The notes: a model not told the origin generated them from the sequence alone. DNA of 64,000 bases from Candidatus Methanomethylicaceae archaeon (GCA_015660995.1 JACTUC010000007.1:1-64000), one strand, 5' to 3'. Positions 1 through 64,000 are shown, counted from the first letter of the stretch. A program made the numbers and translations.

Positions 1-1052
1 CCTGGGATATCAATGATTTTCAAATCACCCCTCACCAACTTTTCCCAGCCCATTGTACGATCGGGTGATCTTGCGAATTGAGGAGTGTCCCCTCGGAACA
101 CTACAACTTGACCTTCGTATGGTTTAGCTATGTAGCTGTACGCAGTCTTCATCATTCTTATCCACATCCTTTGCCTTCTTTCGGGATATTTATAGACTGT
201 ACTTGGGATCAACACCTCTTGTGGTGGTCTCATCAACCCAACCGCACTCAGACCCAAACGCAATATTATTTTTGCCCTAAGAGAAAGTTTTACGTCCCTT
301 CCCGTTCGCCGCCTCCTGCTATCAGGCTTGAGATCTTCAAAAAGAAAAATCAATTCCCTAAGGAAAGCCTTTCTCCTTGTATAGAACGCTACTGTATTTC
401 TGGGATGAGGCGCCTCTATATCTATTATGCCAAGGAATGCTGTCTCCTCCCCTGAGGCTTTGAGCTGTTGCGCCATCTCATAGGCAATCACCCCCCCAAG
501 CGAAAAACCACTGAGGTGGTAAGGACCATGGGGCTGGACATCGATCAGCTCCTTGATGTATTTCCTGGCCATATTCTCAACCTTGAAATCTTGCTCCTCA
601 AAATCTAGGTTATAGTTTGCTTGAAAGGCATAAATCGGCCTCTCATCTCCAAGAGACTTCACTAGGTTAGAATAGGTGAAGGCATCACCATCAACCGCAT
701 GGAGAAGAAAGAGTGGTTTCAGAGAACCCGCCGGCTGCATCATAACCAAGTGCTCGTAACGGGGCTTCTCTGGATTCTTGGCCCTCTTCTCGATAAGATC
801 CGCCAGGGCAGCTATGGTCTGGGTCATGTAAAATTCAGTGACAGTGACCGTGACCCCCATCTTATCCTCTATCGTTGCCAGCACATAGGTCGCCCTGAGA
901 GAATCCCCGCCCAATTCAGCGAATCTGTCATAGATTCCAATCTTATCCACGCCGAGGACCTGCTTCCATATTGCTGCAAGTGTCCTTTCGGTGTCGGAAC
1001 GGGGCGCGACATACTCCTCTCTCAGATTGTTGTGCGGTCGGGCATCTGACAC
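1..1052 (-). CDS. Carrier protein-thioesterase didomain protein (3' end cut by window edge)
   Basis: I translated this minus-strand frame directly; it is open from position 1052 to the window edge, about 350 residues without a stop. Residues roughly 15-90 look like a peptidyl or acyl carrier domain with the phosphopantetheine-attachment motif GGDSLRA. From about residue 105 a type I thioesterase-like alpha/beta hydrolase follows, with LFLLHAVDGD and the nucleophile motif GFSLGG; the catalytic His would lie beyond the edge. The start is the GTG at 1052: a TGA stop lies just upstream in frame, and GAGG sits about 8 bases before it. This is the usual C-terminal half of an NRPS-like enzyme, but no adenylation domain is fused to it. 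Two free-standing AMP-forming ligases occur 7-11 kb away. Product unknown; a partnership with them is inference. Confidence 0.8.
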   Translation of the reverse strand, partial: MSDARPHNNLREEYVAPRSDTERTLAAIWKQVLGVDKIGIYDRFAELGGDSLRATYVLATIEDKMGVTVTVTEFYMTQTIAALADLIEKRAKNPEKPRYEHLVMMQPAGSLKPLFLLHAVDGDAFTYSNLVKSLGDERPIYAFQANYNLDFEEQDFKVENMARKYIKELIDVQPHGPYHLSGFSLGGVIAYEMAQQLKASGEETAFLGIIDIEAPHPRNTVAFYTRRKAFLRELIFLFEDLKPDSRRRRTGRDVKLSLRAKIILRLGLSAVGLMRPPQEVLIPSTVYKYPERRQRMWIRMMKTAYSYIAKPYEGQVVVFRGDTPQFARSPDRTMGWEKLVRGDLKIIDIP

Positions 1053-1119
1053 GGTGAATCCTCAGTAAGGTTTGCTATGACCCATAATTTAGTCGTGCTA
1101 ATAAATTTGTGTTGCGCCG

Positions 1120-1133
1120 CCTGCCTTGGCAGG
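1120..1133. repeat. Perfect short inverted repeat between divergent genes
   Basis: CCTGCC-TT-GGCAGG is a perfect 6-bp inverted repeat in the 235-base gap between the divergent carrier/thioesterase gene and the large membrane-protein gene. It could be an operator or a small hairpin. The same gap holds TATA-like stretches for each direction, AAATTTATTA near 1100 (minus) and CTTATACTTT near 1207 (plus). No function can be shown. Confidence 0.3.
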
Positions 1134-1287
1134 ACCTTCCCGCGCTGTTATCTCTGGCACAAATAGCTCCCCTTGGGATGATGATCAATCTCTTAAGAAA
1201 AATATCTTATACTTTCGGGGCGTGACCGAAGCTGCAATCGATCTTGCAGACCTTATACAGTAAGCTTTTCATAGGAGATGCTAAAAA

Positions 1288-4200
1288 GTGCAGATCATTA
1301 TGACCACAAATGGCGATCCCGCCCCCCGGTATCAGTGGATGGCCAAGAAAAGCCTCTTAATCGAAGCCTTCCTGCTGCTGGGGATGCTGGTCACCCTCTT
1401 CCTGCCTCCCCTTTTGGACCCGATTGTGGCTTGGAGCCAGATCCCCGGCCTGCTCTTAATAAGAGCCGCCTTCTGGCTGGTTGGGCTTCTTCTTCTTCCG
1501 GGCATGTACATCTTTAGGATTACAAGGCTGAGCGAACACTTTACGAGGATAGTTTGGCTTGTTCTCACCATAGATGTCTCGATCGTCTTTGTCAGCCTGA
1601 TTGCCATAGTCCTCTACTCAACTTCTGGCCAGATCTTCTCCATACCCCCCATACTCCTCGGAATAATCGGGATCATGGCGTTGGTCAGCTGGATTAAATT
1701 CAAGGAGCCGCATCCGACGATCTCGCTGAGGCTCTCCAAGAGCCACACCCTCCTACTGGCAGCCACTGCCATAACCATACTGATCGCGTTCCTAGTCCAG
1801 CTGAACTGGCAATACCTCTTCCCAACCGACATCTGGCAGACCCTAAGGCCGGCGGTCGAAATTATATCCCAAGGGAACGTGTACCAGGCATACCTCTATA
1901 CTCACTACCCCGTCTTGTTTGGCTACATAATAACCGGTCTCTCGACCTCTGCCGGTCTGCCCTTTGTGAATACCTATGTCCTACTCTTCCCACTGGCCGG
2001 CCTCAACATATTGACATTTTATGCACTTATGAAAACCCTCTTTGAACTGGATGATAAGGTAGCCGCACTGGCCTCTACCATCTTCGGCTTCGCAGGGGGC
2101 TTGGGGCTGCTGGCCCAGGTCTTCAATTTCAACTGGTCTGCAAGTTTCCTGCAGGTGAGCAGCGCCACCCAGGACATGTACTTTAACCCATTCTTCTGGA
2201 GCGGCGTTGAATTCAGCTATAAATCATTGGCTATCACCTTTGCCCTTGCGTCGTTCGTCGCATTCTCGCTGAGCGTCAAATTCTCCAGGGGAAGGAAGAT
2301 TACCCTGATCCTTTTCAGCTCTCTTTTCATGCTCTTCGCATTCTTCATCCATATGTTGCCTGCTCTGCTCTCGCCCATCTTCATTTTTATTGTTCTGTTT
2401 ATGAAGGACAAGCGCTCCTACATCAAGAGCTTCCTGCTGCTAGTACCGATAACTCTTGTCATCTTTCTCCTCATGGACTACGGCATGGAGGGGATATACA
2501 CTGCCTTGATAACCAGCAAACTTGCGCAGCTGACCGGGGGGGTAAATACACACAACCTGCTTTATGTCCTGTTAGCCATCCTCGTCGCCCTCATCATATT
2601 TGTGACGCTCTCGCTGGTCGTTATCCCAAGGCTCAGGAAGGCTACAGTTCGCCCATTCAATCTTTCCAAGCTGAAGTACCTGATCGTTGGGGCTCTGGCT
2701 GTTGTTTATATCGCTGGCATATTCTTCTGGCCTGGCACAGAGGTCAGCCTTAACTACAACGTCACCTTTGCATGGTACCTATTTGTCACACGCTATGGAT
2801 TCTTGGGCATACTGGCATTGATAGGTATTGCAGCTTCGAGCTGGCGGGAGTCATGGTTCAAGGTAGCCATATTCTGGGGAATTTACGCTATTGCCTTGGG
2901 CAGCATCTGGTGGGGGGAGCGCCTCAATGCGTATCTCTTCCCTGCCTTGGCCATATTTGCGGCCGTGGGCATTGTCAATGTCTGGGAGAAGGTCCGATCA
3001 AGCCAACACTCTGTCCCGAGGGTCTTGCGCGTACTGATACCGTCGGCACTGGTGCTTATGCTGATCCTCTCCTTCAGCTCCCAGGTCTATGGAGCGTATT
3101 GGCTTATCACCCAACCCTCGCCTGGCATCTATGATAAGACCGATGAGGCCATCACCTACAACTGGATCTACCACAATACTACCAAGAATTCCACGTTTTT
3201 CGAGATGTCCTCCTACGAAGATAATTTTGGGCTCTTTGGAATCTCTGGCCGCTTACCAGTCTTTTCCATAACTATGCCCCAATCGTCGCTGGAGGGAATG
3301 TTCACGATCATGCCTCAATATTTCAGTGGCGCGCTGGCCTCAGGAGATTACGTTTCCCACCCGATCAATTACATATTGACAGATCCTGTGGCCCAGCAGC
3401 CACCCTTCATTGCATACTTGGCTCGGTACTCCGCCACCGTCTTCTCATCGGGAGGATACAGCATCCAAGAGATCCCGCCCATAGCTGCCCCGACCGCCAA
3501 CTCTTCTGTGGCTGCCCTTGATATAGCCCCTCTTGGAATCAGATCCTACTACAACACCTTCAGATGGCTTGACGACTCGTTCAGTAGTGGCTGGACCATT
3601 GCCAATATCAACTCAAGCACGGATGGGGAGATCCTCGCCCTGGCCAAGACCAGTATCCCCGCAAACAACAGGGGCGACCCGTCCATCACTACGCAGCTCC
3701 CCGCCATTGGCACCGACAGCAAAACCTACCTCGTGATCCGGTACCGCAACACGAACGAGACAACAGCCAATATGGAGAATCTTGTGCTGCAGATGGTCAG
3801 TCTCACCCTGGGTCAGGGATCGACCAGCCGCCAAGTGGACTTCCCTCTACCCTTCTCCATGGGGGAGTATAATACCGAGGCGTTCTATATGCCTGCGAAT
3901 GTGTCGGTCCAGCAGATCACAATTACGCTCAGAAACCTTAATCACATCACAGGCAACTATGGAATGGATATCGATTATATAGGAATAGCCACCGGCTCCA
4001 ATTTCATCAGCACTGATTATGTGCGCTTCTTGGCTATGGGCATCCCATCGCTGTGGTCAGCCAACTATTCCATAGTGTCTGACCCATCAAGTCTCGGGGG
4101 AGTCAGCACGGTGGTGACTCCATATTATGATAACGCAACCAGCCTGCTGGACCAGAGTAGCGTGAGCAGCCTCGTACTGCTGAACGCCACCGCATCCTTC

Positions 4201-4356
4201 CCCTCTTGGGGTAATGGCTGGACAGCCCACAGCGGCGGCATAGTCGCAGGGTTCCTGGATGGCAAGAAGGTAGCCATCGTTGGCGTCGATTCCCCACAGG
4301 TTGTAGGCAACATGACCGGAGTGGCAGCCGATCTGTACAATTTCATCTACGGTTGA
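1288..4356 (+). CDS. Large polytopic membrane protein, GT-C glycosyltransferase-like, with C-terminal ectodomain
   Basis: A protein of 1022 residues. About the first 600 residues form a dozen or more hydrophobic segments. The loop with FPTDIWQ near residue 175, followed by a long hydrophobic run, resembles the first extracytoplasmic loop of GT-C fold enzymes that use polyprenyl-linked sugars. The last 400 residues are soluble and rich in N-x-S/T sequons, so they probably face outside. The start chosen is GTG at 1288 with AGGAG about 11 bases upstream; ATG at 1300 is possible. It stands alone between divergent and convergent neighbours. Family assignment is by topology and is not certain; an AglB-type oligosaccharyltransferase is encoded elsewhere in the window at 30-32 kb, so a role in surface glycosylation is inference. 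Confidence 0.8.
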   Translation: MQIIMTTNGDPAPRYQWMAKKSLLIEAFLLLGMLVTLFLPPLLDPIVAWSQIPGLLLIRAAFWLVGLLLLPGMYIFRITRLSEHFTRIVWLVLTIDVSIVFVSLIAIVLYSTSGQIFSIPPILLGIIGIMALVSWIKFKEPHPTISLRLSKSHTLLLAATAITILIAFLVQLNWQYLFPTDIWQTLRPAVEIISQGNVYQAYLYTHYPVLFGYIITGLSTSAGLPFVNTYVLLFPLAGLNILTFYALMKTLFELDDKVAALASTIFGFAGGLGLLAQVFNFNWSASFLQVSSATQDMYFNPFFWSGVEFSYKSLAITFALASFVAFSLSVKFSRGRKITLILFSSLFMLFAFFIHMLPALLSPIFIFIVLFMKDKRSYIKSFLLLVPITLVIFLLMDYGMEGIYTALITSKLAQLTGGVNTHNLLYVLLAILVALIIFVTLSLVVIPRLRKATVRPFNLSKLKYLIVGALAVVYIAGIFFWPGTEVSLNYNVTFAWYLFVTRYGFLGILALIGIAASSWRESWFKVAIFWGIYAIALGSIWWGERLNAYLFPALAIFAAVGIVNVWEKVRSSQHSVPRVLRVLIPSALVLMLILSFSSQVYGAYWLITQPSPGIYDKTDEAITYNWIYHNTTKNSTFFEMSSYEDNFGLFGISGRLPVFSITMPQSSLEGMFTIMPQYFSGALASGDYVSHPINYILTDPVAQQPPFIAYLARYSATVFSSGGYSIQEIPPIAAPTANSSVAALDIAPLGIRSYYNTFRWLDDSFSSGWTIANINSSTDGEILALAKTSIPANNRGDPSITTQLPAIGTDSKTYLVIRYRNTNETTANMENLVLQMVSLTLGQGSTSRQVDFPLPFSMGEYNTEAFYMPANVSVQQITITLRNLNHITGNYGMDIDYIGIATGSNFISTDYVRFLAMGIPSLWSANYSIVSDPSSLGGVSTVVTPYYDNATSLLDQSSVSSLVLLNATASFPSWGNGWTAHSGGIVAGFLDGKKVAIVGVDSPQVVGNMTGVAADLYNFIYG

Positions 4357-4388
4357 TCGCATGGCCTCTGCCAGAAGGAGGGTTGAAG

Positions 4389-4505
4389 TGGCGCCCCGGC
4401 CGGGATTTGAACCCGGGTCACAGACTTTCAGCGGTGTTGGGCTTGCTTGGGCAGTCCGACAGGCCTCGACAGGCCTGTATACTGACCGAACTATACTACC
4501 GGGGC
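4389..4505 (-). tRNA. tRNA-Asp (GTC) with an intron of about 40 nt at 37/38
   Basis: On the minus strand the acceptor strands GCCCCGG and CCGGGGC pair perfectly, the T arm is CCGGG-TTCAAAT-CCCGG, and the discriminator is G73 followed by an encoded CCA (4391-4389). The anticodon stem CAGGC pairs with GTCTG only if about 40 nt (4466-4427) are removed after position 37. The resulting loop is CTGTCGA with anticodon GTC. This is the canonical archaeal intron position. The intron begins with a second copy of AGGCCTGTCG, the ten bases that precede it in the exon. Confidence 0.9.
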
Positions 4506-4576
4506 CTAGCTGTTCAAATTTGAACTGATTTATTTAAGCTTTTCACACATCCCCTCAGGAAAACCAATGATTCCCA

Positions 4577-5200
4577 TTATCCCCGATCGAACCGTTCATC
4601 CTTGGATGTGAGAGCGATTATGAGTGCAGACTTCACGTCCTTCCTCATCCCCTTTCTCCTATAGACCACGGGGATCTCCATCTTTGTCTCGGTCACGAAC
4701 TCCACTGCTGCGCGCGGATCACTGCGTACTGTCCTCAGTAGATCCCTGCCTACCCTTCCCTTGCCGATCCTGAATAAGAAATTCGATGCGGGGTAGGAGG
4801 CGAGGATCTCTTTAGCCTCATCCCCGGCCCGGATCTTTGCTACCGTGTAGCCCTCCAAGAAGTCGCCATCCGCAATAACTGCAAAGCCAGTGGATTCCCC
4901 GGGATCGACTCCGACGACCACCAGTTCGAACTCCTCTCTTCCCTTTGAAAGGCTTATGGCCCTCAGCACTGTGTTGTGGGCATCCCCGTTGTAGCGGACC
5001 CCCTTATACAGAAGGTCAGAATCAGCAACTTCGCAGATTATGAGTGCCGTCACATGGTCGGGAGACTGCTCGCCGGGCTTCAGCAGAACGAAGGGTATCC
5101 TCTTCGCCTTCAATTCCCTTATTACCCTGTAAGAAGCCTTAATATCATCAACCACGACACCTATGTATCTCAATACACGTCTCTCCATTGGGAGGTCCAC
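4577..5200 (-). CDS. RNase H-fold (RuvC-like) conserved archaeal protein
   Basis: A 207-residue protein. Its centre holds GVDPGESTGFAVI, a typical first beta-strand of the RNase H/RuvC superfamily with the leading Asp of the active site. The N-terminal 85 residues form a separate domain. Specific function is unknown; nuclease activity is inferred from the fold only. The frame opens at GTG 5200, and a TTTTTTAT stretch about 26 bases upstream would suit a leaderless transcript there; ATG at 5188 is an alternative. It is divergent from radB, whose ribosome-binding site lies inside this gene's first codons, so the two starts practically touch. Confidence 0.7.
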   Translation of the reverse strand: MDLPMERRVLRYIGVVVDDIKASYRVIRELKAKRIPFVLLKPGEQSPDHVTALIICEVADSDLLYKGVRYNGDAHNTVLRAISLSKGREEFELVVVGVDPGESTGFAVIADGDFLEGYTVAKIRAGDEAKEILASYPASNFLFRIGKGRVGRDLLRTVRSDPRAAVEFVTETKMEIPVVYRRKGMRKDVKSALIIALTSKDERFDRG

Positions 5201-5205
5201 TAATA

Positions 5206-5904
5206 TTGAGCACTCCCCCAGATAAAAAAATGAGCACCGGCTGTCCCCCTATTGACCTTCTGCTCGGTGGCGGACTTAGTAAGCGTGAACTGCTTCTGCT
5301 CTATGGGGAGCGCGGCAGCGGCAAGACCTCCTTCGCCTTCCAGGCAATCCTCAAAGCTGCCACCCAGGGTATCCCCTCCACGGTAATATATACCGAGGGC
5401 AGGGTTCCGCTGGAGCGCTTGATGGAGATGGCCAGCAGCAGTTGGTCATCGGTCTGCGACCAGATCTGGATCCGGGAAGTGAAGAGCTTCGAGGATCAGG
5501 ACACCCTGATAGAAAGCCTTGAGGAGCAGATGCCCAAGCAGACGGGTCTCCTAGTGATCGACTCGATCACCTCCCGCTACCGTGGCACCGTGAGGGAAAG
5601 AAAGAAGGATAACATCCCGGTCAACAAGTCCCTCAACCGCGAAATTGCCCTAATCAAGCAGCTCTGCCTCGAGACGGGCCTTACTGTCCTGATGACAAGC
5701 GAGGTCACCGCCCAGCTCGGTGGAAGTGGCGTGGGCGTGAAGCCTGTCGCAGCTGCCATACTCACCTACTGGTCAGACAGGGTCATCCGCATGGAGAAGC
5801 TGACAGGCGATCTCCGCAAAGTCAGCCTAATGAAGCCTGAAGGGTCCCGTGACGCATTAATAAGGATTACAGAAAGAGGGCTTGTGGGCGCTGACGGGGT
5901 TTAA
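5206..5904 (+). CDS. radB: DNA repair and recombination protein RadB
   Basis: RadB is the short archaeal RecA/RadA paralogue, consisting of the ATPase core alone. The protein (about 232 residues) has STGCPPIDLLLGGG at the N-terminus, Walker A GERGSGKTS and Walker B LLVIDSIT, and lacks the helix-hairpin-helix domain of RadA. Start: TTG at 5206 has a perfect GGAGGT at 5191-5196, 9 bases upstream, which decides it over ATG 5230 (the traditional family start, 8 codons later). It is followed by carS after 2 bases and probably shares its mRNA. RadB is known mainly from Euryarchaeota. Confidence 0.93.
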   Translation: MSTPPDKKMSTGCPPIDLLLGGGLSKRELLLLYGERGSGKTSFAFQAILKAATQGIPSTVIYTEGRVPLERLMEMASSSWSSVCDQIWIREVKSFEDQDTLIESLEEQMPKQTGLLVIDSITSRYRGTVRERKKDNIPVNKSLNREIALIKQLCLETGLTVLMTSEVTAQLGGSGVGVKPVAAAILTYWSDRVIRMEKLTGDLRKVSLMKPEGSRDALIRITERGLVGADGV

Positions 5905-5906
5905 TA

Positions 5907-6413
5907 ATGGCCGACATAACCTACCTGATACTCTCATCGTTTGCAATCATAATGCCTGCCTACATTGCAAATTCCATTCCAGTTCTGTCCAGAGGAAAGC
6001 ACCCTGTTGACCTTGGGAGGAACTTCACCGATGGTAAGCGCATCCTCGGCGACGGCAAGACCTTCGAGGGCACAGCGCTGGGGCTCTTCTTCGGCACGTT
6101 GGTCGGCACAGGATACACGCTCCTCACTGGCTCTCCCTCAGCCTACATCTTCTACTCCTTCATGCTTGCCTTGGGTGCCCTGGTCGGCGACATGCTGGGC
6201 GCCTTCATTAAGAGGAGAATGAACATCCCAAGGGGCGCATCAGCGCCAGTTCTGGACCAGCTGGATTTCGTTGTGGGCGCCCTGCTATTCCTTGCGCCTT
6301 TCTACCCAATATCCTGGGCGCAGGTCCTTATTGTCATTCTCGTTACCCCGCCTATCCATCTATTCACGAACTACTTGGCGTACCGCCTAAAGCTTAAGCC
6401 CAACCCTTGGTGA
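5907..6413 (+). CDS. carS: CDP-archaeol synthase
   Basis: CarS transfers CMP from CTP onto unsaturated archaetidic acid to give CDP-archaeol, the activated intermediate for archaeal polar lipids, in the membrane. The 168-residue protein has about four to five hydrophobic segments and the family signature GDGKTFEGTALG near residue 50, plus a basic KRRMNIPRG loop. It starts 2 bases after radB. Length is normal for the family. A fragment of a second, slightly different carS 3' end lies at 9627-9715. Confidence 0.93.
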   Translation: MADITYLILSSFAIIMPAYIANSIPVLSRGKHPVDLGRNFTDGKRILGDGKTFEGTALGLFFGTLVGTGYTLLTGSPSAYIFYSFMLALGALVGDMLGAFIKRRMNIPRGASAPVLDQLDFVVGALLFLAPFYPISWAQVLIVILVTPPIHLFTNYLAYRLKLKPNPW

Positions 6414-6541
6414 CACGGCTATTAATAATTCAGCTCAACCCATCTTCTCACAGCTATTCTTGAGCTCGTTGATGCCGATTTGATATGAATACAACTCATC
6501 ATCCTATCTAAAGAAGGATCTATGAACCTAAAAATGCGCAA

Positions 6542-7843
6542 TCATTCGAGTTCTTGCTTAGCCCGGTCGCGAGGAGAGAAGGGAATAACGAGGAGGCCGA
6601 CAAGGCATCCAGAAATTGCCACCATGGCTGTAGAGGTGACTGGCCCTACGGTCGCGCTGAAGAGAACCACCGTATATGGAGCTAGACCACCTAACGCTGC
6701 CCCTATGCCGTTGGCTGCAGCAAAGGTACTATATCTCACACTTGTTTTTGTGTTCTCGGTGATCCATGCAGGTAGAACTGACATCATCATCGGGCTGAAG
6801 AACCCTAGGGCAATACCCGCAAGAAGGGAGATCCCAACCATGCCTAAATTGAAGATAAATATTAATGGATAAAGGAGTATTGCATTCGTAAGAAAAGCCA
6901 ATGTAAGAAAAGTTCTCCTGCTTTTCCATTTATCCGATAAATAACCCCAAATTGGTGCTCCAACCATAACACCAAGGCTTGCTATCAAGACTATGGTTGC
7001 AATAGCATTCGGCGAATTAGGCGTGTAGAGTTTCAGGAAGCTTGGCAGGAACGTAATGCTTCCAAAAGTGAAGAAATTAACCGCAAACCATGCGACAATC
7101 ATGATTAAGAAGAATTTTGTGTTGCTTTTGTTTCTTAAGGCAGTCAGGAGAGGTATTTTTTCTACTTTAGGCGCAGCCTTGGTCTTCCATTCTACGCTCT
7201 CCGACACCTTCCACCTGATTATCAAGGTGATGAAAAAGGGGATGGCGCCAAACCAGAAGATAATCCTCCATCCGATTAGTGCAAATTGGGAACCAGGAGC
7301 CAGAGCTGATGCCAGGAAGATGGCGATGGACAATAGTACTTGGCTAAGGCCCGCTCCTATCCCAACAACAGAGCCGAATAAGCCCCTCCATTTGGAGGGC
7401 GAGTTCTCCTCGGTGAGAATCCAACCACCTGCCTGCTCACCGGATATGAAAAAACCTTGAAGTAGCCTTAGTGTAATCAAGGCCACTGTCGCAATTACCC
7501 CAACCTGTTGGTAAGTAGGCAAAAATCCCATCAAGATTGTGACCAATCCGATTCCTATGAGAGCGAGAAACCATACACCTTTCCTGCCTATTCTGTCTCC
7601 AAAATGACCGAAGAAGATGCCGCCAATGGGTCTAGAAACAAACGTCAGAGACACCGTTGCAAAGGATAGAAGGAGACTCGTTTCTGGGTTCGATGAGGGA
7701 AAAAAAAATTTCGCGAACAATGTGGAGGCAAAAATATAGGCTGTGAAATCAAATACCTGAAAACTGAATCCAAAGCATGACGATACTGCAATTTTCAGTG
7801 CGTTCGAGAATGTCTTCTCCTTGTCAATATCGATTGAACTCAT
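6542..7843 (-). CDS. MFS transporter, metabolite:H+ symporter (MHS) type, copy 1
   Basis: A twelve-segment major facilitator of the ShiA/ProP/KgtP group, which takes up organic acids or zwitterions with protons. The signature between helices 2 and 3 is RPIGGIFFGHFGDRIGRK, and the N-terminal half carries the conserved RLLQGFFISGEQAGG. Start ATG 7843 (MSSID) is preceded by GGAG at 5 bases; the frame extends 5 codons further to a TTG. It is transcribed away from ligase 1, with about 240 bases between them. Substrate unknown; the pairing with an acyl ligase suggests import of a carboxylate that the ligase then activates (inference). Confidence 0.88.
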   Translation of the reverse strand: MSSIDIDKEKTFSNALKIAVSSCFGFSFQVFDFTAYIFASTLFAKFFFPSSNPETSLLLSFATVSLTFVSRPIGGIFFGHFGDRIGRKGVWFLALIGIGLVTILMGFLPTYQQVGVIATVALITLRLLQGFFISGEQAGGWILTEENSPSKWRGLFGSVVGIGAGLSQVLLSIAIFLASALAPGSQFALIGWRIIFWFGAIPFFITLIIRWKVSESVEWKTKAAPKVEKIPLLTALRNKSNTKFFLIMIVAWFAVNFFTFGSITFLPSFLKLYTPNSPNAIATIVLIASLGVMVGAPIWGYLSDKWKSRRTFLTLAFLTNAILLYPLIFIFNLGMVGISLLAGIALGFFSPMMMSVLPAWITENTKTSVRYSTFAAANGIGAALGGLAPYTVVLFSATVGPVTSTAMVAISGCLVGLLVIPFSPRDRAKQELE

Positions 7844-8037
7844 GGAACTCCACGGCAATGCTAGCCATAAAGAAGAATATATCAGTTTCTAATTGTAGGG
7901 ATTTGGGCCATGCACCCACTGTCTGGAGCTGGCATTGGAAATCAGAGTTTAATCAGAAAAAAAGTAATATTTGGATAGGAAGAAAACGAAATATGCTATC
8001 CATTCCCATTTCTCAGTCGGTGTTTCTGGGGAAAGCA

Positions 8038-8052
8038 TAAAATATCCAATTA
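8038..8052 (+). promoter_or_regulatory. Conserved TATA-type promoter element of ligase 1
   Basis: TAAAATATCCAATTA lies 46 bases before the ligase start and is repeated exactly at 11331-11345, 45 bases before ligase 2. The AT-rich part fits an archaeal TATA box. A GGAGAT ribosome-binding site follows 8 bases before the ATG in copy 1 only. Confidence 0.55.
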
Positions 8053-8083
8053 GAAACACATTCTGTTCAGAAGGAGATCTTTT

Positions 8084-9613
8084 ATGCCCGAAAAATCTTC
8101 GCGACCACCTCTAACGATTCGCGATATGGTCTTCTTCAATGGGCAGGATCAAAATGCCATAGCAGTAGAGGACTTGGATGGCAGGAAAACAACCTATGGG
8201 CAATTGCATGACCATGTTCGCAATGTAGTGGGAATGCTCAACGGCGCCGGTTTCAGGAGGAACGACAGGATTGCTATCGCCCTTCCCTCCGGACCGGAGA
8301 TGGCAGTTGCGGTTGTAGCGCTCACCTGTGGTTTTACTACCATCCCCCTCAATCCAAACCAGATGGCATTGGAATATGATAGGTACCTGCAGGATGTGCA
8401 TGCCAGAGCCCTGCTCGTGGAAAAAGGATCCGAACTGGCAGTAAGGAAAGTCGCGAAGGATCTTGGGGTAGAGATCATAGAGCTCATCAAATCTGAAGAT
8501 AGCAGAGCTGGAATATTTTCCCTCGCCGGTTTCGACAGCATCGGTGAGCACGACCCAGAATTTGCAAAACCAGAGGATATTGCCTACATCCTTTCAACTT
8601 CTGGAACGACCTTCAAACCAAAGATAGTACTGTGGACGCACTCCATGATTTGTTGGGCGATCTACTACCATCAACTGAGCCTGCCGTTCACACCTTCAGA
8701 TAGAGCTCTAATATTGAACCCTCTCTTCCATGCTGCAGGTTTGAACAACATTTACAGACCGTTATACGCCGGAGGCACTATTATCTGCTCACCAGGATTT
8801 CAACGCTCAGAATTCTTCCGGTGGATCGACCAGACACGACCAACAATATATTCGGCGGTACCCGCAGTGCAGCAATCCATAATCGAGATGGCCAAGGAGA
8901 ACATGGACGTAATCTCCCGCTCAAGGCTCAGGCTCATACTGGCCGGAACCACCTCTCTACCATCCAAGACCTTTAAGGAATTGGAGGAGGTCTTCGGCGT
9001 GCCGGTCGTGGAGAGCTATGGTTCAACAGAGGCGATTGCAATAGGGAGAAGCTTACCCTCTATGGGGCATAGGCTTGGGGCTTTAAAGCCTGTGGCACCT
9101 GAGATCGAGATCATGGATGAAAATGGCAACGAACTGCGCCAGGGAGAGTTGGGCGAGATAGCCGTGAGAGGGCCCACCGTCTTCAAGGGCTACGAGGACG
9201 ACGCCGAGGCAAACAAGGCAGCCTTCGTGGACGGTTGGTTCAGGACCGGCGACCTGGGCTACTTCGACGGCGAGGGATACCTCCATGTGGCAGGGCGCGT
9301 GAAGGAGATGATAAACAAGGGAGGGGAGAAGGTGGCTCCCCAAGAAATCGACAACACATTGATGGAGCACCCGGCGGTAGCCGATGCTGTGACGTTCCCT
9401 GTACCTCATCAAACGCTGGGGGAAGATGTCAATACTGCCATAGTGCTTAGGGGAGGAGAGCAGGTCACGGAGGGCGAGCTACGGTCGTTCCTCTTCGACC
9501 GTCTCACATACTTCAAAGTACCCACTCGCATAATCTTCGTGAAGGCGATACCCAAGGGAGTAACGGGCAAGGCGAACCGATCGGATATGGCGCGCATGCT
9601 TGGTTTCTTGTGA
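8084..9613 (+). CDS. AMP-forming acyl-acid ligase (ANL superfamily), copy 1
   Basis: A 509-residue adenylate-forming enzyme. The P-loop motif is STSGTTFKPK near residue 172 (F replaces the usual G), the A5 motif is SYGSTEA near 310, TGDLGYF near 389, the hinge GRVKEMINKGGEK near 405, and the catalytic lysine PKGVTGK near 494. The GR.KE.I..GGEK form is that of acyl-CoA ligases rather than NRPS adenylation domains. A good ribosome-binding site (GGAGAT) precedes ATG 8084. It has no fused carrier domain; a separate carrier/thioesterase protein lies at 1-1052. Substrate unknown. It is divergent from transporter 1. Confidence 0.88.
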   Translation: MPEKSSRPPLTIRDMVFFNGQDQNAIAVEDLDGRKTTYGQLHDHVRNVVGMLNGAGFRRNDRIAIALPSGPEMAVAVVALTCGFTTIPLNPNQMALEYDRYLQDVHARALLVEKGSELAVRKVAKDLGVEIIELIKSEDSRAGIFSLAGFDSIGEHDPEFAKPEDIAYILSTSGTTFKPKIVLWTHSMICWAIYYHQLSLPFTPSDRALILNPLFHAAGLNNIYRPLYAGGTIICSPGFQRSEFFRWIDQTRPTIYSAVPAVQQSIIEMAKENMDVISRSRLRLILAGTTSLPSKTFKELEEVFGVPVVESYGSTEAIAIGRSLPSMGHRLGALKPVAPEIEIMDENGNELRQGELGEIAVRGPTVFKGYEDDAEANKAAFVDGWFRTGDLGYFDGEGYLHVAGRVKEMINKGGEKVAPQEIDNTLMEHPAVADAVTFPVPHQTLGEDVNTAIVLRGGEQVTEGELRSFLFDRLTYFKVPTRIIFVKAIPKGVTGKANRSDMARMLGFL

Positions 9614-9626
9614 AGGAATATTAAAG

Positions 9627-9715
9627 CGGACTCCTCATTGTCATTCTTGTCACCCCGCCCATCCCTCTATTTACGAACTACATGGCGTACCGCCTAAAGC
9701 TTAAGCCCAACCCAG
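9627..9715 (+). pseudogene. 3' fragment of a second carS
   Basis: The sequence aligns without gaps to the last 27 codons of carS (from about 6320 to 6410). The reading frame is kept but the stop is lost after Pro-Asn-Pro. Of seven differences in the best-aligned 80 bases, five are synonymous third-position changes; the two amino-acid changes are His to Pro and Leu to Met. It marks the left boundary of the second transporter/ligase unit. Confidence 0.85.
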
Positions 9716-9828
9716 ACCCATCTTCTAACAGCTCTTTTTGCTCTCGTCCATATTATCACCAGATTTGATATGTATGCAAATCATCATGCCATTTGAAAAT
9801 AAGGATCGATGGACCCCAAAACATGCAA

Positions 9829-11130
9829 TTATTCAAGTTCTTGCTTGACGCGGTCGCGAGGAGAGAAGGGAATAACGAGGGCGGCAACAAGACATCCGGA
9901 AATTGCCACCATGGCTGTAGAGGTGACTGGCCCTAAGGTCGCGCTTAGTAGAACCACGGTGTATGGGGCAAAGCCAGCGAATGCTGCTCCTATGCTATAC
10001 GCTGAAGCCATGGTACTATATCTCACACTTGTTTTTGTGTTCTCAGTGACCCATACTGGCAGAATTGCAATCAGCATAGGGGAGAAGAACCCTAGGATAA
10101 CGCTAGCAAGAAGAGAGATCCCAACCAAGCTCAAATTAAAGATAACAAATAATGGATAAAGGAGGACTGCATTCGTAAGAAAACCTAATGTTAGTAAAGT
10201 TCTCCTGCTTTTCCTTTTATCCGATAAATAACCCCAAATTGGGGCTCCAGCCATAACGCTAAGGTTTGCTATCAAGACTATGGTTGCAATATATGACGGG
10301 GGATTGGACGTGTAGAGTTTCAGGTAGCTTGGTAGGAACGTAATGCTTCCCAGAGCAAAAAAGTTTGACCCAAAAAATGCTATGCACATGATAAAGAAGA
10401 ACTTTCTTGTGCTTTTATTTTTCAAGGCAGTCAGAAGAGGTATTTTTTCTACCTTAGGCGCAGCTTTGATCTTCCATTCTACGCTCTCCGACACCCTCCA
10501 CCTGATTATTAAGGCGATGAGAAGGGGGATGGCGCCAAACCAGAAGATAATCCTCCAGCCAAATATTGCAAACTGGGAGCCAGGGGCGAAAGTTGATGCT
10601 AGGAAGATGGCGATTGACAACAATACCTGGCTAAGGCCAGCTCCTATCCCAACAACAGAGCCAAAGAAGGCTCTCCATTTGGCAGGCGAGTTCTCCTCGG
10701 TGAGAACCCAGCCACCCGCCTGCTCACCGGCTATGAAAAAGCCTTGAAGGAGCCTTAGTATGATCAAGGCTACTGTCGCAATCAGCCCCACCTGTTGGTA
10801 AGTCGGCAAAAATCCTAACAAGATTGAGACCAATCCGGTTCCAGCGAGGGCGAGAAACCAAACAACTTTCCTGCCTATTCTGTCTCCAAAATGGCCAAAG
10901 AAGATGCCACCAACTGGTCTAGAGAAGAACGTCAGAGACACTGTTAAAAGGGATAGAAGGAGACTCGCTTCATAACTCGATGAGGGAAAGAAAAAAGGCG
11001 CAAACAATGTGGAGGCAAAAATATAGGCGGTGAAGTCAAATAACTCAAAACCGTATCCAAACAATGATGTTGTTGCAATCTTTAATGCGTTCGAGAATGT
11101 CTTCTCCTTGTCAATATCGACTGAACTCAT
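9829..11130 (-). CDS. MFS transporter, MHS type, copy 2
   Basis: A close paralogue of the transporter at 6542-7843, with the same length after the ATG and the same signatures (RPVGGIFFGHFGDRIGRK, RLLQGFFIAGEQAGG). Start ATG 11130 (MSSVD) has the same GGAG box as copy 1; the frame is open for 24 more codons upstream because the intergenic sequence lacks stops there, but that extension is not conserved in copy 1. Differences from copy 1 are spread over the membrane helices, so substrate range may differ. It is divergent from ligase 2. Confidence 0.88.
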   Translation of the reverse strand: MSSVDIDKEKTFSNALKIATTSLFGYGFELFDFTAYIFASTLFAPFFFPSSSYEASLLLSLLTVSLTFFSRPVGGIFFGHFGDRIGRKVVWFLALAGTGLVSILLGFLPTYQQVGLIATVALIILRLLQGFFIAGEQAGGWVLTEENSPAKWRAFFGSVVGIGAGLSQVLLSIAIFLASTFAPGSQFAIFGWRIIFWFGAIPLLIALIIRWRVSESVEWKIKAAPKVEKIPLLTALKNKSTRKFFFIMCIAFFGSNFFALGSITFLPSYLKLYTSNPPSYIATIVLIANLSVMAGAPIWGYLSDKRKSRRTLLTLGFLTNAVLLYPLFVIFNLSLVGISLLASVILGFFSPMLIAILPVWVTENTKTSVRYSTMASAYSIGAAFAGFAPYTVVLLSATLGPVTSTAMVAISGCLVAALVIPFSPRDRVKQELE

Positions 11131-11330
11131 GGAACTCCACGGCAATGCTAGCAGTAAAGAAGAATATATCAGTTTCCAATTGTAGGGATTTGGGCCATGC
11201 ACTCAGTATCTGGAGCTGGCATTGGGAATCAGATCTTAATCAGAAGAAAGGTAATATTGAGATGTGACGCGATGAGGGAGAAACGTGTTGCTTAGTCCAT
11301 TCTCAGTCTGATTTATGAGTGCGGAATGCG

Positions 11331-11345
11331 TAAAATATCCAATTA
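11331..11345 (+). promoter_or_regulatory. Conserved TATA-type promoter element of ligase 2
   Basis: TAAAATATCCAATTA, identical to 8038-8052, lies 45 bases before ligase 2. The ribosome-binding site of this copy has decayed (GAAGGGTT instead of GAAGGAGAT), which may lower its translation. Confidence 0.55.
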
Positions 11346-11375
11346 AGAATACATTCTGTTTAGAAGGGTTCTTTT

Positions 11376-12905
11376 ATGCCCGAAAGACCTTCGCAACCAT
11401 CCTTGACGCTTCGTGAGATAGTCTTTTTCAATGGGCAGGATCAAGGTGCCACAGCAATAGAGGACTTGGACGGCAGGAAAACAACCTATGGGCAATTGCA
11501 TGATCACGTTAGCAATGTTGTTGGAATGCTCAACGGTGCTGGCTTCAGAAGGAATGATAGGATTGCTATTGCGCTTCCCAACGGGCCAGAGCTGGCAGTT
11601 GCAGTTGTCGCGCTCACCTGTGGTTTCACTACCATTCCACTCGATCCAAACGAGACAACATTCGAATATGAGAGGTACCTGCAGCGGGTTCGCGCCAAAG
11701 CTCTACTCGTGGAGAGAGAATCCGGACAACTAGCGAGGAAAGTTGCGAAGGATCTTGGGGTAGAGATCATAGAGCTCATCAAATCTGAAGATAGCAGAGC
11801 TGGAATGTTTTCCCTTCTCGGTTTCGATGGCATAGATAAGCGGGAGCCAGAATTTGCGAAACCAGAGGATATTGCCAATATCCTTTTAACCTCTGGAACG
11901 ACCTTCAGACCGAAGATAGTACCATGGACACATTCCATGATTTGCTGGGGAGCCTACTACAACCAACTGAGCTTGCCGTTAACACCTTCAGATAGATATC
12001 TAATAACGAACCCCTTCTTCCATGCTGGAGGTCTAAGCAACATTTCCAGGGCGTTATACGGCGGCGGTACTATTATCTGCTCACCAGGATTTCAACGCTC
12101 AGAATTCTTCCGGTGGATCGACCAAGTGCAACCAACCATATATTCGACGCCCCCTGCAGTGCAGCAATCCATAATCGAGATGGTCAAGGAGAACATAGGC
12201 GTAATCTCCCGCTCAAGGCTCAGGTTCATAAGAACCGGAATGACCTCCCTACCATCCAAGACCTTGAAGAAATTGGAGGAGGTCTTCGGCGTGCCCGTCG
12301 TGGAGCTTTATAGTTCGACCGAGGTAAATGGAATAGGGCAAAGCGCACTATGTATGGGGCATAGGCTTGGGGCTTTAAAGCCTGTGGCACCTGAGATCGA
12401 GATCATGGATGAAAATGGCAACGAACTGCACCAAGGAGAGTTGGGCGAGATAGCCGTGAGAGGACCCAACGTCTTCAAGGGCTACGAGGACGACCCGGAC
12501 GCAAACAAGGCTGCCTTCGTGGACGGCTGGTTCAGGACTGGTGACTTGGGCTACTTCGACGGCGAGGGCTATCTATACCTGAGAGGGAGGGTAAAGGAGA
12601 TGATAAATAAAGGAGGAATGAAGGTGGCACCGCAGGATGTCGAGGAAGCAATCATGGAGCACCCAGCAGTCGCAGAGGCGGTTGCCTTCCCGGTCCCGCA
12701 CCCAACCTTGGGGGAGGACGTGGCTGCTGCTGTTGTCCTCAAGAAGGGTCAGAATGTGAGCGAGAATGACCTGAGGGCGTCCCTCTTCGACCGCTTGGCC
12801 TACTTCAAGGTACCCACTCGCATAATCTTCGTTGAGAGCATACCCAAGGGAGCAACAGGGAAAGCGAACCGATTGGATATGGCGCAGACTCTTGCCCTCT
12901 TGTGA
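11376..12905 (+). CDS. AMP-forming acyl-acid ligase (ANL superfamily), copy 2
   Basis: Same length (509 residues) and architecture as copy 1. P-loop LTSGTTFRPK, A5 motif LYSSTEV, TGDLGYF, hinge GRVKEMINKGGMK, catalytic lysine PKGATGK. The segment around A5 (residues about 308-322) and the C-terminal lid (residues about 415-509) differ from copy 1 much more than the sequence between them, which is nearly identical in DNA. Changes close to the acyl pocket suggest a different substrate (inference). Start ATG 11376 matches copy 1. Confidence 0.88.
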   Translation: MPERPSQPSLTLREIVFFNGQDQGATAIEDLDGRKTTYGQLHDHVSNVVGMLNGAGFRRNDRIAIALPNGPELAVAVVALTCGFTTIPLDPNETTFEYERYLQRVRAKALLVERESGQLARKVAKDLGVEIIELIKSEDSRAGMFSLLGFDGIDKREPEFAKPEDIANILLTSGTTFRPKIVPWTHSMICWGAYYNQLSLPLTPSDRYLITNPFFHAGGLSNISRALYGGGTIICSPGFQRSEFFRWIDQVQPTIYSTPPAVQQSIIEMVKENIGVISRSRLRFIRTGMTSLPSKTLKKLEEVFGVPVVELYSSTEVNGIGQSALCMGHRLGALKPVAPEIEIMDENGNELHQGELGEIAVRGPNVFKGYEDDPDANKAAFVDGWFRTGDLGYFDGEGYLYLRGRVKEMINKGGMKVAPQDVEEAIMEHPAVAEAVAFPVPHPTLGEDVAAAVVLKKGQNVSENDLRASLFDRLAYFKVPTRIIFVESIPKGATGKANRLDMAQTLALL

Positions 12906-13101
12906 GGTATGTTTCTACAGACTCTTGCCCCACACAAAAGCAGATGAAAAGAAAAGATGTTGAAGCATAATCTGATTTTTGCGTTTCCGGAAGTGCACCG
13001 AATACCTTAGCGATAGCGAATATTCGTGACTCATAGCTCATTTGCCCTCCATGAAGAATATGGGTTTGCAAGATTAAGAATTCAGTGTAATTCTTGCGCG
13101 C

Positions 13102-13500
13102 TCAATGAACCTTGATGTACGCGATCGCTTCGAGGAGGCCCAGCGCAAGCACAATCATCATGACTGCTACGAGATACCTTAACCTCGAGCCACTCAAGTC
13201 ATGGCTCTTCTTTAGAGCTCCTTCAAGCAGGATAAACCCCCCCACTCCGGTTACTGTGAGCACGAATACGACGAACAATTCTGTTGATGTCATGTTGCTT
13301 GTAGAGGCTGCTATGAAGCTCGACCCGCCGCTCGACGTCGAAACCAATGCCCCCGCCCCCTCAAGGACCACATATACGAAACCGCTTGTCAGCAATGTCA
13401 TGACTAGAACTACCACGATAGCCAATACTTCCCTCGTCGCAATCTTTTCATAGAGTTCCCTGATCCTTCGCAACACTGATACCATTGGCAGCACCGACAT
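13102..13500 (-). CDS. Small membrane protein, three predicted helices
   Basis: A 132-residue protein. Hydrophobic segments fall near residues 25-45, 72-92 and 108-128. Between the first two is a Ser/Thr/Gly-rich loop of about 25 residues with N-x-S/T sites, which probably lies outside the cell. ATG 13500 has GGGAG 9 bases upstream and an AT-rich GGATAATAATAA about 30 bases upstream. I do not recognise the family. It is divergent from coaBC. Confidence 0.65.
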   Translation of the reverse strand: MSVLPMVSVLRRIRELYEKIATREVLAIVVVLVMTLLTSGFVYVVLEGAGALVSTSSGGSSFIAASTSNMTSTELFVVFVLTVTGVGGFILLEGALKKSHDLSGSRLRYLVAVMMIVLALGLLEAIAYIKVH

Positions 13501-13556
13501 TTACTGAACTCCCGTCTGGTTATTATTATCCTTAACGGTGTGCCGTAGCCATTGCC

Positions 13557-13628
13557 AAAATCACATAAATTACGTATATACTTTAATAACTACATTTTAT
13601 GGGTTTTACTTCCGTAAATCACATAAGT
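13557..13628. repeat. Direct repeat of AATCACATAART upstream of coaBC
   Basis: AAAATCACATAAAT (13557-13570) and TAAATCACATAAGT (13615-13628) are near-identical direct repeats 58 bases apart in the gap between the divergent small membrane protein and coaBC. An AT-rich stretch, CTTTAATAAC, lies between them. They could be binding sites of a regulator controlling the CoA genes. Only the repeat itself is seen. Confidence 0.4.
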
Positions 13629-13654
13629 GACCGTAGATTGATGATAACTAGGCG

Positions 13655-14893
13655 TTGAAAATTCACCCTTCCAAGGATATCGTTGGCTCTAGGAGCAAGC
13701 TCTTAGCGGGTAGGAAGATTGCCATGGGCATATGCGGCAGTGTGGGATCGGTCAAATCCCCAGAACTCGCCAGGGCCCTCATGAGGGAAGGGGCTGAAGT
13801 TTTCGTGTTCATGACCGAAGCCGCCCAGAAGCTCATCTCTCCCAGCCTGATGGAGTGGGCTACCGGCAACTCTGTTGTTACCGAGCTCACAGGGGCTATA
13901 GAGCACGTTGCTATGGGCAGGGGAGGTCCTGATTCAGCAGATCTTATACTTATTGCGCCCGCCACAGCAAATACCATCAGCAAAATGGCCCTCGGCATAG
14001 ACGACACTCCCGTCACAACCCTTGCAACAACTGCCATAGGGGCGCGCATCCCCGTTGTTGTTGTTCCCGCAATGCACGGGAGCATGTTCAATCACCCTGC
14101 CGTGATCGAGAACCTGAAGAAGCTCGAGGCTATGGGGGTGACCGTGGTCCAGCCAGAGGAGGCGGAGGGTAAGGCAAAGTTTCCGCCGAATGATGTGGTG
14201 GTTGAAGCCGTCATCTCACTTTTGGCAAAGAAGGATCTCGCAGGCAAGCGCATCCTGGTCACTGCAGGGCCGACGAGATCCTACATGGATGCCATCAGGT
14301 ACCTCACCAACTCAAGTTCTGGCAAGATGGGATTCGCTTTCGCAAGGGAGGCGATGACAAGGGGAGGCGAGGTGGTATTGGTCACAGGTGCTACTGAGGT
14401 ATCTTTGCCGAACTGCCCTACGATTAAGGTCACCACAACTGAAGAGCTGCTGGATGCCGTAGTTACCGAACTTAGGTCCAAAAAATACGACCTCCTCATA
14501 ATGGCCGCAGCACCCTTGGACTTCTCGATCTCAAAAAAGTCGGAGGAGAAGATATCAAGCGATGCGCCGGTCGAGCTGTCCCTGAAACCCCTTCCGAAGA
14601 TCGCGAGGGAAGCAAGGAGCGCGTCATCCGACCTGTTCATAATTGGCTTCAAGGCGGAATATGGGTTGCAGACCGAGGATTTGAAATTGAGGGCCCAGAC
14701 GCGCCTGCATGACTCTGGAATGGATCTCATAGTCGCAAACGACCTCTCTAAACCGTCTGCAGGTTTCGAGTCCGAGACAAACGAGGTTTACGTGCTAGAC
14801 CAGAGTGGTCTCGTTTCACACATTCCTCTCTCTGCAAAGAGGGACGTTGCCAGCAAGGTGCTCGACTTATACCTAGCGAGGAGAGGCAGTTGA
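13655..14893 (+). CDS. coaBC: Bifunctional phosphopantothenoylcysteine decarboxylase / phosphopantothenate-cysteine ligase
   Basis: CoaBC turns 4'-phosphopantothenate into 4'-phosphopantetheine through ligation of cysteine and decarboxylation. The N-terminal half is the flavin-dependent decarboxylase (GICGSVGS, the ATANTISKMA loop and PAMHGSMFNHPAV with its His). The C-terminal half is the ligase (VTAGPTRSYMDAIRYLTN, SSGKMG). The TTG at 13655 is the first possible start because an in-frame TAG lies just upstream, and it gives the usual archaeal N-terminus IHPSKDI. The stop overlaps the pantoate kinase start (TGATG), so translation is coupled. Confidence 0.93.
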   Translation: MKIHPSKDIVGSRSKLLAGRKIAMGICGSVGSVKSPELARALMREGAEVFVFMTEAAQKLISPSLMEWATGNSVVTELTGAIEHVAMGRGGPDSADLILIAPATANTISKMALGIDDTPVTTLATTAIGARIPVVVVPAMHGSMFNHPAVIENLKKLEAMGVTVVQPEEAEGKAKFPPNDVVVEAVISLLAKKDLAGKRILVTAGPTRSYMDAIRYLTNSSSGKMGFAFAREAMTRGGEVVLVTGATEVSLPNCPTIKVTTTEELLDAVVTELRSKKYDLLIMAAAPLDFSISKKSEEKISSDAPVELSLKPLPKIAREARSASSDLFIIGFKAEYGLQTEDLKLRAQTRLHDSGMDLIVANDLSKPSAGFESETNEVYVLDQSGLVSHIPLSAKRDVASKVLDLYLARRGS

Positions 14894-15864
14894 TGCAGTC
14901 TTCCTCCCTGAAAGCAGACTACAAGGGTCGTGAGCGCGGCAGGGCATACGCACCTGGCCACATCACGGGTTTCTTCACGATCCATATGGACGAGTCGCCC
15001 CTTCTGTCAGGGTCCACTGGGGCAGGTCTCTGCCTCGAGGAAGGCGTTACAACGGAAGTGTCGGTTGAGCCTTCCAAGGTCCAGGAGCTTGTAGTAATGC
15101 TTAATGGAAGCACCATCGAATCTGCCCCTACCTGCAAGTCCGTCTTCAGGGCGATGGTTCATGGAGTGGATCCGGTGAAAATTACTGCGAGGCAGACTTC
15201 GCTCCTCCCTGCCAACTTCGGCTACGGTATCAGCGGTGCTGCTGCCCTAAGCCTGGGCTTTGCCATCAACGAAGCTATGGGCTTGGGTCTCTCCAAGGAA
15301 AAGGTCGGGCAGATAGCCCATCAGGCAGAGGTCGAGAACCTCACCGGCCTTGGCGATGTCTCCGCCCAGCTTGTCGGCGGTACGGAGGTGCGGCTGAAAC
15401 CTGGCGCCCCAGGGATCGGTGAAGTGAAAAATCTTGACTTTGGCGACGGCTTCATTGTCATAAGCTCTCCGGTCGCCTCCTTCCCAACCAAGAGGATGAT
15501 CACAGAAGAGCGGTTTGTCAAGAGGATAAACTCCTGCGGCGAAGTTGTGATGGGTTCTTTCCTGGAATCCCCCAAAATGGAGAACTTCATGCGACTCTCC
15601 AGGAAGTTCTGGGAGAACGTGGGAATTATGGGCGAGGACGTCGTGAAAGCAATCCAGGTATTCGAATCTGCTGGAATCCCATCGCCTTCAGCCAAAAAAG
15701 GGCTTGTCTTCGGTGCGGTCTACCCAGAGGACGTGCCAAAGATAATCAGCAAAATCATGGGTAAGCGGGAGTCATCGCCCGAGGGGTTCTCTACCGTAAA
15801 CTACGATCTGGTCCACGGCCTTAAGATTATAATATCCAGGGTATCAAAGAGGGGGGCCTGCTAA
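14893..15864 (+). CDS. Pantoate kinase (archaeal PoK, GHMP family)
   Basis: Archaeal pantoate kinase phosphorylates pantoate with ATP, the first of the two archaeal steps that replace bacterial PanC and CoaA. The protein has the family hallmark YAPGHITGFFTIH near residue 15, the GHMP glycine-rich loop LPANFGYGISGAAA near residue 105, and LTGLGDVSAQLVGG. Start ATG 14893 overlaps the coaBC stop; its stop overlaps the next start (TAATG). It is part of the coaBC-PoK-PPS operon. Confidence 0.9.
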   Translation: MQSSSLKADYKGRERGRAYAPGHITGFFTIHMDESPLLSGSTGAGLCLEEGVTTEVSVEPSKVQELVVMLNGSTIESAPTCKSVFRAMVHGVDPVKITARQTSLLPANFGYGISGAAALSLGFAINEAMGLGLSKEKVGQIAHQAEVENLTGLGDVSAQLVGGTEVRLKPGAPGIGEVKNLDFGDGFIVISSPVASFPTKRMITEERFVKRINSCGEVVMGSFLESPKMENFMRLSRKFWENVGIMGEDVVKAIQVFESAGIPSPSAKKGLVFGAVYPEDVPKIISKIMGKRESSPEGFSTVNYDLVHGLKIIISRVSKRGAC

Positions 15865-16637
15865 TGGGTATAAGACTCAAGATTCCAAAGAGCCACGTAA
15901 GGGCTGAGTCCTTGAAGAAGCGTGAGGCGCTGATAGACGCCGAGGAGAAGGGCATCGTAGCAAAGGCCGGTCTTATAGCTCATGGTAGAGGCGAGGCCTT
16001 CGACTACCTCATGGGTGAAGTTACAATACCGCCAGCACTGTTCGCAACAAGGGCAGCCGCTGCGTCGCTTATTCTGGCCGAGCACCCGATTATATCGGTC
16101 AATGGGAACACCGCAGCCCTTGTCCCAGCAGATGCCGTAAGCCTTGCGAAGCTCGTCCCAGCGGACCTAGAAGTCAACTTGTTCTACAGGAATAGGAGGC
16201 GCGAGATCGCAGTCAAATCCGCACTGATAAGGGCCGGTGCCAAAAAGGTGCTCGGGACAGGCAGCAGTGCCAGTGCAAGGATCCCCGAGCTTTTCAGCGA
16301 GAGGAGGCGGGTGGACCCCCGTGGCATCTACTCGGCCGACGTTATCCTCGTGCCACTGGAGGATGGGGACAGGACCATGGCCCTAAAAAAGATGGGCAAA
16401 TTTGTGATCACCATAGATCTCAACCCGCTGTCGAGGACTGCTCAGACAGCTGACATAACAATAGTTGACAACATAGTTAGGGCATTACCGAACCTCCTTA
16501 GGGCAGTAGAGGAGTTAAAAAGGCTTAACGAGCAGGAGCTCAAGGGCATAATAGAGCGTTTCGACAACCGCAGGAACCTATCAGAGACTATACTCTTCAT
16601 TAGGGACCGGCTGACTGCCATGGCTAAAGAGGAGTGA
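15864..16637 (+). CDS. 4-phosphopantoate--beta-alanine ligase (archaeal phosphopantothenate synthetase)
   Basis: This archaeal enzyme (COG1701 family) joins phosphopantoate and beta-alanine using ATP. The 257-residue protein starts with the conserved IPKSHVRAESLKKRE, then HGRGEAFDYLMGE, and near the C-terminus ITIDLNPLSRTAQTAD. Length is normal. The start overlaps the pantoate kinase stop. With its upstream neighbours it forms the core archaeal CoA route from pantoate to phosphopantetheine. Confidence 0.92.
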   Translation: MGIRLKIPKSHVRAESLKKREALIDAEEKGIVAKAGLIAHGRGEAFDYLMGEVTIPPALFATRAAAASLILAEHPIISVNGNTAALVPADAVSLAKLVPADLEVNLFYRNRRREIAVKSALIRAGAKKVLGTGSSASARIPELFSERRRVDPRGIYSADVILVPLEDGDRTMALKKMGKFVITIDLNPLSRTAQTADITIVDNIVRALPNLLRAVEELKRLNEQELKGIIERFDNRRNLSETILFIRDRLTAMAKEE

Positions 16638-16669
16638 GCGTACCTGACAATCTTGGAAGAATCTGAAAC

Positions 16670-17560
16670 ATGAGCTTCCAGAAGATTTTCATAGTTGGCG
16701 CCGGCGCAATAGGCAGCTGTTACGGTGCCTTTTTATCAAGAGAATATGATGTGACCTTAATTGGAACTCGATCTCATGTAGATGCTATCAATTCGCATGG
16801 GCTAATGATTAATGGACACATTGAAGGCAAATTTCAGTTAAAGGCGGAGACTGCTATATCTGAAGTTCCTGCAAATTCGCTGATTGTTTTGACCACAAAG
16901 GCACAGGATGCGGTGAAAACAGCTACAAAGTTGAAACCATTGTTGAGAAATGACACGGTCTTCCTAGTCCTGCAGAATGGGTTAAAAATCAAAGAACTGA
17001 TCCAGGAAGCGATCGGAAACCAAGTTGAGGTTGTGAGAGGTTTGGTTTTGATGGCAGCGGAGTTCTTGGAACCCGGAAAAATTACATTTTGGGAAGGCCC
17101 CACAATAATAGAACGCACAAAAACCGGAGAGAAACTCCAAGCTTTGTTTAAAAAAAGTGGATTGAAAACTAGGCTTACTGCGGACATCAAAAAAGAAGAG
17201 TGGAGTAAATTAGTCGTCAACTGTGTCATAAATCCGTTAACCGCTGTCCTCAGAGTGAGAAACAATGAAATCGACGCACCCCGCCTCAAAGAAATTAGAC
17301 ACAGAATTGTCGAAGAATGCTCTCTTGTAGCAGAGGCGGAAGGAATACATTTCGAGCACGGCTTGGAAACTGAAATAGACTGCAAGATTAAAGGTTACAC
17401 CAACTACTCTTCAATGTATCAAGACGTCGTGAAGGGCAATAGGACCGAAATTAGCTTTTTAAACGCAAAAATCGTTGAACTAGGAAGGAAACATGGCATT
17501 AGAACACCGGTTAATGAAACATTGGTGGGTTTAATCAGATTCTTGGAGGCAAAGAAGTGA
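16670..17560 (+). CDS. panE: 2-dehydropantoate 2-reductase (ketopantoate reductase)
   Basis: PanE reduces ketopantoate to pantoate with NADPH. The N-terminal Rossmann motif is IFIVGAGAIGSCYGAF, and the catalytic Lys region is KKEEWSKLVVNCVINPLTA near residue 180. It has 296 residues, as usual. It follows the synthetase after 32 bases and overlaps panB by GTGA. The gene is visibly AT-richer than the three CoA genes upstream (frequent AAA, GAA and ATT codons), which hints at a different origin for the panE-panB pair. Confidence 0.92.
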   Translation: MSFQKIFIVGAGAIGSCYGAFLSREYDVTLIGTRSHVDAINSHGLMINGHIEGKFQLKAETAISEVPANSLIVLTTKAQDAVKTATKLKPLLRNDTVFLVLQNGLKIKELIQEAIGNQVEVVRGLVLMAAEFLEPGKITFWEGPTIIERTKTGEKLQALFKKSGLKTRLTADIKKEEWSKLVVNCVINPLTAVLRVRNNEIDAPRLKEIRHRIVEECSLVAEAEGIHFEHGLETEIDCKIKGYTNYSSMYQDVVKGNRTEISFLNAKIVELGRKHGIRTPVNETLVGLIRFLEAKK

Positions 17561-18324
17561 AACTCTACGAGTTCAGGAATCGAAAAGGTAAAGAAAAAAT
17601 AATTATGTTAACGGCCTACGACTATCAAATCGCCAAAATACTCGACGAAGAGGTAATTGACATGATTCTCGTTGGTGACAGCCTAGGAATGGTTATGCAG
17701 GGTTACGCAGACACCAAGAGTGTGACAATGGAAGACATGCTGTATCATACTCGAGCCGTGGCTAGAGGAGTCAAAAAGACGCCCATAATTGTAGACATGC
17801 CCCTTAACAGTGACTCCACCATCGAGGACGCTTTGAGAAATGCAAAAAGCTTTTTGGATGCTGGGGCGCACGGAGTTAAAATCGAAGGAAACAAAACTAA
17901 GGTAATCAAAGCCCTGATAAGCGACGGAATTCCCGTGATGGGCCACATTGGACTCTTGCCACAGACAGCCCTCAGCTACCGAGTGAGGGGTAAAGCACCC
18001 AAAGACGCTCAAAAAATCCTCCAAGACGCTGTGCAGCTGGACAAACTAGGCGTGTTCACCATGGTCTTAGAATCAATACCTGAAGGCTTGGCCAAACAAA
18101 TTACCAAAGCCGTAGATGCTCCAACCATAGGAATCGGTGCTGGAAAACACTGCGATGGGCAAGTCTTAGTGATAAATGACATGCTGGGACTTGATCTGAC
18201 CTTCAGCCCGAAGTATGTCAAGAGGTATGCCAACCTGAACCAAATAATAAAGAAGGCGGTCGAGGACTTTAGACAAGAGGTAAGAGGTGGAGAATATCCC
18301 AACTATGAACACACCTATCACTGA
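17557..18324 (+). CDS. panB: 3-methyl-2-oxobutanoate hydroxymethyltransferase (ketopantoate hydroxymethyltransferase)
   Basis: PanB makes ketopantoate from 2-oxoisovalerate and methylenetetrahydrofolate or its archaeal analogue. Signatures: ILVGDSLGMVMQGY (metal-binding Asp), VKIEGNKTKVIKALI, HIGLLPQ and GIGAGKHCDGQVLVINDMLG. It starts with GTG overlapping the panE stop (GTGA). At 255 residues it is slightly short but complete. It shares the AT-rich composition of panE. With panE it completes the route from valine metabolism to CoA precursors. Confidence 0.94.
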   Translation: MKLYEFRNRKGKEKIIMLTAYDYQIAKILDEEVIDMILVGDSLGMVMQGYADTKSVTMEDMLYHTRAVARGVKKTPIIVDMPLNSDSTIEDALRNAKSFLDAGAHGVKIEGNKTKVIKALISDGIPVMGHIGLLPQTALSYRVRGKAPKDAQKILQDAVQLDKLGVFTMVLESIPEGLAKQITKAVDAPTIGIGAGKHCDGQVLVINDMLGLDLTFSPKYVKRYANLNQIIKKAVEDFRQEVRGGEYPNYEHTYH

Positions 18325-18362
18325 CCATGTTGGAGTTAAAACTGGTTACATAAACTTCAATA

Positions 18363-18563
18363 AAAAACACGACCATCAACTCTGGGATTCCTAGGGCATT
18401 CGTTGACAACTTCATCGGTTTCTGGATATCCTCACTCCCAGGCGTCACGCTCCCCATAGTAACGATCACCGCTCTCTCAGCGGCTCTGGTCGCCGCCCTT
18501 ACTAGATTCTGTCCAACTGTCTTGACCAAGTGGGGCTCCAAAGCTGGTGTTGCAAAACTATAA
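18363..18563 (+). pseudogene. Orphan fragment of a membrane protein, no start codon
   Basis: In the 406-base gap between panB and argG, this frame is open and reads like the N-terminal part of a membrane protein: FVDNFIGFWISSLPG, then TLPIVTITALSAALVAALTR. It has no ATG, GTG or TTG before the hydrophobic part and a stop at 18561. It resembles the first helix region of archaeal DUF106/EMC3-like insertases, but that is a weak match by eye. The rest of the gap is AT-rich and holds the argG promoter. Confidence 0.4.
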
Positions 18564-18674
18564 GCAATAAAGGATGACGTTAGGGCGTGTAGCCCTTTGC
18601 AACTGATATATAACAGATCATTATATCTCAACTATTAACAATTAAATTACCATTAAGAAAAGACTTATTACATA

Positions 18675-18684
18675 CATTTATAAT
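18675..18684 (+). promoter_or_regulatory. TATA-like element of argG
   Basis: ATTTATAATC lies in a strongly AT-rich stretch about 50 bases before the argG ATG. A ribosome-binding site, GGTGGT, follows about 7 bases before the ATG, so the transcript has a leader. Confidence 0.45.
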
Positions 18685-18730
18685 CTATTTTTCTGCAAAA
18701 TATTAAAGAATAATAAATGGTGGTTTTAAA

Positions 18731-19933
18731 ATGTCAGATATTAAAAAAATAGCTCTTGCATATTCGGGTGGTTTGGACACCTCTGTCGCCATCAAGTGGC
18801 TGGGGGACAAGTACCACGCCAAAATTGTGACAGTGACCGTGAATCTCGGGCAGGGTGAAGACTTCAAGAAGATCGGCGATAAGGCGCTGATGGTGGGAGC
18901 TGAGAACCACTATACCATCGACTGCAGGGAGGAATTCGCAAAGTCTTACATATTCCCATCCATAAGGGCAAATGGCCTTTATGAGGGGAAGTACCCAATA
19001 TCCACCTCGCTAGGTAGGCCTTTGATCGCTAGGAAGCTTGTGGAGGTCGCGCACAAGGAGGGTTGCGACGCTGTGGCCCACGGCTGCACAGGCAAGGGTA
19101 ATGACCAGCTGAGGATTGAGATCTCTGCGAAAGCGCTCGATCCTGATCTGAAGATGCTCGCACCCACAAGGAACTGGGGGATGAGCAGGGATCAGGAGGT
19201 GGAGTACGCGAAGAAGTACAACATCCCCGTCTCAAAGGCAGCCAAAAAGTACAGCATAGACCAGAACCTCTGGGGGCGATCCATAGAGAGCGGTCCGCTG
19301 GAGAACCCATGGAACAGCCCTGAGGACGATGGTTGGGAGTGGACAAAATCCCCCGAAGCGGCGCCGGATAAGCCTACGGTCCTTGAGATCGCGTTCAAGG
19401 ACGGGGTGCCTGTGGCGCTGGACGGGAAGAAGATGCCGCCGATCGAGCTCATCAATATGGTCAACAAGGTAGCGGGGGAGAACGGCGTAGGCAGGATAGA
19501 CCACATGGAGGACAGGATAGTTGGCATAAAGTCGCGCGAGACCTACGAGTGCCCGGCAGCTGTCACCATAATTGAGGCGCACAGAGACCTGGAGAAGCTG
19601 ATCCTAAACAGGCACGAACTGACCTTCAAGAAGCTGGTTGACGACCAGTGGACCTTCATGGTCTACGCCGGTCTCTGGGAAGACCCGCTGAGGGAGGACC
19701 TGGATGCCTTCATAAACAAGACCAGCGGGCGCATCGAGGGGCGGGTCAAGGTAAAGCTCTACAAGGGTTCGATGATGGTTGTGGGTCGGGAATCCCCGTA
19801 CTCGGTCTACGATTTTAAGACAGCGACCTATGACTCCTCGTCGACGTTCGACCAGACCCTCTCGAACGGCTTCGTCCCACTGTGGGGTCTCCCGACGGTG
19901 GTCTCCAGGAAGGTAATGTCAAAGAAGCAGTGA
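18731..19933 (+). CDS. argG: Argininosuccinate synthase
   Basis: ArgG joins citrulline and aspartate with ATP in arginine synthesis. The P-loop AYSGGLDTSVAIKWL is at the N-terminus, with STSLGRPLIARK and GCTGKGNDQLR following. It has 400 residues, the normal length. ATG 18731 has GGTGGT upstream. argH follows after 6 bases, so the two form an operon. Confidence 0.96.
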   Translation: MSDIKKIALAYSGGLDTSVAIKWLGDKYHAKIVTVTVNLGQGEDFKKIGDKALMVGAENHYTIDCREEFAKSYIFPSIRANGLYEGKYPISTSLGRPLIARKLVEVAHKEGCDAVAHGCTGKGNDQLRIEISAKALDPDLKMLAPTRNWGMSRDQEVEYAKKYNIPVSKAAKKYSIDQNLWGRSIESGPLENPWNSPEDDGWEWTKSPEAAPDKPTVLEIAFKDGVPVALDGKKMPPIELINMVNKVAGENGVGRIDHMEDRIVGIKSRETYECPAAVTIIEAHRDLEKLILNRHELTFKKLVDDQWTFMVYAGLWEDPLREDLDAFINKTSGRIEGRVKVKLYKGSMMVVGRESPYSVYDFKTATYDSSSTFDQTLSNGFVPLWGLPTVVSRKVMSKKQ

Positions 19934-19939
19934 TGGCCA

Positions 19940-21406
19940 TTGAAGATCACGCGTGGCGGTCGCCTCTTTGGGGATCTTACTGAGGATGTGGCGAAGCTCA
20001 CCTCATCGTCCGAGCACGACCTCTACATCGCCAACGCTGTCATCGAGATAAACCTGGCTTACGTAGCCGTCCTCTCAAAGAGTGGCCTCATCAGCATGGA
20101 GGAGGAGCGCCTCCTCTCAGGAGCCCTTGAGGGGCTGCTTGGAAAGATAAAGTCCGTGCCCCCGGACATGGAGGACATACACATGGTCATCGAGGAGGAG
20201 GTGACCCGTAAGGTAGGCCATGAGGTCGGAGGAAAGCTCCACACAGGCAAGAGCCGTAATGACCAGGTAGCAACAGCCCTGCGCATGCGCTTGAGGGAAT
20301 TCCTGATAGAGATCTCCGAAGAACTGGTAGACCTACAGGAAGTCCTCCTCGAGAAAGCCTCCTCAAACACAAAGGTCGTGATGCCCGGATTCACCCACCT
20401 CCAGCACGCGCAGCCAGTGACCGTCGCTCACTACCTCCTTGCGCACCACGATGCTTTCGCAAGGGATCTGGAGAGAATCTCATCCTGCTACTCAAGAGTG
20501 AACCGATCGCCGATGGGATCCGCGGCCCTGGCTGGCACAGGGTTCAAGATCGACAGGAGGCTGCTGGCTGGTTTTCTGGGCTTCGATGGCCTCGTCGAGA
20601 ACACCATGGATGCCGTTGCCTCGAGGGACTTTGCCCTCGAGGCGGTCTCGTCCCTCTCTATACTAATGCTGAACGCCAGCAGGCTCGCCGAGGAGGTGGT
20701 GATATGGTCCTCCTATGAGTACGGCTACATAGACCTACCCGACGATCACTCCTCGACAAGCAGCATTATGCCCCAGAAGAAGAACCCCGTGACCTCCGAG
20801 ATACTGAGGGCAAAGTCGGGCGATGTGTTCGGGGCTTTGACATCGATGGCAATCATAATGAAGGGGCTCCCGCTCGCCTACAACCTCGACATGCAGGAGG
20901 TTACACCTCACATGTGGCGGGCCTGCGGGGGTACCTCCCTGTCGCTGAGGGTCTTGACAGACCTTGTACGGAAGATGAAGTTCAATGAGAAGCGGCTTGG
21001 CGAAGCTGTCCGCAAAGACTTCTCCGTGGCGACGGAGCTTGCCGATCTCTTGGTTAGGGAGGGCGGGTTGCCTTTCAGGAAAGCCCACAATGCCGTCGGC
21101 GCCATAGTGCGCAAGCTGAGCCGTTCCTCCACCTCGCTGACCGAGGAGAAGCCAGAGGCACTCTCCAAGATGATCCTTGAGGAGTCAGGCGTGAAGGTTA
21201 AGGCAAGCTCGATAAAAAGAGCTGTGGAGCCCGTGAGCAACGTGAATATAAGGGCGACTATTGGCGGCCCCTCTCCAGGTGAGGTCGTGCGCATGATTAC
21301 TGAAAGGAAGATCTCTCTAAGCCAAAGCCGCAGAGATATTCAAAAGAGAGTTGCCGCCTTGGACGCTAGTGGGAAGTCTATGCGCCAGGCTCTGAAGGCT
21401 CCCTAA
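19940..21406 (+). CDS. argH: Argininosuccinate lyase
   Basis: ArgH splits argininosuccinate into arginine and fumarate. The fumarase/aspartase superfamily signature SSIMPQKKNP is present near residue 275, and HTGKSRNDQVAT near 100. The TTG at 19940 is the first start possible, as argG's stop lies 6 bases upstream in frame, and it gives the expected N-terminus RGGRLFG. The length of 488 is normal. Its last 29 bases overlap a convergent small gene. Confidence 0.95.
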   Translation: MKITRGGRLFGDLTEDVAKLTSSSEHDLYIANAVIEINLAYVAVLSKSGLISMEEERLLSGALEGLLGKIKSVPPDMEDIHMVIEEEVTRKVGHEVGGKLHTGKSRNDQVATALRMRLREFLIEISEELVDLQEVLLEKASSNTKVVMPGFTHLQHAQPVTVAHYLLAHHDAFARDLERISSCYSRVNRSPMGSAALAGTGFKIDRRLLAGFLGFDGLVENTMDAVASRDFALEAVSSLSILMLNASRLAEEVVIWSSYEYGYIDLPDDHSSTSSIMPQKKNPVTSEILRAKSGDVFGALTSMAIIMKGLPLAYNLDMQEVTPHMWRACGGTSLSLRVLTDLVRKMKFNEKRLGEAVRKDFSVATELADLLVREGGLPFRKAHNAVGAIVRKLSRSSTSLTEEKPEALSKMILEESGVKVKASSIKRAVEPVSNVNIRATIGGPSPGEVVRMITERKISLSQSRRDIQKRVAALDASGKSMRQALKAP

Positions 21407-21638
21407 TACCCTCTTTTATCGCGTACTCCGCTACTTCTCTCACCCAAGCCCCCGTCATTTCATTGCTGGAAATCCCTTCAAGGTACTGCTCCCAGGTGAA
21501 CCCCTTCCTCTCCTTCCAGACCTTGTAATGCTTGACCAGCCTCCTGAATGCCTCCCTGTGGTAGCGGCAGAGGGCATCATCACTTGGTCTTCTGCAAATC
21601 TGGCAGTTGCATTCCTTCCTTTGATGGACATTTGTCAT
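21378..21638 (-). CDS. Small cysteine-containing protein overlapping the 3' end of topA
   Basis: An 86-residue protein starting at ATG 21638 (MTNVHQRK), 58 bases inside topA on the same strand. The N-terminal part holds CNCQICRRPSDDALCRYH, a likely zinc site of the treble-clef sort; the rest is helical with aromatic residues (WKERKGFTWEQYLEG). Its end also overlaps the convergent argH. The regular Cys/His pattern and the position behind topA argue that it is real. Function unknown; a nucleic-acid-binding partner of topoisomerase is a guess. Confidence 0.6.
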   Translation of the reverse strand: MTNVHQRKECNCQICRRPSDDALCRYHREAFRRLVKHYKVWKERKGFTWEQYLEGISSNEMTGAWVREVAEYAIKEGIREPSEPGA

Positions 21639-23673
21639 TGATGCACAACCTCCATACCCTGTAACCGTAACCCCTGATCTCGACAATGGGCAACCCGCAC
21701 GCCTTGCAGGTCTCTTTGGTCGCCTTTAGCTTCCCCCTCTGGGGTAGAGGCAGCGAGAACCTGCAGCCATTTGAGTAGTTGCTGCAGCCAACAAACCTCT
21801 TTCCCGTCCTCCTCGAATACACCACGGTGAGGCTGCCGCTGGCGCAGCTCGGGCACTTGCCTAGGACCGCCTTCTTATCCTTCAAAAAGTTCATGACCTT
21901 CAGCAGCTCTTCTCCGATGTCATCGTAGTCCTCAATTATCTTCTCGAAGAGAGGTTTAAGCTCCTCCAGCGCTTCATCTATGACCTCTTTTGGCTCCTTT
22001 GTGCCCAGCTCGATTGCGTCCATGTCGTTGCCCAGCTTCTTGGTCATGTCAACCTTCGTTAGCTCCGGGAAGAACTTTCTGAGAATAGAAAGGACCGACA
22101 TACCCAGGTCCGTAACCTCAATCCTCCCGCCCTCTATGTACTTGCGCCTGTATAGTGTGTCTAGAATGTCCGCCCTCGTGGCCTTTGTCCCGAGGTTGTT
22201 CCTCTCCATGATGTAAAGGATGCTGCTGGGATTGAACCTAGGCAGCGGTGCCGTGAATCTGTCCTCGACCCAAACCCTGCTCATAATAACCTCTTCGCCT
22301 GCCCTTACATCAGGTATTCTTGTTTCCCTTATTGCAGCGTACGGGGAATACGCCCTCATCCAGCCCTCGGACGTTACGCTCTCCCCCCTCACCATGAATA
22401 GGTCCTCCTTGCCGCACCTGATCGTGATCGCAGTCAGCTTCCTGGATGAGTAGTCGCCGAAGGTGGCGAGAAACCTCTTGACTATAAGATCGAAGAGGTT
22501 GTACTCGTCCCTTCCTAGCCTCGCCTCAGGGGATTTGCCCGTGGGGTGGATTGCTGGATGTGCGGGGTCTGTCTTTATCCCCTCCCTTGGCCTCAGGGGC
22601 CTGCCGGAGGAGAGTATCTCACTGGCGAGCCCTCCATAGCTAGTGCTCCTCGCCAACCTCTCGAGTATGCTCCTCAGCCCAAGCGTCCGTGGGAGCTTTT
22701 GGCTCGAAGTCCTCGGGTATGATATGAGGGCACCAAGGTAAAGCCTCTCGGCCAGCTTCTGAGTCGTGGATGGGCTGAACCTGAAGACCCTAAATGCTTC
22801 CCTCTGAAGTGTGCCGAGGTCGAACGGGAACGGCGGCGGGATAATCGCCTCCTTCACATCAACCTTCTCAATTACCCCCTCCTTGCCGTTGCACCTGGCT
22901 GCTACCTGGCTGGCCTTGTCCTGCGACGATATCTGCTTCAACCTGTACGCCGCAGGGAACTTTGAGCCCCCTAGCTCTGCCTCCGCCCCTATGACCCAGA
23001 ATGGGTCTGGGACGTGGAGATTAATTCCAAGCTCCCTCTTGTAGAGTATGTTGAGCGTCGGGCTCTGCACCCTACCCGCGCTCAGGACGTCAAACCTCCC
23101 AGAAATCCTACTCAACGCATCCATTAGTGCTCTGGAGACGTTTATCCCGAAGATCCAGTCTAACTCGTGTCTTACTTTGCCGGCGTTTATGACGTTGAAG
23201 TCGAGTGTGCTCATCATCTTCTCATAGGCTGCAACGAGGTCTGTCACCGTCAGAGTCGAGAACTTCATCCGCATAGCCCTTGCGTCCGCCCCGTCGCAGG
23301 CGTGTTTCAGTATCATGTATGCAATTAGGCTCCCCTCGGTATCGAAGTCGCAGGCGCTTACGAAGGAGTCAGCCTCCTTGGCAAGCTTCGAGATGGTGGC
23401 AATCCATGCACCCATCCTCCTTGAACCCTTCTCCACCTCACTTATGGGCGCCCAACCAATGTCGAAGACTGGGAAACTCCACCCAGTGCTGAGCTGCTTG
23501 ACCGTATAAAGGTGGCCCAGTGCTGGAACCACAAGGATGTCCTTTTCGCCACGCTTGAACCTGTAGGTCGGCACAGCTCCGACCCGCTTCCTGCTGACCC
23601 TGCCTTCGCTGAGGGCGTAGGAGATCTTCTCGGCGGCGCTGGGCTTCTCGCAGAGGATGAGCTGGTACGCCAT
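21580..23673 (-). CDS. topA: DNA topoisomerase I, type IA
   Basis: A 697-residue type IA topoisomerase, relaxing negative supercoils by single-strand passage. The N-terminal TOPRIM domain includes LILCEKPSAAEKI and DFDTEGSLIAYMIL; the catalytic tyrosine is in LISYPRTSSQK near residue 315; and two C4 zinc ribbons end the protein (CPSCASGSL...CSNYSNGC and CKACGLPI...CINDKCP). ATG 23673 has AT-rich upstream sequence suited to a leaderless or short-leader transcript. It is divergent from the membrane protein at 23715. Confidence 0.95.
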   Translation of the reverse strand: MAYQLILCEKPSAAEKISYALSEGRVSRKRVGAVPTYRFKRGEKDILVVPALGHLYTVKQLSTGWSFPVFDIGWAPISEVEKGSRRMGAWIATISKLAKEADSFVSACDFDTEGSLIAYMILKHACDGADARAMRMKFSTLTVTDLVAAYEKMMSTLDFNVINAGKVRHELDWIFGINVSRALMDALSRISGRFDVLSAGRVQSPTLNILYKRELGINLHVPDPFWVIGAEAELGGSKFPAAYRLKQISSQDKASQVAARCNGKEGVIEKVDVKEAIIPPPFPFDLGTLQREAFRVFRFSPSTTQKLAERLYLGALISYPRTSSQKLPRTLGLRSILERLARSTSYGGLASEILSSGRPLRPREGIKTDPAHPAIHPTGKSPEARLGRDEYNLFDLIVKRFLATFGDYSSRKLTAITIRCGKEDLFMVRGESVTSEGWMRAYSPYAAIRETRIPDVRAGEEVIMSRVWVEDRFTAPLPRFNPSSILYIMERNNLGTKATRADILDTLYRRKYIEGGRIEVTDLGMSVLSILRKFFPELTKVDMTKKLGNDMDAIELGTKEPKEVIDEALEELKPLFEKIIEDYDDIGEELLKVMNFLKDKKAVLGKCPSCASGSLTVVYSRRTGKRFVGCSNYSNGCRFSLPLPQRGKLKATKETCKACGLPIVEIRGYGYRVWRLCINDKCPSKEGMQLPDLQKTK

Positions 23674-23714
23674 TTATCTCAAAGCTTATTATAAAAGCTA
23701 CGATATTAAATCCT

Positions 23715-24254
23715 GTGCCTTCACTAAGCGGGATAAGGTCTAGATTTCTGCTCGCCACCCTCTCCATATTCTATGATGTTGCCTTCGTTGACCGGGTCTG
23801 GACCGATCCAGATTTCATGAGGACCACAATTGGACTCGTGGGGATATTCATCACAGCCTTGGTGGGAATAGCCTATTCTGTCGCCCGCCTAGCATTTGCT
23901 TTGGGCACGTCCCCGCTGGCGGATTCGGTACTCCTCTTGGGGATATTCCTCTTTGTTGTGGGCAGCTGGGGAGGCAGGATAAACATAGGCTTCGACATTG
24001 CCAATTCGAAGGAGACACTGCAGTCAAGGGGAACGGTATTCTGCGTCCTATCAGACACACGGCAATCCTCATCTTTCATCGAGGTTCTCATCAACAAAAC
24101 CCAAGATCCGGCAGCTGGGAATGATTTAAAAGCGTCCGAATGCAATCTGGTATTTGCATCCGAGATCTGGGGTGAGTCCCTCGCCAAGAAAGGCCTCAAC
24201 CTGCTCGGCGAAGTATTTACCAACAGAAATAAAGGTGATGTTATTGCCCGTTAG
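23715..24254 (+). CDS. Uncharacterised membrane-anchored protein
   Basis: A 179-residue protein with two clear hydrophobic segments (about residues 37-60 and 70-90) and a soluble C-terminal half with GSWGGRINIGFD after the second helix. I do not recognise it. Start GTG 23715 is uncertain, because the TATA-like TTATAAAAG near 23690 would put the transcript start right there; ATG 23817 is an alternative that keeps both helices. Its end overlaps the start of the zinc-ribbon gene at 24238. Confidence 0.5.
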   Translation: MPSLSGIRSRFLLATLSIFYDVAFVDRVWTDPDFMRTTIGLVGIFITALVGIAYSVARLAFALGTSPLADSVLLLGIFLFVVGSWGGRINIGFDIANSKETLQSRGTVFCVLSDTRQSSSFIEVLINKTQDPAAGNDLKASECNLVFASEIWGESLAKKGLNLLGEVFTNRNKGDVIAR

Positions 24255-24447
24255 AATTATATGCCGCCAATGTAAGGCCGTACTTTACGAAAACCCCGAG
24301 CTGGTCTCACCCAAGGACATAATCGACAAATATGACTCGAAATGCCCCAAGTGTTCAGCGCCCCTTGACTTCGATGCCACAAGGCTCTCGATCTCGGTGA
24401 GCGAAGGTCAGGAGAGGCATGGGCTCCTCAGGATATTCCAGAAGTAA
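24238..24447 (+). CDS. Small zinc-ribbon protein
   Basis: A 69-residue protein with two CxxC knuckles, IICRQCKAVLYE and SKCPKCSAPLDF, 30 residues apart, the pattern of an archaeal zinc ribbon. ATG 24238 has AGGTG directly upstream and lies inside the end of the previous gene (17-base overlap), suggesting coupling. mptE follows after 21 bases. Function unknown; such proteins often bind RNA, DNA or partner proteins. Confidence 0.75.
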   Translation: MLLPVRIICRQCKAVLYENPELVSPKDIIDKYDSKCPKCSAPLDFDATRLSISVSEGQERHGLLRIFQK

Positions 24448-24468
24448 CACTCTTACAGATGAACAGGT

Positions 24469-25236
24469 TTGGATCTAAACCAATGGATGGAAATTTACAG
24501 GGGGATAGCGCAGCGCCTGTGCCTGGATCCTGCAAGGGACGAAGAATCCACAAGGGTCCTCAATGAAATCCTGAAACATAAGGAGATAGTTTCCGAAGAT
24601 TCTCTCAGGGCGAGGGTGCACGGGCGGGACGTTGCAGTATTCGGCGCTGGGCCCTCCCTCGAAGATGGGATCGATGCGATGCTATCGTCTGGACTATACC
24701 ACAATTTCCTCCACGCAGCAGCTGATGGCGCCGTTACAGCATTCATCGAGCGGGGCAAATGCCCTGAACTGATCTTCTCTGATCTGGATGGCCCTGCCCA
24801 TGATTTGATAAAAGCCAGCAGCTCCGGGAGCTGGATCATTGCCCATGCACACGGGGACAACATTCCCCTTGTGAGGAACCTCATCCCGATGCTGAAGGGT
24901 CGGTTATTGGGCTCGACACAGGTCAACCCCATCCCCCCGCTAGTTCTTGACCTTGGTGGATTCACGGATGGCGACAGGGCGGCCTACTGGGCGGATGGTT
25001 TGGGTGCCTCCCACATGGTCCTCGTTGGCATGGACTTCGGGGAAAAAGTCGGGCGATATTCCAAGGGAGGGTTGACCGGCGAGAGGCTGAAGCGCAAGCT
25101 TGAGAAGCTGAAGATAGGTTCCGAACTGGTCAGCTTACTTGCACGGCGCAGGGAGATACTGAACCTTTCCGCCGCTCCGATCTTAAACGCAAAAACCATT
25201 GATCTTAATGACCTTGCAAAGATCATAAAAAGATAA
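24469..25236 (+). CDS. mptE: 6-hydroxymethyl-7,8-dihydropterin pyrophosphokinase, MptE type
   Basis: The 255-residue protein belongs to the archaeal DUF115/COG1634 family. It activates 6-hydroxymethyl-dihydropterin with ATP for methanopterin- or folate-like cofactors. Conserved parts: AVFGAGPSLEDG near residue 57, then IFSDLDGP, HAHGDN and LVGMDFGEKVG. Start TTG 24469 is preceded by AACAGG; ATG 24487 is an alternative. It follows the zinc-ribbon gene, and an HD protein that could be the preceding pathway enzyme lies at 60984. Confidence 0.85.
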   Translation: MDLNQWMEIYRGIAQRLCLDPARDEESTRVLNEILKHKEIVSEDSLRARVHGRDVAVFGAGPSLEDGIDAMLSSGLYHNFLHAAADGAVTAFIERGKCPELIFSDLDGPAHDLIKASSSGSWIIAHAHGDNIPLVRNLIPMLKGRLLGSTQVNPIPPLVLDLGGFTDGDRAAYWADGLGASHMVLVGMDFGEKVGRYSKGGLTGERLKRKLEKLKIGSELVSLLARRREILNLSAAPILNAKTIDLNDLAKIIKR

Positions 25237-25270
25237 ATCCTACCTCCCCCAATCTCCTCTCTGACCGCAT

Positions 25271-25678
25271 ATGCCAGAATCTATTGTTGTTGGCAGCAGT
25301 GTCATTAAAACGGGGCTCTGTTACGCCAAGACTCACGAGTGGATAAATCTCGACGAATCTCCCTCCACAGTGGGGATATCCGACTACGCCCAGAAGACCC
25401 TTCACGACCTTGTATATGCCGAGCTACCCAAGGTTGGCCAGCTTATCAAGATGGGTACAACCCTCTGCACGCTGGAGTCAATAAAGGCTGTGGCAGAGGT
25501 GTATGCGCCGGTGGATGGTGTTGTTAAAGAGATCAATACCGATCTGAGCGATAGACCCGAACTGATTAACAAGGACCCGTATGGAGCTGGTTGGCTCGTG
25601 AAGTTAGAGGTCAAGGGGGAAAATTCTCTGCTACTGAAGCCCGAGCAGTACGCTGAAATTGTGAAGAATCTTAAGTGA
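25271..25678 (+). CDS. gcvH: Glycine cleavage system H protein
   Basis: GcvH carries the lipoyl arm that shuttles the aminomethyl group in glycine cleavage. The lipoyl-lysine motif ESIKAVAEVYAPVDG is clear, as are YAKTHEWI near the N-terminus and NKDPYGAGWLVKLE. It has 135 residues. No other glycine-cleavage genes are in the window, so it may serve a distant system or lipoate assembly. It converges on the ATP-NAD kinase gene. Confidence 0.93.
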   Translation: MPESIVVGSSVIKTGLCYAKTHEWINLDESPSTVGISDYAQKTLHDLVYAELPKVGQLIKMGTTLCTLESIKAVAEVYAPVDGVVKEINTDLSDRPELINKDPYGAGWLVKLEVKGENSLLLKPEQYAEIVKNLK

Positions 25679-25702
25679 TCTGGCTCTTTCTTGGTTTTCA
25701 GT

Positions 25703-26803
25703 TTATGCAACTCTGACCATTCTGAAAACCCCATAATCCACTAGGACTTTGATGGCCCCCCTAAACATGGTGTCGGCATAGCCGTCCCCTGTGTCGACCC
25801 TCAGCACTTCAATGCCATCAAGCTTGTCCTGCGTGGATATCACCGTTACCCCCTCCCTTCCTGATCTCCGGAGCACGGCAGCGCTTATCTGCTGGTTGCC
25901 ACGCCCGAATATGAAGCCTTGCCTCCCAATCGGCGAGACTACAATGTGGAAGGGCTTCCCAGAGGTGAGCTCAAGAACCTCCGACTCATTGGCATCCTTG
26001 CGGATCAGCCTCCCGTCAGCTACTAGGTCGACACCGAGGAGCGTGAAATCAATGCCCAGTGCTTCGTTGATGGACTTGACGGTGCTTCCAGGACCGAGGA
26101 CGTAGATCACTCCCGCCTCCATGTTCTCCGCAATCCACTTGCCCAAGGCTTTCTTATTCTCGTCGACCTCGTCTGTAACGGGCGTGGGCGCTTTCATCCC
26201 CTGGATTGCCATTGGCTCGTAGGGGATCGTAAGGTACCCGTAGAGCTTTGAGGAGAGCCTCCCATCCCTAAATGCCTCCTCGTCGACATCGGCAACCTCC
26301 GCCTCCCTCACTGGGAGTTCCCCCCATATGAATTTGACAACTATCTCTGCCGCCATGCCTGGGCTTACTGCGAATGCGCCGCTCTGCATCTTGACCCCTG
26401 CCGGCACCCCCAAGGCAGGAAGCCTCTGGTCAATTGAATCCATTACGTCCCTTGCCGTGCCGTCCCCCCCGCAGAATGCAACAATGTCAGCTCCCGACTC
26501 CTCCATCGCCTTAGCTGCCAACTTCGTGTCTTGGGCGCCTGTCTCCCCCTTCCTCCCTCCTACAACCCTGCAGGCAATGCCCAACTCTGCGAAAACGCGC
26601 TCGCCCATCTCGCCAGGGCACGTCAGGAACTCTATGGTCCTGGCGAGCGCACCGAAGGCTCTGAGGAATTCCTTAGCTCTCTCCCCTGCAACCGGCTTTG
26701 CACCGAGGGCGATGGCCTTCGCGAGAGTCGCTCTTCCGTCCGTGCCTTTCAGCCCAACAGCTCCTCCCATGCCCGCTATCGGGTTCACAATAAGGCCTAC
26801 CAT
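25703..26803 (-). CDS. ATP-NAD kinase, COG3199 type
   Basis: A protein of about 366 residues from ATG 26803 with the family N-terminus VGLIVNPIAGMGG and the nucleotide-binding FCGGDGTARDVMD near residue 115. The family is predicted to phosphorylate NAD with ATP or polyphosphate, though activity is proven for few members. The frame is open 17 codons further to 26854, inside the end of ileS; the family N-terminus favours 26803. A classical NAD kinase lies at 51231. Confidence 0.82.
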   Translation of the reverse strand: MVGLIVNPIAGMGGAVGLKGTDGRATLAKAIALGAKPVAGERAKEFLRAFGALARTIEFLTCPGEMGERVFAELGIACRVVGGRKGETGAQDTKLAAKAMEESGADIVAFCGGDGTARDVMDSIDQRLPALGVPAGVKMQSGAFAVSPGMAAEIVVKFIWGELPVREAEVADVDEEAFRDGRLSSKLYGYLTIPYEPMAIQGMKAPTPVTDEVDENKKALGKWIAENMEAGVIYVLGPGSTVKSINEALGIDFTLLGVDLVADGRLIRKDANESEVLELTSGKPFHIVVSPIGRQGFIFGRGNQQISAAVLRRSGREGVTVISTQDKLDGIEVLRVDTGDGYADTMFRGAIKVLVDYGVFRMVRVA

Positions 26804-26831
26804 TTTCAATGTCTGCACCCTCGATTCGATA

Positions 26832-29800
26832 TCAGCTTGGCTGGAGCTCATCAATGCCGATGGTGAACTTGTCTTCCTCTATCTCCCATTCTTCAACAAA
26901 CTTTGCCTTCATCGCTTCCTTGGCAGTCACCGCGAACTCCTTGGCCCTTACCTCCATGGATATCTCCATTGCCTTCCCGAGCAGCAGCTCCCTGTTCTCC
27001 TCGTTCGGCGTGAATATGATTACCTTGATGTAGGCGTCCACCCTCAGGTTTGCCTTCTTCCTCATCTCCTGCACCCTCCGCACGATGTCCCGCATAAGCC
27101 CCTCTGCTATGAGGTCCTTGCTCTTCGTGGTGTCTATATAGACGACGCCGAAGCGCGACTTCACCCCCTTGTAATTCTCGGGGAGCTTCTCCTGCACCGT
27201 TACGTAATCCTTCTTCAGCTCGATCTTCTCGCCATCAAGGTCCAGCAGCACGGGCTCCCCCCTGCTAAGCGCGTCTAAAGTTGCTTTGCCATCCAGTCCT
27301 GCTATGAGCTCTGCCACCCTTCCGCTCCTGGCCCTGAAGATAGGCCCAAGGGCCGCCCTGTTGGGGGATAGCACGACCCCCTTCATCTCCTCCTCCTCCC
27401 GCGGGGTTATGACCTCTACCTCTTTCACATTTGTCTGTTCCAGGACTATGCCCCTCAGCCTCTTCATTGCCTCCCTCACCCTCTCTTCGTCCGAGACAAC
27501 CTTGAGCCTCATTAGCGGCTGCCTGATCTTCACCCTGGCAGACTGCCTCGCGCTGTAAGACGCCTCGATCACTTCCTTTGCGATCTCCATATCCGTCTCG
27601 AGGCTCTCGTCCTTCCATGCGCCTTCCTGCTTCGGCCAGCCCAGCATGTGGACGCTCTCGGGCATGCCCGGCATTCCACTGAACATGTCTTGGTAGATCT
27701 TCTCGGACGCGAAGGGAATCACCGGGGCAGCCATCTTGAGATAATTGAGTAGAACGTGAGAGAGCGTTGCGTAGGCAGCAATCTTGTCCGGATCCTCCTC
27801 CTCGGACCAGGTCCTCTTCCTTATGAGCCTGACGTACCACCTGCTCAGCTCCTCCTTCATGAAGTCCTCCATGGACCTGACAGCCTCGAAGATCTTCAAC
27901 CCGTCCATGGATGCAGTTGCCTCTTCGACCAGCCTCTCGAACCTCGATAGCACCCACCTGTCCTCAGCCCTCAATACCCCCCTGAGAGTCTCGAGTGGGT
28001 GCCTCTCCATAGAGAACCTGTCCAGGTTCATGTAGAGGCTAGCGAAGTAGTAGGTGCTCCACATGATGTTTATGAACCTTGAAGTCTCCTCAACCGCCTT
28101 CCAAGAAAACCTCAGATCTTCCCAGGTGGTGCAACCTAGCTCGTACCACCGAAGGGTGTCCCTTCCGAACTTCTCTATAACCTCTTCAGGGAAGACCACG
28201 TTCCCGAGGGACTTGTGCATCGCCCTCCCGTCCTGGTCGATCGTGAATCCGTGCATGAGGACCCGCCTGTAGGGGGTTGTTCCGAACGCTGTCACACCGC
28301 AGACCATCAGTGTGTAGAACCAACCCCTTGTCTGGTCGTGCCCCTCAAGGATCATATCCACCGGCCACCAGTACTCGTATCCCTTCTTATCCGCTGGGTA
28401 GTGCAGGGTTGCGAAGGATGCCGAGCCAGAGTCCATCCATACGTCAGCTACGTCGGGTACCCTTCTCATTGTTCCACCACAGCCACACTTCATCTCGATC
28501 CCGTCAACCCATGGCCTGTGAAGTTGGAAGTCGGGGTTAGACTCTGCTGCCTGGTAGGAGCCCGCTGCCCTACGCTTCAGATCCTTCCTGGATCCGAAAA
28601 CCTCGTAGTTGCCACACTTCTCGCACACCCATATGGGTAAAGGTATACCCCAATACCTCTGCCTGGAGATGACCCAGTCCTTGGCATTCTTTATCCAGTT
28701 GCCGAACCTTGACTTCCCTGCCCAGTCCGGAACCCAAGTGACCTTCTCGTTCTCCTCAAGCAGAGTTTCCTTCAGGTCTGTGACCTTGATGAACCACTGG
28801 GAGGCGATCCTCAGTATAAGTGGCGTCTTGCACCTCCAGCAGTGGGGGTACCTGTGCTTTGTAAGCTCCACCTTGAAGAGGAGACCCTTCCTCTTGAGGT
28901 CCCCAATGATCACCCTATTTGCGTCCCGCACGTTCTCCCCGGCGTATTTACCCCCTTCAGTCGTGAATCTTCCTCTCTCGTCTACGGGGCAGAAGTCGGG
29001 TAGCCCGTAGATCTCGCCAACGGCGTGGTCCTCTTCGCCATGCCCCGGCGCGCAGTGGACGCACCCAGTTCCCTCCTCCAAAGTGACGAACTGGTCGGAC
29101 AGGACCACCATGTGCGCTGGCTTAAGTTGAGCCTGAAAGGGGACCTCCTCCAATAGCGGCGCAACATAAACGAGCCCCTGAAGGTCCGTGCCCGTCATGG
29201 TCTCCAGTACCTCGTAATCCTTGCCCACCTCCTTGAATACCTGCTCCAGCCTCTCCTCTGCAACTGTATAGATCTCGTCCCCCGATCTTACTCTCGCGTA
29301 CCTGAAGTCAGGATGGACCATGACCGCCACGTTTGCCGGCAGGGTCCATGGGGTTGTGGTCCATATTATGATGTACTCCTTCTCCTTGCCCTCGAGCTGG
29401 AACTTGACGTAGATCGACTCCTCCTCTACGTCCCTGTACTCGTCCGTTGCCTCGTACCCAGCGAGCACGGTCTCGCACCTTGGGCACCAGTGGACGATCT
29501 TCTTCCCTTTGCCGAGGAGCTTCTTCTCCTCTGCCCTGCTAATCAGCCACCAGACAGACTCTATATAATCATTATCTAGCGTCCTGTATGGTGCTTCCCA
29601 GTCCATCCATACGCCCAGGTTCTTGAACTGGGTAGTCGCGACCTTAAGATTCTCGATGGCGAAGCTCTTGCAAACGCTGATGAACTTCTCAATGCCCATG
29701 ACCTCGATGTCCTTCTTCGACTTTATTCCGATCTTCTTCTCCACCATGACCTCTATCGGCAGACCGTGCATATCGAAGCCGGGCTGGTCCCTCACGATGT

Positions 29801-30032
29801 ACCCATTCATTCTAAGGTATCTGATGTAGGCATCCTTGAGCGTTTTGTTCCAAGCAGTCCCTACATGGATCGGGTTGGTAACATACGGGGGACCGTCGAG
29901 GAAATAGAACTTCTTCCCAACTTTCCGCGCCCTCAGCTTCTCTGGGATCTTCGAGGATTCCCAGTACCTGAAGACCTCCTCCTCAACAGGGCCGCTCCTG
30001 TAGTCCTTAGGCATCGAGCCTACGAATGCCAT
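26832..30032 (-). CDS. ileS: Isoleucyl-tRNA synthetase
   Basis: A class I synthetase of 1066 residues. The HIGH-type motif is NPIHVGTAWNKT near residue 52, the CP1 editing domain occupies about 190-390 (WTTTPWTLPAN; GCVHCAPGHG), and the KMSKS-type motif is DGRAMHKSLGN near 600, that is AMHKS instead of KMSKS. Cysteine pairs (CEKCGNYE, CGCGG) bind zinc. ATG 30032 has GAGGT 8 bases upstream. It is divergent from aglB across about 120 bases with a TATA-like element for each gene. Confidence 0.96.
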   Translation of the reverse strand: MAFVGSMPKDYRSGPVEEEVFRYWESSKIPEKLRARKVGKKFYFLDGPPYVTNPIHVGTAWNKTLKDAYIRYLRMNGYIVRDQPGFDMHGLPIEVMVEKKIGIKSKKDIEVMGIEKFISVCKSFAIENLKVATTQFKNLGVWMDWEAPYRTLDNDYIESVWWLISRAEEKKLLGKGKKIVHWCPRCETVLAGYEATDEYRDVEEESIYVKFQLEGKEKEYIIIWTTTPWTLPANVAVMVHPDFRYARVRSGDEIYTVAEERLEQVFKEVGKDYEVLETMTGTDLQGLVYVAPLLEEVPFQAQLKPAHMVVLSDQFVTLEEGTGCVHCAPGHGEEDHAVGEIYGLPDFCPVDERGRFTTEGGKYAGENVRDANRVIIGDLKRKGLLFKVELTKHRYPHCWRCKTPLILRIASQWFIKVTDLKETLLEENEKVTWVPDWAGKSRFGNWIKNAKDWVISRQRYWGIPLPIWVCEKCGNYEVFGSRKDLKRRAAGSYQAAESNPDFQLHRPWVDGIEMKCGCGGTMRRVPDVADVWMDSGSASFATLHYPADKKGYEYWWPVDMILEGHDQTRGWFYTLMVCGVTAFGTTPYRRVLMHGFTIDQDGRAMHKSLGNVVFPEEVIEKFGRDTLRWYELGCTTWEDLRFSWKAVEETSRFINIMWSTYYFASLYMNLDRFSMERHPLETLRGVLRAEDRWVLSRFERLVEEATASMDGLKIFEAVRSMEDFMKEELSRWYVRLIRKRTWSEEEDPDKIAAYATLSHVLLNYLKMAAPVIPFASEKIYQDMFSGMPGMPESVHMLGWPKQEGAWKDESLETDMEIAKEVIEASYSARQSARVKIRQPLMRLKVVSDEERVREAMKRLRGIVLEQTNVKEVEVITPREEEEMKGVVLSPNRAALGPIFRARSGRVAELIAGLDGKATLDALSRGEPVLLDLDGEKIELKKDYVTVQEKLPENYKGVKSRFGVVYIDTTKSKDLIAEGLMRDIVRRVQEMRKKANLRVDAYIKVIIFTPNEENRELLLGKAMEISMEVRAKEFAVTAKEAMKAKFVEEWEIEEDKFTIGIDELQPS

Positions 30033-30151
30033 GACTTTATACCTCGGGTAACGGGGAATCTACTCAACCATGAATATTAAACGTTCCGCCCTGATCGTAT
30101 AGTTTAAATGTCTCTCGTTCGATACATTTCTGTCTTAACAGGGGATAGTTG

Positions 30152-32215
30152 ATGCGCTTCAAGCTTCCTGACCTGCCTGATTTCCCTGAATTGCCCGGCT
30201 CAGAGCGATTCAAGTCCAGGAAGTTCACAATCCTCGTTTACGCAAGCCTTGCCTCGATCCTGGCGCTAGCTATTGTGATAAGGCTCCTGCCCCTGCAGTG
30301 GGGGGTCCATCTGGACGAGTTTGACCCCTATATTCAGTACAAGGGAGCAAGTTACATCGTAAACAACGGCTTCATGGCTTATTTCAGTTGGTTTGATCCT
30401 ACTCGATGGGCCCCTTGGGGACAGTATGTCGGTTCAGCGCTCCCCTTCGGAACACCTGCCACGGGTGCTGCTGCCTACCTCTTACTGAATTTGATAGGCA
30501 TTAACATTCCACTGCTGGACACAGTCTGCTTTTGGCCTGTCTTCTCTGCAGCGCTGTGTATCGTACTGCTATTCTTTATCGGTTCTTTTCTTGTAAACAG
30601 GGGCGTTGGTCTTTTCACTGCCCTAGTATTTGCAATTGACCCAACTTCAATACAGAGAACATCTTTCGGGTTCTTTGATGATGAGACTACAGGTCTCTTG
30701 GGAATGTTCGCTGCAATCCTATTCTTTCTCATGGCGATAAGAAGCGAAAAGCTATGGAAGAATATCTTCTACTCGGTCATAAGCGGACTCGGGCTCGCCT
30801 ACATGTCATTATCTTGGGGGGCATACCTCTACCCTCTCAACCTTTTCGCATTGTTTGTCATAATATTCGCTGTATTCGGAAGATGGAGCAGGAGACTTGC
30901 GGTTCCTATCACAATCATAACCTCTATAACAATGTTCGCATTGGCCATTAATCCTAACCACGGGATCAGCCAAGCGATCTCGCCGTACACCATTGCCCCA
31001 ATATTGGCCGTAGTACTATCAGTTATTCTTGGCTTGTTTGAGCATATTGAGGACGACGCTAGAAGGCGGAAAATATCAATAGTCTCCGTCTTAGGTGTTG
31101 TGGTCGGATTTTTTGCTCTGACTGTTGCAGGAGTATTTGGTGCGATCGGAGGCAAGTTACTTAATTTTATAGATATCGTTGCTCGATTGTCAACTCCTAT
31201 CGTAGGTACGGTAGGAGAGCAGTTCCCTTCAATCTGGTACAATTACTTCTATACATACCACATTCTTATCATACTCGGTGCGGTCGGCGCCTACATAGCT
31301 GTGAAGCGGCAGAAATACAGGGACATATTCATAGTCCTCTTCGGACTCATGGCAATCTATGGCGCTGCATCGTATGTGCGATTAATGATCGTCGTTGCTC
31401 CCAGTATTGCCCTTCTCGCAGGCCTTGCCATGACCTCGATCCTGGGCTATGCCTACCAATTGATAAAACAAAAGAGTGAGAAGAAGGGCCGCGCGACATT
31501 TCTTAACAAATGGTACGGCATACTGATAATCGCAATTATCATAGTTGCAATGGTGCCAATAGTCTACCCCAATATACAGGCAGCAGATAGACCAACAATG
31601 ATAGTGTCTGCCAGCACTGGCTACGTTACAGAAATTCCCGACTGGGAGGAGGCCCTGAGCTGGATGGCTAGTAATATTCCCTCGACTGCAGTCGTAGGTG
31701 AGTGGTGGGACTACGGCTATTGGATCAACATTATGGGGAACTGCACTGTGATCTCAGACAACGGAACAACCAATGGTACACAGATCACCTTAATCGCCGA
31801 TGCTTTCCTGAACAACGAGACATACGCGTTGTCCATATTCAAAAATATGAACGTGAGCTATGTGGTGGTCTTCGAGCCTTGGACATACTACAATGTGGGG
31901 AACAACACAATTGGTCTGCCTCCATGGTCCCAGCTCGGTGACTTTGAGAAGTCTACTGCCATGATGTCGATTGCCGGTTACAATGTCTCTAACTATATCA
32001 AAGACGTTTCGATCAGCACAACTTCTGGAACTATCAGCTACCCGCTCCCTGCAGGACCAAGCGCAGCGAACTGTACGCTTTATCAGATGCTCTTCGATCC
32101 CTGGACTGCTGGCTATGCGACCTTGGGTGTGACGATTGAGCCTCTTCAGCACATGTCGCTCGTCTACGCCTCGCCCCATTACTGGGTGCTGATCTACGAG
32201 ATCAGCTATCCATAA
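30152..32215 (+). CDS. aglB: Oligosaccharyltransferase catalytic subunit AglB/STT3
   Basis: AglB transfers lipid-linked glycans to Asn of N-x-S/T on secreted proteins. The N-terminal half has many helices. The first loop carries LDEFDPYIQYKG near residue 55 (acidic catalytic residue), and the C-terminal globular part the signature EWWDYGYW near residue 517. At 687 residues it is on the short side for AglB, with a reduced C-terminal domain. ATG 30152 follows GGGGATAG; a TTG one codon upstream is possible. A TATA-like TAGTTTAAATG lies near 30100. Confidence 0.95.
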   Translation: MRFKLPDLPDFPELPGSERFKSRKFTILVYASLASILALAIVIRLLPLQWGVHLDEFDPYIQYKGASYIVNNGFMAYFSWFDPTRWAPWGQYVGSALPFGTPATGAAAYLLLNLIGINIPLLDTVCFWPVFSAALCIVLLFFIGSFLVNRGVGLFTALVFAIDPTSIQRTSFGFFDDETTGLLGMFAAILFFLMAIRSEKLWKNIFYSVISGLGLAYMSLSWGAYLYPLNLFALFVIIFAVFGRWSRRLAVPITIITSITMFALAINPNHGISQAISPYTIAPILAVVLSVILGLFEHIEDDARRRKISIVSVLGVVVGFFALTVAGVFGAIGGKLLNFIDIVARLSTPIVGTVGEQFPSIWYNYFYTYHILIILGAVGAYIAVKRQKYRDIFIVLFGLMAIYGAASYVRLMIVVAPSIALLAGLAMTSILGYAYQLIKQKSEKKGRATFLNKWYGILIIAIIIVAMVPIVYPNIQAADRPTMIVSASTGYVTEIPDWEEALSWMASNIPSTAVVGEWWDYGYWINIMGNCTVISDNGTTNGTQITLIADAFLNNETYALSIFKNMNVSYVVVFEPWTYYNVGNNTIGLPPWSQLGDFEKSTAMMSIAGYNVSNYIKDVSISTTSGTISYPLPAGPSAANCTLYQMLFDPWTAGYATLGVTIEPLQHMSLVYASPHYWVLIYEISYP

Positions 32216-32246
32216 AAAACTGGCAATCTGATGGAAGAGGCTACAA

Positions 32247-32435
32247 TCAAGTCCTTTGGCTCTCTTCCTTGTTCTTAAGCTTCAGCGCAAGCCTGAATTT
32301 GCTGTACTTGTCGTCAGGGGAGAAACGAGCAGGGTGGGGGTTCTTAAGGTTCCCGCCACAGTGCGGGCAGGTCTCCTCGCTCAGGGTATACTCGCCGCAT
32401 ATGGCGCATTTCCTTATCATCCCTTTCAAACGCAT
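32247..32435 (-). CDS. nop10: Nop10, H/ACA ribonucleoprotein subunit
   Basis: Nop10 binds Cbf5 in the pseudouridylation complex. The 62-residue protein shows RKCAICGEYTLSEETCPHCGG (here split as CAICGEYTL and ETCPHCGG), the zinc-ribbon typical of the archaeal form, then HPARFSPDDKYSKFR, its conserved tail. ATG 32435 directly follows the aIF2-alpha stop (TGA-ATG), so the two are translationally coupled; ATG 32420 is closer to the usual N-terminus. Confidence 0.92.
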   Translation of the reverse strand: MRLKGMIRKCAICGEYTLSEETCPHCGGNLKNPHPARFSPDDKYSKFRLALKLKNKEESQRT

Positions 32436-33221
32436 TCACCTTACGAAGGAGCCTGATCCACCGGCGGAAGTGATCTTGGCAATTATGGCGTCCGTGGTCT
32501 GCTTCATCGAGTCCTCTGCTGTCTTGTAGTTATTAGCAGTGACCCTCACCCTGTAGCGGGGGGCGCCGTCGTACGTGATCTCAGTCTTTATTCCTGTTTT
32601 AACGCTCGCCCTCTTCCCCTCGAGGAGTGCCTTCTTTATGTCTTCGAGCCCCCTCGGCTTGGGGGAGGAAAGCTGCAAAGTCCCCTTTACCTGCACGATG
32701 GGTGGCTCCACATGATCCTTGGCTATCTCGTAGAGCGCCTTCGCCCAGTCCTCTGGAATGCCTGTTGCTTTGACCGCGTCGGGTCCCTTAGCTGACAGCG
32801 CCTCCAGCGAGCTGTAAAGGTCACCGAAGTGATCCTCAAGCGGTATGCCGACAGTCTTGACTGCCTCATCGTAGTCTTTGTTGAGGGTCTTGGCGGCGCT
32901 CTCGAGCAGCTTCTCGGCCTTCTTTGACTTCTTGTACTGAATGAGCTTCTCCTTCTTCTCCCTCTCGGTAACTTTCCTCAGCGAGAGGTCAACGTGGCCC
33001 TTCTTCTCATCAACCCTTATGACTTTCAAAACGACCTTCTGCCCTTCCTTGACGAAGTCCTTTATGTTCTTTACCCAGGTAGACGCAACCTCGCCTATGG
33101 GGATATAGCCGTTCTTGCCATACTCATCGACGCTGACATAGACGCCGTGCCCCTCTAGCTTCACTGCCGTGGCAATTACATACTCGCCCGGCTCGGGGTA
33201 ATCCTTCCGCCTGAAGACCAT
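32436..33221 (-). CDS. Translation initiation factor aIF2, alpha subunit
   Basis: The alpha subunit of the heterotrimeric factor that brings Met-tRNAi to the ribosome. An N-terminal S1/OB domain (GYIPIGEVASTWVKNI near residue 36) is followed by a helical domain and an alpha-beta domain with KGTLQLSSPKPRGLEDIK. It has 261 residues, as expected. ATG 33221 has GGTGGT 8 bases upstream. It lies in the chain S27e / aIF2a / nop10. Confidence 0.94.
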   Translation of the reverse strand: MVFRRKDYPEPGEYVIATAVKLEGHGVYVSVDEYGKNGYIPIGEVASTWVKNIKDFVKEGQKVVLKVIRVDEKKGHVDLSLRKVTEREKKEKLIQYKKSKKAEKLLESAAKTLNKDYDEAVKTVGIPLEDHFGDLYSSLEALSAKGPDAVKATGIPEDWAKALYEIAKDHVEPPIVQVKGTLQLSSPKPRGLEDIKKALLEGKRASVKTGIKTEITYDGAPRYRVRVTANNYKTAEDSMKQTTDAIIAKITSAGGSGSFVR

Positions 33222-33310
33222 ATATTTACCACCAATACGTAGATGATATTCAGTGATGATAACTAAGAAATTAGTTATAAGGATAGCGGGCTAAAAACGC
33301 CCGAAAAAGG

Positions 33311-33508
33311 CTAAGTGATCTCTTTAACGTTGTCCGACAGTATCTTTGACTTGCCGCCAGTTGGGTAAGCGAGTTCCTTGCCGCAGATGGAGCACTTGAC
33401 CACCGATGCCACATTGGAGAAAATTGTCTGTTCGTTGCCGCACTCCGAGCATTGGACTTTGAAGAACTTGCTTCTCGGCACGGGCGTAAGCATCTCTTTT
33501 CTCTTCAA
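33311..33508 (-). CDS. rps27e: Ribosomal protein S27e (eS27)
   Basis: A small-subunit zinc-ribbon protein: FKVQCSECGNEQTIF and VVKCSICGKELAYPTGGK. Start TTG 33508 has GAGGTG exactly 6 bases upstream and gives KRKEMLTPVPRSKF, close to the usual N-terminus; ATG 33493 has no good site. The ribosome-binding site lies inside the end of the L44e gene, so both are translated from one mRNA. Confidence 0.92.
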   Translation of the reverse strand: MKRKEMLTPVPRSKFFKVQCSECGNEQTIFSNVASVVKCSICGKELAYPTGGKSKILSDNVKEIT

Positions 33509-33518
33509 ACAAAACACC

Positions 33519-33794
33519 TCAACCAATTTCTAACTTCTTGAGCCTAATGCCCTTCCTCTGGTTCATATAACCGCACTTCTTGCACTTCAGCTTGAGGCTC
33601 AGCTTCTTTGTGGTCTTTGCCGTCCTCTTCTGGACTGGCTTCCTTGAGCTACCATACCCTTTCTTCTTCCTGTTGTACCTTCTCGTACCCTGAGCCATCT
33701 TCCTCTCCTTTCCCTTCTTGTAGAGGGTGACGCTGTGAGCCGTATAAACCTTACACCTCGGGCAGTACGTGTTTATCTCTTTTGGAGCTTTCAT
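33519..33794 (-). CDS. rpl44e: Ribosomal protein L44e (eL42)
   Basis: A 91-residue basic protein beginning MKAPKEINTYCPRCK and ending with a second zinc knuckle KCKKCGYMNQRKGIR; the middle is rich in Lys and Arg. It sits near the E site of the large subunit. ATG 33794 is 3 bases from the GINS gene stop. The order L44e-S27e-aIF2a-Nop10 is a familiar archaeal operon. Confidence 0.95.
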   Translation of the reverse strand: MKAPKEINTYCPRCKVYTAHSVTLYKKGKERKMAQGTRRYNRKKKGYGSSRKPVQKRTAKTTKKLSLKLKCKKCGYMNQRKGIRLKKLEIG

Positions 33795-33797
33795 CTT

Positions 33798-34277
33798 CTA
33801 TGACTTCCTTTGTATCTCGGTTGCTATTCCCCTCTTGATGAGGGCATCTGCATTTTGCAGGGGTAGCAGCACCACGTCTTCGCTCTTAAAGGGGCCGTAG
33901 GTTTTTAAATCTGCCCCTACGAACGATGCAACATCTCGGAGCAGCCTGACTAATATTTTTTTCGCACCCTCTACCTTTGCCGGGGGCTCCTTGGGCTGTT
34001 TTGGCACGGTTAGTTCATCATCAAAAAGAGTGTCATCAGAAACCACTTCCGCTGCAAGGACCCTGCAGGCTTTCTCCTTCCTCAATGTTGCAATTTCATT
34101 CAGTACATGTTTCACCCTCTCCACCTCGGCCATCCTCAGCTTCGAAGGCACGCCGTTCTCACTGCGCCCCAGGTCTTCAAGAAATCTCTTGACCTCGTCG
34201 CTGAACCCCGGTGGAGCCTTCTGGAGATCCTTCAACTCCCTCTCATTCATCCAGAACTCCAGAATCCTCTTGTACAT
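33798..34277 (-). CDS. gins51: DNA replication factor GINS, Gins51 type
   Basis: GINS links the MCM helicase to primase and polymerase. The C-terminal B domain is recognisable: FVGADLKTYGPFKSEDVV followed by LPLQNADALIKRGIATEI. This A-then-B order is that of Gins51 (the Sld5/Psf1-like subunit); no Gins23 gene is in the window. ATG 34277 (MYKRILEFW) has AGGAT 8 bases upstream; the frame opens at ATG 34295, which overlaps the priS stop. Being directly after priS and priL, it belongs to the replisome operon. Confidence 0.85.
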   Translation of the reverse strand: MYKRILEFWMNERELKDLQKAPPGFSDEVKRFLEDLGRSENGVPSKLRMAEVERVKHVLNEIATLRKEKACRVLAAEVVSDDTLFDDELTVPKQPKEPPAKVEGAKKILVRLLRDVASFVGADLKTYGPFKSEDVVLLPLQNADALIKRGIATEIQRKS

Positions 34278-34291
34278 AAGATTGCATCCTA

Positions 34292-35530
34292 TCATACAGG
34301 TTTAGCGGCGCCTTTACAGATCATGTATATACCAAGCGCCATAGGTACCTCGATCTCTTTTCGATCCTTTTCTTTTATGGGGCCTATCTCGGTATCTCCT
34401 ATCCTAATTTTAGGAACATCTTTTACATATACCTTTATTGAACCATTTTTGAAAGCTATTGCATCTCCTAAAGGGTCAAACCTTTCAAGATCATTATAGC
34501 TTATTCTACATGCCCTTAATCCGGATTTTCCATGAAGGCTATTTGGATATCTTATTAATCTCTTAGTATCGATCGTTACTCTTTCATCAATATTACAAGC
34601 CATGTCTTTAATGGCTTCTAAAGCTATAACATAAAATTTTTTAATTTGTGCTTCGCTTAATCCCCCCCACCACGTAGGAGAACCTGAAATTTTTTGTAGT
34701 ACTCTTTCTCGATACTCTTCTTCATCTTCGTTTTTTTCTTGAAGATAAAGCTTCTTCAATTCCTTCGAATTGCATTTGTTTAGATGAGCATAAACTGACT
34801 TTGCCAGTCTTCCCCGCCAGCCTTTGTTATATATATCAGGACCCATCAGGAGTGGGTCTTTCTTACTGATTACTTTAAAACCATGTAGATCTGGCTTAAG
34901 ACCTAATCCTCTTACGTAATCAGCTATTTCTCTTCTGCCATCATTATTCAGAATCTTATAACTATCATCAATAACGTGCAGATGATATCCTCGATGACCT
35001 GAAAAGCAAATTTCGATTTTGCCCTCAGATAATCCAAAATCTGGTATAAGATAATCATCAATAAGTTTGAAGATCTCTTTTTTTGCAACTAGAAGACACT
35101 CGTCGCATACCCATGTGTTGGTTGATATTCGCTTCTTCTTGCAATTGGGGCATTCTTCAGGTGGAAAACCTACACCTCCCTCGTTGCAATCAAGACATTT
35201 CCATGTGTCATGATTTTTTTTACATTCTGTTGGAATATGATCTGCGTCAATATCAAAAATTAAATCTGCCCCGATCCATCCTTTTCTTCCCATGTTAGAA
35301 TCTTGAGGATTTTGATAATATGCTGATGAATAATATAGATGCGCTGGAGGTCTAATGGTAAGATAATCTTTCATCTCTGCCTCATTTTCGAATGACATGT
35401 GCCTAATCATCGTTTGTTCATCAAATTGTAAGAATGCAAATTCTCGTTCTCGAAAATGTAAAAGTGATAGATCTTCTTTCCTTAAGGATTTGTAATAATG
35501 TTGGAACTGCTCAAGAACAACATTATACAT
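34292..35530 (-). CDS. priS: DNA primase small (catalytic) subunit
   Basis: PriS makes RNA/DNA primers. Catalytic acidic residues are in LIFDIDADHIPTE near residue 95; a zinc site follows (CLDCNEGG, CPNCKKK, CDEC); and CFSGHRGYHLHV near residue 175 carries the conserved His. It has 412 residues. The gene is clearly AT-richer than the genes around it. It overlaps priL by 8 bases, and the GINS frame by 4 bases if the upstream ATG is used. Confidence 0.95.
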   Translation of the reverse strand: MYNVVLEQFQHYYKSLRKEDLSLLHFREREFAFLQFDEQTMIRHMSFENEAEMKDYLTIRPPAHLYYSSAYYQNPQDSNMGRKGWIGADLIFDIDADHIPTECKKNHDTWKCLDCNEGGVGFPPEECPNCKKKRISTNTWVCDECLLVAKKEIFKLIDDYLIPDFGLSEGKIEICFSGHRGYHLHVIDDSYKILNNDGRREIADYVRGLGLKPDLHGFKVISKKDPLLMGPDIYNKGWRGRLAKSVYAHLNKCNSKELKKLYLQEKNEDEEEYRERVLQKISGSPTWWGGLSEAQIKKFYVIALEAIKDMACNIDERVTIDTKRLIRYPNSLHGKSGLRACRISYNDLERFDPLGDAIAFKNGSIKVYVKDVPKIRIGDTEIGPIKEKDRKEIEVPMALGIYMICKGAAKPV

Positions 35531-36653
35531 TTTTCTGCAACCTCTTGCGGACTTTTTTCAATTCTTCACTTTGTTCTTGAGGAACGGGTGAGGGTCTTTT
35601 TTTCATCTCCTCTATCTTCTTTCGATAATAAATCAAAGGATACCAAACTTCTTCACACAAGGCATCTGGACCAACACATAAACCGAATGATCTCAACACA
35701 TCGCATTTTGGCATTTTATATTTTTGTTTTGACCCTATTTCACCAGCTATATGCTCTATTTGATATCGTGTTTTCCCCTCATCAAAATCGGGAACTCTGC
35801 TAAAAAGCTCGAGCACATCTTCGACTTTTTTCCCGACATTTAGCATAAATGTGGAAATTGTAAATCTAGCCATGTGCGAAAGATTTTTTCCAGACTCGAT
35901 ATCATTTAACATAGCAATTACACATGGTGGCTTCGCTTCTTCGACCCATATTAATGGGGTTTCTTCATCGTAAATATCCTTTTTTTGCTCAATTATTTTT
36001 GTAATATTTATAAGATATGGCTTGAATTTTTCAGGCAGCTCAAACTTTCTCACTTCTTCTTCCATAGCTCTCTTTTTGATTTTATTTTCAGCTGCTCCTG
36101 ATAGCAATCGCGCATATTCTAGGTTCCGGAGATATACCTTGCCCTTGTCGACATATCTATTGATTAGCTTCCACTCAGCTGAATGAAATTGAGGCGCGAT
36201 CTCAAGATAATTTGCTACACTGATGGAAAATTGAAATTTTGCTTCCTCTTGGTTAATATTGATCGATTCAAGATCCCATCCAAATCCACTTTTCGCGATT
36301 TCAATAATATGTTCAGGATTTTCGTTCAAAAGCAACGTTTTTATTCTTTTCTGCTCAGATGTCGCAAACCGATTAATCACCCATTCTTTCTTCAAGCCAA
36401 AAAGGAATGCTAGTGCAAGAGGGTATGCTAGAATATCGCTGTCAGGATCTTTGATATTAGTAGTGAACATATTCCCTTCAATATTATCTTGTATCCACTG
36501 TGTGGCTCTTGGAATAATCGATGGATAGTCCTCGATTGATAGTTCTCTTAAATTCACCCCAAAATTCTCAACAAAATTTGTTGCTTCCTTCAGAAATGGG
36601 TAATTAGCTTGATCTTCCTTTGTAAGGAATACCCTTTTTTGCATCTTTACCAT
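35523..36653 (-). CDS. priL: DNA primase large subunit
   Basis: PriL regulates PriS and carries an iron-sulfur cluster domain at its C-terminus. Four cysteines fit the cluster: PPCVIAML, PKCDVLRSFGLC and DALCEEVW in the last 150 residues. The N-terminal part is helical. Length about 376 residues. ATG 36653 or 36644. Like priS it is AT-rich compared with PCNA upstream and the ribosomal genes downstream. Confidence 0.92.
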   Translation of the reverse strand: MVKMQKRVFLTKEDQANYPFLKEATNFVENFGVNLRELSIEDYPSIIPRATQWIQDNIEGNMFTTNIKDPDSDILAYPLALAFLFGLKKEWVINRFATSEQKRIKTLLLNENPEHIIEIAKSGFGWDLESININQEEAKFQFSISVANYLEIAPQFHSAEWKLINRYVDKGKVYLRNLEYARLLSGAAENKIKKRAMEEEVRKFELPEKFKPYLINITKIIEQKKDIYDEETPLIWVEEAKPPCVIAMLNDIESGKNLSHMARFTISTFMLNVGKKVEDVLELFSRVPDFDEGKTRYQIEHIAGEIGSKQKYKMPKCDVLRSFGLCVGPDALCEEVWYPLIYYRKKIEEMKKRPSPVPQEQSEELKKVRKRLQKNV

Positions 36654-36690
36654 CAATTATGGTTATCAATCTTAATAATAAAATAAAAAA

Positions 36691-37443
36691 CTACTCTGCT
36701 TCCATCCTTGGCGCAAGGTAGTATACTATCTTGCCGCCACTGGCAAGGTTGAAGTCCAGCCTCATCGGCATGTCGGTGGAGAACATAATGGCGGCAATCT
36801 CCGAAAGCCCCGATGCAACCATCATCTTGCTCAGGTATGTCAGGCTGTACAAGGCATGAGCAGGCTCCTTCATCTCCATTGAGAGAATCTCCCCGCTCTC
36901 CTTGGTAATCACGACATCAACCTCTCCCCTGTCACCATTTGCGCTTATCTTCAGCTGCCCCTCCTCTGCGTTGACCTTTACGAAGTCGCTCACAACCTCA
37001 GCGTCCTTTATCGCCTCAAGGAGCGTGCCTGCGGGGGTCTTGATTGTCACGTTGAACGGTATCCTCGGTGCGGAGAGCTCGTCCTTGCTCAGGTCCAGCA
37101 GCGGCAGGGAAAAGGTCCTTGAAGATTTGCCCTTGAACCTAAGCTTCAGCCTGGCTTCGTCGTCCCCCTTCTCCAGCTCGAGCTTCTCGCTCGAGCCGGC
37201 CCTCTTCATTATGTTCTTCATGTCCTCGAAATTCACGCCGACGGGGGTCTCGGTAGCGCACTCGAACGACTCGAATGTCGCCTTGGGTAGTTCCATGTCC
37301 ACCATGGCCACCCTTGACGGATCCATTGCCCTCAACCTCACACCTGTCGGATCTACGAGGAAAACCCCTTCCTCCACGAGAGTTGATATAGATTCTATTA
37401 CGTTTTTCCAGACTCTGCTGTCAGCGAGAACTGCTTTAAACAC
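36691..37443 (-). CDS. pcn: DNA polymerase sliding clamp PCNA
   Basis: A 250-residue clamp with the two-domain repeat: VFKAVLADSRVWKNVIES, then DPTGVRLRAMDPSRVAMVD, and the C-terminal LDFNLASGGKIVYYLAPR. Start: GTG 37443 has GGAGG 6 bases upstream, which decides it against the upstream in-frame 37467. A single PCNA is in the window. It stands at the head of the primase/GINS group. Confidence 0.95.
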   Translation of the reverse strand: MFKAVLADSRVWKNVIESISTLVEEGVFLVDPTGVRLRAMDPSRVAMVDMELPKATFESFECATETPVGVNFEDMKNIMKRAGSSEKLELEKGDDEARLKLRFKGKSSRTFSLPLLDLSKDELSAPRIPFNVTIKTPAGTLLEAIKDAEVVSDFVKVNAEEGQLKISANGDRGEVDVVITKESGEILSMEMKEPAHALYSLTYLSKMMVASGLSEIAAIMFSTDMPMRLDFNLASGGKIVYYLAPRMEAE

Positions 37444-37551
37444 AAAATTGCCTCCGCGATTTAACACTATACTAAGTTTGACTACTTAAAATCTATTCGG
37501 GTTCTGAAAAATCTTTTAAAGCGATAACCCCGGCCTGCAAGACGGGGCAGT

Positions 37552-37893
37552 TCACTCATACTCCCTCCACGTATGCTTGCATTTTGTGCACTGGTAAAAT
37601 CTCGTGGATGCCTCGTCAGCGCTCCTTGTCTGCATCATCCAGTAGTAGGCTTTCGTGTTGCCGCATTTGGGGCACTCGGCCTTGGTTATTGGCAAAGTTC
37701 TGTCGTCCCCCTTCGTTGTATCCTTGACGATGACCGTTTCCCGTGGCTTCTCGATGCTCTCTACGAACCTCTGACTCTCGCTGGAGCCCAGTGGCTTCTG
37801 GAAGCCGCACTTCCTGCAAAGCAGAACCTTCTTCTTGCGGTCTTCGAGGAGTACGCACTTGCAGCTGGGGCAGAATTCCAAAGCTGGCTTCAC
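37552..37893 (-). CDS. tfs: Transcription elongation factor TFS
   Basis: TFS resembles TFIIS and stimulates transcript cleavage by backtracked RNA polymerase. The N-terminal ribbon is EFCPSCKCVLL...CRKCGF; the C-terminal ribbon is ECPKCGNTKAYYW...FYQCTKCKHTWRE with the catalytic acidic pair in RSADEAS. It has 113 residues. The start is GTG 37893, with GGAGAGG just upstream. Confidence 0.95.
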   Translation of the reverse strand: MKPALEFCPSCKCVLLEDRKKKVLLCRKCGFQKPLGSSESQRFVESIEKPRETVIVKDTTKGDDRTLPITKAECPKCGNTKAYYWMMQTRSADEASTRFYQCTKCKHTWREYE

Positions 37894-37906
37894 CGCCTCT
37901 CCAAAT

Positions 37907-38293
37907 CTAGATGGGCGATTTTAACCTTTCTCTTAAGAATGAGCTTACCCCTTCAACCATAACACGTGCCTGCTTCTGGTTCCTCTGCCCAAGCTTGAAT
38001 GCCTCTTTTCCATTCTCTTTCATCCACGATTCTAGGTTTTCTAAACCTTTGTTGCCAAAGTATTCAGTCATCGCCTCCCCAAAGGCTATGCCATTCAGCT
38101 CTAGGAAATACTCGGATCCACCCAACCAGCCCTTTATGCCCTCCACAGAGCTGCACCCGGTCGCGATCAGCATTCCATCCATCCAGCAGCCCCTGAAAAT
38201 TATTGCAATGACCGAGACCGGATCTTCTTTCATGACTTCGATGTACGCAATCCGTGCCTCTCTCTTCAGGTTCTTAGGCGTTTGGGTCACCAC
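37907..38293 (-). CDS. Conserved-looking protein of unknown function in the tfs-rpoL operon
   Basis: A 128-residue protein. It contains IIFRGCWMDGMLIATG near the middle, a mixed alpha/beta N-terminal half and a helical Lys/Glu-rich C-terminal half. It starts at GTG 38293, 20 bases inside the preceding gene, and ends 14 bases before tfs, so it is clearly part of the operon. I do not recognise a family. The company of transcription and exosome genes suggests an RNA-related role (inference). Confidence 0.6.
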   Translation of the reverse strand: MVTQTPKNLKREARIAYIEVMKEDPVSVIAIIFRGCWMDGMLIATGCSSVEGIKGWLGGSEYFLELNGIAFGEAMTEYFGNKGLENLESWMKENGKEAFKLGQRNQKQARVMVEGVSSFLRERLKSPI

Positions 38294-38690
38294 GCTCGAT
38301 TATTTCAACTGCTAACTTGATCAGGTCAGAAAATGCCTTTGCCGACAGCTCTCTCTCTAGTGCCCTGCTCTCATATTCGCCCTTGGACATGCTCGTGGCC
38401 AATATGTCAACAGCTTCATCGAGGCTGAGGCGCTTGCCCATCCAGACATGTGCCAGCAGAGCCTCTGCGATGTCCCCACGCTCCCCATGGCTGAGCCTCG
38501 AGGGAACAGGCACTTTGGCAATCTCAAGCGCCATCGAGAGGACCCTGTCCGGGACCTTCTCGCCGAACGGTATGCCCCTTACCCTAGTCTTGGCGGATGA
38601 ATATGCAAAATTCACAAAGGCATCCCCGAGGCGTGAGAGGCCCTTGTCCCTCATCAGGGCAGATATGGTCTTCTTTATTGCCTCATCCAC
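38274..38690 (-). CDS. RNase III-family-like small protein
   Basis: A 138-residue helical protein. LSRLGDAFVNFAYS near residue 20 resembles the beginning of the RNase III signature (LGDAV), and HGERGDIAEALLAHVWMG near residue 88 resembles its second acidic segment. It has no double-stranded RNA-binding domain. This family assignment is by motif and is moderate. It lies between rpoL and the unknown protein at 37907, start GTG 38690. Confidence 0.55.
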   Translation of the reverse strand: MDEAIKKTISALMRDKGLSRLGDAFVNFAYSSAKTRVRGIPFGEKVPDRVLSMALEIAKVPVPSRLSHGERGDIAEALLAHVWMGKRLSLDEAVDILATSMSKGEYESRALERELSAKAFSDLIKLAVEIIERGDPNA

Positions 38691-38705
38691 GCTGCGCGTC
38701 CTCTT

Positions 38706-38981
38706 CTAAACGATCTTCTTGAACTTGTCCTTGAACTCTTTAGTCTCTGACTCGATCTGCGAGATTGCCTCCAGAAGCGCATCCTTGGGTTTCTCTTTGC
38801 CGTCGGTCTGGATAACCACATATATCCCGCCGGTCAGCGGGTGGACTATCTGGTAGCCTGCGAACTTTACGTGCTTGTTCTTGAGCAGAGTTGCCCTCAG
38901 CAGGTTGCCAACGGTGTGGTCCTCGCCTGATATCTCGATCTCCAGCTTATTCTCGCTCTCTTTGACGATCTTTACCGACAT
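38706..38981 (-). CDS. rpoL: DNA-directed RNA polymerase subunit L
   Basis: Archaeal subunit L (Rpb11-like), which pairs with subunit D during assembly. The 91-residue protein contains the hallmark EDHTVGNLLRATLL followed by AGYQIVHPLTGG. ATG 38981 has GGAGGT 8 bases upstream, located in the end of csl4. Confidence 0.95.
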   Translation of the reverse strand: MSVKIVKESENKLEIEISGEDHTVGNLLRATLLKNKHVKFAGYQIVHPLTGGIYVVIQTDGKEKPKDALLEAISQIESETKEFKDKFKKIV

Positions 38982-38985
38982 CTTT

Positions 38986-39549
38986 CTAGACCTCCTTCAA
39001 CAGATATGAGCGTGATATTTTCTTCCTCTCAAAAAACTTGTCCCTCATACAGAACAAGCCTCCTCTCTTGAAGACCAGCTCCTCGCCACACCTCGTGCAA
39101 GTGGCGTATATTACACCCAGATCGTCGTCTGCGGTGGATAGCTGGTAAGGCGCCCATGAAGTCATCACCTTAGCCAAGATCCTGTCATTGAGGTTCACCG
39201 CATCGAATATGGTGTTCACGTAGCTCTTTGCAACCTGGGAGACATGCAGCACCCCTGAGAAGTTGCCAGACAGCGGCTTCTTCCCCTTGATTGCAACGAT
39301 CGTCACGCTGCATGAATCCTCTTTGGCGCTGGCGATAACACCCTCGACTATGTCCCCCAACTCTGGGATAGCGACCTTGTTCTCCGCCGTCACCCCTATC
39401 TTCTTGTTCTGGCTGTCCAGGTCAACGGCACCGTAAGTATTGGAATAAAGCTCGCCATCCTCAACGTAAACATTGTTGCCCGGGACGTACTCCTCTTCAA
39501 CCCCGAGTAGCTCGCCAGGCACTGCAACTTTCTTCTTTTCATTTGTCAA
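38986..39549 (-). CDS. csl4: Exosome RNA-binding subunit Csl4
   Basis: Csl4 forms part of the cap of the archaeal RNA exosome. N-terminal domain VAVPGELLGVEEEYVPG, central S1 domain (GDIVEGVIASAKEDSC, VLHVSQVAKSYV) and C-terminal zinc ribbon (CTRCGEELVFKRGGLFC). It begins with one of two adjacent TTG codons (39552 or 39549) shortly after GGGG, overlapping the methyltransferase stop. About 187 residues, as expected. Confidence 0.93.
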   Translation of the reverse strand: MTNEKKKVAVPGELLGVEEEYVPGNNVYVEDGELYSNTYGAVDLDSQNKKIGVTAENKVAIPELGDIVEGVIASAKEDSCSVTIVAIKGKKPLSGNFSGVLHVSQVAKSYVNTIFDAVNLNDRILAKVMTSWAPYQLSTADDDLGVIYATCTRCGEELVFKRGGLFCMRDKFFERKKISRSYLLKEV

Positions 39550-40172
39550 CAAGTTCCCCTCACAATTCTGTAAAGATCAACATCAAACTCATGAAACTTC
39601 TTTTTATGGAAGTGATATGTAGGGGGTAGTTTTATGTTTAACGGAAGGATCTCGTCCACTTTCCCTCCCAGATCCCTGACGTAGCTTCCGATGAACTTCC
39701 TTACCCCCTCGTCCCCCCTGTGGAGGGAGTATACCGTCTGCCCCGCTCTGATGCCTGCCTTGAGGAAAGCCCTGTCCGCCTCCCTCTCCCTTATGCCAAA
39801 GGGCGGATTCTGGATTATCACGTCCACGCTGATCGAGAGGTCATTGACTCCGCACATCAGGAGATCGACCCTGTCTCCAAGGCGGAACTTCTCCACAACC
39901 CCCCTTGCCTTGGAGAGCGCTGGGGCGTCTATATCGACGCCGACGACGTAGTCCGCTCCCATCAGCGCCGCGCCGGCGGTGAGCATGCCCGTGCCGCAAC
40001 CTAGGTCCCCTACAATCCTCCCCTCGAGGTCCTTGTGCCTAAGACCTATGTACCATAGGATCTCTGCCGCTGCGGGCGCCGGAAGCCTGTACTGCTCGAG
40101 TTTCAACTTTGGGGCGTCGAAGTTCCCGATCCTCTCCAGCAGGATCTCGAGCTCGCTCTTGGAGGTTATCAC
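39546..40172 (-). CDS. METTL5-like RNA N6-adenine methyltransferase
   Basis: A 208-residue SAM-dependent enzyme: VGDLGCGTGMLTAGA (SAM loop), VGVDIDA, and the catalytic NPPFG of N6-adenine methyltransferases. LEQYRLPAPAAAEIL near the N-terminus is typical of archaeal relatives of METTL5, which modifies a single adenine of small-subunit rRNA in eukaryotes. Start GTG 40172. It overlaps csl4 and is 3 bases from dph2. Confidence 0.88.
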   Translation of the reverse strand: MITSKSELEILLERIGNFDAPKLKLEQYRLPAPAAAEILWYIGLRHKDLEGRIVGDLGCGTGMLTAGAALMGADYVVGVDIDAPALSKARGVVEKFRLGDRVDLLMCGVNDLSISVDVIIQNPPFGIREREADRAFLKAGIRAGQTVYSLHRGDEGVRKFIGSYVRDLGGKVDEILPLNIKLPPTYHFHKKKFHEFDVDLYRIVRGTC

Positions 40173-40175
40173 GCA

Positions 40176-41144
40176 TCATACCCTCTTGAGCAGCTCCTCC
40201 GCATCCTCCTCGTTCAGAACTGGCTTGCCGAAGCTTTCTTGGTTGTCCAAGGATATCCTGGGGCACCCTGTGATGATGAACGCCTCCACAAAAGTGAAGG
40301 GAGCCATCCTCTCCCAGTTCACCTCATCCATGGCTATCAGGTACGCTCTCTTCCCATGCCCCTCCAGGTCACGCTTCAGCTGGAGCGCAGGCTCTTCGGC
40401 GAACTGTCCTGTCTTGGTCACCATTATTATGCCGAAGCTCTTTGCCTTAGTCGCCTCCATTATGCCCCACCACCTCTTAGCCAGGACCTTCTTCTTGAGC
40501 TTCGCAAGATCGCGAACCTCGTCCCTGTAAGGGTCGGCTACGTAGACATCCTTCTCAACGGCCAGCGCTACGCCGAGCCCGTGGAAGTCACCGCCACCTA
40601 AAAACACGAACGCGTCAACATCGCCCTCTATCCTCTTGGCGGCAGAGAGCCTGCATCCTAGTATTATGCCTCCGCTCTCCTCATCGATCCTTTGCTCTAT
40701 GCCCGACTCTGCGAGCGCCTTTCCGAATATTTTGAGGTAATCCCTGTGCTGTACGGTGGTAACCAGCCCGACCCTCTTCACCCCCTTCTTCTTGAGGAGA
40801 TCTGCTGTCATGACCGCCAGCTTCTCCAGATCTGCCTTATGGCCTGCTGGGATGTAAATCGTTGGAATCTTATCGCCGCCGTGCTGGAACTCCTGGTGGC
40901 CGATGTGCACAAGCAGGTCAGCTCCAATAAACGACGCCTCGGAATAGGCCAAGTCGCACCCCCCAAAGCAAGGGTCTCCAGAAACGATGGCCATAGCTCC
41001 GCGCTCGTTGAGATTTTCGCATAGGTCCTTCACGTACTGCTTCAGCCCGTCGGGAGCTTGTATGAGCACGCGCTTTGCACCCCTTGCATTTACAAGCTCC
41101 ACGACCCTCTCCAGATCCAAATCATAGGGGACCAAAAGCGACAA
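40176..41144 (-). CDS. dph2: Diphthamide synthesis radical enzyme Dph2
   Basis: Archaeal Dph2 transfers the 3-amino-3-carboxypropyl group from SAM to a His of elongation factor 2 by iron-sulfur radical chemistry. Three cluster cysteines are seen in DPCFGGCDLA, GCRLSAAKR and ITGCPRISLDN. It has 322 residues. The frame starts at TTG 41144, with GGAG very close; a second TTG at 41132 is possible. A TATA-like TAGATATATTAC lies near 41190. Confidence 0.93.
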   Translation of the reverse strand: MSLLVPYDLDLERVVELVNARGAKRVLIQAPDGLKQYVKDLCENLNERGAMAIVSGDPCFGGCDLAYSEASFIGADLLVHIGHQEFQHGGDKIPTIYIPAGHKADLEKLAVMTADLLKKKGVKRVGLVTTVQHRDYLKIFGKALAESGIEQRIDEESGGIILGCRLSAAKRIEGDVDAFVFLGGGDFHGLGVALAVEKDVYVADPYRDEVRDLAKLKKKVLAKRWWGIMEATKAKSFGIIMVTKTGQFAEEPALQLKRDLEGHGKRAYLIAMDEVNWERMAPFTFVEAFIITGCPRISLDNQESFGKPVLNEEDAEELLKRV

Positions 41145-41262
41145 AGCTCCTAGCTGCCTCGTTTCCTAAAATCAACTTCTTGTTTGTAATATATCTACCG
41201 AGCGTTCCATATCGAGTTAGCGCCATGGCTGACGCTGAGGCTGAGATGCTGAAAAATGCCTT

Positions 41263-41778
41263 TCAGGCAGCGCTCGGCTTTCCTTCCATGATGCGAGTCG
41301 GCATCGGGACCTTGGCCATTGCGAGCTCAAGCGCCCTCTTTGCAACGTCCTTCTTGTCTGCTGGCACGTGAACTTCAATTATTGTCTGCAGGAACCTGAA
41401 CCTTGCTGCCGTGCCTGCCGGCTTCCCGAAGGACCTCCTCATTCCGTCCTGAATACGGTCCGCCCCTGCAAATGCCATCATCTTGTTCTCCCTGAGCACT
41501 TGGTGGGGGAACGCTTTGATCTTCAAGTGGTAGCCCATCTCGCCGAGATTCAGCGCGAGATGTTTGGTGGCGATGACTCTCGCCGCCTCCAGTGCATTGT
41601 GCCTTATCTGCCCGATCTCGAGGGTGACCAGCGAAAGCTTGGCCGGGAACTCGCCTTTGGTATTCCCGTAATCAAACTTCACAATCTTGGAACCTGGAAC
41701 TCCTCTTATGTATTCCTTCCTGGTGTAAGAGGGAGTATCGAAGCGGCGATAGCACTTTGCTGGACGGTCTGCTGGCAT
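41263..41778 (-). CDS. rpl10e: Ribosomal protein L10e (uL16)
   Basis: A 171-residue large-subunit protein. Start MPADRPAKCYRRFDTPSYT is the standard archaeal one; KAFPHQVLRENKMMAFAGAD contains the loop that reaches the peptidyl transferase centre. The gene stands apart from its neighbours by 118 and 48 bases. Confidence 0.95.
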   Translation of the reverse strand: MPADRPAKCYRRFDTPSYTRKEYIRGVPGSKIVKFDYGNTKGEFPAKLSLVTLEIGQIRHNALEAARVIATKHLALNLGEMGYHLKIKAFPHQVLRENKMMAFAGADRIQDGMRRSFGKPAGTAARFRFLQTIIEVHVPADKKDVAKRALELAMAKVPMPTRIMEGKPSAA

Positions 41779-41826
41779 GTCCTATACCTCCAATTGCTTC
41801 CAGATGGAGAACATAACAATAGTATT

Positions 41827-42438
41827 TTAGTCTTTCTGCAGGGAATTTGCATGCTTGAGCTCTATCGCCACAAGGCTCTCGAACTGGAAATTGATCGAGC
41901 GGAGAACCTTCCCGACCATCCCCATGGACTCTGCCCTCCCTAGGCTCTCGTCGATTCCGTTCAGGTCCGACTGCAGGAAGATCGCCCTCCCCTCCCTTGA
42001 AAGGAAGCCCCCCACAGAGCCGAGGAAGCGGTCAACGATCTCTCTTCCCGCGCCGCCGCCGCTCCACGATACGTCCTTGGGGCTGCCCTCATCATCGTTC
42101 AGGTAAGGCGGATTCATCAAGATCACGTCGAAGCCAACCTTCTTGAGCGGAGCGAAAAGGTCGCCAGCCACAGCGCAGAGTTTCGCATACAGGTTGTTCT
42201 CCAGATAATTCCGCCTTGTATTCTCCACGGCGAGCGGATTTATGTCAACTGCAACTATGAAGTCCAGCCTCCCAACCGCTACCAGCCCAATGGCGCCGGT
42301 GCCGCTGCAGAGCTCCAGGCCGCTTCCGGAAACCTCAGCTGATTTCAGCGCGTCAATCATTAGAAAAGTATCCTCTGAGGGAGGGTAAACCCCCTTCATA
42401 ATCGAGATATGCAAGCCATCGATCTCGATGCCATCCAT
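41827..42438 (-). CDS. HemK-like glutamine N5-methyltransferase
   Basis: A 203-residue SAM enzyme of the archaeal HemK/Mtq2 group, which methylates the Gln of the GGQ motif in release factor aRF1. YPPSEDTFLMIDAL, ELCSGTGAIGLVAV and the catalytic NPPYL are all present; it lacks the N-terminal helical domain of bacterial PrmC, as in archaeal and eukaryotic relatives. It follows ksgA after 6 bases. Confidence 0.88.
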   Translation of the reverse strand: MDGIEIDGLHISIMKGVYPPSEDTFLMIDALKSAEVSGSGLELCSGTGAIGLVAVGRLDFIVAVDINPLAVENTRRNYLENNLYAKLCAVAGDLFAPLKKVGFDVILMNPPYLNDDEGSPKDVSWSGGGAGREIVDRFLGSVGGFLSREGRAIFLQSDLNGIDESLGRAESMGMVGKVLRSINFQFESLVAIELKHANSLQKD

Positions 42439-42444
42439 AAGCCC

Positions 42445-43275
42445 TCACCGGCACCCTAACGCTTTGAGCCTGCTGCTTATCGTGACAAAACCGTGCGGGC
42501 TGATCTGGAAGACCCGAGTCTCCAAGAGGTTCTCCTCGAACCCGCCTGCAACCTCCACAAAATTCAACTTTTTGATCTTAGAGTACGTCTCGAGAGCTCT
42601 CCTCAGCTTCCTCTTCCTCTGTGAGAAGAGCAGCTTCAGGGTCTCGTTCAAGAACTCCCAGTCAATGCCCTGTGTCGTCCTCCTCCTCATGACAACGACG
42701 GTGCTGGAGACATCTGGCTTGGGGTAGAATGATTCGGGTGGAAAGTCCCTGACCCTCTCTACCTCGGCAAGGAGGGACGACATGACGCTCAGTCTGGAGT
42801 ACTCATGCCCGCCTGGTTCGGCCAGCAGCCTCTCAGCTACCTCCTTCTGGTAGGTCAGAACTGCTCTCTCGAAGTCCCCCTCAAACAGGATCTTGAAGGT
42901 GATTGGGGTCGATATCGAGTAAGGAAGGTTAGAAACAATCTTGCTGGCGCAGGGCAGCTTCATCAGAAGAATGTCCTCGTTGAGGACTTCCACATTGCTT
43001 CTCTCAGCGAACAGGTCCCGCAGTGCCCTGGCAGAAACCGCGTCCTTCTCAACGGCTATGACCTTCTTGGCAACCTCCGCGATTGCCTCTGTAAGGTTGC
43101 CAATCCCGGCCCCTATCTCCAGGACCACATCCCCCCTCCCGAGCTCCGCTGCTGCGACCATGGTTGCAATGAGCTCTGGATTGACGGCGAAGTTCTGACC
43201 CATCTTCCTGCTTGGCCTGATGCTGTATTCCTTGACTGCCCTTAGGGTCTTTTTAAGAAGGTCTGAGGCGCTCAA
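42445..43275 (-). CDS. ksgA: 16S rRNA dimethyladenosine transferase KsgA/Dim1
   Basis: KsgA dimethylates two adjacent adenines at the end of small-subunit rRNA. Motifs: RKMGQNFAVNPEL, LEIGAGIGNLTEAI, ALRDLFAE and the catalytic NLPYSIS. It has 276 residues. The frame begins with TTG 43275, just after the DUF655 stop; no ATG exists near this point, and the length matches the family. Confidence 0.94.
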   Translation of the reverse strand: MSASDLLKKTLRAVKEYSIRPSRKMGQNFAVNPELIATMVAAAELGRGDVVLEIGAGIGNLTEAIAEVAKKVIAVEKDAVSARALRDLFAERSNVEVLNEDILLMKLPCASKIVSNLPYSISTPITFKILFEGDFERAVLTYQKEVAERLLAEPGGHEYSRLSVMSSLLAEVERVRDFPPESFYPKPDVSSTVVVMRRRTTQGIDWEFLNETLKLLFSQRKRKLRRALETYSKIKKLNFVEVAGGFEENLLETRVFQISPHGFVTISSRLKALGCR

Positions 43276-43278
43276 CCA

Positions 43279-43872
43279 TCAGAACTCCTTCTTTGCCGGA
43301 GGCTTGCAGAATATATAATACTTGTCCTCGTTCCTGATCTCCACGAAGATCCGCTTCACGAGGATCTTCTTTGGATCCGATATGTGCGTCCTCGCCTGGA
43401 TCTGCTCCAGGCTGGCGAAGGGTCCCTTCTTCCTTTCCTCCAGTATTTGCCACATTGCCTTCTTCCCGATGCCAGGAAGCAGTTCTAGCGAATGCATCCT
43501 CGTTGTAACAGGTCCGGAGTTGTTGAAGAATGAAACGAACCGCGCCTCGTTCTTGGTTACGATCTCCTCGACCACGATCTGCAGCTCGTCCTTTGCGTTC
43601 TGCGTAAGCTCCTCATACTCGATCCTCCTCTTGACGTGGTCGATCTTCTCCCTACCCCACTTGCCGATGGCGATCTTCTCCCTCCTCTGGAACGTGACTC
43701 CCGGGTAAGGTATAAGCTCCAATAGGGTGAAGAAGTCCTCCCCCACTGCTTGCACTATCGGCTCCCTCCTGTAGAGGGGTCTTGTGTCCCTCGGATGCCC
43801 GTACGGGAGGTGCTCAAGCACATATGCGAAGTCCTCGAACTTCCTTAGGGGCTCCCTGTTGTCAGGCATCAT
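43279..43872 (-). CDS. DUF655 RNA-binding-type protein
   Basis: About 197 residues. The DUF655 family is archaeal and some bacterial proteins with an OB-like part and a helix-hairpin-helix: EFDYVLEHLPYG-type N-terminus (FEDFAYVLEHLPYG), GEDFFTLLELIPYPGV, then HSLELLPGIGKKAMWQIL near residue 130. ATG 43872 has AGGTGA 5 bases upstream. It sits in the conserved order L21e-RpoF-DUF655-KsgA-HemK, where a role in ribosome or rRNA maturation is likely but unproven. Confidence 0.88.
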   Translation of the reverse strand: MMPDNREPLRKFEDFAYVLEHLPYGHPRDTRPLYRREPIVQAVGEDFFTLLELIPYPGVTFQRREKIAIGKWGREKIDHVKRRIEYEELTQNAKDELQIVVEEIVTKNEARFVSFFNNSGPVTTRMHSLELLPGIGKKAMWQILEERKKGPFASLEQIQARTHISDPKKILVKRIFVEIRNEDKYYIFCKPPAKKEF

Positions 43873-43930
43873 GGGTCTCACCTCTAGGCTTTAGATATCC
43901 TATAATACAATAGGTTGGTAAAAAAAATTC

Positions 43931-44263
43931 CTACTCTCGGTAAGAATTCAGCACGCTCAGTATCTTCTCGAGCTCCGACGGCAGAACCGGCTTGCTCTCC
44001 ACCGCAAAGACAGTCCTCAGTTCATCAACGCTTCTCGGCATGAGGTTAACTATCTGGGTAGCAATCACGGGCGAGAGCCCATCCCCCTCAAGCTTCTTCA
44101 GCAGCTCATCAGCCTTATCAGGGCTCAGCTTTGAGAACTTCGTGCAGTAGTCGTAAGTCAGCCTCTGGAGGTAGCTCAGCTCGCCCTCAGTCATCCTCTG
44201 CTCCAGCAGTTTCTTCACCTGGGGGAGTGTTACCTCCTCCTCCTTTACAATCTCGCGGGGCAT
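43931..44263 (-). CDS. rpoF: DNA-directed RNA polymerase subunit F (Rpb4-like)
   Basis: Subunit F pairs with subunit E' in the polymerase stalk. The 110-residue helical protein contains LTYDYCTKFSKLSPDKADEL and ends LPSELEKILSVLNSYRE, typical of the HRDC-like fold. ATG 44263 is adjacent to the L21e stop. Confidence 0.92.
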   Translation of the reverse strand: MPREIVKEEEVTLPQVKKLLEQRMTEGELSYLQRLTYDYCTKFSKLSPDKADELLKKLEGDGLSPVIATQIVNLMPRSVDELRTVFAVESKPVLPSELEKILSVLNSYRE

Positions 44264-44560
44264 CTACTTTCCCTCTAGAGGAAATATATGTTCGGGTCTT
44301 GCTATTACTATCTTTTCGTAGCCGCCCATGTAAACGTTCAGGACGTATGCCCTTCCCCTCTTCTCCACAACCGAGCATGTCTTGCCCTGGAACCTCCTGT
44401 GCGGCATGCCCTTCACTGTGGAAGGGTCGATATTGATGACTACCTTCTCTCCTTTGGCGTAGTCCCTCAGTATCCTGTTGATGGGGGATAACCCCTTTTC
44501 CCTGGACTTCTTGCTGAGGACAGACCTCGTCCTGTTCCTAAATCCTAGCGAATGCTTCAT
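44264..44560 (-). CDS. rpl21e: Ribosomal protein L21e (eL21)
   Basis: A 98-residue basic protein with the family N-terminus MKHSLGFRNRTRSVLSK, GKTCSVVEKRGRAYVLNV and the C-terminal RPEHIFPL. ATG 44560 comes 1 base after the pus10 stop and has GAGGCGG about 6 bases upstream inside pus10; the frame extends 5 codons further but without support. Confidence 0.94.
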   Translation of the reverse strand: MKHSLGFRNRTRSVLSKKSREKGLSPINRILRDYAKGEKVVINIDPSTVKGMPHRRFQGKTCSVVEKRGRAYVLNVYMGGYEKIVIARPEHIFPLEGK

Positions 44561-44561
44561 C

Positions 44562-45875
44562 TTATACCGCCTCATTTACTGAAATTACGTCAAGCTCAAT
44601 GCATCGTGCCCCGGTACCGAGCACCTCTGAGACGCTGGGCTTCGTCCTTCCCTCGTCGCCAGAGATCAGCTCCTTTACATAGAGCCCGCCTTGGCAACGC
44701 ACCACAAGCTCGATCTTTTTATCATCGAGCCTCGTGGCCTGCATCTCGTGCACCTTCTTGTACCTCAATTTGTCGGCGCGCCGATGCATTACCCTTTTCG
44801 GAGTATATTGATTCAAAAGACATCCATTAAAGCTTTTCTCTAGCTCCCTCAGGTCTTCCTCGGAGACGGGTCTATCAACCTCCACGAGCGCCCTGTAGGT
44901 CTTCTCGGCTACCTTAGACTTCTCCTTCAGACTCCTGACCGTCTTCTTGTCCGAGTAGTCGAGGTCCAAGACTTCCACCCTTCCATCGCCAGCGCGGTTT
45001 ATCGCACCCTCCAAGACAGCTAGGTCGGGGCTACGGTTGAGGGCTTCCTTGACCTCAATGACAAACGGCCTCCCGTTGCCAATCATTATTGCATCAACGT
45101 CTTCCCTCCCCGCCCCGTGGAACTTCGAGTCATTCCCCTTTGTCACCGATAGCACAGGTCCGGTTATTATCTCCTCAACCGATATTGGGTAGATCTTACC
45201 CGTGCCGTGACATATGTCGCACCCCCTGCCACCGCAGTGGACGCAGTCCCACCTCGACTGGGGGATGCCGCGGACGAGCTTCTTGTATCTGCCCCTGATG
45301 TACAGGGGCATGGACTTCACCTTTGCCTTGAACTCAGGAAGATCCAGCATGACAACGATATCAGGTCTCTCGAACTCCACTTCCTTTCCCGTCAGCCTTG
45401 AGACCTCCTTCCCGATTTCCCTGCTGCACTCCATCTTCAGGGACTCGCCGAACTCGATCGAGAACTCGGACCTCAGTCGATCCTCCCTCTCTGCCATCTC
45501 CCCGGAGATCTTCACTCCAATGAGGAAGTTGCTGTAATTGTACCCATCGAGGCTCCTCGACACACCCTTGGCATAATCCTGGACCTTTTCCAGGATCCCT
45601 TCGCAAAGATAGCAAGCCTTCTTCTCCCTCTCGCCGCCAGCCACATTGAAGGCGGGTGTGAAGTCCCCGTTGGAGACGAGCTCGTGGAGCAGCCTCATGC
45701 CACCCTCATCGCCCCTGCGCGAACCCATGTGCCCCTCCATGGTCAGTGCCAACTTCAGTGCGTATCCGCGCTCTCTGTTCGTCACGCCCCTGGCAAGACC
45801 CCCGAACTGTCTACCCAAGCAATTGTCGCATAGGGAGTACTTTGTCAAAATCCTCTCGGCTTCATCCAGAATCAT
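44562..45875 (-). CDS. pus10: tRNA pseudouridine(54/55) synthase Pus10
   Basis: Pus10 makes pseudouridine 54 and 55 in archaeal tRNAs. The N-terminal THUMP-containing part has zinc cysteines CDNCLGRQFG and CYLCEG, followed by DCVHCGGRGCDICHGTGKI; the catalytic Asp lies in GAGREDVDAIMIGNGRP near residue 255. It has 437 residues, as usual. ATG 45875 has AAGGTG 5 bases upstream. TrmY, which acts on the same base afterwards, is encoded 0.5 kb upstream on the same strand. Confidence 0.93.
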   Translation of the reverse strand: MILDEAERILTKYSLCDNCLGRQFGGLARGVTNRERGYALKLALTMEGHMGSRRGDEGGMRLLHELVSNGDFTPAFNVAGGEREKKACYLCEGILEKVQDYAKGVSRSLDGYNYSNFLIGVKISGEMAEREDRLRSEFSIEFGESLKMECSREIGKEVSRLTGKEVEFERPDIVVMLDLPEFKAKVKSMPLYIRGRYKKLVRGIPQSRWDCVHCGGRGCDICHGTGKIYPISVEEIITGPVLSVTKGNDSKFHGAGREDVDAIMIGNGRPFVIEVKEALNRSPDLAVLEGAINRAGDGRVEVLDLDYSDKKTVRSLKEKSKVAEKTYRALVEVDRPVSEEDLRELEKSFNGCLLNQYTPKRVMHRRADKLRYKKVHEMQATRLDDKKIELVVRCQGGLYVKELISGDEGRTKPSVSEVLGTGARCIELDVISVNEAV

Positions 45876-46021
45876 TCAATCACCTTATGGGGCGTCCTCA
45901 AACTGGGAAAATCCGGACCCACTTAAATCTCATCCGTTTCCGGTAGCGCACTATGACATCGCGCTGGGATTGCCATGAGAAAAAAAATTGGCATTGGATA
46001 AAAAAAGCAAAGTCATTCCTG

Positions 46022-46318
46022 CTACTTTTGCGATTGCTGCGCCGCCTGCGCTTGGGTTGTCTTGTTCCTCTTGGTTCCCATGTTGGCTATGCTGAATATT
46101 ATCCATGCTATTACTCCATAAACTACTCCATTGAAGATGGCTATTACAAGCGTTGTTGCAGGAATTCCAAGCACTGGATAATCTGTAGTGGGTACATTAA
46201 GCATATTGTATATAGCTGGTCCAGGTGGCAGTGTTGGATATGCTAAGGTTATAACAACAAATAGCAGAAAAACTACCAAGAAAACTATTGCGCCTCTCAA
46301 AGTGAGCCCCCCGCTCAT
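46022..46318 (-). CDS. Small two-helix membrane protein
   Basis: A 98-residue protein with hydrophobic segments near residues 9-28 and 53-78, an external loop rich in Pro (PTLPPGPAIYNML) and a basic, Gln-rich cytoplasmic tail (TKRNKTTQAQAAQQSQK). The sequence is AT-richer than its neighbours. It lies between pus10 and trmY on the same strand but with gaps on both sides. I do not recognise it. Confidence 0.6.
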   Translation of the reverse strand: MSGGLTLRGAIVFLVVFLLFVVITLAYPTLPPGPAIYNMLNVPTTDYPVLGIPATTLVIAIFNGVVYGVIAWIIFSIANMGTKRNKTTQAQAAQQSQK

Positions 46319-46383
46319 CCATCTAATTGTCTTTCTTAAAATAAGTTTCTTCTCTTAGCCCAATGAGCTGCTTTTTACCCCAT

Positions 46384-46917
46384 TTAGTAACGTCTTCCTC
46401 TGTCAGCTCTATTGTTAAGCATTACTACGGCCTGATCTGGTGGAATTGTCCCCCTGCTCAGCCGGACGGGTATGAAACCTCTGCTGATCAAAAGGCTCTC
46501 CACTTCCCTGCTTATCTCTGGGTGCTGGAAGACAGCAGTGAAATCCTCCTCCAGGCTCACATCCTTCCCTCCAGCGCCCCTATAAAAGACCTTCATGGAT
46601 CTTATGTCGTCCAGATAGTCATCGAGCTTTTTCGTGTAGGCGTTTATGCCTTGCATGATCCTTCCGGACCCCCTTCCATCGATCTTCTTCAGCCCTGCCT
46701 TCAGAATCCCCGAAAGGGACTGCTCGTCTGGCCTCACGTTCCTCATGCTTCCCCCCTCGAAGCTGACGCACCTGCTACCGTCGAAGAAGATAGTGACCCT
46801 GACATCCCTCCTCGCGCCGTGTGAGACAAGGAGCGCCCCAACCACAAACCTGGTTACAAAGCCTGTCTCATCCGATGAGATCGCCGAAGAGGGTGCAAGC
46901 AGCGCTAGCTCCCGCAA
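46384..46917 (-). CDS. trmY: tRNA (pseudouridine-54-N1)-methyltransferase TrmY
   Basis: TrmY is a SPOUT enzyme that converts pseudouridine 54 to N1-methylpseudouridine. Conserved SHGARRDVRVTIFFDG and VRPDEQSLSGILKAGLKK follow the family pattern. The start is TTG 46917: GAGGTGA lies 5-6 bases upstream, and translation from it gives MRELA, matching the usual MRxF start; the upstream GTG 46926 overlaps the srp54 stop. About 177 residues. Confidence 0.9.
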   Translation of the reverse strand: MRELALLAPSSAISSDETGFVTRFVVGALLVSHGARRDVRVTIFFDGSRCVSFEGGSMRNVRPDEQSLSGILKAGLKKIDGRGSGRIMQGINAYTKKLDDYLDDIRSMKVFYRGAGGKDVSLEEDFTAVFQHPEISREVESLLISRGFIPVRLSRGTIPPDQAVVMLNNRADRGRRY

Positions 46918-46922
46918 AAATA

Positions 46923-48263
46923 TCACCTCTTCGTGAAGTCCTTCATGCTGGGCATCCTCTTCTGCTTGGTGACGAACTGCTTGATGAACTTCTTGCTCAT
47001 CCTGTACTGGTCAAGTAGCTCCTTAATGTCCTTGGGTGCAGTACCGGACCCCCTCGAGATCCTCCTTACCCTCGAGCCGTCTATGATCTGGGGATCCGTG
47101 AGCTCCTCCTCGGTCATGGACTGCATTATAACCATCCACTTCTTCATCTTGACCTCCGAGACCTCCATGGCTTCCTTGGGGACGTTCATGCCCATCCCTG
47201 GTATTGACTGCAGGACTTTGCTAAGAGGCCCCATCTTCCTCATGGTCTGCATCTGCGCGTAAAGATCCTTCAGCGTGAACCTGCCAGAGGCTATGGCGGT
47301 CATGCTCTTCTTGCCTACAGTGGTGGACTGTATCTCGTTGACTTTCTCGACGAGCGCCTCGATATCACCCATCCCAAGGAGCCTACTGACGAACCTGCCT
47401 GGGCTGAAGACCTCTATCTCCTCCATGCCTTCGCCCGTGCCTATGAACCGTATTGGTGCCTTGGTTGCCGCCACTGCGGAGAGTGCGCCACCTCCCTTGG
47501 CAGAGCCGTCGAGCTTGGTAAGGAATATTGTGCCTATCTTTGTCGTTTGGTCGAACGCCTCAGCCTGCTGCATCGCCTGCTGGCCGATTGTGCCGTCAAG
47601 GACGAGCATAATCTCATCGGGCTTCACTGCCTCAGCTATCTGGGATATCTCACTTAGGAGATCACTCTCGTTCTTGTGCCTGCCTGCAGTATCGACTATT
47701 ATGACCTCGATTCCCTTCTCCTTGAATGCCTTGACACCATTTTTTGCTATATCCACGGCGTTACTGTTCGTCCTGTCGCCATAAAACTCAGCCCCAGCTT
47801 TGGTTGCAAGTTGACTGAGCTGGTCGTAAGCCCCTGCCCTGAAGTTGTCGGCACACACCAGCCCCATCGACAGCCCTTGCTTCTTGAAGTAAAAAGTAAG
47901 CTTGGAAGCACTCGTGGTCTTCCCCGACCCTTGTATTCCTACAAGCAGTACTATGGTCGTCCTTCCCTTCGGATATTTTGGCAGCTGAGGCTTGTCCCCG
48001 CCTAAGAGCCCCACGAGCTCGTCGTAGACGACCTTGATTGCTAGCTCCCTGCGGGTAATCCCTGGTGGGAGGTCCTCCTCAAGGATCTTCTTCTCGATGT
48101 TCTTGGACAGTTCCAGCACGAGCTTTACATTCACATCAGACTGGAGGAGCGCCCTCTGGATGTCCCTGATCAGCTCTTTCACTACCTTCTCATCCACAAC
48201 TGGAGCCCTAAGGACTTTCTTTATCGCACTGCCAAGGGCGCCGCTAAGGCTGTCAAGGACCAT
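46923..48263 (-). CDS. srp54: Signal recognition particle GTPase SRP54
   Basis: SRP54 binds signal sequences and SRP RNA. N domain, then G domain with GIQGSGKTTSASK, DTAGRH and TKLDGSAKGGG, then the methionine-rich M domain with GSGTAPKDIKELLDQY and KQKRMPSMKDF. ATG 48263 has GGTG 7 bases upstream; the frame is open 16 codons further, without family support. About 446 residues. Confidence 0.96.
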   Translation of the reverse strand: MVLDSLSGALGSAIKKVLRAPVVDEKVVKELIRDIQRALLQSDVNVKLVLELSKNIEKKILEEDLPPGITRRELAIKVVYDELVGLLGGDKPQLPKYPKGRTTIVLLVGIQGSGKTTSASKLTFYFKKQGLSMGLVCADNFRAGAYDQLSQLATKAGAEFYGDRTNSNAVDIAKNGVKAFKEKGIEVIIVDTAGRHKNESDLLSEISQIAEAVKPDEIMLVLDGTIGQQAMQQAEAFDQTTKIGTIFLTKLDGSAKGGGALSAVAATKAPIRFIGTGEGMEEIEVFSPGRFVSRLLGMGDIEALVEKVNEIQSTTVGKKSMTAIASGRFTLKDLYAQMQTMRKMGPLSKVLQSIPGMGMNVPKEAMEVSEVKMKKWMVIMQSMTEEELTDPQIIDGSRVRRISRGSGTAPKDIKELLDQYRMSKKFIKQFVTKQKRMPSMKDFTKR

Positions 48264-48443
48264 CTTGCACACCTGATGGTTTAAACAATCAGTCCGCTCC
48301 TTAAAAAACATTTTAGAACTATGCTTATTCGACTTGATATTATCACTTGCCTTATGCGGAAAGCCTTATCGTGCTGATCCAAGACACTAAAATACTTTGA
48401 AGCATCCCCAACTTTTACGGCAATCATCAAATTGTGCCTGTAG

Positions 48444-48457
48444 CGTAATATGTTACG
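48444..48457. repeat. Palindrome upstream of srp54
   Basis: CGTAA-TATG-TTACG is an inverted repeat with 5-bp arms in the 278-base gap between srp54 and the aIF5A gene. It might be an operator. Otherwise this gap shows only AT-rich sequence and a doubtful 61-codon frame. Confidence 0.25.
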
Positions 48458-48541
48458 TTGTTCCATATTTGCACTATAATTGATCTGCCAGGAAATTATG
48501 GAACGCTTTCAAAAAGATAAATAATAATGGGCAAAAAACCT

Positions 48542-48937
48542 TTACTTGACTCTGACGATGTGCTTCTCGTTGAGGATGTCCCAGAATTCTATCTCAGCGC
48601 CCGACACAAGCTTAGAGAGGATCTCCTCATCATTTGGTTTTTTGACCTCAAAGGTTTCATAATTGGAGAGATCCATCAGTTGGACTGTATCTGGCATGAT
48701 GGAGATGACTTGGGCTGCCCTTTTCTCGACCAAGGGGACATCAACCCTCTGGTCCGCTGGACCGACTATATTCCTCTTAAAACCGTCAAATATGCCTATT
48801 GCTACGATCCTGACTTTGGCTGATCCGTGCTTTCCTGTCTTGGACTTGTCATGAGAAACGACCCTGCATGGAATGTTGTCTATGACCACGAAGCTACCAT
48901 CTTTAAGCTCGCCCAACTCAACCGGTTTAACCGACAT
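48542..48937 (-). CDS. Translation factor aIF5A
   Basis: aIF5A carries hypusine or deoxyhypusine and helps the ribosome past difficult peptides. The modified Lys lies in SKTGKHGSAKVRIV near residue 37; a C-terminal OB domain follows. At 131 residues it has archaeal length. The gene stands alone, with TTTATTTAG-like AT-rich sequence upstream. Confidence 0.95.
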   Translation of the reverse strand: MSVKPVELGELKDGSFVVIDNIPCRVVSHDKSKTGKHGSAKVRIVAIGIFDGFKRNIVGPADQRVDVPLVEKRAAQVISIMPDTVQLMDLSNYETFEVKKPNDEEILSKLVSGAEIEFWDILNEKHIVRVK

Positions 48938-49134
48938 TTATGCTTACATCCTTTCAAGATTGAGTAAGTAGTAACTAACTAAATAAATCTTATCTTAATA
49001 TCAACTAAAGGATAATAATATGTCCTGAAGATGTTTGGTGAGCCAATCCATCGTCCATATTGACCCTTGAGTCATCATCTTCGGTTGGCTGTAAAATTAT
49101 TGATTCGCATGCAACCATGGCTCGCAAGGATATG

Positions 49135-49752
49135 CTAAAACCCCAACTTCTCTCTTACGAGAATCAATGTTATCCTGTTTTTAACAACTTCACCCTCAAT
49201 TATGATCCACTTATTAGTTGCACTTGGGATCCCGTATGCCTTTTTTGATCTTGCATCCTCCAAAGGAAAGACATACTCCTTGACGCGCATTAATGCTTCA
49301 TGGAGGTTCTGAGTGATTTTTTGCACACCTACAACAAGAACGAGGTTTTTTGCGGCGTAAAGGTAAGCCCCCGTCCTGGAGCCTGTCTTGTCGCACGCTA
49401 CCAACTCACCATCACGTGAGATGGCATTCACGCTTCCCAAGAAGTACTCTGCGGTGACTGACTTCCTCCTCATGTCTCCCCTCTTGGAATCATCATTCTC
49501 ATGCCTTATTTCATCGTTCAGGCTCTTCCAACCATGTCTACCCGATTTCAGGTAGTCCTTGAAGCCGATCTCGTCCAGCGTTGTCGACGATCCTACCATC
49601 ACCTCCACTCCCACCGGAATAATATCCTTAAGCTTCTCCATGGCTTCGGCTCCAGTCCCAACTGCTATAACGTTTATGCCCCTATTTCTGAGGAAATCCA
49701 CAGTCTCTTTGATGGTCTTCTCATCGGGAATAGTTGCCCATTTTTCGCTCAT
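49135..49752 (-). CDS. LUD-domain protein (LutC/YkgG-like)
   Basis: A 205-residue LUD-domain protein. INVIAVGTGAEAMEKLKD, VMVGSSTTLDEIG and LVLVVGVQKITQNLHEAL are typical; members often accompany iron-sulfur proteins in lactate or related oxidation. It is divergent from the iron-sulfur genes at 49893 and 50757, with 140 bases between, so a shared redox role is plausible but inferred. Substrate unknown. Confidence 0.82.
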   Translation of the reverse strand: MSEKWATIPDEKTIKETVDFLRNRGINVIAVGTGAEAMEKLKDIIPVGVEVMVGSSTTLDEIGFKDYLKSGRHGWKSLNDEIRHENDDSKRGDMRRKSVTAEYFLGSVNAISRDGELVACDKTGSRTGAYLYAAKNLVLVVGVQKITQNLHEALMRVKEYVFPLEDARSKKAYGIPSATNKWIIIEGEVVKNRITLILVREKLGF

Positions 49753-49892
49753 AAATGGCCAATCCGGGATTGATAGTTTGAATATCTTCCTTCAATTATC
49801 ACAACTCCCCCTCTTCAGAATCCTTATATTCTTTGTCATGGGAGTGAGTGCTTGTAAGCGGCTCGACAATTTTTTGTGGAGTGTATTGAAAG

Positions 49893-50756
49893 TTGTGCAA
49901 GTGGTGCATGAAGCATGGAGCCGGCGGAAAATGGTACATGAACGCCAAGAACTACTCGAATGAACTTGCAAAAGAAATGAACATTGCAGAGTACGAAACC
50001 GAACAGTGGAGGGCATTCGAGCAGGTATACATCCGAAAGATCATGGGAATATCGTCCATCGACGTAGGTTACAAGCTGCAGTTGCCCATCATAGGTCGGG
50101 TCCTGCGGTGGAATGCTGAGAAGATGATCCACAGCGAGAGCAAGAACAGGAACGCCGTCAGAGCCGATGGCCACTTCGGGCAGGTCATCCCGCTGGAAGA
50201 CGCGAAGATCATACTTGGCAACTTAGCAGCTGAGCCCATCATTGAAAATTACTGCATGTGCAGGTGGATGCAGAGGGGCGTGAAGGAAGCCTGTTGCATT
50301 AACTTCGGCGTCCTCTCCGGCGTTATAGAGAAGCTGCCACGCTTCATCCCTAAGAACAACGTCTACCGGCTAGACCGGGATGAGGCAATAAAGAGGATCG
50401 AGCAGCACAACCGCAAGGGCTATGTCGCATCGGTGTGGTTCCAGCCCGTGCCCTACATCAATGCCATATGCTCCTGCGAGAACCCCGAGTGTGGCGGCTT
50501 GAGACTGAGGCAGGATTTCGGGCTGAATTCCGTCTATAAGGCAGAGTACGTCGCGGCAATCGACCCCGACAAATGCCAGGGATGCAAATCGTGTGTGTCC
50601 ATGTGCCAGTTCTCAGCCCTCAGGTACATACCATCTCAGGAAAGAGTGATGGTGGACCTTAGGAAGTGCTTCGGGTGTGGTGTATGCCGTCATGCCTGCA
50701 AGAATGACTCGATACAGATGGTTCCAAGAGAGCAGTTTCCGGGGTTGCAGTACTGA
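49893..50756 (+). CDS. Cysteine-rich iron-sulfur protein with C-terminal 2[4Fe-4S] ferredoxin domain
   Basis: A 287-residue protein. It begins CKWCMKHGAGGKWYM; the middle holds NYCMCRWMQRGVKEACC and CSCENPECGG, extra cysteine groups outside the ferredoxin part; the last 70 residues contain two classical motifs, CQGCKSCVSMC and CFGCGVCRHAC. TTG 49893 is the first start and directly precedes the first CxxC; GGAG lies 11 bases upstream. The ferredoxin at 50757 follows without a gap. Probably an electron-transfer or reductase subunit; partner unknown. Confidence 0.78.
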   Translation: MCKWCMKHGAGGKWYMNAKNYSNELAKEMNIAEYETEQWRAFEQVYIRKIMGISSIDVGYKLQLPIIGRVLRWNAEKMIHSESKNRNAVRADGHFGQVIPLEDAKIILGNLAAEPIIENYCMCRWMQRGVKEACCINFGVLSGVIEKLPRFIPKNNVYRLDRDEAIKRIEQHNRKGYVASVWFQPVPYINAICSCENPECGGLRLRQDFGLNSVYKAEYVAAIDPDKCQGCKSCVSMCQFSALRYIPSQERVMVDLRKCFGCGVCRHACKNDSIQMVPREQFPGLQY

Positions 50757-51017
50757 ATGATGCCCAAAAAAAGTCCGAAAGTAATAGTGGATTACTCAAA
50801 ATGTGGCGACGGGGGAAGTAAGGTCGATCCCAGGGACTGCGGGAAGTGTTTGAGAGCCTGCGATCCAGCGATCTTGCTGATGCACGAGACCATGGATATT
50901 AGGCAGGACCCATATGATCCACAGATCTGGCGCATAACTGCTGTCTGGTTAAATCTGTGCACAAGGTGCATGAAATGTGTGCAGGTCTGCCCAGTTGGTG
51001 CAATTGCAGTCACCTGA
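50757..51017 (+). CDS. Small ferredoxin-like protein, two [4Fe-4S] motifs
   Basis: An 86-residue protein. The first cluster motif is spread (SKCGDGG then DCGKCLRACDP), the second is standard (CTRCMKCVQVCPVG). Between them lies a segment with DPYDPQIWRITAVW. Its ATG directly follows the stop of the previous gene, so they are co-translated. An electron carrier for its neighbour is likely (inference). Confidence 0.82.
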   Translation: MMPKKSPKVIVDYSKCGDGGSKVDPRDCGKCLRACDPAILLMHETMDIRQDPYDPQIWRITAVWLNLCTRCMKCVQVCPVGAIAVT

Positions 51018-51230
51018 CATTTTTCGGTCCTGCATCGGGGGAAGTGAATATAGAAACTGCTGAACGACAAGTAATGCATCAAGCAAGTGCCATAAGTTCG
51101 GTTGTTGGTCTTATGCTTTATTGATAAGAGAACTGCAATAATCTGCGGATTATCTAGCCATGCAAGGATTTTCACCGCAATCGTTATTGACTTGGAAAGC
51201 CCTACTTTTTTAAATGAGCGGTGGTGCTCT

Positions 51231-52073
51231 TTGAGGTTCTCTTGCGTCAACATAATAACAAAATTTAATTCCCAAGAGGCCGCCAACGTCGCCCAGGGCT
51301 TGGGCGAATTCCTGAGATCTAGAGGGATCGAGGTCCTCCATACAGGCGCGCTTCCAAAGACTGTCATAGGGGCAAAATCATCCTCCCCCAACGAGATTAA
51401 AGCTGACCTCATTGTAGTCGTGGGAGGCGATGGAACTATAATGAGGACTGCACAGGTGGTTGGCGAGACACCAATACTTGGTGTAAAGGTTGGTGCTCTT
51501 GGTTTCCTCTGCGAGACGACTCCAGAGTTGGCAAAAGATGCATTGGAGAAGGTACTGGCAGGGAAGTACTACCTGGAGTATAAGACAAAGCTCACCCCCC
51601 GATTCGACGGCCTTAAACTACCCGATGCCCTAAACGAAGTACTGATCACAACGTCGAAGCCCTCAAAAATACTCTCCCTCATGGTGAAGAAGGACGGCGT
51701 CCTCCTCCACCACGGGAAGGCGGATGGCGTAATTGTCTCGACCCCCACCGGTTCCACGGCTTATGCTCTCTCCGCAGGCGGTCCCATAATCGATCCCAAG
51801 CTGGATGTCCTGGAGGTTGTGTTCATATGCCCGCTCTCGGCTGGAATACGCCCGATGATATTTCCAGTATCGAGCAGCCTCGAGATCACTGTTCTCCCAG
51901 AAGGTTTTGAAGGCATTGCCGTGCTAGATGGCCAGACCACGGCTGAGCTTGAATACGATAAACCTGTCACCATAAAGAAATCTGAGAAAAAGGCCGTATT
52001 CATCAGGGTGAACAATTCTGAATTTTTCTACCAGCGGATCAGAGAAAAAATCACGTGCGGTTTTGAGGCCTGA
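51231..52073 (+). CDS. nadK: NAD kinase (COG0061 type)
   Basis: NadK phosphorylates NAD to NADP. VVVGGDGTIMRTAQ near residue 65 and STPTGSTAYALSAGGP near 170 are the substrate motifs. The frame is open far upstream to 51102, but TTG 51231 has GGTGGT about 5 bases upstream and gives the expected length of 280. The 213-base gap before it shows no other gene. nob1 follows after 2 bases. Confidence 0.92.
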   Translation: MRFSCVNIITKFNSQEAANVAQGLGEFLRSRGIEVLHTGALPKTVIGAKSSSPNEIKADLIVVVGGDGTIMRTAQVVGETPILGVKVGALGFLCETTPELAKDALEKVLAGKYYLEYKTKLTPRFDGLKLPDALNEVLITTSKPSKILSLMVKKDGVLLHHGKADGVIVSTPTGSTAYALSAGGPIIDPKLDVLEVVFICPLSAGIRPMIFPVSSSLEITVLPEGFEGIAVLDGQTTAELEYDKPVTIKKSEKKAVFIRVNNSEFFYQRIREKITCGFEA

Positions 52074-52075
52074 CA

Positions 52076-52633
52076 ATGGTCGACAAAAAGCGTCAGACCT
52101 TCGTGCTCGACACCTCCGCCATAATATATGGCTTCAATCCACGCCTCATAGACGGCGATCACTTCATCACGCCACGCGTCTCCATTGAACTCCTTGGTAA
52201 GAGGACCAAAGCAGCAACAGACCTTTCCCTGATTTCTGGACGGCTTAAGGTAAAGGCTCCCAATGAATACTACAAGGGCATAGTCAAAAGCAGGGCAGGC
52301 TCGACAGGTGATCTCTCGGTCCTTTCCGAGACCGACTTGGAGGTCGCAGCTCTGGCCCTCGAGCTGAAGATGCAAGGCTCTGACCCGGTTGTGGTCAGCG
52401 ATGACTACAGCCTCCAGAACCTTTGTAATATGCTCGGGCTAAACTTCCGGCCAATGATGACTAAGGGCATCTCCCAGGAGTTCTGGTGGTTCCTCTACTG
52501 CCCAGCCTGTGGCGCCACTTACCAGAAGTCTCTGAAATCGACCGTTTGTCAGGTCTGTGGCCACACTCTGAAGAGGAAGGTCTACAGCAAGAAGAATATA
52601 GATGAAACGGGTGCTGCTGCAAAACCCTCATAG
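52076..52633 (+). CDS. nob1: rRNA maturation endonuclease Nob1
   Basis: Nob1 cleaves the 3' end of small-subunit rRNA. The PIN domain has FVLDTSAIIYG (catalytic Asp) and VVVSDDYSLQNL (second acidic cluster); a zinc ribbon follows (YCPACGATY and CQVCGHTLKRK). It has 185 residues. The last 6 bases overlap the convergent lysR-type gene. Confidence 0.92.
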   Translation: MVDKKRQTFVLDTSAIIYGFNPRLIDGDHFITPRVSIELLGKRTKAATDLSLISGRLKVKAPNEYYKGIVKSRAGSTGDLSVLSETDLEVAALALELKMQGSDPVVVSDDYSLQNLCNMLGLNFRPMMTKGISQEFWWFLYCPACGATYQKSLKSTVCQVCGHTLKRKVYSKKNIDETGAAAKPS

Positions 52634-53566
52634 ATAAAGCATCTTTAGCATGCATGGTAGGTTCCCTTTGAACCTCTCAGACATCTTCTCGACATATCCC
52701 CAGAAACTGTTCAGCGCTTCGTCCATCGGCTCCCCGCCTCTCTTTATGTATATGGAATATCGCCCCCCGGTTGCCCCCTCTGGGTTGACAATCCCTACCA
52801 GCCTGGCCCGCTCGGCTTTCTTGGCAATGATCTCGGAGCACAGGCTCAGCCCCAGCCCCTCGGACACTGAGGCGATGACGCTAGCAGGATCCGGAAGTAG
52901 CATCTTTACCTCGAGGCTCTTCGCCTTCACGCCGTTTGAGATGAGAAAATCTTCCACTACCTCCGCGAACTCGTGATCGGGCTCATACATGATCAGCGGG
53001 TGCTTTAGGATCTCGCGCAACTTCAGCCCCTCCCTTCCCAACAGCTCGTGCTTGGGGGGCGCAATTACGACGAGCCTGTCTTTTGCTATCTCGACTTCAT
53101 CAGAACGTGGCTCCCCGCGCTGCTTGATGTATGAGATCAAGTCCAGTTCACCCTTCTCCAGCTTCTCAAGCATGGCATGTGGTTTCAGGATCTCGAGGTC
53201 AAATTTCATATTAGGGTTGGCCATCTTGTAATTGCTTATCACGCAAGGTAGTATGTACTCGCCAGCTATCATCGAGCCACCTATCCTTACGGTGCGTTCC
53301 GGTGTAGGCGCTTCTGAAGGTCTGGTACTTGAGAGAAGGCCGACTACTGCCCTTGCGATCTCGACTATCTTCTCGCCATCTTTGGTCAGGAATACGCCCC
53401 TGTTTGTCCTCGTGAAGATCTTTGTCTGGAAATAGCCTTCCAGCTTGTTGATGCGATTGAGCAGGTTGACGGGGTTCGTCTGCAGGCCCTTTGCTGCGCT
53501 GCTGAAGCTGTTCGTCTTGGCAACTTCAAGGAGCGCCAAAAAGTCAGATACCCTGGGATCTCCCAT
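52628..53566 (-). CDS. LysR-family transcriptional regulator
   Basis: A 312-residue regulator. The N-terminal helix-turn-helix is FLALLEVAKTNSFSSAAKGL followed by NRINKLEGYFQTKIFTR; the substrate-binding domain starts at about residue 90 (VRIGGSMIAGEYILP). The type is bacterial in origin and less common in archaea. It converges on nob1; upstream is a 210-base gap without a convincing gene. The inducer is unknown. Confidence 0.9.
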   Translation of the reverse strand: MGDPRVSDFLALLEVAKTNSFSSAAKGLQTNPVNLLNRINKLEGYFQTKIFTRTNRGVFLTKDGEKIVEIARAVVGLLSSTRPSEAPTPERTVRIGGSMIAGEYILPCVISNYKMANPNMKFDLEILKPHAMLEKLEKGELDLISYIKQRGEPRSDEVEIAKDRLVVIAPPKHELLGREGLKLREILKHPLIMYEPDHEFAEVVEDFLISNGVKAKSLEVKMLLPDPASVIASVSEGLGLSLCSEIIAKKAERARLVGIVNPEGATGGRYSIYIKRGGEPMDEALNSFWGYVEKMSERFKGNLPCMLKMLYL

Positions 53567-53776
53567 GCTATTAAGAAAATGTTAAAACATTATTTATATT
53601 TACCTAAAGCGGAGAAGCAAACCGATATTTTCCATGGCGACGCAGAAGGCTTCCCCATGAAAATTTTCCAGCAAGATCATCCAGACTCCATGCCCGGCGT
53701 ATCATCTTCCTACGCAAGAAGGCACAAACACCTGACAAGAAATAGACTCCTAAGTGCATTGTGAAGGTCGATAGAC

Positions 53777-54949
53777 CTAGTTCTTTATGAATTTCGCTAT
53801 AAAATAACCTGGCGTCTCAAGAATATCTGGGCTAAACCTCTGCGCCTTCCCGAACATGGCTCCGCCAAGCCCCTCCTCGCCTATATTTATCGATTGTGTC
53901 TCTGGCTCAAGCCGAAGATCCTCTACGGCATACTTCATAACGTCCTCGTTCTCTTCGATGGTCAGCGTGCACGTCGAGTAGACCACCGACCCCCCGTCCC
54001 TGACGATCCTGCTTGCTGTCTTTAGGAACTGCTTCTGGTACTTAGTGCACCCATTTACCTCCTCAACTCTGGCGTCCTCGTAGAGCTTGGGCCTCACACC
54101 AAGCGCCGAGCATGGTGGGTCAACGAGAACTCTGTCGGCCTTTAGACCTGGGAAGTCCCTGTCAAGGTACCTTGAATCGGAGCATAAGACCTTAATGTTA
54201 GTGGCTCCAAGCCTGGCTATTTCAGATCTGAATGCATTTATCCGCTTTTCCGAGTGATCGAAGGCGTAGATGATCCCCTCGCCACCCATCAGCTGCGCCA
54301 AATGCAAGGACTTCCCCCCTGGGGCGGAGCACATATCCACCACCGTCTCGCCCATCTGCGGATCGAGAACCCTTGATGTAATCATGGCTGGTAGGCTCTG
54401 CTCCCTGATCATGCCCTTCTTGAAGAGTTCGCTCTCCCTAATCGACGGCAGCCGGTAGACGCTCTCCCTTATATCCACTGCTATCCCCCGTGCCCTGCTG
54501 CTGTCAGTTTTGGGCGGAGCTTTGGCAATCCCGTTGGCAACAACGTGGTTGTAGATGTCCGTCACATAGACTGGCTCGCCAACTCTGTACTTGTCCGTCC
54601 TCAATATGCCCGGACCGTACAGCTTGCTCCCCATCATGACGCTCTCAGCGGCGCCCTTCTCAGCCACCACCTGCTTCCCCTTCTTCTGCACCTCATGGGG
54701 ATCAGGCACATCGATCAGCACCGCCTCATCAAGCGCCAGCGACCTCCTGCAGGAGACACCCATACCCTCTAGCTCAAGCACTACCTCTTCTGGGGAAGCC
54801 TTGAGCATGTTTACCCGCATGGCATACTCTCTAGGTGCTCTCCTTACCGCCTCGAGGATCTTCATGGTCCTGCTGCCATAAGCCCGGCTCAACAGCTCAA
54901 GAAGCTCTCTCTTGTAGTGAAGCTCTTTGGCGACCTCATCTAATGTCAT
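53777..54949 (-). CDS. RNA cytosine-5 methyltransferase, NSUN/Nop2 family with PUA domain
   Basis: A 390-residue enzyme. An N-terminal PUA-containing part (RVGEPVYVTDIYNHVVANGI) is followed by the methyltransferase: DMCSAPGGKSLHLAQ (SAM site), DPPCSALGVRP and STCTLTIEEN with the two cysteines used in catalysis. Target tRNA or rRNA not known. ATG 54949; a TTG just upstream is possible. It is divergent from moaE. Confidence 0.92.
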   Translation of the reverse strand: MTLDEVAKELHYKRELLELLSRAYGSRTMKILEAVRRAPREYAMRVNMLKASPEEVVLELEGMGVSCRRSLALDEAVLIDVPDPHEVQKKGKQVVAEKGAAESVMMGSKLYGPGILRTDKYRVGEPVYVTDIYNHVVANGIAKAPPKTDSSRARGIAVDIRESVYRLPSIRESELFKKGMIREQSLPAMITSRVLDPQMGETVVDMCSAPGGKSLHLAQLMGGEGIIYAFDHSEKRINAFRSEIARLGATNIKVLCSDSRYLDRDFPGLKADRVLVDPPCSALGVRPKLYEDARVEEVNGCTKYQKQFLKTASRIVRDGGSVVYSTCTLTIEENEDVMKYAVEDLRLEPETQSINIGEEGLGGAMFGKAQRFSPDILETPGYFIAKFIKN

Positions 54950-55026
54950 CAAGGCAACAGCCCATGCCTGTTAAACTGGGTGCAGATATTTTAACCCCTT
55001 TGGGAACTTACACATGTGTGATTGCA

Positions 55027-55461
55027 ATGCCTATAGGGGTTCTCGCCAAAAAGGAGGATAAGGTGGACCTGGCCAGACTGATAAGCACCATAAGAGAGAG
55101 CGTTAAGGGCAAGAACTGCGGTTCTATCGTGACTTTCACGGGGATCATCCGCCCAAGAACCCATGAGGGCGATGCTGTGGATCACTTGGAGTATGAGGTC
55201 TACGAGGAGGCCGCACGCAGGTCCCTCGGAGATATGGCGAATGCCCTCTCCCTCATAAATGGTGTATTAGATGTCGCCCTCTGCCACAGGTATGGAACCT
55301 TCTCCCCCGGTGAAGAGGTCCTTTACGTGGTAATAGCGACCGAGAGGAGTGATGTCGCTTTCGAGACGCTGAGGCTAGCAGTCACCCATGCAAAGCATGA
55401 GATTCCCATATGGAAGAAGGAGTTCACTGAAAAAGGCGACTACTGGGTCGACGTGGATTAG
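55027..55461 (+). CDS. moaE: Molybdopterin synthase catalytic subunit MoaE
   Basis: MoaE inserts sulfur into precursor Z with MoaD. CGSIVTFTGIIRPRTHEG near residue 35, then LEYEVYEEAARRSL, HRYGTFSPGEEVLYVV and KHEIPIWKKE are the family motifs. Start ATG 55027, or GTG 55018 if leaderless: a TATTTTAA box near 54990 would start transcription at about that GTG. About 144 residues. It overlaps the convergent cysS by 4 bases. No MoaD is in the window. Confidence 0.92.
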   Translation: MPIGVLAKKEDKVDLARLISTIRESVKGKNCGSIVTFTGIIRPRTHEGDAVDHLEYEVYEEAARRSLGDMANALSLINGVLDVALCHRYGTFSPGEEVLYVVIATERSDVAFETLRLAVTHAKHEIPIWKKEFTEKGDYWVDVD

Positions 55462-56642
55462 CCGAGCCTTATTCCAAGCACGCCCTCCACAGCATCGAAT
55501 ATTCTGGCAGCACCGCTGAGATCCTTCCCTGGGCGGCCACTCAGGAGCTCTTCCGACAAGTGCTCTACGACGGCCATAGCCTTTCCAGTCTCGAGGTCGT
55601 CATCCATTGCTCCGAAGAACATTCCTGCATAATCTCTGACGCAAGTGCTCATCTTGTCGCCCGCGCCGACCTTCCTAGCCTGCTCTGCCGCCATCTTTAT
55701 TCGGGCGTGCTTCTGCTCCGCCTCGTCGAGAGCGCCATCGTAGAAATCGATCTTCTCCCTATACCCTTTTGAGAGGAGTAGCGTCCTCAGCGCCTCTCCG
55801 CTATGCCTCTTTAGGATCTCGTGTATGGGGACTGTATTGCCGGTCGATTTTGACATCTTCTCGCCTCTTAGGAGCACGAATTCGTTGTGCATCCAGTACC
55901 TCACGAAAGTCTTGCCTGTGAGTGCCTTTGCAATCAGGGCCTCGCACTCGTGGTGCGGGTATATCAGATCCTTCCCGCCCCAGTGCACGTCCAGCACTTC
56001 GCCGAGGCTGTCCATTGCCATGGCGACGCACTCCGTGTGCCACCCTGGCCTTCCCCTCCCCCAGGGGCTCTCCCACCCCTCCTCGGCCTCTTTGGCCTCC
56101 CTCCATAGCACGAAATCGAAGGGGTCCTTCTTGACTGTCGTCCTGTCTACCTTGTCCGCGAGCGCCCCCTTGAGGTTACCGATAAGCTCGCCGTAGCCTC
56201 CTGCCTTGCTGACTTCGAAGTATATTGCATCCCCCGCTTGGTAGGCGTACCCTTTGGCGACGAGCGACTTCGTGATCTCGATGATCCTTCCTATGTACTC
56301 AGAAGCCCTCGGGTACCTGGTCGCCCGCTTTACGTTGAGCGCATCCATGTCCTTGAAGTATTCCCCTATGTACTTGTTGGCCAAAGCCGTGGGGTCCACG
56401 CCTTCCTCTCTGGCTTTGTCGGTTATCTTCTCCTCCACGTCGGTGAAGTTCTGGATGTGGACAACCTCGTACCCCGTAGCCTCAAGGTACCTCTTGAGCA
56501 CGTCAAAGTTGACGTAGGTCCTCGCGTGTCCAATGTGGCTGTAATCGTAGACCGTGGGGCCGCACACATATGCCTTCACCACATTCGGGGTCTGGGTCAT
56601 CAGTTCCTCTTTCTCCCTCGTCCTCGTGTTGTATATTTGCAT
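55458..56642 (-). CDS. cysS: Cysteinyl-tRNA synthetase
   Basis: A class I synthetase. CGPTVYDYSHIGHARTY contains the HIGH motif and a zinc Cys; WHTECVAMAM and HHECE give the other zinc ligands; GEKMSKSTGN is the KMSKS loop near residue 265. At 394 residues it lacks most of the C-terminal anticodon-binding part seen in bacterial enzymes. It converges on moaE. Confidence 0.93.
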   Translation of the reverse strand: MQIYNTRTREKEELMTQTPNVVKAYVCGPTVYDYSHIGHARTYVNFDVLKRYLEATGYEVVHIQNFTDVEEKITDKAREEGVDPTALANKYIGEYFKDMDALNVKRATRYPRASEYIGRIIEITKSLVAKGYAYQAGDAIYFEVSKAGGYGELIGNLKGALADKVDRTTVKKDPFDFVLWREAKEAEEGWESPWGRGRPGWHTECVAMAMDSLGEVLDVHWGGKDLIYPHHECEALIAKALTGKTFVRYWMHNEFVLLRGEKMSKSTGNTVPIHEILKRHSGEALRTLLLSKGYREKIDFYDGALDEAEQKHARIKMAAEQARKVGAGDKMSTCVRDYAGMFFGAMDDDLETGKAMAVVEHLSEELLSGRPGKDLSGAARIFDAVEGVLGIRLG

Positions 56643-56648
56643 TAGCTT

Positions 56649-57422
56649 TCACCCAAACTCCAGCCCGGCAAAGGCGAATACCCTGGCAAAATCCGTAGAA
56701 GGCCTCTCCCCTAGAAACAGCCTGCTGACCCGGATGACCTCCTCAACGCCATCGATCTTTCCATCAGGCACAACTGCAAGGGAGCCGGCACCTAGCATAT
56801 TGAAGCCTGCGTAAAGGAGATCCATGCCCGATCCTTTCTCCTCGGCGACGACGGGTCCGACTAGGGCCTCTCTCGGATCCGGTCTCACAATGGCGTATCC
56901 CGCCCCGCTTAATGGAAGCAGCGTCCTGCCTTTACCCATTAACACCCTCAGAAGCCCTCGTCTACTGAACCCGAAACATTTCTCGTCCATTGCGAAGACT
57001 TCTTCGATGCTCCCTCCCTCCCTTGCGGAGCCTTTCCTGCCCCCGATGAACCTTACCAGCGGGAAATCCCTGTCGCACCTGAAGCCGTGCCTCAGATAGA
57101 AGCGCTTGGCGTCCATATAGGCGAAGAGCGTGATGGTCTGCTTCTCCCCAAGCGCTTTGATGCCTTCCTCAAGGAGATCGCCGCCCAGCTTCTTCCCCCT
57201 CGATGCCTTCTCCACTAGCATGTTGGAGATCCAGCCCACCCGCCCATAATCCATCACTGTAATCATGCCTTTGATCCTGCCCTCGCCTACAGCAACGAAG
57301 GTAGTCGTACATCCCGTAGCCTGCATGTCTGAGAAGTCCTGCACCGAATAATTCCATCCCTCCAGTTCCGTGAGGGCCGCAAGCGCCCCATAATCCTGGG
57401 AGTCTGCTCTCCTGATCTCCAT
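56649..57422 (-). CDS. GNAT-family N-acetyltransferase with second C-terminal domain
   Basis: A protein of about 257 residues from ATG 57422. The N-terminal GNAT domain has RVGWISNMLVEKASRGKKLGG, where the acetyl-CoA-binding RGKKLGG loop lies. The C-terminal half (GYAIVRPDPREALVGPVVAE) resembles the YitH/HolE-type second acetyltransferase domain. Substrate unknown. Its start overlaps or closely follows the small cysteine protein at 57428, so they are coupled. Confidence 0.82.
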   Translation of the reverse strand: MEIRRADSQDYGALAALTELEGWNYSVQDFSDMQATGCTTTFVAVGEGRIKGMITVMDYGRVGWISNMLVEKASRGKKLGGDLLEEGIKALGEKQTITLFAYMDAKRFYLRHGFRCDRDFPLVRFIGGRKGSAREGGSIEEVFAMDEKCFGFSRRGLLRVLMGKGRTLLPLSGAGYAIVRPDPREALVGPVVAEEKGSGMDLLYAGFNMLGAGSLAVVPDGKIDGVEEVIRVSRLFLGERPSTDFARVFAFAGLEFG

Positions 57423-57427
57423 AGTAA

Positions 57428-57586
57428 TCACTCGGGAAGATCTTTGTAAATTTCATCGCACTTGTGTTCGCCGTGGGTTATATACCTCTTATCTCCTCGC
57501 GCATGCTTGATACTGCACGGACCATAATCGTCATCCTCTGCTCCATACCATTTCTCGCAGGACTTGCACCGCATGGGAAGCACCAT
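57428..57586 (-). CDS. Small Cys/His protein of 52 residues
   Basis: I translated this short frame directly. It reads MRCKSCEKWYGAEDDDYG, then CSIKHARGDKRYITHG and EHKCDEIYKDLPE: a CxxC pair, a third Cys, two His and a final Cys, spaced like a metal site. Start is ATG 57586 or, more likely from the sequence, ATG 57574 (48 residues). The stop is 5 bases from the GNAT ATG. I recall similar small proteins in archaeal genomes, but no function is known to me. Confidence 0.65.
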   Translation of the reverse strand: MVLPMRCKSCEKWYGAEDDDYGPCSIKHARGDKRYITHGEHKCDEIYKDLPE

Positions 57587-57780
57587 TCTTTGGTCTAATT
57601 TTATTTTTATGCTCGTGCTTTTTAGTTTGTAAAACTTTGGTTTTTATATACTAAACATCAGCTGGAGCTCACCTTGGAAACGCTCAATTCCGGTGACTGA
57701 ACACGAAGCAGGACCATTTCCATGGACCTCGCTCCGACTAATACTTGCTTGCAGAAAAGTTAAACCTTTTTACCCGCAAG

Positions 57781-58308
57781 TTACCTGTATGCCGAGGCGC
57801 GCATGGGGTACCTTGCGCAGAAAAGCCTGTTCAGCTCAAGCTCGAGCTTTTGATCGAGTTCTGATTGCTTTTTTGATACCATCCTCAGGTCCGGATGTGC
57901 TATGAAGGGTCCTCCAACCACTGCCCCAGTCCTATCGCCACCTAGGCTCCATGTTGGGACAGGGTCTATGGCGAGCACCCTTCTGATCATCTCCCGCTTC
58001 TCCGCATCTGCTTGGGAATTGGACATCAAGGAAAGCACACTCTGCGTCATGTCGGCATCTATCGGTCTGAACCCGCATGGTGCGTTCTCCCCCATCGACC
58101 GCCCCAACTCCTCGCCATCATCGATCCTGGCTCCAACCCCAATGTTCTCATAAGGGTTTATCATCATAGTCTTGAGCCTGTAACCGTCGTCGGGGCCAAT
58201 AACCAGAGAATTTCCCCTGAAGTCAGATGCTATCCGCCAGCTTTTAGGTCTCCTGTTGTAACCTTCGAATATTTCCTTCAGGGTCTCCTCAATGGTCTTT
58301 ATCTCCAA
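57781..58308 (-). CDS. Conserved-looking protein of unknown function
   Basis: A 175-residue, probably soluble protein with SDFRGNSLVIGPDDGYRLK near residue 30 and PTWSLGGDRTGAVVGGPFIA near 120. Start TTG 58308 has GAGGG 6 bases upstream. I do not recognise the family. The 194-base gap below its left neighbour and the 112-base gap above show no further gene. Confidence 0.6.
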   Translation of the reverse strand: MEIKTIEETLKEIFEGYNRRPKSWRIASDFRGNSLVIGPDDGYRLKTMMINPYENIGVGARIDDGEELGRSMGENAPCGFRPIDADMTQSVLSLMSNSQADAEKREMIRRVLAIDPVPTWSLGGDRTGAVVGGPFIAHPDLRMVSKKQSELDQKLELELNRLFCARYPMRASAYR

Positions 58309-58420
58309 ATCAAACCCTCTGCTAAATCAATAATTTGGCTTGCTTTTAAACTGAATCCGAGAGAAATTAAAGATATAAAAAAACAAACTAATTGTTAGTG
58401 CCAGTTACCTTGGACACGCC

Positions 58421-58558
58421 CTAGAATCTGCGTGGTGGCCTTCTCTTTGAATAACACTCGCGGCAGTATACTGGTCTCTTTCCATCCGGTTTGAATGGAA
58501 CTTCGCATTCCTTACCACAATCTGCGCAAGTTGCCTTATTCATTTCGCGACTTGCCAT
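58421..58558 (-). CDS. Small CxxC zinc-finger protein
   Basis: A 45-residue protein: ATCADCGKECEVPFKPDG then RPVYCRECYSKRRPPRRF. Two CxxC knuckles with basic tail are typical of the CxxC-x-CxxC zinc-ribbon proteins of archaea that are thought to bind nucleic acid. ATG 58558 has GAGGTG 8 bases upstream. Confidence 0.78.
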   Translation of the reverse strand: MASREMNKATCADCGKECEVPFKPDGKRPVYCRECYSKRRPPRRF

Positions 58559-58660
58559 ATTTCTTTCACCTCTTACTCTATTGATAACAAGAACAAGACT
58601 CAATAGAAGACTCTTGGTTCCTGCCTAACTGCAAGAAACCGTGCTTCCCTATTAACCTTA

Positions 58661-59083
58661 TTATTTTTTTATGTGCGCTGAATTTTCCATGAATGACCTT
58701 CTGATGACGAATTGGGTCCCGTACTCCTCCTCGCCTATTGAGGCAACCTTGTTGTCTACCAGATCTGTTTCTTCCAGTATCTGCTTCTGGATCACACTCC
58801 AGTCTAGCGTCGCTCCGCGCTTCTCCGCAGCCTCCTTCTTCGGAATGATCACCCATATCCTGCCTGAATGCCCGATCCTATGTCGCAGGATCTCAAGCTC
58901 CCTTCCAATGCCTTCTTGGGACACAGCCCAGTAAAGAATAATATCGCATCCTCCATCAACCCCATCGACTAGGGATACCGGCATGCCGCTCTCTCTCAAT
59001 GCCGCAACAACTTCGGGGTTTGGTCGGATCAAACACACCCTGCTGTTGGGCTTAATGCCAAGCCTGTCCACGAGTGCCTTCAT
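58661..59083 (-). CDS. DUF3052-like protein
   Basis: A 140-residue protein. RLGIKPNSRVCLIRPN at the start and DLVDNKVASIGEEEYGTQFVI near the end match the pattern of DUF3052 proteins, which look like SAM-methyltransferase folds without the binding loop. Function unknown. It lies 11 bases after the histidine kinase gene and may be co-transcribed with it. Confidence 0.7.
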   Translation of the reverse strand: MKALVDRLGIKPNSRVCLIRPNPEVVAALRESGMPVSLVDGVDGGCDIILYWAVSQEGIGRELEILRHRIGHSGRIWVIIPKKEAAEKRGATLDWSVIQKQILEETDLVDNKVASIGEEEYGTQFVIRRSFMENSAHIKK

Positions 59084-59094
59084 AGTTCAATCCT

Positions 59095-60621
59095 TTATGC
59101 ACTCGCGCTCTTTGCTGCATTTTCCTGCATAGGCATGGCAGGCAGCTTGATTATGAATGTGGTCCCCTTCCCGACCTCGCTCTCGACGTCGATAGTGCCG
59201 TTGTGCGCCGCAACAAACCTCTTGACGACTGCCAGGCCCATTCCTGTGCCTATTGATTTCGTTGTCGAGAGAGGCTTGAAGAGCTTGGGCTTGAACTCCT
59301 CGGGTATTCCCACGCCTGTGTCCTTGACCTGGATGAAGGTATAATCCCCTTCGCTAAAAACCCTCAAGGTGAGCTCGCCGCCGTCTGGCATGGCCTGTAT
59401 AGCGTTCGTTATCAGATTGGTCATTACACGCCTCATCATATATGGATCAAAGAAGGCACTATCAATCGAGGCCTGCTTGTTTATGGTTATATTGGCTGGC
59501 ATTGACGACGGTAGTGCGTCCTTTATGAGGTCATTGAGGTCGCTCCTAACTATCCTGGGGCTCATGTCCCTCGCGAAGTCCTGGAGATCCGAGACGATCT
59601 TGTTCATGTAGTCCACCTGTTTGTCTATGGAATCGAACATCCCGGGGATGCTGTACTCATCAAGCTTCTTCCTGAAGTCCTCGGGCGCCTCTTCGACCTC
59701 TGTCCTCGCAAGGAAGACCGTGTTTATTATGACCTGGAGCGGGTTGCGCAGATCGTGGCCCACCATGGTCGCTGTTTCGCCGATTGCCGCTAGCCTCTCA
59801 GCATCGCGCAGCTGCTTGGTCTTCTCCTCAACAAGCTCCTGCAGATGCTCCGAGTAGCGCTCAAGCTCCTCCTCCATCTCCTTCCGCTCGGTGATGTCTC
59901 TCGCAAAGAGCGCCACCCTCGTGACCTTCCTCCTCTGCCCATAAACGGGGTAGACTGTAATCTCGTAAAACCTCCTACCCAGCTGGTCCTCAAAGCGCAA
60001 GGGGAGTCCGTTCTGGAAGACTTCATTGACTTGATCCCTCCTAGCGCGTGACAGATCGGCAGGGAGAAGTCGGAAGTAATTCAACCCCACAAGATCATTG
60101 GCGCGCTTGCCTAAGACACGTGCGCCCGTTTCGTTGGCGGCATATACCCTTCCGAATTTGTCTATGAGGTAGGCGGTGTCGGGGGGTGCATTCAAAAGTG
60201 CCCTTATGGTCTCCCTAGTCTCTTCGAGCTCCTCCTCCATTACTTTCCTGTCGCCGATATCTCTGATGATTGCAACCTTTGAAGTGGGGTTTCCCGCTTC
60301 ATCTGTGATAAGTATCACCGAAAGCTCTGCGAAGTACTCCGAGCCGTCAACCCTAAGGAATGGGTACTCTACTGCCTTCTTTCCTCCCTCCGTGAGCCCT
60401 AGGGTCGGGCTCTCTGCTGCCCTGTTCCGCTCCCTCTCCGCCACCCAGTCATAAATGACGGTACCGATCAGTTCCCATTTCGATTTCAAGCCGAACTGGC
60501 GGACCGTCGTCTGGTTGCAGTCTATGATCCTTCCGCTCAGGCTGCAGATCACAAGTGCATCGGGAATGAGCTCGTAAACTTCTTTGAACAGGACCTCTTT
60601 CTTACTCGACACCGTCAACAA
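59095..60621 (-). CDS. PAS-domain sensor histidine kinase, cytoplasmic
   Basis: A 508-residue kinase without membrane segments. Two PAS domains (about residues 12-125 and 138-250), a coiled coil (ERYSEHLQELVEEKTKQLRD), the phospho-acceptor His in MVGHDLRNPLQVI near residue 290, and an ATPase domain with NLITNAIQAMPDGGEL, DTGVGIPEE and TGMGLAVVKRF. No response regulator is next to it, so it is an orphan. Start TTG 60621, TTG 60618 or GTG 60612; not decided. Confidence 0.92.
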   Translation of the reverse strand: MLTVSSKKEVLFKEVYELIPDALVICSLSGRIIDCNQTTVRQFGLKSKWELIGTVIYDWVAERERNRAAESPTLGLTEGGKKAVEYPFLRVDGSEYFAELSVILITDEAGNPTSKVAIIRDIGDRKVMEEELEETRETIRALLNAPPDTAYLIDKFGRVYAANETGARVLGKRANDLVGLNYFRLLPADLSRARRDQVNEVFQNGLPLRFEDQLGRRFYEITVYPVYGQRRKVTRVALFARDITERKEMEEELERYSEHLQELVEEKTKQLRDAERLAAIGETATMVGHDLRNPLQVIINTVFLARTEVEEAPEDFRKKLDEYSIPGMFDSIDKQVDYMNKIVSDLQDFARDMSPRIVRSDLNDLIKDALPSSMPANITINKQASIDSAFFDPYMMRRVMTNLITNAIQAMPDGGELTLRVFSEGDYTFIQVKDTGVGIPEEFKPKLFKPLSTTKSIGTGMGLAVVKRFVAAHNGTIDVESEVGKGTTFIIKLPAMPMQENAAKSASA

Positions 60622-60809
60622 CCATTTTTTTTATTTGTCCGCTAACTACTTATTTGCTTTTGTGGACTCAATCAACCCTCAGTCAAAACGCCATTGTTCA
60701 GAGATAAGCGGGCAGCGACATTTATGCCCTCAAAGCTTCCTGGGTAATATTGGGTGCTTTCGCTGCTTTTGCATCTGTTCTTTTTTTTTCTAAAAGCTTC
60801 TGCGATAAT

Positions 60810-60897
60810 TGGTGCGGGGAGTGGGATTCGAACCCACGAAGTCCTTCGACATAGGAGCCTCAGTCCTACCCCTTTGACCTGGCTTGGGAATCCCCGC
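60810..60897 (-). tRNA. tRNA-Leu (GAG), no intron
   Basis: A class II tRNA on the minus strand. The acceptor is GCGGGGA/TCCCCGC, the anticodon arm TAGGA-CTGAGGC-TCCTA with anticodon GAG, a long variable arm follows, and the T arm is GTGGG-TTCGAAT-CCCAC. A73 and an encoded CCA follow (60812-60810). Confidence 0.93.
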
Positions 60898-60953
60898 TCG
60901 CAGTAACTTTTTGCCGCCCCCACTCTTAAAAACATGCCTCCCTTGACGTTCTA

Positions 60954-60961
60954 ATTTAAAT
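60954..60961 (+). promoter_or_regulatory. TATA box of the HD-protein gene
   Basis: TTTAAATA lies about 27 bases before ATG 60984, the spacing expected when transcription starts at the start codon itself, so the message is probably leaderless. Confidence 0.5.
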
Positions 60962-60983
60962 ATCCCAATCCCTCATTCCATCC

Positions 60984-61688
60984 ATGGCGGTGGGGTCCAT
61001 GAAAGAGGATGCCTTGTTGAATGTTGCCAATGATATAAAGGATCAGGCCCTTAAGGATAGGGTTATTGCTTTAATCAAGGAGCCGAGGCTGTCCATGATA
61101 GACACTTCAGAATCCAAGTCAACGAGCTTCAGAGAGTCCCCAGCGAGCAAGAGGCGGCACCACTCATACGAGAACGGGCTCATTACTCACACGCTATCGA
61201 CGGTGAGAATCGCTCTCAGCCTTTCAGATGTTATGGAACAGGTTTATGGTGTGAATGTGGACCGCGACGTGGTCATCGCAGCGTCTCTCCTCCACGACAT
61301 CTTCAAGCACGTGACTTACTCGATGATTTACCCGGGGAAATACTCTAGTTCCAAGCTAGGCGAGAGGCTCGATCACCTCACTCTTATCACTGCTGAGCTC
61401 TACAGCAGGAAGTTCCCCCTTGATGTTATTCATGCCGTTGCGGCGCACCATGGCGACGGGAGCCCGATTGAGCCGCGCACGATAGAGGCACTCCTAGTGC
61501 ATATGGCGGACATGGCAGATGCAGAGATCAACGACAAGGCCCTCTTTGCAGCGAAGGACATAATCAGGGAATGCATTATGAAGGACATCCAGACGCTCCC
61601 TAGGGAGCTGTCGCCATTTGACGTGATTCTGGCAAAGAAAAATGGGGGATGCGAGGAAGTAAGGAGGCGATTCGCCTCCCGCCTGTGA
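60984..61688 (+). CDS. HD-domain phosphohydrolase
   Basis: A 234-residue metal-dependent phosphohydrolase: HHSYENGLITHTLSTVRIAL, LLHDIFKHVTY (the HD pair) and AHHGDGSP near residue 155. The archaeal enzyme MptB (dihydroneopterin cyclic phosphodiesterase) belongs to the same superfamily, and mptE is present at 24.5 kb, but the match is not specific. ATG 60984 fits the TATA box; ATG 60999 after GGTGGGG is an alternative. lysS follows after 3 bases. Confidence 0.82.
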   Translation: MAVGSMKEDALLNVANDIKDQALKDRVIALIKEPRLSMIDTSESKSTSFRESPASKRRHHSYENGLITHTLSTVRIALSLSDVMEQVYGVNVDRDVVIAASLLHDIFKHVTYSMIYPGKYSSSKLGERLDHLTLITAELYSRKFPLDVIHAVAAHHGDGSPIEPRTIEALLVHMADMADAEINDKALFAAKDIIRECIMKDIQTLPRELSPFDVILAKKNGGCEEVRRRFASRL

Positions 61689-61691
61689 GGC

Positions 61692-63308
61692 ATGGCAATG
61701 TCAGAGGGTCATTGGGTAAAAGGCATCGCTGACGAGATAATCGGGCGCGGGGACGAGAAGATAGTCGTCCACACCGGCAAGACCCCCTCGGGTCCGATCC
61801 ACATTGGCGCAGAGCGCGAGCAATTCATATGCAGCGCCATACAGAAGGAACTGACGCGTCGCGGGCTTGAATCCACTTTCAACTTCATAATCGACTCCTA
61901 TGACCCCATCAAGTCCATCCCTGTAGGCGTAAAGGTTCCAATTGGCTTTGAGGAGAACATAGGCAAGCCTCTCTCAGATGTCCCCGACCCGCTTGGGTGC
62001 CATGAGAGCTATGCAGTGCACTACGCTGACGAGTTCGTGCAGTGCCAGAGCCGTCTTGGGCTCTCCCCCAACGTGATCTACTCCCACGTGCTGTATCAGC
62101 AGAAGGAGATGAAGGACGCGATCAGGACAGTCCTCGCACGCCTTGACGAGCTCAGGATAATCAGGAAACGGTTCATCCAGGAGGAAGGTGAAAATTCCGC
62201 CGACGACTGGAACCCGGTCATGGTGGTCTGCGATAACTGTGGCAAGATCGCCTCAAAGAAGAAAGAGGTCGCACCCAACAGGGTCACATCATGGGACCTC
62301 AGAAAGGATGAGGTAAGCTACTTATGCACGAGCTGCGGCTACCAGGGCACAGGCAGCATAAGCGGAACCCGCCTCAAGCTCAGCTGGAGGGTGGACTGGG
62401 CTGCCAAGTGGGCTGTCTTCAAGGTTACGTGCGAGCCAGCCGGCAAGGACCACTGCGTCAAGGACGGTGCATACGACATGGGTCTCGAGGTCTGCTCGAA
62501 GATCTTTGGCTACCGCGGGCCATTGCGGGTTTCATACGAATGGCTGACGCTGGGCGACCGCGCAATGAAGACGCACAAGGGCATAACATTCACGCCGACA
62601 GAATGGCTGAGGATCGCCCCTCCCGAGCCGCTAAGGTACCTAATCCTTTCTGCTGATTTGATGAGGCACGTTTCATTCCTTCCGGAGAGGATTCCCGATC
62701 TCGTCGACAACTTCGACAGGCTCGAGCGCATATATTATGGCAGCGAACCCCCTTCTGGGAATGAGAGCATAAAGTACATGAGGGATCTCTACGAGATCTG
62801 CACAGTCACCAACCACTCTTCGCAACCAGGGCGCATACCATACCGGTTCTGCGTCTACATGGTGCAGCTCGAGGGTCTCTTCACATCTGGAGGTATCATC
62901 TCAAAGTCAGCAGACTATCTCTCCAAGCTCATCGGGAGACCCGCTACGGAGGAGGAGCGCGAGGACATGAGGGCGCGCCTCACGAATGCAAAGAACTGGG
63001 TGGAATCGTACGCGCCGCCAAACCTGAAGTTCCAGATCTCCACCGAGGCTCCATCTTACAAACCAAAATCGGATGAAGAGAGGGCATTCATCGGTGCCGT
63101 CATCAAGCTGCTCGAGAAGGATCTCAAAGAGGACGACCTGCAGAATGAAATCTTCAATGTTGCTAGGTCCCTGGGCTTGGAGATTGGTGAAGCCTTTAGC
63201 TTGATCTATCGGATTCTCTTGGGTTCTGAGAGGGGACCAAGGTTGGCTCCGCTCCTTATGGCACTAGACAGAGATTGGCTCCTCGATAGGCTGAGATCCG
63301 TCATCTAG
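61692..63308 (+). CDS. lysS: Lysyl-tRNA synthetase, class I
   Basis: A 538-residue class I LysRS, the archaeal type unrelated to bacterial LysS. The HIGH-type motif is HTGKTPSGPIHIGAERE near residue 28; a zinc-binding CDNCGKIA...CTSCGYQG lies near 190; and the second motif is DRAMKTHKGITFTPTEW near 290, where most relatives have KMSxSKGN. The rest of the protein is regular. It follows the HD gene after 3 bases. Confidence 0.94.
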   Translation: MAMSEGHWVKGIADEIIGRGDEKIVVHTGKTPSGPIHIGAEREQFICSAIQKELTRRGLESTFNFIIDSYDPIKSIPVGVKVPIGFEENIGKPLSDVPDPLGCHESYAVHYADEFVQCQSRLGLSPNVIYSHVLYQQKEMKDAIRTVLARLDELRIIRKRFIQEEGENSADDWNPVMVVCDNCGKIASKKKEVAPNRVTSWDLRKDEVSYLCTSCGYQGTGSISGTRLKLSWRVDWAAKWAVFKVTCEPAGKDHCVKDGAYDMGLEVCSKIFGYRGPLRVSYEWLTLGDRAMKTHKGITFTPTEWLRIAPPEPLRYLILSADLMRHVSFLPERIPDLVDNFDRLERIYYGSEPPSGNESIKYMRDLYEICTVTNHSSQPGRIPYRFCVYMVQLEGLFTSGGIISKSADYLSKLIGRPATEEEREDMRARLTNAKNWVESYAPPNLKFQISTEAPSYKPKSDEERAFIGAVIKLLEKDLKEDDLQNEIFNVARSLGLEIGEAFSLIYRILLGSERGPRLAPLLMALDRDWLLDRLRSVI

Positions 63309-63354
63309 CCATCATGCATTCGCTCCAATTTCAGGGCGTTCTCTATTGATTAAA

Positions 63355-63456
63355 TGGCGCCGGGGAAGGGATTCGAACCCTTGCTCCCCAGAAGAGGAAC
63401 CGGCTCTCCAGTGCATTATCTCAAGGCCGGCGCCTTAACCGCTCAGCCACCCCGGC
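63355..63456 (-). tRNA. tRNA-Ser (TGA) with a 14-nt intron at 37/38
   Basis: A class II tRNA on the minus strand. The acceptor is GCCGGGG/CCCCGGC and the T arm AAGGG-TTCGAAT-CCCTT, with G73 and encoded CCA (63357-63355). The anticodon stem CCGGC pairs with GCCGG when 14 nt (63419-63406) are removed, leaving loop CTTGAGA with anticodon TGA. The intron is very short. Confidence 0.88.
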
Positions 63457-63493
63457 TCAAGAAGAATATGCGCCGATGCTATCTAAAGCTTTT

Positions 63494-64000
63494 TCATATT
63501 GGCATAAACGTCGGTTTGGAGTCTGTAGCAACGTTACCCGGCTCTCCCAGTTGCAACACTACATCCTTTGGTAGCGCAAAGAGAGCGGAATGCGCTTCGC
63601 CTCTGTAGTACTTGAGCGGGATCCCCCTCCTTTTTATCTCCTGATCCACATTGCCGGCTCCGAGTCCCCTAGGATCCCGCCCCTTTGTTCCATAAACGAA
63701 CCCCCAGGAAGAGTCGTATGCTGGCACCCACACATGATATCCCCCAGCCCTGCCGAAGACCTTCTTTATGGTCCTGAAGAGTGTCGCGAAGCAGTGGATG
63801 CTGTAATAAGTCGAAGTTGCCTGCGTCACCAGCATCCCACCAGCTCTAAGCTTGGCAAGGGCGCTCTCGTAGAATTCCTTTGTGTAGAGTAGCTGCCCGG
63901 GCCCCCCTTCCAGGGGATCGGTCACGTCCATGATGATCAGGTCAAACTTCCCAGCGCAACTCTCGACAAACCTCCTCCCGTCTGCCACTATCACGTCTGT
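63494..64000 (-). CDS. Spermidine synthase-like polyamine aminopropyltransferase (5' end cut by window edge)
   Basis: The last 168 residues of an enzyme that adds aminopropyl groups to a polyamine. FDLIIMDVTDPLEGGPGQLLYTKEFYE includes the catalytic Asp (seen as MDVTDPLEG and LLYTKEFYE), and YSIHCFATLFRTIKKVF and PLKYYRGEAHSALFALP follow the family pattern. The frame continues past the right edge without a start. Substrate (putrescine, agmatine or others) not determined. Confidence 0.85.
   Translation of the reverse strand, partial: TDVIVADGRRFVESCAGKFDLIIMDVTDPLEGGPGQLLYTKEFYESALAKLRAGGMLVTQATSTYYSIHCFATLFRTIKKVFGRAGGYHVWVPAYDSSWGFVYGTKGRDPRGLGAGNVDQEIKRRGIPLKYYRGEAHSALFALPKDVVLQLGEPGNVATDSKPTFMPI

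Follow-up and report, generated by a model that had tools for sequence, protein, structure and literature searches.

Two diverged tandem units of an MHS-type transporter and an AMP-forming ligase in an archaeal genome: a candidate system for carboxylic acid uptake and activation

Gene content and layout of the locus

The window analyzed here, a 64-kb stretch of DNA, is part of a 100-kb contig from an archaeal genome of 1.63 Mb (28 contigs, 98% complete). Two units with a period of ~3.3 kb, at positions 6325-9613 and 9632-12905, are located between two flanking genes: carS, encoding CDP-archaeol synthase (5907..6413, + strand; Pfam CarS-like, NCBIfam NF003114 above cut-off), and a Pfam-assigned gene for an OST3/OST6-like membrane protein (13102..13500, - strand). 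Each unit comprises a minus-strand gene for a transporter of the MHS type within the MFS and, divergent from it, a plus-strand gene for an AMP-forming acyl ligase (ANL). In the first unit, MFS1 (2.A.1.6-like; 6542..7843, -) starts with ATG at 7843 or, alternatively, with TTG at 7858, and Lig1 (8084..9613, +) encodes 509 aa; in the second, the reading frame of MFS2 (9829..11130, -) is open to 11202 and Lig2 (11376..12905, +) again encodes 509 aa, the two ligase starts being 3292 bp apart. The genes were assigned from open reading frames and profiles, with a structural model added for MFS1 and a fold comparison for Lig1. Pfam domains were found above their cut-offs in all cases (MFS_1/Sugar_tr in the transporters, AMP-binding and AMP-binding_C in the ligases), which agrees with the domain names in an earlier, sequence-only reading of this DNA. 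That reading had also described two divergent ~3.3-kb units that differ in sequence, as is borne out by the four reading frames: protein identity between the units is 80% for the MFS pair and 78% for the ligase pair, both ungapped. The DNA of the units, including the intergenic parts, can be aligned end to end and is ~83% identical. An Rfam search of the region returned no match, and a scan for sigma-70 promoters and terminators, using models not suited to archaea, gave hits at approximately chance level.

The divergent intergenic regions (7844..8083 and 11131..11375) were subjected to a motif search. In the first region, CAATTAGAAAC motifs occupy 7885-7895 (-) and 8047-8057 (+), on the transporter and ligase sides of the unit, respectively; in the second, a single motif occupies 11172-11182 (-). 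These are the only three exact occurrences of CAATTRGAAAC in the 64 kb, where 0.07 are expected. The motifs at 7885 and 11172 correspond to each other as duplicates that arose with the tandem, and the version in the Lig2 promoter is degenerate, so the pattern only weakly suggests a shared operator. The statement of the sequence-only reading that both units have the same promoter motifs holds for the presence of the motif in both intergenic regions and, for the Lig2 promoter, only in degenerate form.

Origin and divergence of the units

The repeat extends to the left into carS: positions 6325-6406 match 9632-9713 at 75 of 82 bases, and a whole-genome search with CarS yielded a second match at 9628-9714 (+; 86% amino acid identity to residues 139-167, E 3.9e-10). 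Since the repeat starts within the 3' end of carS, the left breakpoint of the tandem lies inside this gene, and the remnant is the scar where the two units join. Together, the whole-unit DNA alignment and the carS remnant show that the repeat is contiguous and bears a scar at its junction. The sequence-only reading had named uniqueness of the pairs to this assembly, through collapse or misassembly, as evidence against itself. The transporter-ligase pair was indeed found in no other sampled genome; an assembly artefact, in turn, was rejected on the ~17% DNA difference and the junction scar within a 100-kb contig. Given this divergence and scar, collapse or misassembly is very unlikely, and the units appear to be real diverged copies rather than an assembly echo.

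In none of 13 genomes from this family and order is carS followed by an MFS or ligase gene; an OST-like gene lies directly after carS in 10 of them, and coaBC is less than 1 kb away in 11. It follows that the units are an insertion into the carS-OST interval. The 27 codons of the carS remnant differ from carS with dS of 0.29 and dN of only 0.05, and dS between the units is 0.38 for the MFS genes and 0.48 for the ligase genes. If the remnant had evolved neutrally from the time of the split between the units, 9-14 amino-acid-changing differences would be expected; 3 were observed (P between 0.028 and 0.0004 for the different dS values). At one position where all 13 relatives have His, the remnant has Pro, a change to be expected after the sequence had stopped coding. 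Judged from these 27 codons, the remnant may either have diverged inside a working carS, in which case recombination brought two diverged locus versions together, or have been recently converted. Because the remnant has too few amino acid changes for a neutral relic, such an assembly of the locus by recombination may have occurred. In the proposed sequence of events, the transporter-ligase unit would have entered the carS/OST intergenic site, and the tandem with its breakpoint in carS would then have formed, either through duplication in place or because two locus versions that had already diverged recombined. After tandem formation, the ligases were apparently homogenized locally by gene conversion.

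Both gene pairs are under purifying selection (dN/dS of 0.27 for the ligases and 0.30 for the transporters). The ligase pair is a mosaic, with dS of 0.05 in codons 331-360 and 0.11 in codons 121-150, and saturation in codons 391-480. Three tracts are identical in Lig1 and Lig2 (coordinates in Lig1, + strand): 62 bp at 8453..8514, 56 bp at 8777..8832 and 77 bp at 9061..9137, the last being longer than any run in 2000 codon-order shuffles. The same comparison revealed no comparable mosaic in the MFS pair. We attribute the ligase mosaic to probable local gene conversion. A swap of the C-terminal ligase domain (codons 391-480) from another paralogue was also checked, and neither copy showed a clearly closer match to any paralogue there.

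Relatives and predicted specificity of the ligases and transporters

Lig1 and Lig2 have the characteristics of ANL enzymes: AMP-binding and AMP-binding_C domains, the catalytic Lys, and the core motifs A3 (TSGTT..PK), A5 (Y-STE), A7 (GWFRTGDLG), A8 (GR.KEMINKGG) and A10 (TGK), with the variants YSSTE and GGM in Lig2. No carrier (PP-binding) domain was detected in either protein with Pfam, so they lack the composition of an NRPS loading module. Three further close paralogues are encoded in the genome: C8 (54%), C19 (50%) and C3 (43%), the last being a ligase fused to a carrier domain and followed by a C-A-T-TE NRPS. In a quick tree with some long branches, all five paralogues group together (SH-aLRT 93; 100 for the four stand-alone ones) within the bacterial ligases, and plant AAE3 falls in an adjacent clade. 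The closest named relatives outside the genome are bacterial (Caldovatus and Roseomonas, 47%), and a scan of 397 further sampled genomes from the phylum gave no comparable ligase (E <1e-75). By these comparisons, Lig1 and Lig2 are enzymes from a bacterial family related to the oxalyl-CoA synthetases. Bacterial ligase relatives adjoin genes of the ApbA/PanE (ketopantoate reductase) family and, in two alphaproteobacterial loci, malate synthase, not an MHS transporter; among 80 loci with related ligases, an MHS-like gene lies within 8 kb in only one, a distant case. The window also contains a PanE-family gene (16670-17560); it was not counted as a partner because it is part of the gene cluster for coenzyme A and has a similar counterpart at the same place in a relative.

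The fold of the Lig1 model is closest to that of oxalyl-CoA synthetase 5ie3 (TM 0.86). The pocket residues of AtAAE3, His216, Arg286, Ser287, Ser289 and His319, are all invariant in 19 bacterial relatives and AtAAE3; of these, Ser289 and His319 contact oxalate in 5ie3. The corresponding residues are A218, L286, A287, T289 and A319 in Lig1 and G218, R286, T287, M289 and G319 in Lig2: His216, Ser287, Ser289 and His319 are replaced in both proteins and kept in the carrier-fused C3 paralogue, and Arg286 is lost only in Lig1. Of 97 columns invariant in the 19 bacterial relatives, AtAAE3 and C3, 23 are changed in Lig1 and 26 in Lig2, many of them around the acyl pocket (H218, W255, T261, H263, S287, S289, M314 and H319, as well as R286 in Lig1 only; Lig1 numbering). 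Since invariant pocket positions are replaced, the oxalyl-type pocket is, as far as residues can tell, gone from both ligases, by different replacements in each. Membership in the oxalyl-CoA synthetases was rejected on these residues, and a small acid without a second carboxylate is a more likely substrate than oxalate.

Lig1 and Lig2 differ at 21 of 65 N-domain positions (32%) in the pocket region vs 56 of 335 (17%) elsewhere in this domain (Fisher p=0.006), for segments picked post hoc from motif positions with the alignment already seen. The dN/dS ratio is 0.62 in the pocket region and 0.24 elsewhere, and a test of nonsynonymous vs synonymous changes alone gave p=0.075. As the segments were chosen after viewing the alignment, the enrichment is supportive, not conclusive. 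This modest, pocket-centred concentration of changes is consistent with different substrates for the two enzymes and, together with the purifying selection on both pairs, indirectly favours the suggestion of the sequence-only reading that the copies serve two related substrates.

The best NCBIfam match of both transporters is TIGR00883 (metabolite/H+ symporter, MHS), which aligns over the full length (2.3e-66 and 1.4e-63) with scores of 224 and 215 bits vs a curated cut-off of 443; the archaeal relatives behave similarly against this model. AlphaFold predicts for MFS1, with confidence (pLDDT 90), an all-helical MFS fold similar to many MFS structures, with no single substrate class picked out. 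The genome encodes only these two copies of the transporter. Their closest relatives are archaeal, from eight other genomes of the phylum (40-48% identity); a plasmid search retrieved bacterial relatives at only ~30-34%. In seven of the eight genomes, an AMP-forming ligase directly adjoins the MHS gene, and in one of these seven the ligase is split by an inserted transposon-like gene; several of the eight belong to one genus, so the independent count is lower. These ligases belong to a different subfamily (acetate/MbcS/medium-chain type; families confirmed for loci L202 and L209), and a CoA-transferase III-like gene is nearby in seven of the eight (identified by profile for L202 and L209, by N-terminal sequence for the others). 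The sequence-only reading had proposed looking for the divergent pair in other archaeal genomes: this particular transporter-ligase pair was found in none of the other sampled genomes, and the association with a ligase of another subfamily in the seven described.

Proposed function and comparison with known systems

In the interpretation that we somewhat favour, each unit scavenges a carboxylic acid. Import of the acid would fall to the MHS-type transporter, presumably by proton symport; the ligase would adenylate it with ATP to acyl-AMP and then transfer the acyl group to CoA. Formation of the acyl-CoA would trap the acid in the cell and commit it to metabolism, and two units would serve two related acids. 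In this scheme we infer the direction of transport, the proton coupling, CoA as the acceptor, co-regulation through the common intergenic region and the differing substrates of the units. The import-and-activate module, as suggested by the sequence-only reading, gains support from the adjacency of MHS relatives and AMP-forming ligases in seven of the eight closest genomes. It is also favoured by signs of acyl-CoA metabolism in this genome: biotin-dependent acyl-CoA carboxylase-like genes, named by eye, lie beside the only CoA-transferase III gene of the genome. Several features argue against the module: neither unit contains a downstream catabolic gene, bacterial ligase relatives have gene neighbours other than an MHS transporter, the ligase clade includes a carrier-fused enzyme in an NRPS cluster, and the enrichment of pocket changes is modest.

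The main rival explanation, which we consider rather unlikely, is that the ligases load acyl groups not onto CoA but onto stand-alone NRPS-like carrier domains, the transporter importing a precursor or exporting a product. It owes its standing to a carrier-thioesterase (T-TE) gene at 1-1052 of the window, 5 kb from the units, to the ligase-carrier fusion and C-A-T-TE NRPS of C3, whose ligase groups with Lig1 and Lig2, and to a phosphopantetheinyl transferase in the genome that is absent from 4/4 archaeal controls. However, the four genes between the T-TE gene and the units include radB and carS, two genes whose proximity is conserved in relatives; no carrier was duplicated along with the units; the oxalyl-type pocket lost in Lig1 and Lig2 persists in the carrier-fused paralogue; and the relatives of the transporter pair with acetate/medium-chain-type acyl-CoA synthetases.

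It is still less probable that the transporter and ligase merely landed together and have unrelated jobs, as could be argued from the near absence of MHS-like genes beside related ligases and from the bacterial-like ligase standing next to an archaeal-like transporter; MHS relatives adjoin AMP-forming ligases repeatedly, the layout and intergenic region are preserved in both copies, and both genes are under purifying selection. Uptake of oxalate or another small dicarboxylate with oxalyl-CoA synthesis, as for AAE3/Pcs60, appears highly improbable. The closest solved sequences and folds and the malate synthase genes near alphaproteobacterial relatives would fit it, but oxalate is an unlikely substrate because the ligases have lost pocket residues common to all 19 bacterial relatives and plant AAE3, including Arg286 in Lig1; moreover, the single CoA-transferase III gene lies away from the locus, and no member of the HpcH/HpaI family was found in the genome.

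For the history of the scavenging module, a tentative scenario, which we regard as possible rather than probable, is that a bacterial-derived ligase lineage took the place usually held by an acetate-type ligase next to an archaeal MHS transporter. The pair would then have been doubled and be splitting into two specificities, with conversion keeping parts of the enzyme alike and selection keeping the acyl pockets apart. Although the module is of an ordinary metabolic type, its transporter and activating enzyme differ in origin, and their pair, doubled and apparently diverging at the substrate pocket, would form a compact natural experiment in how a microbe gains a new nutrient route. The adjacency of MHS relatives and ligases points to a group of archaeal MHS transporters tied to acyl-CoA ligases in several lineages, whose function can now be tested.

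Among known systems, the oxalyl-CoA synthetases (AtAAE3 5ie0/5ie3, LsAAE3 6qjz and Pcs60 8aff) are the closest in solved sequence and fold and have the ANL core motifs in common with Lig1 and Lig2, but both window ligases have other residues where oxalyl-type relatives carry invariant His and Ser in the acyl pocket. In plants, LsAAE3 is an AAE3-type ligase repurposed to form amides from acyl-AMP (PMC9935904). The alphaproteobacterial AMP-binding ligases (Dongia, a Rhodospirillum MAG and SAR116), often located beside ApbA/PanE-family reductases, have the same length as Lig1 and Lig2 but other gene partners, and they keep the oxalyl-type pocket. The window transporters resemble the MHS family (TIGR00883; ShiA, ProP, KgtP and TcuC) in their best NCBIfam match, full-length alignment and confident helical MFS model, but they score at about half the curated cut-off, too low for assignment to a substrate class, and their nearest relatives are the archaeal MHS proteins beside ligases. 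The archaeal clusters of MHS transporter, acetate/MbcS-like AMP ligase and CoA-transferase III (L202-L206, L208 and L209) have the same transporter-ligase adjacency as the window; they differ from it in a ligase subfamily non-orthologous to Lig1 and Lig2, in varied orientation and in lacking a tandem copy.

Divergent segment of the ligases and stand-alone paralogues

Between the AMP-forming ligases of the two tandem units, Lig1 and Lig2, synonymous divergence is saturated over codons 391-480 (window 9254-9523 in Lig1), and the stretches next to these codons are nearly identical in the two genes. No source of the divergent piece was found among the ligase paralogues of the genome. Two more of these paralogues, in stretches L072 (genome part C8) and L073 (C19), stand alone, without an adjoining transporter, and in both cases a contig end is roughly 2 kb away.

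Regulatory and carboxylase-like genes

The window encodes, on its minus strand, a LysR-type regulator with a substrate-binding domain (52628-53566), a type that is mainly bacterial. Elsewhere in the genome (C24; stretch L214:3618-8654), genes resembling biotin carboxylase, BCCP and acyl-CoA carboxylase beta adjoin the sole CoA-transferase III gene of the genome and a biotin ligase-like gene, these neighbours being named by eye.

Carrier domains and their potential activation

An NRPS-like T-TE didomain gene on the minus strand at window 1-1052, cut by the contig edge, combines a PP-binding carrier containing GGDSL with a thioesterase; such a didomain is unusual in an archaeon. The NRPS cluster in C3 (stretch L074:5413-11283), adjoined by glycosyltransferase and sugar-nucleotide genes, comprises a ligase-carrier domain fusion followed by a C-A-T-TE protein. 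A phosphopantetheinyl transferase gene (PF01648; stretch L217:9635-10396, genome C19:63706-64014, minus strand) adjoins glycosyltransferase-like genes, and this family was absent from all four archaeal control genomes. The C19 enzyme could serve as the activator of the carriers in both the window-edge gene and the C3 cluster.
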